Of a stretch of DNA of 36,022 nucleotides, positions 1-36,022 are shown piece after piece. Both the position numbers and the translations under genes were made by a program. The notes under the pieces are model-generated. The model saw nothing but the letters and a program-made list of their open reading frames with translations, was not told the origin of the DNA and did no database searches. The stretch covers positions 1 to 36,022 of IMG/VR virus record IMGVR_UViG_3300028388_003354; one strand, 5' to 3'. The number at the start of each line of letters is the position of its first letter. The stretch's first letter is position 1. Source of the stretch: a virus.

Positions 1-442
1 CTTCCAAATGTACACACAAACACACATAAGTCGAAAATCCACAAAATGGGGTGGAAATGGCTGGAATGCCCGCCAGTATTGAGGTGTGAGAAATGACGAT
101 ATTTATTTAACAAGTGTTAAGACGGGGGATAGGGAAGGTGGGGAGGTGTGAACTGGTGGTGAAAGAATATGCCGTAAATAGCACGAAACACCATAAATGT
201 GGTGGCTAGGTGGTAAAATCACACCAAAATACACCACAATATAGCTTTTTAGTGGTAAAATGCCAGTAATATAGATATAGATATAAATGCATAAAATTCT
301 GCACATTTGGAAGTGACGTAGTAATGTCACCCCTTTTGTCACCCCCGTACAGGCGGTGTGCGCAGCGGTGCAGAATAAAGCCCGAAAAGTGTATTTTGGA
401 AGGTGTAAAGCGGGGTTTTAAAAGGTATTAAACAGCCCTAAA
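1..442. repeat. Left non-coding region with repeated CTTCCAAA-type motifs
   Basis: I see no convincing gene here. Four related 15-mers are visible: CTTCCAAATGTACAC at 1-15 on the plus strand, CTTCCAAATGTGCAG on the minus strand of 299-313, CTTCCAAAATACACT on the minus strand of 388-402, and ACACCAAAATACACC at 221-235 on the plus strand. The first two share 11 identical bases and the last two share another 11. A weaker relative, CACCATAAATGTG, lies near 189-201. In Mu the left end carries several transposase-binding sites in mixed orientation next to the repressor gene, so transposase or repressor binding is the natural inference. The exact phage end is not visible. The region is also rich in short GGTG/CACC runs and a TATAGA microsatellite near 271-285. 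Confidence 0.5.
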
Positions 443-1204
443 TCATCCTTTTTTGGTCAAATAATCGGGGTATTGTTGTGCCAAAAATGCCTCCATACGC
501 TCCAATCGGCTCACCATATCGGGATTGGCCTCGGGCGATACCTGTGGCTCAAAGTGGCGGCTGATCTTCATACGGGCCTGCCAGATTTCCCTCACATCAC
601 CCAATTCTACAGTAAACGGGCTAAACTCAGCATGATTAGCGCTGATAAGGCGCAAGCCACGCTCTTCCAGCCGGATGAATTTTGCCAGCAGCCCATTATC
701 CCGGCTCACAATGACATAAATCACCCCTTCTTTGATCTCTTGTGTGCGCTCTACCGGCGTACAAACCACATAATCTCCATCCTGTATCATAGGGTACATG
801 CTGTGCCCTGCTATCTCAAAGGTGCGGGCCTCGCCCTGAACACCTGGCACATTTATGTGCTGGGTAGGGGTGTGCTCGTCTATTACACCTTCAGCATATC
901 CTGCCTGGGCTTTAACTGGCACAAAAAGATTTTTCGACTTGTAATCAGTTGGACTATATGATGGCTGAGATTCATTTACAGTTGTCACTATAACTCTATC
1001 CTCAGCAGTATTCAATAATAAGTCATCAGTAGTAAGTCCAAAAACTTTGGACATGGCTATAATTATCTCCAAAGGAGGCGTACTAACACCATTCTCCCAG
1101 TTAGACACACTATTCTTAGACACTCCAAGTACATTTGCCAGGGATTGTTGCGTAAAGCCTTGCTCTTTACGGTAGTATTTGATATTCGCCTCTAAAAGCT
1201 TCAA
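443..1204 (-). CDS. Phage repressor, XRE HTH plus S24 (LexA-like) peptidase
   Basis: This 253-residue protein is the probable lysogeny repressor. Residues 1-60 form a Cro/C1-type helix-turn-helix (FTQQSLANVLGVSKNSVSNW). Residues 95-215 look like an S24 peptidase: an Ala-Gly bond at 101-102 as the likely self-cleavage site, Ser135 in GHSM as nucleophile and Lys175 in LLAKFIRL as general base. Intact catalytic residues suggest RecA-stimulated self-cleavage and so induction by DNA damage. The gene is transcribed away from the early operon, with two palindromic operators in the 120-base gap. A TACATTTA on the minus strand at 1219-1226 could be its own -7 element. In Mu itself the repressor is not LexA-like, so this is a lambdoid-style control on a Mu-like core. 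Confidence 0.9.
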   Translation of the reverse strand: MKLLEANIKYYRKEQGFTQQSLANVLGVSKNSVSNWENGVSTPPLEIIIAMSKVFGLTTDDLLLNTAEDRVIVTTVNESQPSYSPTDYKSKNLFVPVKAQAGYAEGVIDEHTPTQHINVPGVQGEARTFEIAGHSMYPMIQDGDYVVCTPVERTQEIKEGVIYVIVSRDNGLLAKFIRLEERGLRLISANHAEFSPFTVELGDVREIWQARMKISRHFEPQVSPEANPDMVSRLERMEAFLAQQYPDYLTKKG

Positions 1205-1225
1205 GTGTTAAGAATATGTTAAATG

Positions 1226-1240
1226 TACAAGAATATTGTA
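1226..1240. promoter_or_regulatory. Operator O1 (TACAA-gaata-TTGTA)
   Basis: A 15-base inverted repeat with arms TACAA and TTGTA around a 5-base centre. It shares TACAAGAAT with the perfect palindrome 30 bp downstream, so it is probably a repressor-binding site. It sits close to the start of the repressor gene and may mediate autoregulation. Confidence 0.6.
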
Positions 1241-1246
1241 TTATTA

Positions 1247-1279
1247 TTTGGTAAGTACAAGAATCTTGTACTACATTTG
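1247..1279 (+). promoter_or_regulatory. Early promoter, Bacteroidota type
   Basis: TTTG at 1247-1250 and TACATTTG at 1272-1279 match the Bacteroidota -33 (TTTG) and -7 (TAnnTTTG) elements, separated by 21 bp. Transcription would start about 1285 and run into the early operon at 1325. The perfect operator at 1254-1272 fills the space between the two elements, so a bound repressor would block the polymerase. Confidence 0.65.
1254..1272. promoter_or_regulatory. Operator O2, perfect palindrome AGTACAAG-aat-CTTGTACT
   Basis: Perfect 8-base arms around a 3-base centre. Its centre is 30 bp (about three helical turns) from that of O1, which would allow cooperative binding on one DNA face. It lies between the -33 and -7 elements of the early promoter. 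Confidence 0.7.
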
Positions 1280-1308
1280 TACCAGACATAGGACAAAAGT
1301 GGTACAAA
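1276..1308. promoter_or_regulatory. Possible third operator, split inverted repeat
   Basis: TTTGTACC at 1276-1283 and GGTACAAA at 1301-1308 are exact inverted copies separated by 17 bases. Each contains the TGTAC/GTACA core seen in O1 and O2. This could be two half sites or an RNA stem in the early leader; the long spacer makes it weaker than O1 and O2. Confidence 0.35.
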
Positions 1309-1324
1309 AAAAGCAACTATCCAA

Positions 1325-1564
1325 ATGACTAAAGAAGAAAGAATACAACTTCACCAAGACCTGAAAGAATTCTACGGGTCAATAACCGAGGTAGCTGATA
1401 GAGCCGGAGTGACGATACATTACGTGCGGAGGGTGCTACTCAATGTTCGCAATAGCGAAGAGGTACTGACTAAGGCATGTGAAGTACTGAAAGAACGCCG
1501 AGAACAACGACATGAAATGCAACAAAAACAGGCACGCCTACTGAGGGCTGCTGCTACATTATAG
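1325..1564 (+). CDS. Small HTH protein, Ner-like early regulator
   Basis: A 79-residue basic protein, first in the early operon. Residues 18-40 (SITEVADRAGVTIHYVRRVL) read as a helix-turn-helix, followed by a long charged helix rich in E, R and Q. By position it matches Mu Ner, the small regulator that turns down early and repressor transcription, but I see no clear Ner family signature, so the role is inferred from position. The ATG is preceded by GCAACTAT at 1313-1320, an element repeated before several early genes. Confidence 0.65.
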   Translation: MTKEERIQLHQDLKEFYGSITEVADRAGVTIHYVRRVLLNVRNSEEVLTKACEVLKERREQRHEMQQKQARLLRAAATL

Positions 1565-1596
1565 AGCTGTTTATTTCCATAGATCAATAGGTCGTA

Positions 1597-1624
1597 GGCT
1601 GCGGCATAATAACGAGCCGCAGCC
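1597..1624 (+). terminator. Hairpin after the first early gene
   Basis: GGCTGCGGC at 1597-1605 pairs perfectly with GCCGCAGCC at 1616-1624 around a 10-base loop, followed by cttttctcc. The tract is T-rich but short, so it may attenuate rather than stop early transcription. The rest of 1565-1693 holds nothing else I can support. Confidence 0.5.
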
Positions 1625-1693
1625 CTTTTCTCCGACAATAACCTCTCACTAAATGCACTTTGGTGCACAATAAAGCGACTAAAAGCAACTAGC

Positions 1694-2092
1694 ATGAATA
1701 CACAAACTGACAAACGTAATCCTACCTACCCCCCTATAAACACTACGCCGATAGGCCGTGTGACCTATGAAGAATTTACCTACATGCGTGGTATTGTAGC
1801 CGCAGAATTGGACAGAGCGGCATTTGAGACCGCCATATGGATGTATTTGCTGCTGATGCGCAATGATATAATCCCGCGAAATGCGAAGATGATCATTGAT
1901 ACCAGAACACCAATCCATGCCGATCAGGGATTTTCTTGGGATGACGTAAGGAAATACTGTGACTATCTTGATAGGCTGAAAGCCATAGACGCCCGAAGGC
2001 TTGACCTGGATAAGAAAAGAGAATTCGCCAAGCCAGGCGACCATCATCAGTTGGAATACCCTGAACCCCTCCGCACTAATCAAGAACTTTAA
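1694..2092 (+). CDS. Hypothetical early protein before the transposase
   Basis: A 132-residue protein I do not recognise. The middle (about 24-65) looks helical, including a hydrophobic stretch FETAIWMYLLLM; the C-terminal third is charged. It has no signal peptide or clear membrane span. The ATG follows CAACTAgc directly. It lies between the Ner-like gene and the transposase gene, which begins 19 bases after its stop, so it is probably co-expressed with transposition functions. Confidence 0.6.
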   Translation: MNTQTDKRNPTYPPINTTPIGRVTYEEFTYMRGIVAAELDRAAFETAIWMYLLLMRNDIIPRNAKMIIDTRTPIHADQGFSWDDVRKYCDYLDRLKAIDARRLDLDKKREFAKPGDHHQLEYPEPLRTNQEL

Positions 2093-2111
2093 ACACCGCA
2101 CACCCGCCATT

Positions 2112-4214
2112 ATGCAATTTCAAAAAAAGGACATATGGACGCGCCGGGAACGCGATGGACGTACCGCTCTATTTATTAGCCAAGAGTGGTTGATTGAGAA
2201 TGTAAAGGGATTGACAGAGTACATTTTGAGAGTCAAGTACCGATACAAATTCATCAATACTGTAACCGGCAAGAAACGCAGGAAGCAGAAGGTACTGCCC
2301 GATACCGGTGCCAGCTGGCGCTATGCCAGAAAGCACGGCACCTTCTACTACGACTACGACCGCCTGCCGGACAACCGGCAGAAGAAGCTACCGAGCAAAG
2401 AGGACATACTGGATATGTACGAAGCCGCTATGAAGAGCAATGCACAGAGCGGAATGGAGAGTGATCTGGATGATTATTTGAAAGACCTTACTCCATGGAT
2501 AAAAGCATATAGCGACTGTACTGATGTACAGGCTGACCACCTGGCCCGTGCCTGCGGCGTGATACAATTTGCCGCCCTGGAGATCAGCAGCAGAGAGCCT
2601 ACGAGTAGTAATGACTACTACCGCAACCTTTCTGCTATCATAAAGCGCAAGGGCTGGCAGTACCTGCCTAAAAACTACCGCCGCCTGAAGGATAAGATAA
2701 TGAAGGTGGTGAATGGTGCTCCGGTGACTAAGGTGATACGCTTGCCACGAAAGGGCAACAACAACCGGCAGCCATACAGTGATGAGCAGGTGATAGGCTG
2801 GATGATGTACTTGCGCAGCAGGCCGGAAAACTACAGCAACGCACACATAGCTCGCCGAGTGCTGAAGATGTGTGACATAGCCCGAAAGGAATCGCCCAGC
2901 TTCAGCTGGATAGAGCACTTCTTCTCGCGGCCAAAGAACAAATGGCTGACCGGAGCTGCTCGCCACCGAAGCGGCAGGAAGGGAGGCGACTACAAAGACT
3001 ACCTGCCGATAGCTGGTGCATTGTATGCTGGCGACTGCTGGCAGATGGATGGTACTCGTATAAACTTCATCCCGCACAAGAGCGCGGATGGTAGTGAAAA
3101 GAGCCTGATGATCATAGCGGTGCGCGATGTCCATAGTGGTGACATTATAGGCTACCACCTGGACACCAAGGAAGACCGATATGGCTACATACATGCCTTG
3201 AATATGGCGGTAGCTTCTACGGGGCACCTGCCCTATGAGCTGGTGCATGACCGGTTTCCTGGGCACAATACAGATGAGTGGACACTGATCACACAAAAGC
3301 TGAAGCGGGAAGGATGTAAGGTGACGGTGACCAGTACCGCCACTGGCAAGAGCCATGTGGAGCGCTGTTTTAGCACCCTTCAGGATGTGTTTATGCAGGA
3401 TTTCCCCTGGTACTATGGTCAGGGCATAATGAGCAGCCGCGAAGCTGCACACCGTAGCCCTGAGTACCTGGCCAGCGCAAAGAAACGCGCCCGCCGTGAA
3501 GGCTGGGGCTTTGATGATGCCTGGCGCGCTGCCAGTGCAGTGGTGGAAAACTACCGCAGTACTCCACTGAATGAATACAGCCGCCGCAATGCTACCGTGA
3601 GCGAAAGCCCCCGAGAGCTATACGATGCCAGCGAGACGCCGAACGTACATAGCATAGATGAATGGACAAGGGTGGAGCTATTTGGCACGCAGCGCAATGT
3701 GACTATCCGAAACAACGGGCTGATACGTATGCGCATACACAAAGCGGAATATGTGTACCGGATAGAGGACTACGAGATCATAAAGAACTACAAGAAAGTA
3801 ACCCTCTACTACGACCTGGACGACCTGGAAAAAGTATACCTCTTTGCTCCCAATGAGGATGAAGTGAATACACACTTCCTATGCGAAGTGATGGAAGAGC
3901 AAGCCGTGCAGTACTATGGGCCGGATGCCGACTTTAAGCGCATGGCAAAGATGAAAGCAGCCCGCCGCCGAGTACGCGAAAAGCGCGAGGCTGAACTGGA
4001 CGAGCTGGTGGCTGGTGCAGCGGATGAGGTGGCTCTGTTGATGCCTGCCGTAGTGGATAAAGTGACCGCTGATACCGCCGCCACTCGCTACCTGGAAGAG
4101 CGTGTGAGCCTATGGCAAGACCGTGGCGATGAGCGCCGGATGAACTTGCCGGAGCCACCTCCAGATGATGAGGATGACGACATAGACGATTTACCAATCA
4201 TAAGAAACTACTAA
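2112..4214 (+). CDS. MuA-like DDE transposase
   Basis: A 700-residue transposase that would cut and join phage ends during replicative transposition. The N-terminal 100 residues resemble the Mu-type HTH_Tnp_Mu DNA-binding region (SQEWL, K/R-rich, TGASWRYARKHG). The RNase H-like core is clear: Asp313 in WQMDGT, Asp380 in LPYELVHD and Glu417 in SHVERCF form the DDE triad, with the same 67-residue D-D spacing as MuA D269-D336. A beta-rich Mu-C-type domain follows at about 510-600, then a basic helix and an acidic tail (DDEDDDIDDLP) that could contact the MuB analogue. The open frame extends upstream to 2001, but I chose ATG 2112 because the upstream gene ends at 2092. Confidence 0.95.
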   Translation: MQFQKKDIWTRRERDGRTALFISQEWLIENVKGLTEYILRVKYRYKFINTVTGKKRRKQKVLPDTGASWRYARKHGTFYYDYDRLPDNRQKKLPSKEDILDMYEAAMKSNAQSGMESDLDDYLKDLTPWIKAYSDCTDVQADHLARACGVIQFAALEISSREPTSSNDYYRNLSAIIKRKGWQYLPKNYRRLKDKIMKVVNGAPVTKVIRLPRKGNNNRQPYSDEQVIGWMMYLRSRPENYSNAHIARRVLKMCDIARKESPSFSWIEHFFSRPKNKWLTGAARHRSGRKGGDYKDYLPIAGALYAGDCWQMDGTRINFIPHKSADGSEKSLMIIAVRDVHSGDIIGYHLDTKEDRYGYIHALNMAVASTGHLPYELVHDRFPGHNTDEWTLITQKLKREGCKVTVTSTATGKSHVERCFSTLQDVFMQDFPWYYGQGIMSSREAAHRSPEYLASAKKRARREGWGFDDAWRAASAVVENYRSTPLNEYSRRNATVSESPRELYDASETPNVHSIDEWTRVELFGTQRNVTIRNNGLIRMRIHKAEYVYRIEDYEIIKNYKKVTLYYDLDDLEKVYLFAPNEDEVNTHFLCEVMEEQAVQYYGPDADFKRMAKMKAARRRVREKREAELDELVAGAADEVALLMPAVVDKVTADTAATRYLEERVSLWQDRGDERRMNLPEPPPDDEDDDIDDLPIIRNY

Positions 4215-4229
4215 TCAACTATTACTACA

Positions 4230-5153
4230 ATGAGAACTGAACAGAAGCAAAAAATCCAGGCACTTGTAGCCGAAAATGTAGACACAATGGGTGGCCAGCG
4301 TGCCACCGCTACCCGAGTAGGCGTGAGTGCTGCTACTATCAGCCAGGTGCTAAACAACAACTGGGACAGGATAGCCGACAATATGTGGCGCAAGATAGGC
4401 GCTGCCCTGGGCTATACTGAAGAGGGCTGGAAGCTGGTGGACAATATCTTCAATACGCGAGTACTGGAGACCACCTTTCTCGATGCTAAAAAGCACAGCA
4501 TGATGATGTGTGTGAGCCACAAAGCTGGCTCTGGTAAGACGGCAGGCAGCCGCCTCTTCCTGGAAAAGTACAAGCGGCAGCATGTGTACTACATACACTG
4601 CCGGGAGTGGAGCGTGAAGCAGTTTTTGCGCGCCCTGGCGAAAACGCTGGGCATTGAGCAGCCGCGTGGTATCATCACCGCCGATGAGCTGATGGAGCTG
4701 ATCATTGATTTCTTTCTGGTGCGTGCCGGTGAGCACCCCCTGCTGATAGTGGACGAAGCGGACAAGCTGAAGGGCAGCGCCCTGCGCATGTTCATCCCTT
4801 TGTACAACGCTACGGAAGACCGAATGGGCCTGGTGATAATGGGCACGGAAAACCTGAGCGAAGAGATCAAGCGCGGAGTGCGATACAACAAGAAGGGCTA
4901 CGATGAAATAGATAGCCGCCTGGGCCGACAGTTTGTGCGCCTGTATGGTGCCAATAAGCAGGATGTGAAACGCATCTGCATAGCCAACGGCATAAGCAAC
5001 AAGCGGAAGCAAGAAGACATCTGGAAAGAGTGCAAACCGAAGGAGGTGTCTGTAGCAGGGCAGTTTGTCAAGATGATAGACGACCTGCGCCGACTGAAGC
5101 GCGTAATACAGCGCGAGCTGATAGAGCAGCATAGCAGTGTAACCAATAACTAA
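4230..5153 (+). CDS. MuB-like AAA+ ATPase, transposition target selector
   Basis: A 307-residue AAA+ ATPase. Residues 1-60 hold a lambda-repressor-like HTH (ATATRVGVSAATISQVLNNN), as in MuB. Walker A is AGSGKT (99-104) and Walker B LLIVDEAD (171-178), with GTEN (205-208) as a probable sensor. MuB binds DNA as ATP filaments, delivers target DNA to MuA and gives target immunity; the same role is inferred because the gene follows the transposase by 15 bases. The start has CAACTA eight bases upstream. Confidence 0.93.
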   Translation: MRTEQKQKIQALVAENVDTMGGQRATATRVGVSAATISQVLNNNWDRIADNMWRKIGAALGYTEEGWKLVDNIFNTRVLETTFLDAKKHSMMMCVSHKAGSGKTAGSRLFLEKYKRQHVYYIHCREWSVKQFLRALAKTLGIEQPRGIITADELMELIIDFFLVRAGEHPLLIVDEADKLKGSALRMFIPLYNATEDRMGLVIMGTENLSEEIKRGVRYNKKGYDEIDSRLGRQFVRLYGANKQDVKRICIANGISNKRKQEDIWKECKPKEVSVAGQFVKMIDDLRRLKRVIQRELIEQHSSVTNN

Positions 5154-5160
5154 CTATACG

Positions 5161-5637
5161 ATGCAAGAAGTGACCGAGATCACACGCGAAGAGGCGATAG
5201 CGGCGGCTGATGGCTACCGCAATGCCACACAGAAGATCGAAACGATCAACAGTAAATTGAAGAGTGACCAGGCGAAGTTAGCAGCCAAGTACGAAGATGA
5301 CCTGGCCAGCCTGGCGGAAGTGCAACAGGAATGCTCTGAAAAATTGGAGCTGTATGTAAATGCCAACCGGGACAACCTGCTGGGCGATGCACGCAGTACC
5401 GACTTTGCGGGCCTGAAGATTGGCTTCCGAAAGGCTACGGCTAAGCTGAAAACGCTGGGCCGCCTTACATGGGAGACTGTACTGGAACGAGTGAAAGGTA
5501 ATGCCAGCCACAAAGTTAACTTCCTGAAAGTGGAAGAGAAACTGGACAAGACCGCGCTGAAAAAAGCCGATGATGATACCCTGAAAGAGCTGGGTGTGAA
5601 GATCGAGCAGCCTGATAATTTCTTTGTAAAACTCTAA
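5161..5637 (+). CDS. Gam-like host-nuclease inhibitor
   Basis: A 158-residue protein with the layout of Mu Gam, the Ku-like dimer that coats double-strand DNA ends and protects them from exonucleases. Residues 15-65 form a charged coiled coil (KIETINSKLKSDQAKLAAKY), followed by the family-like stretch LKIGFRKATAKLKTLGRLTWE near 87-105 and a C-terminal EKLDKTALKKADDDTLKELGVKIEQP segment. It starts seven bases after the MuB-like gene, the same order (A, B, early accessory genes) as in Mu. Confidence 0.8.
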   Translation: MQEVTEITREEAIAAADGYRNATQKIETINSKLKSDQAKLAAKYEDDLASLAEVQQECSEKLELYVNANRDNLLGDARSTDFAGLKIGFRKATAKLKTLGRLTWETVLERVKGNASHKVNFLKVEEKLDKTALKKADDDTLKELGVKIEQPDNFFVKL

Positions 5638-5664
5638 CCCGAAAGGGCGAGCAACTACTACGCA

Positions 5665-6114
5665 ATGACTAAGAACTTCATACTACAACTGAAAACGCCA
5701 ACTAGCGGCACCTTCTCCATGATGTTGAAGTACAACCTGGAAGGAGAACTGGTGTATGCTGAGCTGCGCGACTTTCAGATGAGCATGACGGATAAGCAAC
5801 GGCAATGGCTTTGGGGGTTCATCCCCAAATGCCTGCCGGAGCTGGAGCGGGCAAAAGGCCCCTCTGTGAAGATTACAGAAGTGGAAACGGATTTGAGCTT
5901 TGAGGCTTTTTGGGAACTGTATGACCATAAAGTGGGCAACAAGAAGCGCGCCCAGTCGGCATGGAATAAGCTGAACGACAACACGCGTGCCCTGGTGATG
6001 GTAAAGGTACGAGAGTACAACTATTACATGGCTCATGTGACCCACGCAAAGGTGTTTCCAGAGCGCTTTTTGGCTCAAAAACGCTACGAGAATGACTTTA
6101 AAGTACCCCACTAA
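5665..6114 (+). CDS. DnaT-like/primosomal accessory protein (tentative)
   Basis: A 149-residue early protein. Residues 72-105 read FEAFWELYDHKVGNKKRAQSAW, close to the FxxFWxxYPxKxxKxxAxxAW pattern of phage replication and DnaT-like proteins. The N-terminal half is beta-rich and unfamiliar. Mu replication needs the host PriA-DnaT restart system, so a DnaT-like helper would fit, but this is inference from one motif. CAACTA lies seven bases before the ATG. Confidence 0.55.
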   Translation: MTKNFILQLKTPTSGTFSMMLKYNLEGELVYAELRDFQMSMTDKQRQWLWGFIPKCLPELERAKGPSVKITEVETDLSFEAFWELYDHKVGNKKRAQSAWNKLNDNTRALVMVKVREYNYYMAHVTHAKVFPERFLAQKRYENDFKVPH

Positions 6115-6146
6115 ATGCGTTTTACCGCACTATAAACTGTATTAAA

Positions 6147-6572
6147 ATGCTTGATAAACGCCGAATAATACAACTCCATGCTGCCTTAAATGCCGCGCAG
6201 GCACTGCCTTTCAAGGCGGATATGCTGGCAGCGTATGGGGTAGAAAGCTCTAAAGAGCTGACCGCCGCGCAGGCAGATGAGCTGATAGGCCGCCTCAATG
6301 ATATGCAAGAAGAGCGTAAGAAAGAGGCACCCAAAGCAACCAGAAAGCTGCGCAGCCAGGTGCTGACGCTGATCAACCAGCTGGGGATATACGCCGACAA
6401 CGGAGACTGGAGTAAGGTGAACCAGTTCCTGCTAAAACCAAAGATAGCGGGCAAGCTGCTGTATGAAATGGATAAGGCAGAGCTGGAAGCACTAAAGCGC
6501 AAGCTGCACGCTATGGTGCGCAAGCGCGAGAAACAGATACAAGAAGAGAATTTTAAAGCGACTAACAACTAG
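6147..6572 (+). CDS. GemA-like (gp16-type) protein (tentative)
   Basis: A 141-residue helical, charged protein. It opens with RRIIQLHAALNAA and ends with a helix-rich part (LRSQVLTLINQLGI, DWSKVNQFLLKP, LEALKRKLHAMVRKREK). This two-part layout resembles GemA/DUF1018 proteins of Mu-like phages, which affect host supercoiling and gene expression. The resemblance is general and I cannot confirm it by alignment. The position in the early operon agrees. Confidence 0.5.
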   Translation: MLDKRRIIQLHAALNAAQALPFKADMLAAYGVESSKELTAAQADELIGRLNDMQEERKKEAPKATRKLRSQVLTLINQLGIYADNGDWSKVNQFLLKPKIAGKLLYEMDKAELEALKRKLHAMVRKREKQIQEENFKATNN

Positions 6573-6575
6573 CAA

Positions 6576-6953
6576 ATGGCACAGCTACAAAAGCAATCGC
6601 TCACATTGACCCATGATGGGCTGCAAGCACTCAACGGATGGCTACAGTACATCTTTCATCAGCCAGCTGGTAGCAACTACTATCACCTGATGTTGGTGGG
6701 CGTTCTGGGTGAGCTGTACAAAAAGAAGGTATACCCGAAGACGGCTTTTGCCCAGCCACAGGTGAAGATAAAGCTGGACGAGGTGCAAACGCTGGCTTTG
6801 TCCATCAGCTTCATGGTGTATGATTTTACGGATGCACCAATGGATGTGCAGGCGGAGCTGTTTTCGGTATACCAATCACTACCAGCACTTCGGTACGACC
6901 AGGAAAGCTTATTCCTTCCACCACAAATAGCAACTGTTGATGAATGCGAATGA
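6576..6953 (+). CDS. Hypothetical early protein
   Basis: A 125-residue protein I do not recognise. It looks alpha-helical with amphipathic segments (LNGWLQYIFHQ, LALSISFMVYDF) and has no signal peptide or obvious catalytic motif. It starts three bases after the previous stop with CAACTA four bases upstream of the ATG, and its stop overlaps the next start, so it is tightly coupled within the early operon. Confidence 0.65.
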   Translation: MAQLQKQSLTLTHDGLQALNGWLQYIFHQPAGSNYYHLMLVGVLGELYKKKVYPKTAFAQPQVKIKLDEVQTLALSISFMVYDFTDAPMDVQAELFSVYQSLPALRYDQESLFLPPQIATVDECE

Positions 6954-7170
6954 AGAACCAAGGGTGATGGAGAGTGTGGCCCGGCGAGCACTGGAGGTGC
7001 AGAAAGTATACCTGGAGCATAAAGAACCGGATTTGCCTAACACTTACATCTACCGCCGTTACATCTACCCCCGCTTTCATATATCAGAACGCACTTTCTA
7101 CCGATACCTGAGAAGGAATGCTAAACGGCAGGTGCGTAAAATTGAAAATCAAACCAATCATGAAGAATAG
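6940..7170 (+). CDS. Small basic protein with HTH-like C-terminus
   Basis: A 76-residue basic protein. The segment ISERTFYRYLRRNAKRQ near residues 48-64 looks like the recognition part of a helix-turn-helix, so DNA binding is likely. I chose ATG 6940; TTG at 6937 is directly before it in frame. It overlaps the upstream gene by 14 bases and the downstream lipoprotein gene by 11. A late activator of the Mor type cannot be excluded, but nothing specific supports it. Confidence 0.6.
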   Translation: MNANEEPRVMESVARRALEVQKVYLEHKEPDLPNTYIYRRYIYPRFHISERTFYRYLRRNAKRQVRKIENQTNHEE

Positions 7171-8059
7171 ACAACTATTACTGATCATTGCCGCTCTGCT
7201 GCTTTTGCTGCTGGAGTCTTGCAGGACACTGGAAGAACGATGTGCCGAGCGATTTCCTACTCAGGTGGAAGAGAAGATAGTGGAGCGCACCTATGTGGAT
7301 ACGCTCATATTGCCCTGGCATTCGGTAGAGTACCTGGATACTACGGTTTGCCCGCCGAGCAGGGATACAGTGCTGAAAATAAAAACCGTGACCAGGAAGC
7401 TGCCAGGCGACACGGTGTACTACGAGTATATGTGTATTGATACACAGATCGTGTACCGAGACCAAGCCAAACTCAACTACCTACAGCAGGTAGTGAATGT
7501 GCAGCGGGCAAAGATGGAAACAAAATCTAACAGAATGAACCGGCTGGGCTGGGTGATTGGAGCGTGTGGCAAAGTAGGTACAGCAAAAGTAACGGACGCC
7601 CGAAGAGCAGTAGCAATGATTGGCAAGCAGCAGGGCTACTCGCTCAACAAGATAGGCAGAGCGATAAATAAGCACCATTCATCGGTGCATCATTATCAGG
7701 TCACCGGGCAGTCTTTTGTGAATCAGGACGACCCATTTAAGGGCAAGCTGCATGACACCGTAAGAGAACTTAATATAAACATAGCAACTATTATGAAATC
7801 ATTTTCCTTTGAGCCTGGGCCACCTTTATGGCCTGAGCAGTACACCGATTACTTCACCTTTGATGTGAATACCGAAGAGCACAAGATTGCAAATTGTATA
7901 AAGGAGGCGGTAGCCGAGGCAGCAGAGCCTACCTATGAGACCAGAGGGGTGCGGCACCTGTTTACCGACAACCAGGTGCTGGTAGATGAGCTGAAAGATG
8001 CTGCCTATGGCTACGAAATCCCATTTCAGCACGTACACGTTCCTGAGCACTATGGGTAG
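7160..8059 (+). CDS. Lipoprotein / DnaA domain IV-like chimera
   Basis: A 299-residue protein with three dissimilar parts in one frame. Residues 1-21 are a lipoprotein signal (hydrophobic run, then LLESC with Cys21), and 22-110 is a beta-type stretch with repeated DT-V-Y motifs like small phage spanin-type lipoproteins. Residues about 125-205 resemble the DnaA C-terminal DNA-binding domain: DARRAVAMIGKQQGYSLNKI then GRAINKHHSSVHHY matches the R..A..L...S...IG..FG.RDHSTVxHA pattern. Residues 212-299 are an unknown acidic part beginning at an in-frame ATG (7793) preceded by CAACTA. Export of a lipoprotein conflicts with DNA binding in the cytoplasm, so this may be a gene fusion or an ORF with internal starts (ATG 7535, ATG 7793). 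Confidence 0.7.
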   Translation: MKNRQLLLIIAALLLLLLESCRTLEERCAERFPTQVEEKIVERTYVDTLILPWHSVEYLDTTVCPPSRDTVLKIKTVTRKLPGDTVYYEYMCIDTQIVYRDQAKLNYLQQVVNVQRAKMETKSNRMNRLGWVIGACGKVGTAKVTDARRAVAMIGKQQGYSLNKIGRAINKHHSSVHHYQVTGQSFVNQDDPFKGKLHDTVRELNINIATIMKSFSFEPGPPLWPEQYTDYFTFDVNTEEHKIANCIKEAVAEAAEPTYETRGVRHLFTDNQVLVDELKDAAYGYEIPFQHVHVPEHYG

Positions 8060-8711
8060 AGTGAGCCGAGCGATAGGAGTAAACGACCTGCTGAGTAAGA
8101 ACTTCGTCACTTATAAATTTGAAGGCCAGTGGCTGGAAAGCTTTGGCGAAGTGGAGCGCAACTTCCGAATGCTCATATACGGAGATAGCGGAAATGGAAA
8201 GACAGAGTTTGTGGTGCAGTTTGCAAAGTACCTGGCTGGATTTGGGAAGGTATACCTGAACAGTTTTGAGCAAGGAATGAGCAAGAGCTTACAGTCGGCT
8301 TTTCTGCGTAACAATATGCAGGATGTCCAGGGTAAGCTCATACTGGGAGACAAAGATACCTTCCAGAGCTTGTATAAGCGTATGGGCAGCAGGAATAGCC
8401 CTAAGTTTTGCATAATAGACAGCCTGGACTATATGAACCTGACCACAGACCAGTACAAGCAACTGGTGGAGAGGTATTCGCACAAGAGCTTCATCATCAT
8501 CAGCTGGAGCGCTGGGCGAAAACCGAAAATGCAAGCCGCTAAGGATATTGAATACATGGCAGATATAAAAGTGCGTGTGCATGAGTACAAAGCTTATCCA
8601 CGCAGCCGCTTTGGCGGCAATAAGCCTTTTGTCATCTGGCCGGAGTACTGGAAGGAGAAACGAGAAAAAGCAGAACAGGCAGCTAAGGAAGCTGCACAAA
8701 AAGCCGAGTAA
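8052..8711 (+). CDS. RecA-fold ATPase, phage AAA_24/Sak4-like
   Basis: A 219-residue nucleotide-binding protein. Walker A is GDSGNGKT (44-51) and Walker B KFCIIDSLDY (118-127). The overall plan (small P-loop protein, IISWSAGRKPK segment, basic C-terminal tail rich in K, A and E) fits phage single-strand annealing or RecA-like ATPases of the AAA_24/Sak4 group. I placed the start at ATG 8052, giving an 8-base overlap with the gene before; the frame is open upstream to 7998. A role in phage DNA recombination or replication is inferred. Confidence 0.75.
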   Translation: MGRVSRAIGVNDLLSKNFVTYKFEGQWLESFGEVERNFRMLIYGDSGNGKTEFVVQFAKYLAGFGKVYLNSFEQGMSKSLQSAFLRNNMQDVQGKLILGDKDTFQSLYKRMGSRNSPKFCIIDSLDYMNLTTDQYKQLVERYSHKSFIIISWSAGRKPKMQAAKDIEYMADIKVRVHEYKAYPRSRFGGNKPFVIWPEYWKEKREKAEQAAKEAAQKAE

Positions 8712-8712
8712 T

Positions 8713-9075
8713 ATGGAAGTGCAAAATCTTAGATTCTCATATAACTGGAACAACAAACTGTGCTGTAAGTACTGGACTACTATGCGGCTGTACAACCCTA
8801 AGAAATATGTGGTAAATACCACCTACAGGGTGTACCTAAAGGATGAATACCTTGGTATTGCTCAATTGACGGGGGTGCGCAAAACTAAAAGTGCAAAACT
8901 AAACGCATTTGTGTGCGGCATAGATACGGGCTATTCGGTAGCCAAAACGCAAAAGGTACTAAACAGCATGTACAAGGGGAAAGAGGATAGTGTGGGGCTA
9001 GGGTTGTACCTATTCCGATGGGTGAAAATAGAGCCGGGTTGCTCCATTGACTTGAAGGCAAAAACGGAAGTGTGA
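8713..9075 (+). CDS. ASCH-like domain protein
   Basis: A 120-residue protein. The pattern LRFSYNWNNKLCCKYWTTMR, then KKYVVNTTYRVYLKDEYLGIAQL, is that of small ASCH/PUA-like phage proteins, which are thought to bind RNA or modified bases. The C-terminal part (GLYLFRWVK) completes a beta barrel-like pattern. Family assignment is from pattern memory only. ATG 8713 follows the stop of the ATPase gene by one base; the stop overlaps the HNH gene start by one base. Confidence 0.6.
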   Translation: MEVQNLRFSYNWNNKLCCKYWTTMRLYNPKKYVVNTTYRVYLKDEYLGIAQLTGVRKTKSAKLNAFVCGIDTGYSVAKTQKVLNSMYKGKEDSVGLGLYLFRWVKIEPGCSIDLKAKTEV

Positions 9076-9704
9076 TGGCAGGTAGGAAATGGACACCGGA
9101 CGAGATAGCGTATTTGTATAAGCACTTTCCAGACACGCCCACAAAGGAACTGGCTGAACACCTGGGAAGAGGCTATAGCGGTGTGGCTGTTAAAGCGAAC
9201 CAGTTGGGCCTAAAGAAAACGGCGTCTTATATCAGCGAGAACTGCCAGAGGTTTGGCAAGAAAGGAGCAGATGCCGGAAAGGTGCACCGATTTAAAAAAG
9301 GGATGACCCCCTGGAATAAAGGGAAGAAGTTTTATGCTGGTGGCAATTCGGTGCGCACTCAGTTTCAGCCTGGCAGTCTACCACATAACACTAAAGAGGA
9401 TGGCTACATAAGCCAGCGTAAATACGGCCGAGGCAAAACGGAGCCGTGGGTGAGAATAGAGCTGAAAAAGTGGAAGCCTCTGCGCCTTCAAATATGGGAG
9501 GACGCCAATGGGCCGGTGCCTGATGGAAAGATAATAGTGTACAAAGATGGCAACCCTCAAAACTGCCAGCTGGACAACCTGGAGTGCATCACTCGTGCTG
9601 AGAATCTGCGCCGAAACACAATACACAGATACCCACAGGAGATAAAGGATTCAATCAGATTAATCAATAAGCTACAAAAAGAAATAAGCGATGCCGAGGA
9701 ATAA
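9075..9704 (+). CDS. HNH endonuclease with N-terminal Myb/SANT-like HTH
   Basis: A 209-residue protein. Residues 5-48 form a trihelical DNA-binding domain (WTPDEIAYLYKHFPDTPTKE and AVKANQLGLKK). A linker with RFKKGMTPWNKGKK, a NUMOD-like segment, leads to an HNH_3-type domain at about 130-185 (GPVPDGKIIVYKDGNPQNC, then LDNLECITRAENLRRN). Such genes are often free-standing homing nucleases. The typical first His is replaced (LRLQIWEDANG), so activity is uncertain. The preferred ATG overlaps the previous stop as TGATG; GTG 9072 is an alternative. Confidence 0.85.
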   Translation: MAGRKWTPDEIAYLYKHFPDTPTKELAEHLGRGYSGVAVKANQLGLKKTASYISENCQRFGKKGADAGKVHRFKKGMTPWNKGKKFYAGGNSVRTQFQPGSLPHNTKEDGYISQRKYGRGKTEPWVRIELKKWKPLRLQIWEDANGPVPDGKIIVYKDGNPQNCQLDNLECITRAENLRRNTIHRYPQEIKDSIRLINKLQKEISDAEE

Positions 9705-9927
9705 AATGGAAGACTTACGCAATCATCTTTTTGAGACCATTGAGCGGCTCAAAGATGGAGATATGGAGATTGAAACCGCAAAGGCTATTTGTAATGCCGC
9801 AAAGGAAATAAACTCCAGCGCAAAAACAGAAGTGCAATATCGGCTGGGACTAGCCCGGCAGGGGTATGACCCTGTGAGCAACTCTGCACTATTATCAACT
9901 ATCAAACCTAAAAAACAAGACGAATGA
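9691..9927 (+). CDS. Small conserved-type phage protein
   Basis: A 78-residue helical protein. The pattern MEDLRNHLFETIERLKDG, ETAKAICNAAKEINSSAKTE resembles short proteins common in Mu-like phages of Bacteroidota whose function is unknown. Two starts are possible, ATG 9691 (overlapping the HNH gene by 14 bases) and ATG 9706. Its stop overlaps the following membrane protein gene by four bases (ATGA). Confidence 0.65.
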   Translation: MPRNKMEDLRNHLFETIERLKDGDMEIETAKAICNAAKEINSSAKTEVQYRLGLARQGYDPVSNSALLSTIKPKKQDE

Positions 9928-10370
9928 AAAAGTACTGGATTTTGATTACCTGCCTGGGGCTGCTCTTTATCGGCGGCCTGCTGAATGGCACGATGGACAA
10001 ACTGCAATTTCACTACGGGAAGAGCATCTTCCCGCAGGAAGAGGGAGAAACGCTGCTGGGGCAAGACTACCTCTTCTGGAACCCGAAACACAGCTGGAAG
10101 AACAAATATGAAGACTGGCCCGAGGATAAAAGCCCGGCGTTCATAGGGTCTACTACTTTTCTGGTGGCGCTCACGGATGCCTGGCACCTCATAAAGATGC
10201 TAATGAAGCTGTGCTACCATTTTGCGATAGTGCTGCCGCTGGTATACCTGTACCGATTCCCCAGGTGGGTGTTATTTGCGGCGCTGATACCGATACATGC
10301 CCTGGTGGGTGTAGCATTCACGATAGCCTTTAGCTGGCTGCTGGTGAAGCGCGAAAGCCAGGCGGCATAA
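9924..10370 (+). CDS. Integral membrane protein, unknown
   Basis: A 148-residue protein with one N-terminal hydrophobic helix (4-22) and a C-terminal hydrophobic pair (about 97-113 and 116-141) around a soluble loop rich in W, E and K. The start overlaps the previous stop. I do not recognise the family. A holin or membrane-reorganising role is possible but it lies some 1.4 kb before the endolysin gene, so this is only a guess. Confidence 0.65.
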   Translation: MKKYWILITCLGLLFIGGLLNGTMDKLQFHYGKSIFPQEEGETLLGQDYLFWNPKHSWKNKYEDWPEDKSPAFIGSTTFLVALTDAWHLIKMLMKLCYHFAIVLPLVYLYRFPRWVLFAALIPIHALVGVAFTIAFSWLLVKRESQAA

Positions 10371-10396
10371 AGAATTGGATTATGATTTGTTAGGTA

Positions 10397-10422
10397 GCTC
10401 CCGCTGCTGCGGTGGCGGGAGC
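10397..10422 (+). terminator. Hairpin, GCTCCCGC / GCGGGAGC
   Basis: A perfect 8-bp GC-rich stem (10397-10404 with 10415-10422) and 10-base loop in the gap after the membrane protein gene. It is followed only by ctttc, so termination would be weak, or the stem may protect or separate transcripts. Confidence 0.45.
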
Positions 10423-10453
10423 CTTTCAAAACCACGCAAAACCAAAAGTTCAA

Positions 10454-10663
10454 ATGAGCAAGAAAAAGAAAGCGGAATATAAGCCGTACCTGGAAATGGA
10501 AGATTATAAGCGGCTGGAAGAACACCACCAGCAGATATGGGAAGAAGGCTGGTTTACAGCTAAATCCAGCTTGCACCGCGTACCGTATGACCATATCAAT
10601 ATTGTACGGATTTTCATAGACGGATATGACGCTTACCTGAACTACGAAGACCTCCCTTTTTAA
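10454..10663 (+). CDS. Small hypothetical protein
   Basis: A 69-residue protein, strongly basic at the N-terminus (MSKKKKAEYK) and acidic/aromatic after it (YEDLPF end). I chose ATG 10454 over the longer frame from 10412 because the latter runs through the hairpin. Family not recognised. It follows the hairpin and precedes a Cys-rich small protein. Confidence 0.5.
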   Translation: MSKKKKAEYKPYLEMEDYKRLEEHHQQIWEEGWFTAKSSLHRVPYDHINIVRIFIDGYDAYLNYEDLPF

Positions 10664-10686
10664 TCAATCATAAAATTTACAACATC

Positions 10687-10932
10687 ATGGAAAAGTTAAG
10701 AAACCCGAGGCAATGTGGATTTTGCAACCGAACGGTAAAATATCCCTGCGGCAGCAAAATGGAAACGCAATTTTGCGACAACAAGAATGAGACGGTACAG
10801 GAACTATATGCCGAAGCAAATACGCCCGGTATGTTGTACCGGACAGAGGCTAGTGTAGCCCTGTATCTATACCACGAGCATGGCGACCCTGTACGCCTGA
10901 TGCATGAAGCTGGAGAACTTGTAAATCCGTAA
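10687..10932 (+). CDS. Small Cys-containing protein
   Basis: An 81-residue protein. The N-terminal half carries four Cys (CGFCNRTVKYPC, then FC) that could bind a metal ion as a small zinc ribbon. The rest is acidic. I do not recognise it. It lies 14 bases before the PP-loop gene, so a shared role is possible. Confidence 0.55.
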   Translation: MEKLRNPRQCGFCNRTVKYPCGSKMETQFCDNKNETVQELYAEANTPGMLYRTEASVALYLYHEHGDPVRLMHEAGELVNP

Positions 10933-10946
10933 AACGAAACGTGCAG

Positions 10947-11735
10947 ATGAAACTCAACGACTACAATCTGATAATAGTAAATTCCTCTGGTGGCAAGGAT
11001 AGTCTTTGCGCACTATGGGAAGTATGCCGACTGGCAAATGAACAGGCATACCCGATTGATCAGGTTGTAGTCTCACATCAAGACTTAGGCTATGCCGAAT
11101 GGCCGGGCACTAAGGAGCTGGCAAAAGAGCAGGCAGATATATTTGGCTGTGATTTTTACGTGACCCGCCGCCGAAATAAAGATGGATACGAAGAGACCCT
11201 TTTGGAGTATGTGTTGAGAAGAGGTAAATGGCCCAGCAATAAGCAGCGCTGGTGTACTTCTGACTTCAAGCGTGCACCAGGTGCCAGGGTGGTGACCGCT
11301 CTGACAAAAGATATGGGGAAATGCAAAGTATTGTATGTATTTGGATTCAGGGCAGAAGAAAGCCCGGCACGTAGCAGAAGAAAGCCTTTCAGATTAAATA
11401 CAAGACTTACTACCAAGCGTAGAAAGGTGTACGACTGGCTGCCTATACACACCTGGAATATGGAAAAAGTATGGGCTACCATTAAAGATAACAACCTACC
11501 GTATCACAAAGCTTATGATTTAGGTATGCCACGCCTGAGTTGTTGCTTTTGCATATTCTCTCCTTTTGATGCACTGGTTACTGCCGGGTATGCTAATCCA
11601 GAGTTATTAGATAGATACGTTGCGGTGGAAGAAGAGATAGGGCACACGTTTCGTAATGGATTTGCGATAAGCGAAGTAAAGGATGCTATTGAAAAAGGAT
11701 ACAAACCTGATAAGATCAAAGATTGGGTAATGTAA
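10947..11735 (+). CDS. PP-loop (PAPS reductase/DndC-like) protein
   Basis: A 262-residue protein with the adenylating PP-loop SSGGKDS at 13-19. Other family-like parts are NKQRWCTSDFKRAPG near 93-107 and RLSCCFCIFSP near 193-203. Members of the PAPS reductase/N-type ATP-PPase group reduce sulfate, load sulfur onto tRNA or install phosphorothioate in DNA (DndC). Which applies here is not decidable; no DndB, D or E partner is visible. Genes of this class occur in phage early regions, perhaps for nucleic acid modification. I chose ATG 10947 over GTG 10941. Confidence 0.8.
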   Translation: MKLNDYNLIIVNSSGGKDSLCALWEVCRLANEQAYPIDQVVVSHQDLGYAEWPGTKELAKEQADIFGCDFYVTRRRNKDGYEETLLEYVLRRGKWPSNKQRWCTSDFKRAPGARVVTALTKDMGKCKVLYVFGFRAEESPARSRRKPFRLNTRLTTKRRKVYDWLPIHTWNMEKVWATIKDNNLPYHKAYDLGMPRLSCCFCIFSPFDALVTAGYANPELLDRYVAVEEEIGHTFRNGFAISEVKDAIEKGYKPDKIKDWVM

Positions 11736-11752
11736 ATAAACAACCACCTACT

Positions 11753-12397
11753 ATGTTAAACAAAATGATATTCCTCGATGCCGGACATGGCGGAATAGAC
11801 GCCAACGGAAAATATGTCACCGCTCCAGGCAAACAATTTAACCATACGATTGAAAGCCCTATGGCTTTTCACCGGTTTGGCTGGTTTTATGAAGGCGTGT
11901 GGAATCGTGCCTTCACTGACCGGGTAGCCTACAAGTTAAAGCAGATAGGTATCCCGTACATCTACCTGCATCATCCTTATCTCGACACTCCACTGGAAGA
12001 GCGTGTGGAGAAAGCCAACTGGTATCACTGGAACTTTCAAAATGGCATTCTGATAAGTAACCACGCAAATGCTTCTGGCAACCACAAGGCGAGAGGATTT
12101 GAAGTATATACTAGCCGTGGTGAGACGCATTCTGACACGATAGCTGAGTACGACTGGCGCAATGTGCGCGGCCTGATGGAAAGCCGTATACGCTACCGCA
12201 AAGATACCAGCGATGGAGATCACGACAAGGAATCGCGCTTCTTTATGCTTACGAAGACGGTAATGCCTGCTATTTTGGTGGAGCACCTCTTTTTCGATAA
12301 CTATGATGATGCGCGGCTGCTGATGGATGAGGACATCATGGATCGATTTACTGAAGCGCAGGTGCGTACTATCATTGAATACTTAAATATTACATGA
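11753..12397 (+). CDS. N-acetylmuramoyl-L-alanine amidase endolysin
   Basis: A 214-residue amidase_3-type enzyme that would cleave the amide between muramic acid and L-Ala of peptidoglycan for lysis. Zinc ligands are visible: His in FLDAGHGG (13), Glu in HTIESP and His in SNHANASG; catalytic Glu in AILVEHLFFDN near the C-terminus. There is no signal peptide, so a holin or other export route is needed; a 36-residue membrane peptide is encoded one base downstream. ATG 11753 is preferred over the upstream frame from 11723 that overlaps the PP-loop gene. Confidence 0.88.
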   Translation: MLNKMIFLDAGHGGIDANGKYVTAPGKQFNHTIESPMAFHRFGWFYEGVWNRAFTDRVAYKLKQIGIPYIYLHHPYLDTPLEERVEKANWYHWNFQNGILISNHANASGNHKARGFEVYTSRGETHSDTIAEYDWRNVRGLMESRIRYRKDTSDGDHDKESRFFMLTKTVMPAILVEHLFFDNYDDARLLMDEDIMDRFTEAQVRTIIEYLNIT

Positions 12398-12398
12398 T

Positions 12399-12509
12399 AT
12401 GGAGGACGAAAACGATACGGACAAAAAGCTTGGCTTATTATTGTTGGCTTTTTACTTGAACTTAATTTTGCTTTTTTTAGCGGCAATAGGTATTTTAATT
12501 TTCAAGTAG
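12399..12509 (+). CDS. 36-residue single-span membrane peptide, holin candidate
   Basis: A short acidic/basic head (MEDENDTDKK) precedes one strong hydrophobic helix (about 12-34, LGLLLLAFYLNLILLFLAAI) ending in FK. It begins one base after the endolysin stop and ends three bases before the next ORF, so spacing supports a real gene. One transmembrane span and a charged N-terminus fit a small holin, but function is inferred from location. Too short to be listed by usual length cut-offs. Confidence 0.6.
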   Translation: MEDENDTDKKLGLLLLAFYLNLILLFLAAIGILIFK

Positions 12510-12512
12510 TAT

Positions 12513-12740
12513 ATGCAAGAAAAGATTAAGTTGGAAGTAGGGCTAAGAGGATATTTTTTATATGCTGAATCGACAGATTACTGGTCGCCTGTGGCTAAAA
12601 AGGCTGAAATCATTAGTATTCAAAATGACCGAGTGATAATCAAAACAGAAGATGGAGAGATAATGAAAATGAAACAGGGGGATTGCTTCAATCCTTTTAT
12701 GAGTCAGAACTATCCAGTGCGTCAGCTTAGATTGTTTTAG
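12513..12740 (+). CDS. Small hypothetical protein
   Basis: A 75-residue protein with a beta-strand pattern (KAEIISIQNDRVIIKTEDGE) like a small SH3/OB-type barrel. No signal peptide or membrane span. It lies three bases after the holin candidate, in the lysis region. Not recognised. Confidence 0.6.
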   Translation: MQEKIKLEVGLRGYFLYAESTDYWSPVAKKAEIISIQNDRVIIKTEDGEIMKMKQGDCFNPFMSQNYPVRQLRLF

Positions 12741-12905
12741 TATGTCAGGGACATATACGCATTAGGATGTGAATTACTTATGCTAGGCCGCGTATAGACA
12801 CTTGGAAACGTTACTATTAATATCTCACCGGAATTTCAATACTGCAACTATCTGAAACGATCAACGTAAAAACAATTCAATCACCATTAAATCAAAAGCA
12901 GTATT
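12741..12905. other. Intergenic gap with inverted repeats
   Basis: No gene here. TATGTC (12741-12746) and GACATA (12750-12755) form a small hairpin, and TATACGC (12754-12760) pairs with GCGTATA (12790-12796). These could be a regulator site or leader structure for the next gene. I see no clear Bacteroidota promoter. Confidence 0.35.
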
Positions 12906-13472
12906 ATGAAAAAGACTACACTCATTCCCGCTGATGAAAAACAATTTCAAGAATGGACTGACAAGCTGGACGAAGCTGGTGCTGAGTACCAAGTACATAC
13001 TTTCCGTAAACAAAAGGTAATCTGGATGAATGAAACAGATGCTGAGGTGGTACTAGGTATTGAGCAGGTGAATAAAAAGCCAAAAATGAAACCAGTGCAT
13101 ATACTGGTGGGGCTACTGGTTGCTTTCTTTCTTGTTGTAGTGAGCGCAGGATTGTATATGGAATCACAGGCCGGAGAAACAGCAGCTTCGGAGCCAATGA
13201 GCCAGGAGCAATTGACTAACCACTTCCATAAGGAATTTGGCAGGTGGACGAGCTGGGAGACCGAATATATTAAATACCTTAAGAAAGATATGGTAAAATA
13301 TCCGCGCACTTTTGAAGTAGAAGCGGTACAGATATACCCTATAGATGCTGACAGCCTGGTTCATGTTTTTAAGTTCAGTGCAGAGAATGCTTTTGGCGTG
13401 CGTACAGATCACTCTGTGAGTACTGTGGTAAGCAAAGAAGGCAATATACTACGCACTGTAAACATGGAGTAG
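12906..13472 (+). CDS. Membrane protein, unknown
   Basis: A 188-residue protein: a cytoplasmic charged part (1-60), one transmembrane helix (about 63-83, HILVGLLVAFFLVVVSAGLY) and an extracytoplasmic domain of about 100 residues with beta-strand character (DADSLVHVFKFSAEN). I do not recognise the family. It is the last gene of the early/lysis plus-strand operon, ended by a strong terminator. A superinfection-exclusion or lysis-control role is possible but unsupported. Confidence 0.65.
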   Translation: MKKTTLIPADEKQFQEWTDKLDEAGAEYQVHTFRKQKVIWMNETDAEVVLGIEQVNKKPKMKPVHILVGLLVAFFLVVVSAGLYMESQAGETAASEPMSQEQLTNHFHKEFGRWTSWETEYIKYLKKDMVKYPRTFEVEAVQIYPIDADSLVHVFKFSAENAFGVRTDHSVSTVVSKEGNILRTVNME

Positions 13473-13491
13473 CAAACTATCGCTTATATCA

Positions 13492-13695
13492 TCATTGCCC
13501 GCTGTTGCCGTTCTGGCCAGCGGTTTTTTTTATGCCATTGAAGGTACAGTGCTTACGGTATAGGCTTTCTGCTTTCTGTCGGCTTTCACTCATCCTAATT
13601 TTTGCCTTTTCCAGTTCGGCCTGTAGCTCATCCGTTTCGTTATGTAGCCTGCGCCATATTTTAGCTTTTGTATAGAATCGATGAAATACAATCAT
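13492..13695 (-). CDS. Small basic coiled-coil protein
   Basis: A 67-residue protein with a helical, charged centre (ETDELQAELEKAKIRM) and basic ends. Its ATG overlaps the stop of the upstream coiled-coil gene (ATGA). Its last dozen codons coincide with the plus-strand terminator, so they may not be under protein-level constraint. No lipobox is seen, so it is not an obvious outer spanin. Confidence 0.5.
   Translation of the reverse strand: MIVFHRFYTKAKIWRRLHNETDELQAELEKAKIRMSESRQKAESLYRKHCTFNGIKKTAGQNGNSGQ
13499..13531 (+). terminator. Intrinsic terminator between convergent operons
   Basis: CCGCTG and GCC (13499-13509, with a TT bulge) pair with GGC and CAGCGG (13515-13523), followed by eight T residues at 13524-13531. 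It ends the plus-strand operon that finishes at 13472 and lies inside the 3' end of the opposing minus-strand ORF. Confidence 0.8.
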
Positions 13696-14030
13696 AATTC
13701 TTGGTTTTGATAATCATCGAGCCGGTCTCTCAGGTCTCGGTTGATTTGGGTTAGCCTCTTGTTCTCGTGCTCGAGGGTACGGTTGAGCAGCTTTTCATCG
13801 TGAAGCTCTACCTCCAAAGCGCGTATGCGCTCATTTTGTTCGTCCAACTGCGCATTGATGGCGGCTATCTCTTCCCGTACTACCCGGTTTTTCTTGATAA
13901 AAGTTTGAATTTCTGTCAGCTCGTTGCGCGTTTTCAGCCACCGGTATAGTACTACCGGGCTGGCTATGATAGTAGCCATGCCAAATAGTAAGCCCACAAT
14001 CTTATACCAGTGCTCAAAAATAAATTCCAT
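13692..14030 (-). CDS. Membrane-anchored coiled-coil protein, spanin/holin-like
   Basis: A 112-residue protein. One N-terminal transmembrane helix (about 9-29) is followed by a continuous coiled coil (45-105) with heptads rich in E, R and L (EEIAAINAQLDEQNERIRAL). This architecture fits an inner-membrane spanin or similar lysis protein, though the neighbours are head genes. It is coupled to the small basic coiled-coil gene that follows. Confidence 0.55.
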   Translation of the reverse strand: MEFIFEHWYKIVGLLFGMATIIASPVVLYRWLKTRNELTEIQTFIKKNRVVREEIAAINAQLDEQNERIRALEVELHDEKLLNRTLEHENKRLTQINRDLRDRLDDYQNQEL

Positions 14031-14048
14031 ACTTATTTAATGTTGCTA

Positions 14049-14570
14049 TTATTCAATCGGGTTTCCTTCCTCATCTTTTAGGCAAAGATCAGGCCCGGCA
14101 CCTTCGCCCTCGGCATCTGCCCAGGGCACGTACTGCTGTGTAGGGGGGCTTACCATCAGCAGGGTTTCAAAAGTAAGGCTATATACACGCAGGTCGGCAC
14201 GTGGCTCGGTAGCAAAGCCGCGATGGCTGAGGCTATCGAAATCAGTGCCGCTCATGCCATGCAGTGCCCATTTTACCTTTTCTATAATATCCAGATGGGC
14301 CAGACCGATATCCCGGTACTGGCTCTGTGCTATATTGTGAGTGCGCTCAAATACCCGAAAGGCCAGGCGGATATTGATAATCATGGTAGACTGCTGGCTG
14401 AGCTGGCTGAGGTCAACGAATGGGCTTTCGCCAAAAGAGATCAGGCAGGCAGGATAATCTACCGGCGGAAGAGGCTCTTGCTCCAGCTGGCCAAGGTCGA
14501 AGTCTATGAATTGTAATTCGGTGACATCGGCAATCAGTTTATCCTGTATGGCTTGAAAAATGACCTTCAT
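14049..14570 (-). CDS. gp37-like tail/head completion protein (tentative)
   Basis: A 173-residue protein. MKVIFQAIQDKLIADVTELQ, then YPACLISFG and a long alternation of strands (TMIINIRLAFRVF, RVYSLTFETLLMV) match Mu gp37/minor-tail-type completion proteins. Location after the gpG-like gene agrees. A direct family hit is not certain. Start ATG 14570. Confidence 0.55.
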   Translation of the reverse strand: MKVIFQAIQDKLIADVTELQFIDFDLGQLEQEPLPPVDYPACLISFGESPFVDLSQLSQQSTMIINIRLAFRVFERTHNIAQSQYRDIGLAHLDIIEKVKWALHGMSGTDFDSLSHRGFATEPRADLRVYSLTFETLLMVSPPTQQYVPWADAEGEGAGPDLCLKDEEGNPIE

Positions 14571-14581
14571 TTTAGCTCTGT

Positions 14582-15004
14582 TTAAAGGCGGTTCATACGC
14601 CGTTTAATAATCAATTCCGCTTTGCGTTTGAAGCGGTTTTTCAGCTTGCTGCTCTGCCCGGCAAACTGCCTGCGCGGCATCCTGAAGCCACCGCCACGGC
14701 CTGCGCGCATACCATCGTTGTGCACCTTGCCGTATATGGGCATCACAAAGTCTACTATGCCGCCACGAGTACGCCCGCTGGTGGCTGATCTGCGCAGCCT
14801 CCCAGATTTCACCAGCAGGCTGCGGGTAGTGTCTTTATCCCTGCGTGGCTGCCAGCTGCTGCCGGTCTCTGTCCATGCTTGTGAGCGGAAATTCTCATTG
14901 TGAAACTTGCCAGCTTCGACAGCGATCACTTTCTGCGCGATCTCGTTCTTCAGCTGCGGTATACTGCGGCGCAGCCTGCGTAGTTGCATACTCAGCCCAC
15001 TCAT
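14582..15004 (-). CDS. gpG-like virion morphogenesis protein
   Basis: A 140-residue basic protein with the pattern of phage virion morphogenesis (Mu gpG) proteins: W.P.....TTRSLLVKSGRLRRSATS (near 50-75), YGKVHNDGMRAGRGGGFRMP and RQFAGQSS (90-117). In Mu gpG acts in tail completion and head-tail joining. The ATG overlaps the portal-MuF stop by four bases (ATGA), giving coupled translation. Confidence 0.75.
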   Translation of the reverse strand: MSGLSMQLRRLRRSIPQLKNEIAQKVIAVEAGKFHNENFRSQAWTETGSSWQPRRDKDTTRSLLVKSGRLRRSATSGRTRGGIVDFVMPIYGKVHNDGMRAGRGGGFRMPRRQFAGQSSKLKNRFKRKAELIIKRRMNRL

Positions 15005-17415
15005 ATAGCTATGACTTTTTTGAGGGACATGGTATCGCCCTGGTCAAAAAAGAATTGATAGGTGTCATCCAAAACCTGTAGCTGATAAATCAGATATCCG
15101 GTTTCAGCTTCGGTGCCAGCAGCGGAAAGCTCGCCTATGGCTAGTGCCAGTGCTGCCAGCAGTGAATTCCTAGTGCCCTTCTGATCTGAAGGGCTATCCA
15201 GTATGCGGCGCACATCATCGCGGGAAAGCTGCACGGTAAGCCCTTGCAGTGTACCTACTTCTTCAGGAATCTGCTTTACTACGCCAGCTCGTTCTATTTC
15301 AGCCCTAAGCTGCTCCGCTTCCTGCATCAAGTCGTCCAGCTCATCAGCTGGCAGCTGGAAGTAAGGGTGGCTGCGCTGTATCAGCTGCTTCTCTTTGTAT
15401 GGATTACCGCCAAAGCCTTTGCGCACCGTTTGCGGCGGCCCAGTGCTCACTGTTTCTTCATCCGTTTGGATAAGTACGCAGCGGCACCGCCAATCTAGTG
15501 GTGGTGTGTGGGTATCCCAGAATGGGTCATTTACTGGATAGATTGCGCCATCGAGGGCAGCGTGCCCAGGGCGTACCCGGTCATCGCCTACGGTAGAAAA
15601 TTGAAGGTTGGGGTAGAGGTCAGCCCGGTCTATGAAATCCTGCCACTGCCCGGCGGTATTGGCTGCTGCTTCTATGGTGATCAGCTCGGCTTCCAGGTAA
15701 AACCGGTTGTGGCGGTCGAGTATAGCCCTGCTCAGGCGGCTGTACTCTGTAGGGTTGGCCCGGTAGGCATTGCGCAGCTCTTCAATGAGGGTATGTTGCT
15801 TGGCGGCGGCAAACTCGCTGATGTTGCGCAGCATGCCTTGCTGTAGCTCGAAGTCGGCCCAATCATTGGATTCAGCCAGGCTACGGGCAAACCCTGAGCG
15901 GGCAAACTTGCGCAGGCGGCTGTAGTACTGCCGGTGTAGCTCAGTGTTCAGCCGGTAGTCTCCACGCGCCACGGCATCGCGCAGGGCTTTCTCCAGGTTG
16001 CGAGATATGCGGCGGAAGTCTACCCTGGGCAGTGTATCATTAAGGGTGAGGCAGTTATCGCACTTGCATCCACCGTGATGGAAGTCATAGAGCTGGGCTA
16101 CTTGCGCAGCCCGGCTAAGATTTTTTTTTTCTTCGCCGAACGAAGCTTTTAGCGAAGTTGGGCCTTCTTCGCCTTCTTCTTCTTTAGCATTTCCGGCTTC
16201 CGGCTCCGGCTCTGGCTCTGGCTCTGGATTTTCCTCTGGCAAATCTCCGGCTTCCGGTTTTGGTATGCCATAGGTTTCGTACCAGTAGCTATTGCCTACA
16301 GGTACTTTTTCGCTCACTTTCAGGTCTACTTCAATACGGTCTTTCAGGCTGAGTTCTTCCTGCTCATCGTTTACCTTCCAGTAGCCATCCGCTACCGGAT
16401 AGCCCAGCCGCCGTAGGTAGGGCACCAGCTTTTCGTTTAGCTGGCGCATACAAAAGCGTATATCTGAAGTAGTGAGGTCATCTTCCGCATCAGCTTGCGT
16501 TTCGCTTTGAGCATAGCCACCGGCCCGGCTTTCGATTGAGGTCATGGTATTGCCTAGTACAGCCAGCCCTATCTCTTCATTGCACGCCTGGCGCAAGAAT
16601 CGGAATACGCTGCTGCCGTTGCCGGTCACATCGCCGTTGATGAAGTCTAGCTTTGCATCATCCGGCGCAACTACATAACCGGCAGGCCCAGCTTTGTCCA
16701 TTGCCTCTTCCAGTATGAGGCGGCTCTGCTCGTTGTTGTAGGTAGCCCATCGGAAAGGGATGCCGAAAATCTCTGCGAACTCTGCCCAGTCGCCGAAGTT
16801 GCCACGCTTGTAGATGACGTATTGTGCTACCGACATGAATAAGCCAAGGTCTTCCGGCCCGCCTACCTCAATGACGTTGTTTCGGAATGGTGCTTTGGTG
16901 TACTGTACACCCTGTAGGTCAAAGGCATTTTCTGTAACGATCTGCCATCGTGGTTTCACGTTCTTACGAGGTATGAGCAAGGTCTTGCCATCTTCTTCCT
17001 CACCAGGTGTAGGCCACATCAGCTCCATTAGGCTGTGCCCCCAAAACTTTTGTTGCATGGTGTAGGTGAGCAAGTCTTCAAAGTAGGAGCGGGAAGCCAG
17101 CTGGGTGATCTCTTCCACCTCGGTGCCATCCGGCAAGCAGAAAACCCACTTTTGATTGGTGGCGCGGTTTATGCGCCGCTGAGTGACTGATCGCAGGTAG
17201 CCATCCAGCATAATGTCTTCGTACAGGTCATACAGCTTTTTACGCTGCTGGCTGTAGCTTTCTGCTTGTTGTATCGCATTTCGCCATTTGGAAATATCCT
17301 GGCTGATGCGATGTGGCGGTGCTACCTTGACGTTGTTGATCAGGATTTTTTTGCCACCGGCTACTTTTTGCAGCAGGTTGAGCATCCTGTCTTTTATATT
17401 GATCTTTCTGGTCAT
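15001..17415 (-). CDS. Fused portal (DUF935, gp29-like) and MuF head protein
   Basis: An 804-residue fusion. Residues 30-390 are a Mu gp29-type portal: DISKWRNAIQQAES, YEDIMLDGYLRSVTQRR and NEEIGLAVLGNTMTS are family-like. A Glu/Pro-rich acidic linker follows (395-420), then HHGGCKCDNC (446-455), which could bind zinc. Residues 460-655 are the MuF head-morphogenesis domain, with the key residues T-GDDRVRPGHAALDG and P-PLDWRCRC (608-646). Residues 720-804 form an extra C-terminal domain (see findings). In Mu the portal and gp30 are separate proteins. The fusion would place a MuF domain on every portal subunit. Confidence 0.9.
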   Translation of the reverse strand: MTRKINIKDRMLNLLQKVAGGKKILINNVKVAPPHRISQDISKWRNAIQQAESYSQQRKKLYDLYEDIMLDGYLRSVTQRRINRATNQKWVFCLPDGTEVEEITQLASRSYFEDLLTYTMQQKFWGHSLMELMWPTPGEEEDGKTLLIPRKNVKPRWQIVTENAFDLQGVQYTKAPFRNNVIEVGGPEDLGLFMSVAQYVIYKRGNFGDWAEFAEIFGIPFRWATYNNEQSRLILEEAMDKAGPAGYVVAPDDAKLDFINGDVTGNGSSVFRFLRQACNEEIGLAVLGNTMTSIESRAGGYAQSETQADAEDDLTTSDIRFCMRQLNEKLVPYLRRLGYPVADGYWKVNDEQEELSLKDRIEVDLKVSEKVPVGNSYWYETYGIPKPEAGDLPEENPEPEPEPEPEAGNAKEEEGEEGPTSLKASFGEEKKNLSRAAQVAQLYDFHHGGCKCDNCLTLNDTLPRVDFRRISRNLEKALRDAVARGDYRLNTELHRQYYSRLRKFARSGFARSLAESNDWADFELQQGMLRNISEFAAAKQHTLIEELRNAYRANPTEYSRLSRAILDRHNRFYLEAELITIEAAANTAGQWQDFIDRADLYPNLQFSTVGDDRVRPGHAALDGAIYPVNDPFWDTHTPPLDWRCRCVLIQTDEETVSTGPPQTVRKGFGGNPYKEKQLIQRSHPYFQLPADELDDLMQEAEQLRAEIERAGVVKQIPEEVGTLQGLTVQLSRDDVRRILDSPSDQKGTRNSLLAALALAIGELSAAGTEAETGYLIYQLQVLDDTYQFFFDQGDTMSLKKVIAI

Positions 17416-17417
17416 GC

Positions 17418-17828
17418 TTAATAGTAATTATTGCGTTTAGAGCCTACCCCATAACTGATGTGAGTCTGCTTTGTATTTGTACGGCGCGGCAGGTCGGCGT
17501 AGGTTTCAGAATCGCGCACCATTTTGAGCCACCTACAGGCACGGTCGTAGCGTGCTTTTCTGTCGTCCAGGGCTTGCCCAGCTTGTGTAGCTGCTACAAT
17601 AGCCCATATAGCTATATCAACACAGTACTTTACGAGCAGCTGGTGCCTGCTGCTGCCAGTAGCACCGAAGATGGCGTCTACATCGTAGCTATCATATAGA
17701 TAGGCGCGCATCTCTGCTTCAGCAGCACTGATAGCCTGGTCGATGATGGTGTCATCGTTTCGCACGATCTGATTAAGTTCGTCCTGTAGTATGCTCAGAT
17801 ATAAATCTGATTTTGCAATGAATGCCAT
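17418..17828 (-). CDS. gp36-like (DUF1320) head protein
   Basis: A 136-residue protein of the Mu gp36/DUF1320 type, associated with head-tail connection. Visible family pattern: MAFIAKSDL...I......VR.DDTIIDQAISAAEAEMRAYL and YDRACRWLKMVRD. The frame extends upstream to 17885, but I place the start at ATG 17828, one base after the terminase stop at 17830. In Mu this gene lies further downstream; here it sits between terminase and portal. Confidence 0.75.
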   Translation of the reverse strand: MAFIAKSDLYLSILQDELNQIVRNDDTIIDQAISAAEAEMRAYLYDSYDVDAIFGATGSSRHQLLVKYCVDIAIWAIVAATQAGQALDDRKARYDRACRWLKMVRDSETYADLPRRTNTKQTHISYGVGSKRNNYY

Positions 17829-17829
17829 A

Positions 17830-19350
17830 TCAGTATTTTTTGCTGGTCTTACGCTTCGTGCGGCCAGATGTAACCTTGAATACAATAAGCTTTTGCTCGA
17901 TGACCCACTTACCGCCTTCTACTGCATCCGGGCCATCCACATTAGCGGATAGGGTAGGCTCTACCAGGAGAAACTGTTCTGCCAGCCGTTTCATGTGCGG
18001 GTTGTCCTTTTCGGCAATATTAAAAATGAGCTTTCCGGCTCGGTGGTCTGGTTCCAGATTAGCCTCTATACGAGTGAATTTATCCGGCTTCTTGCGCTCA
18101 TCTGGATTGATGTAGATTGTTTTGCCCCTCATTTTGCCTACCTGCTCCATGAGTGGGCGGTATACCTGCCGGTAGAATGGGTCTTGCAGGCCGTTGTTCT
18201 CCATATAGTTGTAGAGCGCCAAAGCCATTTTTGATTTCTTGCGGGCATAGTTATCGAGGTCGTGAAACCATTCGATGAACTGCTGGTTGCCGGTTTGGTC
18301 GAGCCTGCAATTGATTACATAGGTATTGCCCTGGTGCTGGCCCATGAGCATTACTGCCTTGTGGCTGCCTTTCTTGTTCTCGCTGTTGCTAGGTGAGGGG
18401 TCACCATAGCAAAGCAGGAATTTGAATTTGGAAAGGGGCGGTACTTTACCCCATACCATTTCATCGAAGACGGTGCCTTCAGTTATGGGGTTGTTAAAAT
18501 ACTCCTTTTGCCCACTGGCATAGCTGATCTTACTCAGCATGTAATCTACCTGCTCTTTGGTGTACCGGGGCCAGGAGGGGTTACCATGTTTATCAAGGAT
18601 ATTTACCTTGATGTAATAGTCAGCTACCTTGCTGGCTTTTACGATACAACTCTCTTTTGAAATGACGTTGCCCGCAAAAACAAATCGCTTGCTGCCCGAT
18701 ATAGACATGGTAGGGAAAAGCGCCTGCTCGACCCACATCCATTTGTTGTCTATTCGTTTTTGATTTCTGGCTTCTTCGTCAGTGTCAATATCATCGATAA
18801 GGATGAAGTCAGGGCGCTTCTCTTCATTGCGCGTACCACGCGGGCTTTGCTGTGCGCCGATAGATCGAAAGCTACACCCTTCGTTGGTATGCCAATTACC
18901 TGCTTCCCAGGTGCGGTATCCTTTTTGAATGCCGTAGTCGTTAATAATGCGCTGGTTGTTTTCCAGGTTGAGGATAAGCGGCATGAGTAGCTCGATGGCG
19001 TTATCCTTATTGTGGCTCACCAGTAGCATATTGTACAGCCTGCCGGTAAACATCAGGTAGGCAGGAATAAGCAGGCCGAGTAGTACAGATTTGCCATGCT
19101 CCCTTGCCAGGGCTGCCACCAGGTATATCTCATCGTTATTGATGAGCTTATTGGCTATCTTGATATGGAACTTACCAAAATCAGAGCTGGCATACTCCGG
19201 GAAGTAGTACTTTGAAAAAGCAACAAAATCTTTCTTTAGGCGGGCAATACGCAGCTCCTTAGCCTCTGGCGTTTCATGCTCGATGACCTTCAGCTTGCGG
19301 ATATTAGCCGCTACCTTTTCCCACTTTTTTAAAGCCTGCTTATCCGTCAT
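17830..19350 (-). CDS. Large terminase subunit (Mu gp28-like)
   Basis: A 506-residue DNA-packaging motor. The ATPase part has a Walker A-like AREHGKSV (82-89) and Walker B FILIDDID (182-189). The nuclease part has YGDPSPS (Asp317) and a later acidic DGPDAVEGG (472-480) as candidate metal ligands. It cuts and packages phage DNA from host-flanked ends in Mu-like fashion. The ATG overlaps the small terminase stop by four bases. Confidence 0.9.
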   Translation of the reverse strand: MTDKQALKKWEKVAANIRKLKVIEHETPEAKELRIARLKKDFVAFSKYYFPEYASSDFGKFHIKIANKLINNDEIYLVAALAREHGKSVLLGLLIPAYLMFTGRLYNMLLVSHNKDNAIELLMPLILNLENNQRIINDYGIQKGYRTWEAGNWHTNEGCSFRSIGAQQSPRGTRNEEKRPDFILIDDIDTDEEARNQKRIDNKWMWVEQALFPTMSISGSKRFVFAGNVISKESCIVKASKVADYYIKVNILDKHGNPSWPRYTKEQVDYMLSKISYASGQKEYFNNPITEGTVFDEMVWGKVPPLSKFKFLLCYGDPSPSNSENKKGSHKAVMLMGQHQGNTYVINCRLDQTGNQQFIEWFHDLDNYARKKSKMALALYNYMENNGLQDPFYRQVYRPLMEQVGKMRGKTIYINPDERKKPDKFTRIEANLEPDHRAGKLIFNIAEKDNPHMKRLAEQFLLVEPTLSANVDGPDAVEGGKWVIEQKLIVFKVTSGRTKRKTSKKY

Positions 19351-19787
19351 TTAATCAGCGTTTTAACGTAGGCATCTTGCAGCTCTACGATCTTCTTTGC
19401 CTGCTCTCCGTCAAGCTTAGCGACAAACTGAAGGAAGGGTACAAATACGTCAATCACGGTGCCCACGCTCATGTCTTTTTCCAGGTTGGCAATAGACCTG
19501 GTGATCTGTGTCATGGCATCGGCTTCGCTTTTATTGGCAAATCGCTGCCCTTCCGGCTTTTCCATGATGTGGTCATTCAGCTCGCCCAGCTGCATATATA
19601 GCCTGCGCAGCTGCTCCTGCCGGGTGGTGAGAAGTGTCTCTCGGGTTTCATCCCATCGGTACTTCTTTCTCCACCTGGTAATGGTATTGGGGTGCACATC
19701 GCACTTTGTAGCGATCTGCTCCAGGGTAAGCCCGTCATTTTTGCTAAACAGCAAATAGGCGTATTCGCGTGTCTCTTGCCTTGTCAT
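19347..19787 (-). CDS. Small terminase subunit, gp27/DUF1804-like
   Basis: A 146-residue protein. An N-terminal HTH (LTLEQIATKCDVHPNTITRW) would recognise DNA, followed by helices with EADAMTQITRSIANLEKDMS typical of terminase small subunits and Mu gp27. Start chosen at ATG 19787 (MTRQET); the frame is open to 19844 but runs into the divergent intergenic region. First gene of the minus-strand head operon. Confidence 0.75.
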   Translation of the reverse strand: MTRQETREYAYLLFSKNDGLTLEQIATKCDVHPNTITRWRKKYRWDETRETLLTTRQEQLRRLYMQLGELNDHIMEKPEGQRFANKSEADAMTQITRSIANLEKDMSVGTVIDVFVPFLQFVAKLDGEQAKKIVELQDAYVKTLIK

Positions 19788-19922
19788 AGTCCAAAAATGA
19801 GGAAAAACAAGGCCCTTATGCGAGAATCCCGGACAAGCTGACAAGCTTACAGGACAGTATGGCAGGTTTTTTTGGTGTTTTGCTCTCGCACGGTGAATAT
19901 TGTGGCAACAAACGCATCGAAA
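19788..19922. promoter_or_regulatory. Divergent intergenic region of the two late operons
   Basis: Both late operons start from this 135-base gap, so it should carry divergent late promoters. A tandem repeat GACAAGCT occurs at 19832-19839 and 19840-19847, followed by a related tacaggaca. I see no TAnnTTTG element on either strand, which would fit activator-dependent late promoters. Confidence 0.45.
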
Positions 19923-20921
19923 ATGCCAAAAGAGTTACTGGTATCGGACGAAAGTTATAACAGCTACAACATCAGGGTGATGACCTCGGGTGGCGATTTC
20001 AGCCGCTTTGAGAACAACCCTATTATGCTGTTTAACCATATCCGCTACAGTGATAAAGATGGCATACTGCCGCCTGGCACATGGGAAGGGTTGCGTACCG
20101 ATGGAGATAAGCTATACGCAACTCCAGTATTTGATGATGCAGAAGATGACTTCGCCATGAAGCTGAAAGGCAAGTATGAGCGCGGAGTGATCAGGAGTGC
20201 ATCCCTGGGTATTAACCCGGTAAATGTACAGGAAGATACACCCGACCAACATGGGCGTAAGCGCTTCACTGTAACTGAATGGCAGCTGATGGAGATCAGC
20301 GTAGTAGACATCCCTTCCAACGCTAATGCAGTGGCATTTTACGATGAAAATGACCAGCCTATAGAGTTGAATGCAGTAATCAACATGGCTGCTAATTCCA
20401 CGAATAAAATTGAACTCAAGATGAGCAAATTAAATCATGTGCCAGCGCTGCTGGGCCTCACAGCTGATGCTTCTGAACAGGATGTGACCGATAAGATCAA
20501 TGGCCTGCTGAAACTGAAAGCAGAAAATGAAACCCTGAAGGCGGAAAACGAGAAGCTGAAGGAAGATGCGGAAGCTGCCCAAGAGCAGGAGATCATCAAC
20601 CTGGTGAGCCAGGCAGTAGATGACAAGAAGATCGACAAGGAGGACAAAGACCGCTATATCAAGCTGATGAAGGCGGATTTTGATACCACCAAGGAGCTGC
20701 TGGAAGGCATGAAACAAGCGAAGCAGATCAGGCTGAGCGATGTGCCAAAGGCTGGCCCCAAAGCGGGTGCTGATGGCGGCGATGTGATGAAGGTAGAAGG
20801 GATGACCTTCAGCGAAATGCAGAAGAAAGCCAGCGATAAGCTGGTGCAGCTGAAGAAGGAAGACTTCGAGACTTTCAACGATCTATACAAAAGCGAATTC
20901 GGCAAGGACTACCAGGTGTAG
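19923..20921 (+). CDS. Prohead protease fused to scaffold (gpI-like)
   Basis: A 332-residue protein. Residues 1-145 are an S78/U35-type prohead protease: His39 in MLFNHIR, the Ser of RSASLG (92-96, most likely Ser94) and the MEISVVDIPSNANA motif near 123-136. Residues 165-270 are coiled coil and highly charged (LKLKAENETLKAENEKLKED), as expected for a scaffold; in Mu the I gene also encodes protease plus scaffold. Start ATG 19923; GTG at 19893 in frame is possible but less likely. Confidence 0.88.
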   Translation: MPKELLVSDESYNSYNIRVMTSGGDFSRFENNPIMLFNHIRYSDKDGILPPGTWEGLRTDGDKLYATPVFDDAEDDFAMKLKGKYERGVIRSASLGINPVNVQEDTPDQHGRKRFTVTEWQLMEISVVDIPSNANAVAFYDENDQPIELNAVINMAANSTNKIELKMSKLNHVPALLGLTADASEQDVTDKINGLLKLKAENETLKAENEKLKEDAEAAQEQEIINLVSQAVDDKKIDKEDKDRYIKLMKADFDTTKELLEGMKQAKQIRLSDVPKAGPKAGADGGDVMKVEGMTFSEMQKKASDKLVQLKKEDFETFNDLYKSEFGKDYQV

Positions 20922-20985
20922 GCTGAGCCAACGGTATACCTCGCGCCGGGGGAAACTGAATTTTCATAACCTGAAATAGAGAATC

Positions 20986-21882
20986 ATGGCAGTAAATGTC
21001 GAACTGTGGCAACCCGTTGTAAAGGAAAAGCTGATGAAGAGCAATGCTTTTCTGAATACAATGATGAACGCTGACCAGTATGTTGTAGGCGGGCGGATAG
21101 TGCATATCCCTCAGTCTGGCGGCCCCTCTGGCGTAGAGAAAAACCGCGCAGTGCTTCCCGGCTCCGTGCAAAAGCGGAATGATACAGACATCACCTACCC
21201 GCTGGATGAATATACCACCAACCCAAGGCTGATTGACAACGTAGACCAGGTAGAGCTGAGCTACGATAAGATGGTCAGTATTGTGAACGAGGACACTTCC
21301 GAAATGATGGAAGTGGTGGGCAATAACATCCTGTATGATGTGTCAAAAAACTGCATTGCTGGCAGCAAGATTGCTACTACTGGCGCGGCGGCGGCTAGCC
21401 ATGTGGGCACTGGCAACCGTAAGATCATCACTGAAGCGCAAATTCGTGCGGCTAAGAAAGTGATGAACAAGCAGAATGTGCCTATGGAAGACCGATACCT
21501 GGTCATCGATAGCGATATGCTTGACCAGTTGATGAGTGATAATGACCTGCGCTATGCTTTCCAGCAAACGGTAAACCTGCGTGATGGCCAATTGCCTCGC
21601 CTCTTTGGTTTCCAGATTATAGAGCGTAGTACGGTGATCACGGTAGACGCCAGCCAGAACATTAAGGCACCGACAGCTGCTGAAGCGACTGACGATGCTG
21701 CGGCTGCTCTATTCTACCAGCGCAACTTCCTGGAGCGTGCCCTGGGTGACATCAACATCTTTGAGCGTGAGCAAGACCCAACGTACTACGGAGATATTAT
21801 CTCCTTCCTGATTCGTTCCGGTGCTCGTGCCAACCGGGAAGACAACAAGGGCTACGGCATTATCTACGCAGACGCGGAGTAA
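20986..21882 (+). CDS. Major capsid protein
   Basis: A 298-residue protein placed directly after the protease-scaffold gene. It has the plan of phage coat proteins: helical N-arm (MAVNVELWQPVVKEKLMKSN), a long central part with VDQVELSYDKMVSIVNED, and C-terminal strands (SFLIRSGARANREDNKGYG). Homology to Mu gpT is likely by context but not provable by eye. Length matches HK97-fold capsids. Confidence 0.85.
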   Translation: MAVNVELWQPVVKEKLMKSNAFLNTMMNADQYVVGGRIVHIPQSGGPSGVEKNRAVLPGSVQKRNDTDITYPLDEYTTNPRLIDNVDQVELSYDKMVSIVNEDTSEMMEVVGNNILYDVSKNCIAGSKIATTGAAAASHVGTGNRKIITEAQIRAAKKVMNKQNVPMEDRYLVIDSDMLDQLMSDNDLRYAFQQTVNLRDGQLPRLFGFQIIERSTVITVDASQNIKAPTAAEATDDAAAALFYQRNFLERALGDINIFEREQDPTYYGDIISFLIRSGARANREDNKGYGIIYADAE

Positions 21883-21900
21883 GCCTAAGCGGATAAATAA

Positions 21901-21921
21901 AGGGTGTGGCTTTCACACCCT
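21901..21921 (+). terminator. Hairpin after the capsid gene
   Basis: AGGGTGTG (21901-21908) pairs perfectly with CACACCCT (21914-21921) around GCTTT. No T-run follows on the plus strand, so it may stabilise the capsid mRNA or partially terminate, giving extra capsid message relative to distal genes. Confidence 0.5.
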
Positions 21922-21948
21922 ATACGATAACCCTCAATACTTTATGTA

Positions 21949-22185
21949 ATGAGTAAGCAAAACTGGAAAACGGTTTTTGAACAGTACCCTAATGCAGGTC
22001 AAATCTTTGTATGCGCTGGGCAACCTTTCCTCACTCGGAAAGACGCTGCTGGCCATTCCCGATCTACTGGTGAGCCTGTAGAGACCGTGGATAACCCCCA
22101 AATTGCTGCTGAGAAGGAAGCTGCTGAGAAGGAAGCTGCTGAGAAGGCGAAAGCCGATAAGAAAACCGAGAATAAGAAGAAGTAA
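21949..22185 (+). CDS. Small head protein with tandem AEKEA repeats
   Basis: A 78-residue protein. The N-terminal 45 residues form a compact, partly beta sequence (TVFEQYPNAGQIFVCAGQPF). The tail is a charged Ala/Glu/Lys repeat from a 15-base tandem repeat (GCTGCTGAGAAGGAA) at 22105-22147. Position between capsid and sheath genes suggests a head accessory protein. Not recognised. Confidence 0.6.
   Translation: MSKQNWKTVFEQYPNAGQIFVCAGQPFLTRKDAAGHSRSTGEPVETVDNPQIAAEKEAAEKEAAEKAKADKKTENKKK
22105..22147 (+). repeat. 15-base tandem repeat, about 2.9 copies
   Basis: GCTGCTGAGAAGGAA occurs exactly twice (22105-22119, 22120-22134) and a third time with a changed end, encoding AAEKE repeats. Perfect identity indicates recent slippage. 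Confidence 0.85.
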
Positions 22186-22244
22186 GCAAGGCTGGCGCAT
22201 TCAAGCGATCTGCTTTGATTCTGTACCAATAAAAACCATGTAAA

Positions 22245-22589
22245 ATGGCTTCTGATACTAAATATATCAAGTTCCCTTTTGGCGATGCTGATGTACAAGC
22301 GCTGGATGATGGCGCCACGTTGGCCCTGGAGGTCAATAACACCAAAACAATCGCAACGGTAAGCCTGAGCCAGGCTGCTACGCTCAATGTGACGCCTAAT
22401 GCAGAGCTGCCAGCAGGTAGCGAGCTACACCTGAAGGTGACCAGCGATGGCACTGGGCGCGATGTGACCCTGGGCACCAATATTACCGGCCCAACCCTGA
22501 GCGGCACAGCCAGCAAGACTAAGGTGGCAACTTTCGTGTACGATGGTTCTGCTTTCCTACAGTCTGGTGCTGTAGTGCAGCTCGACTAA
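22245..22589 (+). CDS. Beta-rich head decoration-type protein (tentative)
   Basis: A 114-residue, Thr/Ser/Ala-rich, beta-strand-patterned protein (ATLALEVNNTKTIATVSL and SELHLKVTSDGTGRDVTL). Such sequences are common among capsid decoration or head-fibre proteins. Its position before the sheath gene fits. Not recognised by family. Confidence 0.55.
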   Translation: MASDTKYIKFPFGDADVQALDDGATLALEVNNTKTIATVSLSQAATLNVTPNAELPAGSELHLKVTSDGTGRDVTLGTNITGPTLSGTASKTKVATFVYDGSAFLQSGAVVQLD

Positions 22590-22645
22590 TCAAAGGCGCG
22601 ATATGGTGCGCATCATCTATGAACCTTTGACGCGTATCCCGCGCC
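22590..22645 (+). other. Leader with competing stems
   Basis: TCAAAGG (22590-22596) can pair with CCTTTGA (22624-22630), and overlapping GGCGCG (22595-22600) can instead pair with CGCGCC (22640-22645). The two stems exclude each other, so this gap before the small secreted ORF may be structured RNA. Confidence 0.4.
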
Positions 22646-22661
22646 GACAAATCAGAAAGAC

Positions 22662-22856
22662 ATGAAACATTTACTGCTTTTACTATTATTCTCTATGGCG
22701 CTTTTTGCAGCTCCTATGGCAGCGCAAATCGTGGCGGATGAGAACCCCGTGACTCTCACGGAAGAAGAATTGCAACTGGCAGGCGAAGAAATAGCCTTCC
22801 AATTTGAAGATGGCAGCGAACTGCTGGCACAAGGCCCTACCGATACCGACATGTGA
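22662..22856 (+). CDS. Small secreted acidic protein
   Basis: A 64-residue protein starting with a Sec signal peptide: Lys-His, hydrophobic run, then FAAPMAAQ with a likely cleavage after MAA (about residue 21). The mature part, about 43 residues, is strongly acidic (LTEEELQLAGEEIAFQFEDG). A secreted protein within the head-tail operon is unusual. Function unknown. Confidence 0.55.
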   Translation: MKHLLLLLLFSMALFAAPMAAQIVADENPVTLTEEELQLAGEEIAFQFEDGSELLAQGPTDTDM

Positions 22857-22960
22857 ACTTGACGCCTACCGAACGAGACAACGCATGGTTTAAATGGCTT
22901 CGGGATATAATCCAAAGCATTGTACCAAACAAGAAAAAAGGCGGAGGTACTCACGCTTGA
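22853..22960 (+). CDS. Possible coupled 35-residue peptide, GTG start
   Basis: GTG at 22853 overlaps the previous stop as ATGTGA. The frame encodes 35 residues with a helical centre and a basic Gly-rich tail (ERDNAWFKWLRDIIQSI, then NKKKGGGTHA). Coupling and aromatic content suggest a real ORF, but size leaves doubt. Confidence 0.35.
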   Translation: MNLTPTERDNAWFKWLRDIIQSIVPNKKKGGGTHA

Positions 22961-22974
22961 TGAACTCGGCGCGC

Positions 22975-23128
22975 GGGTTGCCTCCACACTGCCTTGATTG
23001 GATAGATAAAGAGGCAACCCCACCACAGCCAGGCACTAGGGTGTGTATGGGTTCAAATCCCTGCCTGGCTGCATAACCATAGAACCGCACGATTTGGCGA
23101 CACGGGGGCATTCAAAATGGCTGCCCCC
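22975..23128 (+). ncRNA. Three consecutive strong hairpins, one tRNA T-arm-like
   Basis: Hairpin 1: GGGTTGCCTC (22975-22984) with GAGGCAACCC (23011-23020), 10 perfect pairs. Hairpin 2: CAGCCAGGCA (23026-23035) with TGCCTGGCTG (23062-23071), 10 perfect pairs, enclosing GGGTTCAAATCCC (23049-23061), which is a tRNA T-stem/loop-like core, and the stem is followed by CA. Hairpin 3: GGGGGCA (23104-23110) with TGCCCCC (23122-23128). This is a structured leader or small RNA before the sheath gene. Only about 13 bases separate the 5' strand of hairpin 2 from the T-arm, so it is not a normal tRNA. Confidence 0.5.
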
Positions 23129-23143
23129 TACAAAGAAGTAAAA

Positions 23144-24337
23144 ATGGCATTACCAAACATCGACATAAAAATTGGCAACGGCGCACTGGGGCTTACTATC
23201 CCAACCAATGATGCGCTGGCTGGCATGATACTACAAGGCCCAGCTGCTGCAAGCCTCACCGTAGGTACGCCTAAGTTGCTTACCTCGCTTCAGGATGCTG
23301 TAGACATAGGCATTGATGAAGACTACGATACCGATAATAGCGTAAATGCCTATAAGGCTCTGAAAGAGTTTTATGCCGAAGCGGGTACTGGCGCGCAGTT
23401 GTGGATAATGATTATCAGCCAGGCCGTGGATATGGAGACGGCCATGGATAAGGCAGAAACCGATTATGCAGTAAAATTACTGGATGCTGCCAATGGTGGT
23501 ATCCGTATGCTCACAATTGTGCGCGACCCTGCTGGAGGTTATAGCCCGACAGTGACGGATGCCATCGATGCAGATGTGACGGCAGCTATCACTACGGCTC
23601 AGGCCCTCGCTGTTGAGTACCGAGACCAGTATAAGCCTCTGCGGGTGATACTTCCGGTATATGCCTACACTGGCACCGCTGCCGACCTGGCCGACCTTAA
23701 AACCCGTTCCGACAATCGAGTGGCGGTGATGATAGGGGATAGCGCTAGTGGCAGCACCGCCGGAGTTGGAATACTGCTGGGCCGCCTGGCGAGCTATGGC
23801 AACCAGGTGCAGCGTAATGCTGGCCGGGTGAAAAATGGAGCACTGCCGATCACTGCCGGATACATCGGAAGCGAAACCGTAGAAGATGCCGGTGGCGATG
23901 TGACGGTGATACACGATAAGGGTTACATCACTCTGCGCCGCCACGTAGGCAAAGCCGGGTATTTCTTCACCGATGACCCTACGGCTACCGCTGCTACGGA
24001 TGACTACAGCAGCCTGGCAAATGGCCGCGTGATCGACAAAGCAATATTCCTATCCTACATTACTTACCTGGAAGAGCTGCTGGATGAGATACTTATAGAC
24101 CCGGATACCGGGCAGATCAGTACGGCACAGGCTAAGTACTTGCAGCAGCTGGCTACTACGGCTATCGACAACGCGATGACTGCAATAGGCAACATAAGCG
24201 GCGTGACGGTAGAGGTAGACCCAAGCCAGAATGTGCTTAGCACGGGCAAGGTGTGTATTAAGCTGCGCATTGTACCGGTAGGGTATGCACGAGAAATTGA
24301 AATTGAATTAGGGTTTAACAACCCGGCAAATAACTAA
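23144..24337 (+). CDS. Tail sheath protein (DUF2586-like, Mu gpL analogue)
   Basis: A 397-residue protein that would form the contractile sheath. It has the Rossmann-like and strand pattern of DUF2586/sheath proteins: LTIPTNDALAGMILQGPA, TGAQLWIMIISQ, RNAGRVKNGALPITAGYIG and a C-terminal KLRIVPVGYAREIEIELGF strand that in sheaths adds to a neighbour. The frame extends to 23117, but that start overlaps hairpin 3; ATG 23144 (MALPNIDIKIG) is preferred. Sheath presence makes the phage a contractile-tail (myovirus) type. Confidence 0.85.
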   Translation: MALPNIDIKIGNGALGLTIPTNDALAGMILQGPAAASLTVGTPKLLTSLQDAVDIGIDEDYDTDNSVNAYKALKEFYAEAGTGAQLWIMIISQAVDMETAMDKAETDYAVKLLDAANGGIRMLTIVRDPAGGYSPTVTDAIDADVTAAITTAQALAVEYRDQYKPLRVILPVYAYTGTAADLADLKTRSDNRVAVMIGDSASGSTAGVGILLGRLASYGNQVQRNAGRVKNGALPITAGYIGSETVEDAGGDVTVIHDKGYITLRRHVGKAGYFFTDDPTATAATDDYSSLANGRVIDKAIFLSYITYLEELLDEILIDPDTGQISTAQAKYLQQLATTAIDNAMTAIGNISGVTVEVDPSQNVLSTGKVCIKLRIVPVGYAREIEIELGFNNPANN

Positions 24338-24342
24338 TAACT

Positions 24343-24756
24343 ATGGCTAAGCAGTACGGCTGGAAAGATGTAAATGTAGTAGTGCTGGGGCGCACCATCG
24401 AAGGCATCACAGATGTGAAAGTCAAGCGAACGGTGACCAAAGAGCGCCAGTATGGGCGTGGCAGCCAGACTCAGTACATCTTATCTGGAAATGAAGAAAT
24501 CAGTGGCTCTGTTACCTTGCTTCAAGATGAGCTTGATGCGATCAATACGGCAGTGAAGGCAGTAAACCCTGCACTGGACATCACTAAGGTTGCTTTTGAC
24601 ATAGTGATCAACTACGAAAACAGCGAAGGGCTGAGCGCTACCGATGTGGTAGTGGGTGCCCAGATTGAAGAATACGAGAAGGGCATGGCCCAGGGCGATA
24701 CGCACATGCAGATCGAACTGCCCTACATGGCCAAGGACTTCCAGGAAGGAGTGTAG
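24343..24756 (+). CDS. Tail tube protein (Mu gpM analogue)
   Basis: A 137-residue protein that follows the sheath, where tube genes occur in contractile phages. The pattern KDVNVVVLGRTIEGITDVKV, RGSQTQYILSGNEEISGSVT and AQIEEYEKGMAQGDTHMQIE is that of a tube beta barrel. A strong terminator follows the stop, consistent with high expression of tube and sheath relative to distal genes. Confidence 0.8.
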   Translation: MAKQYGWKDVNVVVLGRTIEGITDVKVKRTVTKERQYGRGSQTQYILSGNEEISGSVTLLQDELDAINTAVKAVNPALDITKVAFDIVINYENSEGLSATDVVVGAQIEEYEKGMAQGDTHMQIELPYMAKDFQEGV

Positions 24757-24780
24757 GTTTCTCATAGTAGAATGACTAGA

Positions 24781-24812
24781 GGCCGTGGCCCATGCGGCTA
24801 CGGCCTTTTTTT
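24781..24812 (+). terminator. Intrinsic terminator after tail tube gene
   Basis: GGCCGTGGCC (24781-24790) pairs with GGCTACGGCC (24796-24805), one G-T pair included, followed by seven T residues at 24806-24812. Downstream tail genes would then depend on readthrough or on a promoter I cannot see. Confidence 0.85.
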
Positions 24813-24834
24813 AATAACCTTTAAACGCCGAGGA

Positions 24835-25143
24835 ATGGCTACTAGAAAGCAAATTGTAGAATGGAAAAAGGCAGGGCACAAAGTGCTGGAAGTGCCTTTT
24901 GAGGATGACAAAACCTGTTTTTTTCGCACACCAAACCGGAAGGAACTGAAGCTCATTTTCGCCAAAGGCCCTAAAGGCGGCCCAATAGCGATGACTGATG
25001 CCTTTGTAAAAAACTGCCTGCTGGGCGGTGACCTTAGCGCCGATCAAATCTGCTCCGATGAAGGCACCGAATATTTGGCGCAGTTGGCAGCGTCTATTGA
25101 TGATCTACTCGGCACAAAGAAGGTAGAGATAAAAAAGCACTAA
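24835..25143 (+). CDS. Tail assembly chaperone, short form (gpG-type)
   Basis: A 102-residue protein between tube and tape measure, where tail assembly chaperones lie. It is small and mixed alpha/beta (VEWKKAGHKVLEVPFED, KELKLIFAKGPKGG), and ends KKVEIKKH. The frame is open to 24772 across the terminator, so ATG 24835 is chosen. The last codons contain a -1 frameshift site that would give a second, longer product. Confidence 0.8.
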   Translation: MATRKQIVEWKKAGHKVLEVPFEDDKTCFFRTPNRKELKLIFAKGPKGGPIAMTDAFVKNCLLGGDLSADQICSDEGTEYLAQLAASIDDLLGTKKVEIKKH

Positions 25144-25313
25144 AGGCGGCTAATGTGCCGCCGGAGCACCTCGATAATGACATATTACTGATTGATACCG
25201 TACTGCGGTATCATCTCAGTATACCAGACCCGGATGCACTGAGTGACTGGGAATGGGCAGGCTCTTATTCTTACACCCTACAAATACTAAAAGCAGAGCG
25301 CGAGCATGAGTAG
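24835..25313 (+). CDS. Tail assembly chaperone, long -1 frameshift product (G-T type)
   Basis: Ribosomes slipping back one base on A-AAA-AAG (25131-25137) would bypass the TAA at 25141 and read on from base 25137 through 58 further codons to TAG at 25311-25313, giving about 159 residues. The extension reads ALKAANVPPEHLDNDILLID then DTVLRYHLSIPDPDALSDWE and WAGSYSYTLQILKAEREHE, dense with plausible protein sequence and overlapping the tape measure ATG by eight bases. G and G-T fusions made this way chaperone the tape measure in lambda and Mu-like tails. Confidence 0.8.
25131..25162 (+). promoter_or_regulatory. Programmed -1 frameshift cassette
   Basis: Slippery heptamer A AAA AAG at 25131-25137 in the correct phase, a seven-base spacer, then a perfect stem GGCGGC (25145-25150) with GCCGCC (25157-25162) and a six-base loop. 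All three elements have the standard spacing for -1 frameshifting. Confidence 0.8.
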
Positions 25314-26949
25314 CTGGGTATATTCGATAGCATTTGATATAGCAGGCATTGGCGAAGTCAGTGCGGCTGAGCGTGCCGTAGATCGCCTTGATGATGCTAC
25401 GGAAAGGGCTGGCAACTCTGCTGCTGAAGCTTCTACTAAGTACTCCCGCATGGGTAGCACGGGCCAGAGTGGTTTTCAGCGTGTACGTGGCGCTGCGGTG
25501 CGCTTATTGGGCACACTGGGCCTGATAGCTACTACAATGAGCAGTATCAACGCCGCTACTACCGACCAGGCAGCTAACATAGCAATTGATTTTGCTACAT
25601 CCGGGGAGGGGGTGGAGAATATTGCCTTCGTGAATGACATAGCCGACCGGCTAAAGATCAACCTACAGGCAGGCAAAGAAGGATTTAAACAGTTGGCAGC
25701 CAGCCTTCGTGGCACGAAGCTGGAAGGGCAAGCTACCAGAGACATCTTTGAAGGGGTGTCTACTGCAGCCGGTGCTATGGGGCTGAGTGCCGACCAGGTA
25801 CAAGGGGCTTATCTCGCCATCGGGCAGATCGCTTCTAAAGGCAAGGTGCAAGCGGAAGAGCTGAGGGGGCAACTGGGTGAACGTATACCTGGTGCCTTCA
25901 AGATTGCAGCGGATGCTATGGGAGTGACCCAGGCTGAGCTGAACAAGATGCTGGAGACCGGGAAGGTGGTGGCTGAAGACTTCCTGCCAAAGTTTGGTGC
26001 TCAGCTGGAGAAGACCTTCGCGCAGGGCGCAGCTCAGATGGCTGATGGCCCGCTTGGTACTATGAATGCCTTTAAAAATGAAGTGTATCTCCTACAGGTA
26101 GCTTTTGGCAACTACCTGCTGCCTACCCTGAAAATTTTCCTGGATGGATACTTGATTCCTGCTATGAGCTGGCTGCGGGAACATATTAGCGTTATTCAGC
26201 ACCTGGCGGTGGCAATCGGCATACTATGGGGCGCTACTAAAGTATACACCATTTGGGTGAATGCCGCAACGATTGCTACCAATATAGCTGCTGCCGCACA
26301 GTGGGCATGGAATGCAGCTATGACCGCTAACCCTATTGGGCTGGTCATAGCAGGCATAGCGGCATTGGTAGCAGGAGTGATCTACGCATGGAGAAACTTT
26401 GAAGGCTTCCGTGGCTTCCTGATGGGAATGTGGGAAGTATTCAAAGAGTACTACCGCATCATGTATGACTTTATGATCAAGCCATTTATGGCACTTGGCA
26501 AGGTCATAGTGGGCGCGCTCACATTCGATAAGGAAATGATAGCGGCTGGCATACGTGATGCAGGCCAGCTGATGACTAGCGAAGCGCTCAATATCGGGAA
26601 ACGGATAGGCAATGCTTATTCAAAAGGCTACAGCCAGGGTATTGACAGTTTTGCAAAAGATAATCCACCAGGTGAGTCACAGGCTGATGCGGTAAGCAAA
26701 AGTTTTGCGGGCCAATCATCGGATAGTAGCAGTGCTCCTTCCGGCACCTCTTCACAAAGTAGTACAACGGCGGGCTTATCTGGCGTGGCTGGAAGAAACC
26801 AGACTAAGAATATCACCATCAACCTGAATAACCTGGTCGGAGAGCTACAGATCATAGCTCGAAATATGGAAGAGGGCGCAGAAGAAGCCCGAGATAGAGT
26901 GATGCGTGAATTTTTGCAAGTATTGAATACCGCAAACCAGGTGCAGTAA
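25306..26949 (+). CDS. Tail tape measure protein
   Basis: A 547-residue protein that sets tail length. Residues 60-260 fit a tape-measure domain (EGVSTAAGAMGLSADQVQGA, QVQ..Y.AIGQIASKGKVQAEEL.GQLGERIPGAF). Residues about 300-365 contain hydrophobic helices (IAAAAQWAWNAAMTANPIGL, VIAGIAALVAGVIYAW), usual in tape measures. The C-terminal 100 residues are Ser/Thr-rich then helical. At about 1.5 A per residue the tail would be near 80 nm. ATG 25306 lies inside the frameshift extension. Confidence 0.9.
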   Translation: MSSWVYSIAFDIAGIGEVSAAERAVDRLDDATERAGNSAAEASTKYSRMGSTGQSGFQRVRGAAVRLLGTLGLIATTMSSINAATTDQAANIAIDFATSGEGVENIAFVNDIADRLKINLQAGKEGFKQLAASLRGTKLEGQATRDIFEGVSTAAGAMGLSADQVQGAYLAIGQIASKGKVQAEELRGQLGERIPGAFKIAADAMGVTQAELNKMLETGKVVAEDFLPKFGAQLEKTFAQGAAQMADGPLGTMNAFKNEVYLLQVAFGNYLLPTLKIFLDGYLIPAMSWLREHISVIQHLAVAIGILWGATKVYTIWVNAATIATNIAAAAQWAWNAAMTANPIGLVIAGIAALVAGVIYAWRNFEGFRGFLMGMWEVFKEYYRIMYDFMIKPFMALGKVIVGALTFDKEMIAAGIRDAGQLMTSEALNIGKRIGNAYSKGYSQGIDSFAKDNPPGESQADAVSKSFAGQSSDSSSAPSGTSSQSSTTAGLSGVAGRNQTKNITINLNNLVGELQIIARNMEEGAEEARDRVMREFLQVLNTANQVQ

Positions 26950-27554
26950 TGGCAGAGCTTAACCTTAGCATACCAGACCTGTTTCGTAGGGCTTTCAATA
27001 CAAGCCGGGGCCAGCAATATGATGCGGGCCAGCTGAATGAAGAAGAAGCAGCGGCAATTGAATACGAGGGGCCGAGCAGCGCACAACTGGAGGGCACTGA
27101 GTTCCTCACAGTACGCAATGAGCTGAACGCAAAGCTACCGGATGGCAGGCCACTATTTATGCCGGTGCAGCTGGGAGGGGTATTGTTGCCAAACGAGCCA
27201 ACGATCAACCTGAGCAAGCGCAAGCGCATAGCGGAGACCAGCCTGATAGGCAGCCGCCGAAAAGGCACTGTAAAGGAGCTGATAAGCTCAGAGGACTGGC
27301 AGATCACCATCCGAGGGATTGCCGTCAATGCAGCAAGTACGCTGTACTACCCGGAAGACCAGGTGGCACAGTTGAAGGAGCTGGATGCACGAGAAGAAGC
27401 GCTGGATATTAAATGTGCGCTCACCAGCCTACTGGGCATATACCGGGTAGTGATCTATCAAATATCATTCCCCGAGATGATTGGAATACAACATGCACAA
27501 GCCTACGAGCTGAAGTGTGTGAGCGATGAGGATTTCATACTAGAAATTGAATAG
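26949..27554 (+). CDS. DUF6046-like baseplate-region protein
   Basis: A 201-residue protein starting at TAATG overlap with the tape measure stop. Strand pattern around LPDGRPLFMPVQLGGVLLPN and SEDWQITIRGIAVN recalls DUF6046 proteins of Bacteroidota phages, found between tape measure and hub genes. The function is probably in hub assembly, by position with Mu gp43. Moderately sure of location, less of the family. Confidence 0.6.
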   Translation: MAELNLSIPDLFRRAFNTSRGQQYDAGQLNEEEAAAIEYEGPSSAQLEGTEFLTVRNELNAKLPDGRPLFMPVQLGGVLLPNEPTINLSKRKRIAETSLIGSRRKGTVKELISSEDWQITIRGIAVNAASTLYYPEDQVAQLKELDAREEALDIKCALTSLLGIYRVVIYQISFPEMIGIQHAQAYELKCVSDEDFILEIE

Positions 27555-27555
27555 C

Positions 27556-28548
27556 ATGTTTGTAGTAGGCTTTCAGGCAGAAATAGGAGGAAAGACATTC
27601 TCTCGACTACATCGTGTAGAGATTGAAGATAGTATGAAGCAGCTGGGCAAAAGAGCCACGCTGATGTTGCCAACCACGGCAAGAATTGAACGGCAGGGAG
27701 AATTCGTGAGTGAGGTAGAAATTGCAAAGGCATTCCAGGTGGGTGATGAGGTGGTAATCTCTTTCGGCTACGATGGAGAACTAAAGGAAGAGTTTAGAGG
27801 CTATGTGCGCCGAATCCGGCCTACCACACCGCTGGAGCTGGAGTGTGAAGATGAAGCCTATACGCTTCGCCGAAAGGCATTGCAGAAAACCTTCACCAAC
27901 ACTACGCTCAAAGAGCTACTGAACTTTTTACTGAAGGATACAGGCATAGATTTGGCCAATACGCCGCCGGAGATCAAATTCAGGAAGTTTCAGTTTAAAA
28001 ATGTCAATGCAGCTCAGGCACTGGAGAAGCTGCGCAAGAGCTATGGCCTGACTATCTACTTCCGCAGCTTGACACAGCTAGTAGTAGGGCTGGCCAGCGA
28101 AACGGATGGAACCGTAGTAAAATACACCATCGGTAGAAATGTGATCACGCACAAGCTGGAGTGGGAAGATGAAGAGAATGTGAAGCTGAAGATAAAAGCG
28201 GTGAGTGTATCGAAGGATAACCAGTTTACGAAAAAGGAGGTAGGCGATAGCGATGGTGAGCAGCGCACCATCTTCTTCTATAACCTGGAGCCAGGCGAAA
28301 ACCTGGAGCAAAGGGCAAAGGAAGAGATTTTGAAATACAAGTACAGCGGCTACCGGGGAACGCTCACTGGCTTTTTGATCCCGGAATGCAAGCCTGGTAA
28401 TACTGCAAGACTCCTGGATGAGAACTTTGACAATAAGGAGGGCGATTACCTGGTGGAGAGCGTGAAGACAAGCCTGAGCGATAGCGGAGGGCGTAGAGTA
28501 GTAAAACTAGGATTAAAACTGAGTGATGGAGCAGCAGCAATTGCTTGA
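27556..28548 (+). CDS. Baseplate hub protein (gp44/late control D-like)
   Basis: A 330-residue protein. Patterns QVGDEVVISFGYDGELKEEF, GYVRRIRPTTPLELECEDEA and TLKELLNFLLKDTGI are those of the phage D/gp44 hub family, whose trimer connects tube and spike. I start at ATG 27556, three codons after the TTG start of the open frame. It overlaps the spike gene by 23 bases. Confidence 0.8.
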   Translation: MFVVGFQAEIGGKTFSRLHRVEIEDSMKQLGKRATLMLPTTARIERQGEFVSEVEIAKAFQVGDEVVISFGYDGELKEEFRGYVRRIRPTTPLELECEDEAYTLRRKALQKTFTNTTLKELLNFLLKDTGIDLANTPPEIKFRKFQFKNVNAAQALEKLRKSYGLTIYFRSLTQLVVGLASETDGTVVKYTIGRNVITHKLEWEDEENVKLKIKAVSVSKDNQFTKKEVGDSDGEQRTIFFYNLEPGENLEQRAKEEILKYKYSGYRGTLTGFLIPECKPGNTARLLDENFDNKEGDYLVESVKTSLSDSGGRRVVKLGLKLSDGAAAIA

Positions 28549-29128
28549 TAGCCTGGAAGAGTTTGTGCGCCAACGCAAAGGCGAAGGCGTGATAGTGTGT
28601 ACTGTGATTGCAGTAGATACTTCTGAAATGCTGATGACCTGCGAAGACGGAGATAGCAACGAGTACGTAGAAGTGCGGCTGAATGCTACGCCTGGAAAGA
28701 CAGGAGTAATAGCTGTACCCGCTGTTGGTGCCAGCGTGCTGATCTCCGACCTGGGCGACCTGGGGCAAGACTACATAATGATACACGCCGGAGAGATTGA
28801 CCAGGTGTATTTGTATGTGGACGAAAGCACGGAAGTGTATGTGGATGATGAACAGATCAGGCTGGGCACCGGCAAAGTGGAACCTGCGGTGATCGGAGAA
28901 ACGCTGAATGGCAACCTGGAAGCTTTGATCGATCACCTGGACACTTTGGTAACGGCACTGGAAACATTCTCTACTACGCAGGCAGGAGTGTCTAGTGGGG
29001 CACTTGCTCCACTTGCAGCAGGATATACCACGCTGACGCCTCAGCTCGCGGCAGTAAAATCAAATTTAACAGCGGTTAATGGGCAGTTAGACACCCATTT
29101 ATCGGAGATCGTAAAAGTAGCACCATAA
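28526..29128 (+). CDS. Baseplate spike protein (gp45-like)
   Basis: A 200-residue protein. The central part (VRLNATPGKTGVIAVPAVGA and SVLISDLGDLGQDYIMIHAG) has the OB-fold pattern of gp45/gpV spike proteins that pierce the outer membrane. The C-terminal third is helical and Ala/Thr-rich instead of a beta-helix. ATG 28526 chosen over GTG 28523. The stop overlaps the next ATG (TAATG). Confidence 0.75.
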   Translation: MEQQQLLDSLEEFVRQRKGEGVIVCTVIAVDTSEMLMTCEDGDSNEYVEVRLNATPGKTGVIAVPAVGASVLISDLGDLGQDYIMIHAGEIDQVYLYVDESTEVYVDDEQIRLGTGKVEPAVIGETLNGNLEALIDHLDTLVTALETFSTTQAGVSSGALAPLAAGYTTLTPQLAAVKSNLTAVNGQLDTHLSEIVKVAP

Positions 29129-29415
29129 TGCCGAACGACATCCTACTTGACGGAGACTTTGACCTACAAATTGCAGATGGCGATTTTGTGGTGGGTGATG
29201 CTACACTGCAACACCAGCAGCTTCTTATTCTGATTGAAAAGGGTGAGCTGCGAGAGTTTCCAACTCGTGGCGTAGGTATTAAGAGCTGGCTACTCGATGA
29301 TCGGGCGGGTGATTTGAATGGAGCTATAAAACGAGAGTTTGAAGCTGATGGAATGACTGTAAATAGTGTACGCCAGGTGAATGGTGAAATAAAAGTAGAT
29401 GCCAACTATGAGTAA
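29128..29415 (+). CDS. gp46/gp25-like baseplate wedge protein
   Basis: A 95-residue protein of the Mu gp46/T4 gp25 type: DFDLQIADGDFVVGD, then QHQQLLILIEKGELREFPTR and GVGIKSWLLDD with short spacing. These form part of the wedge and help trigger sheath contraction. Located between spike and LysM genes as in Mu-like clusters. TAATG overlap with the spike gene. Confidence 0.82.
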   Translation: MPNDILLDGDFDLQIADGDFVVGDATLQHQQLLILIEKGELREFPTRGVGIKSWLLDDRAGDLNGAIKREFEADGMTVNSVRQVNGEIKVDANYE

Positions 29416-29959
29416 AGCAACCGTACAACCGGGCCAGACTCTTGCCGACATAGCTATCCAGTATTTGGGCAGCGAGGAAGGTGTCTTTGCGCTGGCTTCG
29501 ATTAATGAACTGGGTGTGACGGATGTGCTCACGGCTGGCCAGCAGCTGGAACTGCCGGAAGTGGTAGATAAGCGGGTGCGTAGGGTGTATGAGCTGGGTG
29601 GGTATGAGCCTGCGGTAGAGCAAGAAGACACGGAAGATGTGAATGCTTACCCAGGCATAGGTATTTCATTTGAAACTACATTGAGCGGCGCAGAAATATT
29701 GCCAGGACAAACCCTGGCAGATATTGCTATACAGTATCTAGGTAGCGAGGAAGGTGTCTTTGCGCTGGCTTCCTTGAATAACTTGAACGTGACCGACACC
29801 CTAACGCCAGGCGAAATATTGAGTTTGCCGCCATCGGTGGCACCAAAGGTGACGAAGTTTATGGCAGCTGGCGGATATAAACCAGCATCTGGCGTAGATG
29901 ATGAACTGGCGGGCATAAGCATATGGGCTATTAATGTAAACTTTATAGTATCAGAATAA
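29408..29959 (+). CDS. Tandem LysM baseplate protein
   Basis: A 183-residue protein made of two LysM modules (near 8-55 and 98-145), each with PGQTLADIAIQYLGSEEGVF and a final L..G..L.LP. LysM domains often link baseplate parts in contractile tails. A tract of 29 bases is identical in the two copies (29471-29499 and 29744-29772), showing recent duplication or gene conversion. ATG 29408 overlaps the wedge gene by eight bases. Confidence 0.8.
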   Translation: MSKATVQPGQTLADIAIQYLGSEEGVFALASINELGVTDVLTAGQQLELPEVVDKRVRRVYELGGYEPAVEQEDTEDVNAYPGIGISFETTLSGAEILPGQTLADIAIQYLGSEEGVFALASLNNLNVTDTLTPGEILSLPPSVAPKVTKFMAAGGYKPASGVDDELAGISIWAINVNFIVSE

Positions 29960-29961
29960 CC

Positions 29962-30801
29962 ATGGCAAAAACCATAGCAGAAATACAAGCAGAGATCATT
30001 GCGGCGAAAGAGGCCGACAGCACGCTATCAAATTTAGATAGTGGTAGTGCAAGTGCTATATGGCGGCTATGGACAAGGGTAGTGGCATCTGCTCACAGCC
30101 TTGTTGAATTATTATTTGATACACACAAAACCGAAGTCAACGAAGCAGTAGCGCAGCTCAAGCCACATTCCCTTCGCTGGTATCAAAATATCGCGCTGCT
30201 CTTCCAGTATGGGCGCGACTTGCCCGAAGGAGAGATATACTACGACAATACTGGCGTAGATGTGGACACCATAGCGAGTCAGCAAGTGGTAGAGCAAGCA
30301 GCAGCAGTGAACGAAAGCGGCACGCTGGTGCTGAAGGTAGCCAGGGAAGTGAGCGATGAGCTGGAGCCGCTCAGCTCGGCTCAGTATGATTCCTTTGAGG
30401 CGTATATAGAAGAGGTAAAGGATGCTGGCGTGGATGTGAGTGTAAGGAATTTTGATGCTGATAAGCTAAAGCTGACTGCTGATATTTACTATGACCCGCT
30501 GGTGCTGAATAGCTCTGGCGAACGAATAGACGGCACGGCAAATGAGCCGGTGCAGGATGCAGCAAAGGCTTTTCTTCGGGCACTGCCTTTCAACGGTGTC
30601 TTTGTGAAAGCACATTTGATTGATGCCTTGCAGGCGGTAGATGGGGTATATGTACCTGATGTGACGCTCTGCCAGGCTACTCGTAACGATAGCAGCACCT
30701 TTGTAGAAGTGAGCGTGCAGTATCAGCCTTACTCGGGCTTTCTACGCTTCTTCAATGCCGGTGATTTGGTGATGAATTTCATAAGCCAGGAGGATGTATA
30801 A
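29962..30801 (+). CDS. Baseplate J-like protein (gp47 analogue)
   Basis: A 279-residue protein after the gp46 and LysM genes. Repeated beta stretches (LVLKVAREVSDELEPLS, KLTADIYYDPLVLNSSG) and PVQDAAKAFLRALPFNGVFV match baseplate J/gp47 proteins, which form the wedge. Overlaps the next ORF by eight bases. Confidence 0.7.
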   Translation: MAKTIAEIQAEIIAAKEADSTLSNLDSGSASAIWRLWTRVVASAHSLVELLFDTHKTEVNEAVAQLKPHSLRWYQNIALLFQYGRDLPEGEIYYDNTGVDVDTIASQQVVEQAAAVNESGTLVLKVAREVSDELEPLSSAQYDSFEAYIEEVKDAGVDVSVRNFDADKLKLTADIYYDPLVLNSSGERIDGTANEPVQDAAKAFLRALPFNGVFVKAHLIDALQAVDGVYVPDVTLCQATRNDSSTFVEVSVQYQPYSGFLRFFNAGDLVMNFISQEDV

Positions 30802-31267
30802 TGTAGACTGGACAAAGTTTGTGCGTGAGCGGGTGCCAAGCCCACCAAGGAAGAGCAAGCATGTAGCCTGGCTCATAGCATTGATACAGCCAATTATCAG
30901 CCTGCACAGCCGCTTTTTGAACTTCAGGACAGTGGTACAAAGAGACATCACGATACTGCCGAACAAGCGGATACTGGAGTGGTGGCTTAATGAGCTATTT
31001 GACCAGGATGATCGGCGTATTGAGATCAAGAATTATGACCAGCAGGATACGCTGTTCATTTTTCTGGAAAGTGAAAACATGCCGGTGTTTCTGCCCACTT
31101 TCATAGGAGCCAGCAATTATGATTTTGAGGTATGTATACCCTGTGAGCTTATAACTGACCGGGTGTTTATTCAGGGCTTTCTGGACAAGTATAAGCTGGC
31201 AACGAAAAGATATTTGATAACATGGGAAGGGCCTTGCCCTCCTGGAATAGGACTTGAAGATGGATAG
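30794..31267 (+). CDS. gp48-position baseplate protein
   Basis: A 157-residue protein with ATG inside the gp47-like 3' end. It has few charged repeats and several aromatic pairs (WWLNELFD, VFLPTFIGASNYDFEV). By position it corresponds to Mu gp48, but the sequence pattern is not that of DUF2313, and I do not recognise another family. Overlaps the following gene by eight bases. Confidence 0.6.
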   Translation: MYNVDWTKFVRERVPSPPRKSKHVAWLIALIQPIISLHSRFLNFRTVVQRDITILPNKRILEWWLNELFDQDDRRIEIKNYDQQDTLFIFLESENMPVFLPTFIGASNYDFEVCIPCELITDRVFIQGFLDKYKLATKRYLITWEGPCPPGIGLEDG

Positions 31268-32123
31268 AATAGACTTTACGAATCAACCAGATGGATTCCC
31301 ATTAGAAAGTGATGCCACGCTCGGGTTCCTGCAAACGCTACTCCGTGAGCCGATTGAGGCGCTCGCAAAACTGGCAGGTGCAGACAATATAATCCTCACC
31401 GGCCTGGTGGAGACTGGCGGCGTGTATTCAGATGGCTGGATATTCTACGATGGAGAAGTCCTGTTTTTTGAAGGAGGTGCGGAGGCTACCAATTTCATTA
31501 TAGAACAAACCGTCACGCAGAAGGCCAACCAGGATGGCACGCAGGTAGACCGATACTTTGAGCGCAAAGCCAGGTTTGGAAGCGGTAGTGGTGAAGTAGC
31601 ATTCTCCACCTTGAAGCGTATCAATGACCTGGAAAATGTGATGGGCGCACTTTTCCGTCTGGCAGATGGCGGCGGTGTGGCTTCTAATTTTACCATACTG
31701 TCTGGCCTTACCCCTATATCCGGTGGCACAGGCGGCATCCAGAACGGATACATAATGTACAATGGCCGGTTGATGCTCATATCAACTTACAACGCCACAG
31801 CAGTCAACGAATCAAACCCTGTATATCTTTCGCCTGATGGTAGCTGGAGTACCAGCAGTAGCGCCGGAGCACTGCGCTTTTCTCCCTACGTGAATCACGA
31901 CAGTGGCTTTCCGGTACGGCTGAAGGATAAGCAGAGAGACGCACAGCATGATGTTGGCTTCATCATGTGGGTAAAGGATGCCGATGTACCTGCCGACCAG
32001 TTTGACGGCACTGGCCTGGGGGAATATCATTGGGAGCGCTGGGCGCTTGCAAACGGCAATAACGGCACCGTTGACCTCAGCAGTGCTATCACCGGCCTGA
32101 CGGCTATAGAAAGGATTTCATAA
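31260..32123 (+). CDS. Tail fibre/collar-type protein
   Basis: A 287-residue protein. DRIDFTNQPDGFPLESDATL at the N-terminus resembles openings of fibre proteins in Bacteroidota phages; the rest is a Gly/Ser-rich beta pattern (YDGEVLFFEGGAEATNFIIE, SGGTGGIQNGYIMYNGRLM). It probably joins fibres to the baseplate. The frame begins with TTG at 31254; ATG 31260 is preferred. Confidence 0.6.
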   Translation: MDRIDFTNQPDGFPLESDATLGFLQTLLREPIEALAKLAGADNIILTGLVETGGVYSDGWIFYDGEVLFFEGGAEATNFIIEQTVTQKANQDGTQVDRYFERKARFGSGSGEVAFSTLKRINDLENVMGALFRLADGGGVASNFTILSGLTPISGGTGGIQNGYIMYNGRLMLISTYNATAVNESNPVYLSPDGSWSTSSSAGALRFSPYVNHDSGFPVRLKDKQRDAQHDVGFIMWVKDADVPADQFDGTGLGEYHWERWALANGNNGTVDLSSAITGLTAIERIS

Positions 32124-32572
32124 TGGCAATACGATCACGGTCAATACTGAAAGATTGGTTTAAGAACTTCGCCACACCGCCGCAGGAGCAGTTTTGGGAT
32201 TGGATAGATAGTTTTTTTCACAAAAATGACACTATCCCTACCTCTTCAGTAGATGGACTGGATGATGTAATTGCTGATCTGCCAACATCGGGCCAGCTGG
32301 ATGCAGTAGATGATTTGACGCCTACTGTAATAGCAGTAAGTAGCTCAGATACTTTTGACATCCCTGCCGGGAAGATATTACAACACATCGTGTGCGAAGT
32401 AAGTAGTGATTCAACAGTAAAAATAGGCACTACTGCTTCCGGTAGTGAATTGAGAGAAAAAGCATTGATTGCTTCAAATCCTCCTGCGACTTTCACATTT
32501 AACAGTTACCTGAAAACCCAAACTACTATTCACTTCACTGGCAATTTTACAGCCATAATATATTTGAGATAA
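32123..32572 (+). CDS. Fibre-associated protein
   Basis: A 149-residue protein. The N-terminus SRSILKDWFKNFATPPQEQF, WDWIDSFF, SVDGLDDV is a pattern often seen at the start of Bacteroidota phage fibre proteins and probably mounts the fibre. The C-terminal part is beta-rich, like a small receptor-binding head. TAATG overlaps on both sides. Confidence 0.6.
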   Translation: MAIRSRSILKDWFKNFATPPQEQFWDWIDSFFHKNDTIPTSSVDGLDDVIADLPTSGQLDAVDDLTPTVIAVSSSDTFDIPAGKILQHIVCEVSSDSTVKIGTTASGSELREKALIASNPPATFTFNSYLKTQTTIHFTGNFTAIIYLR

Positions 32573-34803
32573 TGAAGCGACTGATAGGAATATTATTTTT
32601 AGTCTTTTTGAGTAGTGTTGCATTTGCTCAGTTCGGTAAAACTACTTTAGTTGCGGATGAAGCAGTGATTCGTGACAGCTTTGAACTCGGAGGTACGTGG
32701 ATTAATGAAATAAGTAGCAGCGCAGACTGGAGTAGCCCAACAAACTCCCAACTGGCTACGCGGCTATCTATAAAAAACTATGTAAATACACTTGTATCCG
32801 GTGCAACTGATGGCTGTACAGTTTACCAGGTAAATGACACTACTGCAATTGTTTCGCCATTGGAATGTGATATTGCTTATATAAGCATCGATACGATGTA
32901 TATCCGAGACAGCTTGGAATGGCTCCCTTTTTTAGGTGGAGGCGGTGGTGGTATAGTGGATAGCAATATATACGCGACTCGATACCATGTAGATTCAATT
33001 CGCCAGGTTCAAGTTGATACGAACTTAGTATTCCGAACGGACATAGACGCCAACGCCAGCAGCATCGCTTCAGTAGAGGATTCTATATCTGTACATCGTA
33101 CAGATATAGACACCCTGGTGCCTGATATACGTACATTCTATGCCACCGACAACAGTTTTGACGTTACAGGGCTTGAAAAAATCAACATTCTTGACTTCGA
33201 CACTATCCCTGCATTCACTAGCATAATTGCCGAAATAGATAGCAACGCCGCAGTAGGCAACTATCTGTTTCACCTGAAAAACACATCTGAGCAGGTCGTT
33301 AATTTTTCCGATAACTTCAGGAACGCTTCTGGCGAAAAAGTAGACGGCAGCCCAAATTTGTATCTTCTTAATGAAGACCAGATGTGGCACTGTTATTACG
33401 ATCTTAGTAATTACTATTGTAACACAAAAACATTCCTAGAACCACCATACGAAGCATTTGTTACCGTATGGGATACACGCCTTGTTTCGCCAGATTACCC
33501 AACAGATACACTTGCTACTGATTCTTTGACGCTTCGGTTGCCCCTTAATGTAGATGGGCAGTACGGATTTATCGTTGATTGGGGGGATGGGACTGGCGGG
33601 TATGTTAACGACTGGAACACATCAGCCTCCTTACACATCTATGACACAGCAGGGATTTACACCGTTTCTTGCTTAGGGCTATTTGAGCGCTTCAGTTCCT
33701 CAGGGGTTAATGGCGACAAAAATAAGCTCACGCAAATAGTCGATTGGGGTACAATAGATTTAGGCAATCGCGGAGGGTCTTTTTCCAACACCGCGAACCT
33801 AGATACTATCCTAGTTGCCAGCCAGCCAGCGAATATTAACACAGAGAATATGTTTTCCGGCGCATCATCGCTAAAAGCAGACCTAAGTACGTGGGATGTC
33901 AGCAATCAAACAAATATGTATCAGATGTTTGACGGTGCAACGGCATTCAATTCAGACCTAAGTGCGTGGGATGTATCAAGTGCCACGAATATGGAAAGGA
34001 TGTTTCGGAACGCATCTAGTTTCAACCAAGATTTGGACAGTCTGGATGTATCTAACGTGACTAATTTTTCGCAGATGTTTTTGGGAGCATTAGTGTTTAA
34101 CGGCGATGTCACTACATGGGATGTGAGTTCGGCAACTACGCTACGTGGGATGTTTATCAAAGCATTAGTATTCAATCAGGATATTAGCGGATGGAATACT
34201 AGCAACGTAACGGACATGGCTAGTTTGTTTTTTGATGCAGATGACTTCAATCAACCTATAGGCAATTGGGATGTATTAAACGTTACTGATATGTCGAAAA
34301 TGTTTGACGGTGCAACGGCATTCAATCAAAACATAAGTCAATGGGATGTACGTAACGTAACGAACTTTACTGATTTTATGAATAGCAAGACATCTGCTGA
34401 CTATAATGCCGCGAAACTAGATAGCATATACAATCTTTGGACTGAATTAGACCTCAACTCTTCTCTTAACATTGATTTTGGCTCAATCGAATACACCTCA
34501 GCAGGCGCAGAAGGCAGGGAGTTTCTTACGCGAGCAAACGCAGCAATCAACGTTTCGGGTGCAAGCGATAACGGAGGCGAAATACAAATAGACCTAGCAG
34601 CAACACACGGGCTATCTACTGGCGACAAGATCAGGATAAGCAACGTAGTAGGAACAACAGAGGCAAATGGCGCTTGGAATATAACGATTGTGGACACCGA
34701 TTCATTTAAGTTAGATGGAAGCGTATTTTCTAATACATACGTATCCGGAGGTATTTGTAAGGTCGGCTACGGCTGGACTATAACGGACGGAGGACAACAA
34801 TAA
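32572..34803 (+). CDS. Signal-peptide fibre protein with PKD and DUF285 repeats
   Basis: A 743-residue protein. Residues 1-20 are a Sec signal (KRLIGILFLVFLSSVAFAQ). Residues 20-80 are fibre-like (SPTNSQLATRLSIKNYVNTL), and about 320-375 is a PKD-like domain (VDWGDGTGGYVNDW, then IYDTAGIYTVSC). Residues 427-603 hold seven 25-residue DUF285 (BspA-type) repeats of consensus F-x-G-A-x-x-FNQDLSxWDVSNVTNM-x-x-MF, starting at 33850. Such repeats mediate surface binding. A signal peptide is odd in a virion fibre. The region is lower in GC than its neighbours by eye, suggesting separate origin. Confidence 0.75.
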   Translation: MKRLIGILFLVFLSSVAFAQFGKTTLVADEAVIRDSFELGGTWINEISSSADWSSPTNSQLATRLSIKNYVNTLVSGATDGCTVYQVNDTTAIVSPLECDIAYISIDTMYIRDSLEWLPFLGGGGGGIVDSNIYATRYHVDSIRQVQVDTNLVFRTDIDANASSIASVEDSISVHRTDIDTLVPDIRTFYATDNSFDVTGLEKINILDFDTIPAFTSIIAEIDSNAAVGNYLFHLKNTSEQVVNFSDNFRNASGEKVDGSPNLYLLNEDQMWHCYYDLSNYYCNTKTFLEPPYEAFVTVWDTRLVSPDYPTDTLATDSLTLRLPLNVDGQYGFIVDWGDGTGGYVNDWNTSASLHIYDTAGIYTVSCLGLFERFSSSGVNGDKNKLTQIVDWGTIDLGNRGGSFSNTANLDTILVASQPANINTENMFSGASSLKADLSTWDVSNQTNMYQMFDGATAFNSDLSAWDVSSATNMERMFRNASSFNQDLDSLDVSNVTNFSQMFLGALVFNGDVTTWDVSSATTLRGMFIKALVFNQDISGWNTSNVTDMASLFFDADDFNQPIGNWDVLNVTDMSKMFDGATAFNQNISQWDVRNVTNFTDFMNSKTSADYNAAKLDSIYNLWTELDLNSSLNIDFGSIEYTSAGAEGREFLTRANAAINVSGASDNGGEIQIDLAATHGLSTGDKIRISNVVGTTEANGAWNITIVDTDSFKLDGSVFSNTYVSGGICKVGYGWTITDGGQQ
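33925..34326 (+). repeat. Identical 27-mers inside the DUF285 repeats
   Basis: The same 27 bases, from ATGTTTGACGGTGCAACGG through CATTCAAT, occur at 33925-33951 and 34300-34326, exactly 375 bases (five 75-base repeat units) apart. Other repeats differ, so one unit was copied recently within the gene. Confidence 0.8.
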
Positions 34804-34810
34804 TAACAAT

Positions 34811-35491
34811 ATGAAAAACTTAATATTTGCACTGATTTTGCTGCCTTTGTTGGCATATTCACAGCAGGAAATCAACAATCCAGCAGGCGCGACTTATTAT
34901 ATTGCGTACGATAGCACCGCTAGCGTATACCACGTAGGAATAACACTTCCAAGCCAGGTAACAACCACAGGTCAGCCAAATTTAGAATTTAACACCGACG
35001 AATTGGAATTTTTGAAGTCTACACAAGATATTCCTGTGCAGTATACGGCACTTCCTGATGTTGGAGAGGAAGTTTTTCAAGGGATATATGAATACCAAGG
35101 CGAACTCGTCATTTGCAGGCAAGATCATATTAGAACCCAATTCCCACCTGATCAAACACCTGCTTTATTTACGGTGTATCGCCCAGAATTGGAAGGAGAA
35201 GTGCTTGAATGGATTCCAAGCGAATTAGTGTACGTTGGAAACAAGCGTCAATACGAAGATATAGTATACATCTGCATTCAGCAGCATTTAACGATTGTCG
35301 GTCAAACCCCTGACCTTGTTCCTGCGCTTTGGGAAGTTGAAGCTTCTGGAACGGAATGGCAGGTAGGCGTGAGCTATAGCATAGGAGATATTGTTAGTTA
35401 CCAAGGTACACAGTACGAATGTATACAGGCTCATACGGCAATTTTAGGGTGGGAACCACCAAATGTTCCTGCGCTCTGGCAAGCACAATAA
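34811..35491 (+). CDS. Secreted protein with chitin-binding-like repeats
   Basis: A 226-residue protein. Residues 1-17 are a signal peptide (KNLIFALILLPLLAYSQ). Three domains of about 40 residues have the carbohydrate-binding CBM5/12 (ChtBD3) pattern; the last is canonical: GVSYSIGDIVSYQGTQYECI then QAHT and PPNVPALWQ, with the Trp in ...GW.P...PALW. It may bind a surface polysaccharide. Starts eight bases after the DUF285 protein and likely works with it. Confidence 0.7.
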   Translation: MKNLIFALILLPLLAYSQQEINNPAGATYYIAYDSTASVYHVGITLPSQVTTTGQPNLEFNTDELEFLKSTQDIPVQYTALPDVGEEVFQGIYEYQGELVICRQDHIRTQFPPDQTPALFTVYRPELEGEVLEWIPSELVYVGNKRQYEDIVYICIQQHLTIVGQTPDLVPALWEVEASGTEWQVGVSYSIGDIVSYQGTQYECIQAHTAILGWEPPNVPALWQAQ

Positions 35492-35501
35492 TACAATCAA
35501 T

Positions 35502-35921
35502 ATGAAAAACTGGAGAACAACAACTAATGGCTTTTACATTTTCATCGGCTCGATAGCCTTTCTTTTGGCCTCAGAAGGCATAGATTGGCTACAGCAGGAT
35601 GATCAGCCACAAGCAACGCAGTATCAAGCTATTGCTCACGCTGACCCAAATAAACCAATCCCTGAGACCGATGCCGATAAAATCGATACTGATGAGGATG
35701 AGGTTTATCAACCGGATACGCTGCAATACTATGGATTTTTTGAAATAGATATAATTCGTAGCTTTTCAAATCCAGGTCAATCAGAAAGGACTCATAGAGA
35801 TCGAACTTGGAAGAAAATAGAGTTTAATGTTGTCGGATTACCAAGTCTTAATAAGATTGTTCCTGAATTTAAAGAGAATGAAGTTTGGACTGGCGACTTT
35901 TACTTCATCAAAAAGGAGTGA
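35502..35921 (+). CDS. Membrane-anchored protein, unknown
   Basis: A 139-residue protein. An N-terminal hydrophobic helix (about 10-24, FYIFIGSIAFLLASEG) is followed by an acidic linker (PETDADKIDTDEDE) and a mostly soluble domain (GFFEIDIIRSFSN, KIEFNVVGLPSL). The start is ATG 35502, 10 bases after the previous stop. Last gene of the plus-strand operon, not recognised. Confidence 0.6.
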   Translation: MKNWRTTTNGFYIFIGSIAFLLASEGIDWLQQDDQPQATQYQAIAHADPNKPIPETDADKIDTDEDEVYQPDTLQYYGFFEIDIIRSFSNPGQSERTHRDRTWKKIEFNVVGLPSLNKIVPEFKENEVWTGDFYFIKKE

Positions 35922-35961
35922 TTAAAGAAGGATTAATGAGTCATTTAAAGCTGTTTAATTG

Positions 35962-35993
35962 AGAACACGCGCTAAATTAGTGCGTGTTTTTTT
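35962..35993 (+). terminator. Strong terminal hairpin and T-run
   Basis: AACACGCGCTA (35964-35974) pairs with TAGTGCGTGTT (35978-35988), one G-T pair, followed by T residues to 35993. It ends the long rightward late operon. Confidence 0.85.
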
Positions 35994-36022
35994 GTGTACG
36001 TTTCGTTTTGCGGATTATAGGT
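35994..36022. other. Window end beyond the terminator
   Basis: Thirty bases without a gene. No repeat of the left-end motif CTTCCAAA is present, so the right end of the phage may lie outside the window or use different sites. Confidence 0.4.

Follow-up and report, generated by a model that had tools for sequence, protein, structure and literature searches.

The lysis genes of Winogradskyella phage Peternella_1, a Mu-like transposable phage of Bacteroidota, have been reported as an amidase and a holin, with no spanin among them, and unimolecular spanins (u-spanins) have been annotated in flavobacterial phages (PMC8776804). U-spanins of the T1 gp11 type combine a lipoprotein signal, a beta-rich periplasmic region and a C-terminal transmembrane domain (TMD), and all 58 catalogued members are devoid of periplasmic cysteines (PMC6139136). 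A further group of described proteins comprises DnaA, with its domain IV, and the phage DnaA-like proteins (phrog_27829). The stretch of DNA analysed here (IMG/VR virus record IMGVR_UViG_3300028388_003354; 36,022 nt, hereafter the window) belongs to a Mu-like phage that shares the Mu-like layout and a related ATPase with Bacteroidota phages such as Peternella_1, and the hosts of its group are probably Bacteroidota. The group differs from Peternella_1 in encoding a u-spanin-like lipoprotein, whereas the reported lysis set of the latter has no spanin.

In the window, a frame on the plus strand, to which all window features given below belong, is open throughout from 7160 (or from 7118) to 8059, as the initial annotation stated, with a 299-aa product predicted from 7160. 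It comprises a lipoprotein part (residues 1-135; 7160-7564), a remainder of a DnaA domain IV-like protein (residues 137-211; 7568-7792) and an 88-aa third segment (7793-8059) whose family is unassigned. Upstream lies a small conserved HTH-like gene (6940-7170), found in the same place in four related loci (L002, L011, L031 and L079); it overlaps the start at 7160 by 11 nt, which is exactly the arrangement in L011. Downstream, an ATPase gene (phrog_6891; 8052-8711) overlaps the fused frame by 8 nt. Is this frame a new type of exported DNA-binding replication protein, or have separate genes been run together? Both possibilities had been raised by the initial annotation, together with that of internal starts.

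Gene order in the relatives

When the 299-aa fusion was used as a query, no relatives were found in IMG/VR, genome_contigs or phages, and the fused form is known from the window contig only. Relatives were reached via the neighbouring ATPase, which led to L002 (79% identical), L003 and L004 and then to 37 IMG/VR loci. Scanning of the ATPase loci with the separate parts of the fusion revealed all three parts in L002 and L011, the lipoprotein and the third segment in L031, and the lipoprotein and a DnaA-like match in L014; L079 was added through a lipoprotein profile. The module is missing from L003 and L004, and L006 and L007 were rejected as unrelated phages with DnaA-IV-like proteins. The lipoprotein and third-segment profiles gave no match in 396 Bacteroidota genomes, a set without a positive control.

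In all five relatives, the lipoprotein is a gene of its own with its own stop codon, separate from the DnaA-like gene, and in four of them the order is lipoprotein, DnaA-domain-IV-like gene, third segment. In L002 (lipoprotein 4923-5402) and L011 (2729-3193), a hairpin is followed by the DnaA-like part and the third segment in one frame (5472-6050 and 3287-3874, respectively). In L031, the lipoprotein (4619-5098) and a hairpin precede a DnaA-like gene ending at 5709 and a separate third-segment gene (5706-5993) that overlaps it at ATGA. L079 contains the lipoprotein (4307-4786), hairpins, a diverged DnaA-IV-like ORF (4988-5473) and a separate ORF ending at 5867, in which 'PPLWGLSWRFAFSFD' was judged by eye to be similar to the third segment. 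In L014, the lipoprotein ends at 5826 and is followed by the ATPase (5986-6636) and then by a DnaA-like gene ending at 7025. In 5/5 relatives, the lipoprotein stop is followed by perfect hairpin stems of 7-10 bp, with a T-run after them in four; the stems were located by script, as a terminator scan misses them (loops over its limit, or no T-run).

The proposal of fused genes thus holds for the junction between the lipoprotein and the DnaA-like part. In the ATPase tree, the window and L002 group together (97/94) within a clade (100/100) that also includes L011 and L031, the last on a long branch and less surely placed. Since the other members of this clade have separate genes, a single loss on the short branch of the window explains the data. 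We estimate a probability of roughly 0.7 that the frame 7160-8059 represents two or three adjacent genes joined by a deletion.

The DnaA-like part and the third segment

Taken alone, the window matches the DnaA C-terminal family weakly (Bac_DnaA_C, PF08299: E = 0.003; 18-20.7 bits, with the cutoff at 31.5; coverage of profile positions 22-64 of 69), and its frame also matches HTH_38 (4e-5) and phrog_27829, 'DnaA-like replication initiation protein' (0.002). The homologous L002 protein, which carries the full-length domain, matches the same family strongly (E = 2.5e-14, 53.5 bits, positions 1-68 of 69), and its model, with pLDDT of 91-97 over residues 11-90, fits the DnaA domain IV structures 1j1v and 3pvp with TM scores of 0.91-0.92 (M. 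tuberculosis 0.92, E. coli 0.91). Because of this homologue, the similarity seen in the window can be regarded as real, and profile and model comparisons together identify the middle of the frame as a genuine relative of DnaA domain IV. The DnaA-like segment of the initial annotation is therefore upheld, with an extent of residues 137-211 in place of 125-205.

Unlike DnaA, this protein carries no AAA+ domain, and its fold is incomplete in the window. The DnaA-like part of the window starts at the counterpart of Gly27 of L002, so that the first two helices (7-18 and 22-26 in the L002 model) are lost, while the basic-loop region, the next helix and the helix-turn-helix are kept. In the basic loop, GKSRKSR of L002 is aligned with GKVGTAK of the window, which places a Gly opposite what we take to be the minor-groove Arg of DnaA; further on, the window has NKHHSSV where L002 has NRDHSTV. 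Identity is 31% between the window remainder and L002 and 22% between L002 and L011 (19-31% across the window, L002 and L011), and no relaxed selection or decay of the remainder was measurable beyond the rapid change that this gene shows in general, as would fit a recent event.

One reading is that the fusion functions as a single protein, either an outer-membrane lipoprotein with the DnaA-like and third segments as a periplasmic tail or a membrane-tethered DNA-binding protein. The frame has been kept open and the DnaA remainder is not visibly decayed, but this form has been sighted once, structural elements are lost from both partners at the junction, the DnaA fold is truncated and the Gly replaces the aligned Arg; we consider this reading highly improbable. 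Equally remote in our view is that the fusion is real and was kept, whether as a lipoprotein-anchored DnaA-like tail that tethers DNA of the phage or its host at the envelope, or as an operon merger selected via terminator loss.

The idea that DnaA targets are present found no support, as DnaA boxes are not enriched: TTATNCACA is not in excess in the window, nor is TTATCCACA, with one mismatch allowed, in L002. Among the relatives, the DnaA-like protein diverges fast (L011 3287-3607, L031 5230-5709, L079 4988-5473), and its RDHST-type recognition motif has been lost in several of them. Judging from these sequences, DnaA-box binding may thus not be the general role of this protein.

The third segment aligns from its own Met in the window (7793), L002 (5787) and L011 (3608), and its identity among these three (48-56%) is above that of the DnaA part. 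Proteins of this kind are 88-95 aa long (window 7793-8059; L002 5787-6050; L011 3608-3874; L031 5706-5993), lie directly before the ATPase and share a conserved C-terminal EIxFxHxHxP-like motif; no convincing Pfam or PHROG match was found for them. The in-frame joining of the DnaA-like part and the third segment is common to the window, L002 and L011; it therefore predates the lipoprotein fusion and is independent of it.

Before the internal ATG at 7793, the CAACTA leader noted initially is present (7785-7790). In the window phage, this motif is enriched ahead of gene starts, preceding 4 of 13 starts at a distance of no more than about 15 nt (background 0.016; p about 4e-5); its copies at 1686, 4216, 5652 and 6566 precede starts at 1694, 4230, 5665 and 6576. 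CAACTA may therefore be a translation leader in this phage; at the leader position before the third segment, L011 has GCAACTACTATCGAC. Since L031 and L079 encode the third segment separately and CAACTA is kept before 7793, translation of this segment probably still begins at its own ATG, in line with the proposed internal start.

Another internal start, at 7535, might preserve a cytosolic product of 174 aa comprising the DnaA remainder and the third segment, with only the lipoprotein damaged, which would be compatible with a real deletion. The upstream sequence is A-rich (30% GC) and the two segments share one frame in L002 and L011 as well. However, the CAACTA leader is absent there and a protein made from this start would still be devoid of the first two domain IV helices, so that we regard such a product as doubtful.

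The lipoprotein part

The lipoprotein part consists of a signal peptide and a periplasmic region and is homologous to the lipoproteins of all five relatives. Of the lipobox lipoprotein described initially, the signal sequence stands, and the lipobox is present in an atypical form, LESC (7211-7222; Cys21), with Glu at -2, whereas those of the relatives are of the canonical type (FSAC, LASC, LTGC, ISAC and LASC). Homology reaches residue 135, where the C-terminal TMD of the relatives starts. Hydropathy peaks of this TMD (KD19) are 2.15 in L002, 2.78 in L011 and 2.28 in L031, with none in the fusion; the L079 and L014 lipoproteins also have hydrophobic C-terminal stretches, by sequence. The L011 model shows beta strands followed by a long helix, with a mean pLDDT of only 65.

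Are the intact lipoproteins u-spanins? The relatives fit the lipoprotein signal and the C-terminal TMD of this class and, weakly, its beta-rich periplasmic domain, and on this layout we lean slightly towards a u-spanin. It is also conceivable, though we rate it as somewhat improbable, that the lipoprotein is not a spanin and acts as an early envelope protein, for example a superinfection-exclusion lipoprotein, which would likewise be compatible with a real deletion. In its favour, periplasmic cysteines occur beyond the lipobox, for example in a DTTxCPP motif conserved in all six lipoproteins, and such cysteines are absent from the 58 catalogued u-spanins; moreover, the gene closes the early block (MuA, MuB, Gam, GemA), away from the amidase (11756-12397) and not beside holin or endolysin genes. 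No convincing spanin-family match was obtained for the lipoprotein, and Foldseek with its model gave no match below 0.001. Against it stand the u-spanin layout itself (lipobox, predicted beta-rich middle and C-terminal TMD) and the result of a scan of the window, in which this was the sole lipobox ORF found with the pattern used. The window copy departs further from u-spanins in its missing TMD and atypical lipobox.

The amidase gene (PF01520) is directly preceded by a PAPS-reductase-like gene (PF01507, 6.8e-14; 10947-11735).

The junction and the missing stretch

The junction falls at Ala135-Cys136-Gly137 (7562-7570), where lipoprotein homology stops and DnaA homology starts. Compared with the two closest relatives, the window is devoid of 216 nt (L002) or 249 nt (L011) at this point. 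The absent stretch contains the lipoprotein TMD and stop codon, the hairpin, whose perfect stems measure 8 and 10 bp in L002 and L011, and the beginning of the DnaA-like gene, with its start and 26-29 N-terminal residues, so that both partners are truncated at the junction. At the window junction there is no structure (z = +1.09). In five relatives the partners are distinct genes, and exactly these elements are missing from the window.

Another important question is whether this gap could have been produced by assembly, the genes being separate in the phage and the assembler or short reads having skipped the hairpin-containing stretch. The fused form has been seen once, which leaves room for an assembly gap; the junction 29-mer has no second occurrence in IMG/VR, where near-identical records may be omitted, and the hairpin lies exactly within the missing stretch in 5/5 relatives. 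The gap nevertheless reaches well past the hairpin into coding sequence on both sides, and the early genes of the window are otherwise colinear with L002 and essentially full length, with no other damaged gene seen there. We consider an artefact unlikely.

The preferred explanation remains a deletion of ~220-250 bp on the window branch. It would have taken the C-terminal TMD and stop codon of the lipoprotein together with the terminator-like hairpin, would have cut the start and the two leading helices from the DnaA-domain-IV-like gene, and would have joined the two frames in frame by chance. When deletions with ends in the same two regions were simulated, one third gave an open in-frame fusion; the open frame thus needs no selection and is no sign of it. 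The intact frame and the lack of clear decay in the DnaA remainder agree with a recent deletion, but retained function would also account for them. The fusion probably arose by accident in this lineage, or else reflects an assembly gap, and the proposed new exported replication protein is not borne out, as the fusion occurs in the window contig only, with both partners truncated.

With partner functions read from sequence, the consequences of such a deletion can be outlined. If the lipoprotein is a u-spanin, the fused product would have no inner-membrane anchor and would probably not work as a spanin, and the truncated DnaA-like segment would be exported or misfolded if made from 7160. The third segment would still be made in the cytoplasm from the ATG at 7793 with its CAACTA leader, and, in the absence of the hairpin, transcripts from upstream could continue into the genes for the third segment and the ATPase.

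A single deletion can thus merge adjacent phage genes into a plausible but misleading combination of domains, a pitfall when the domain architectures of metagenomic phages are surveyed. The comparison also defines a small uncharacterised module in this Mu-like group, consisting of a u-spanin-like lipoprotein, a hairpin, a DnaA-domain-IV-like protein, an 88-aa protein and the ATPase. In two of the other ATPase loci, L029 (6001-6573) and L019 (6001-6579), the ATPase frame contains a single in-frame stop, located at a conserved Trp position in L029, which could be a point mutation, a sequencing error or a case of recoding.
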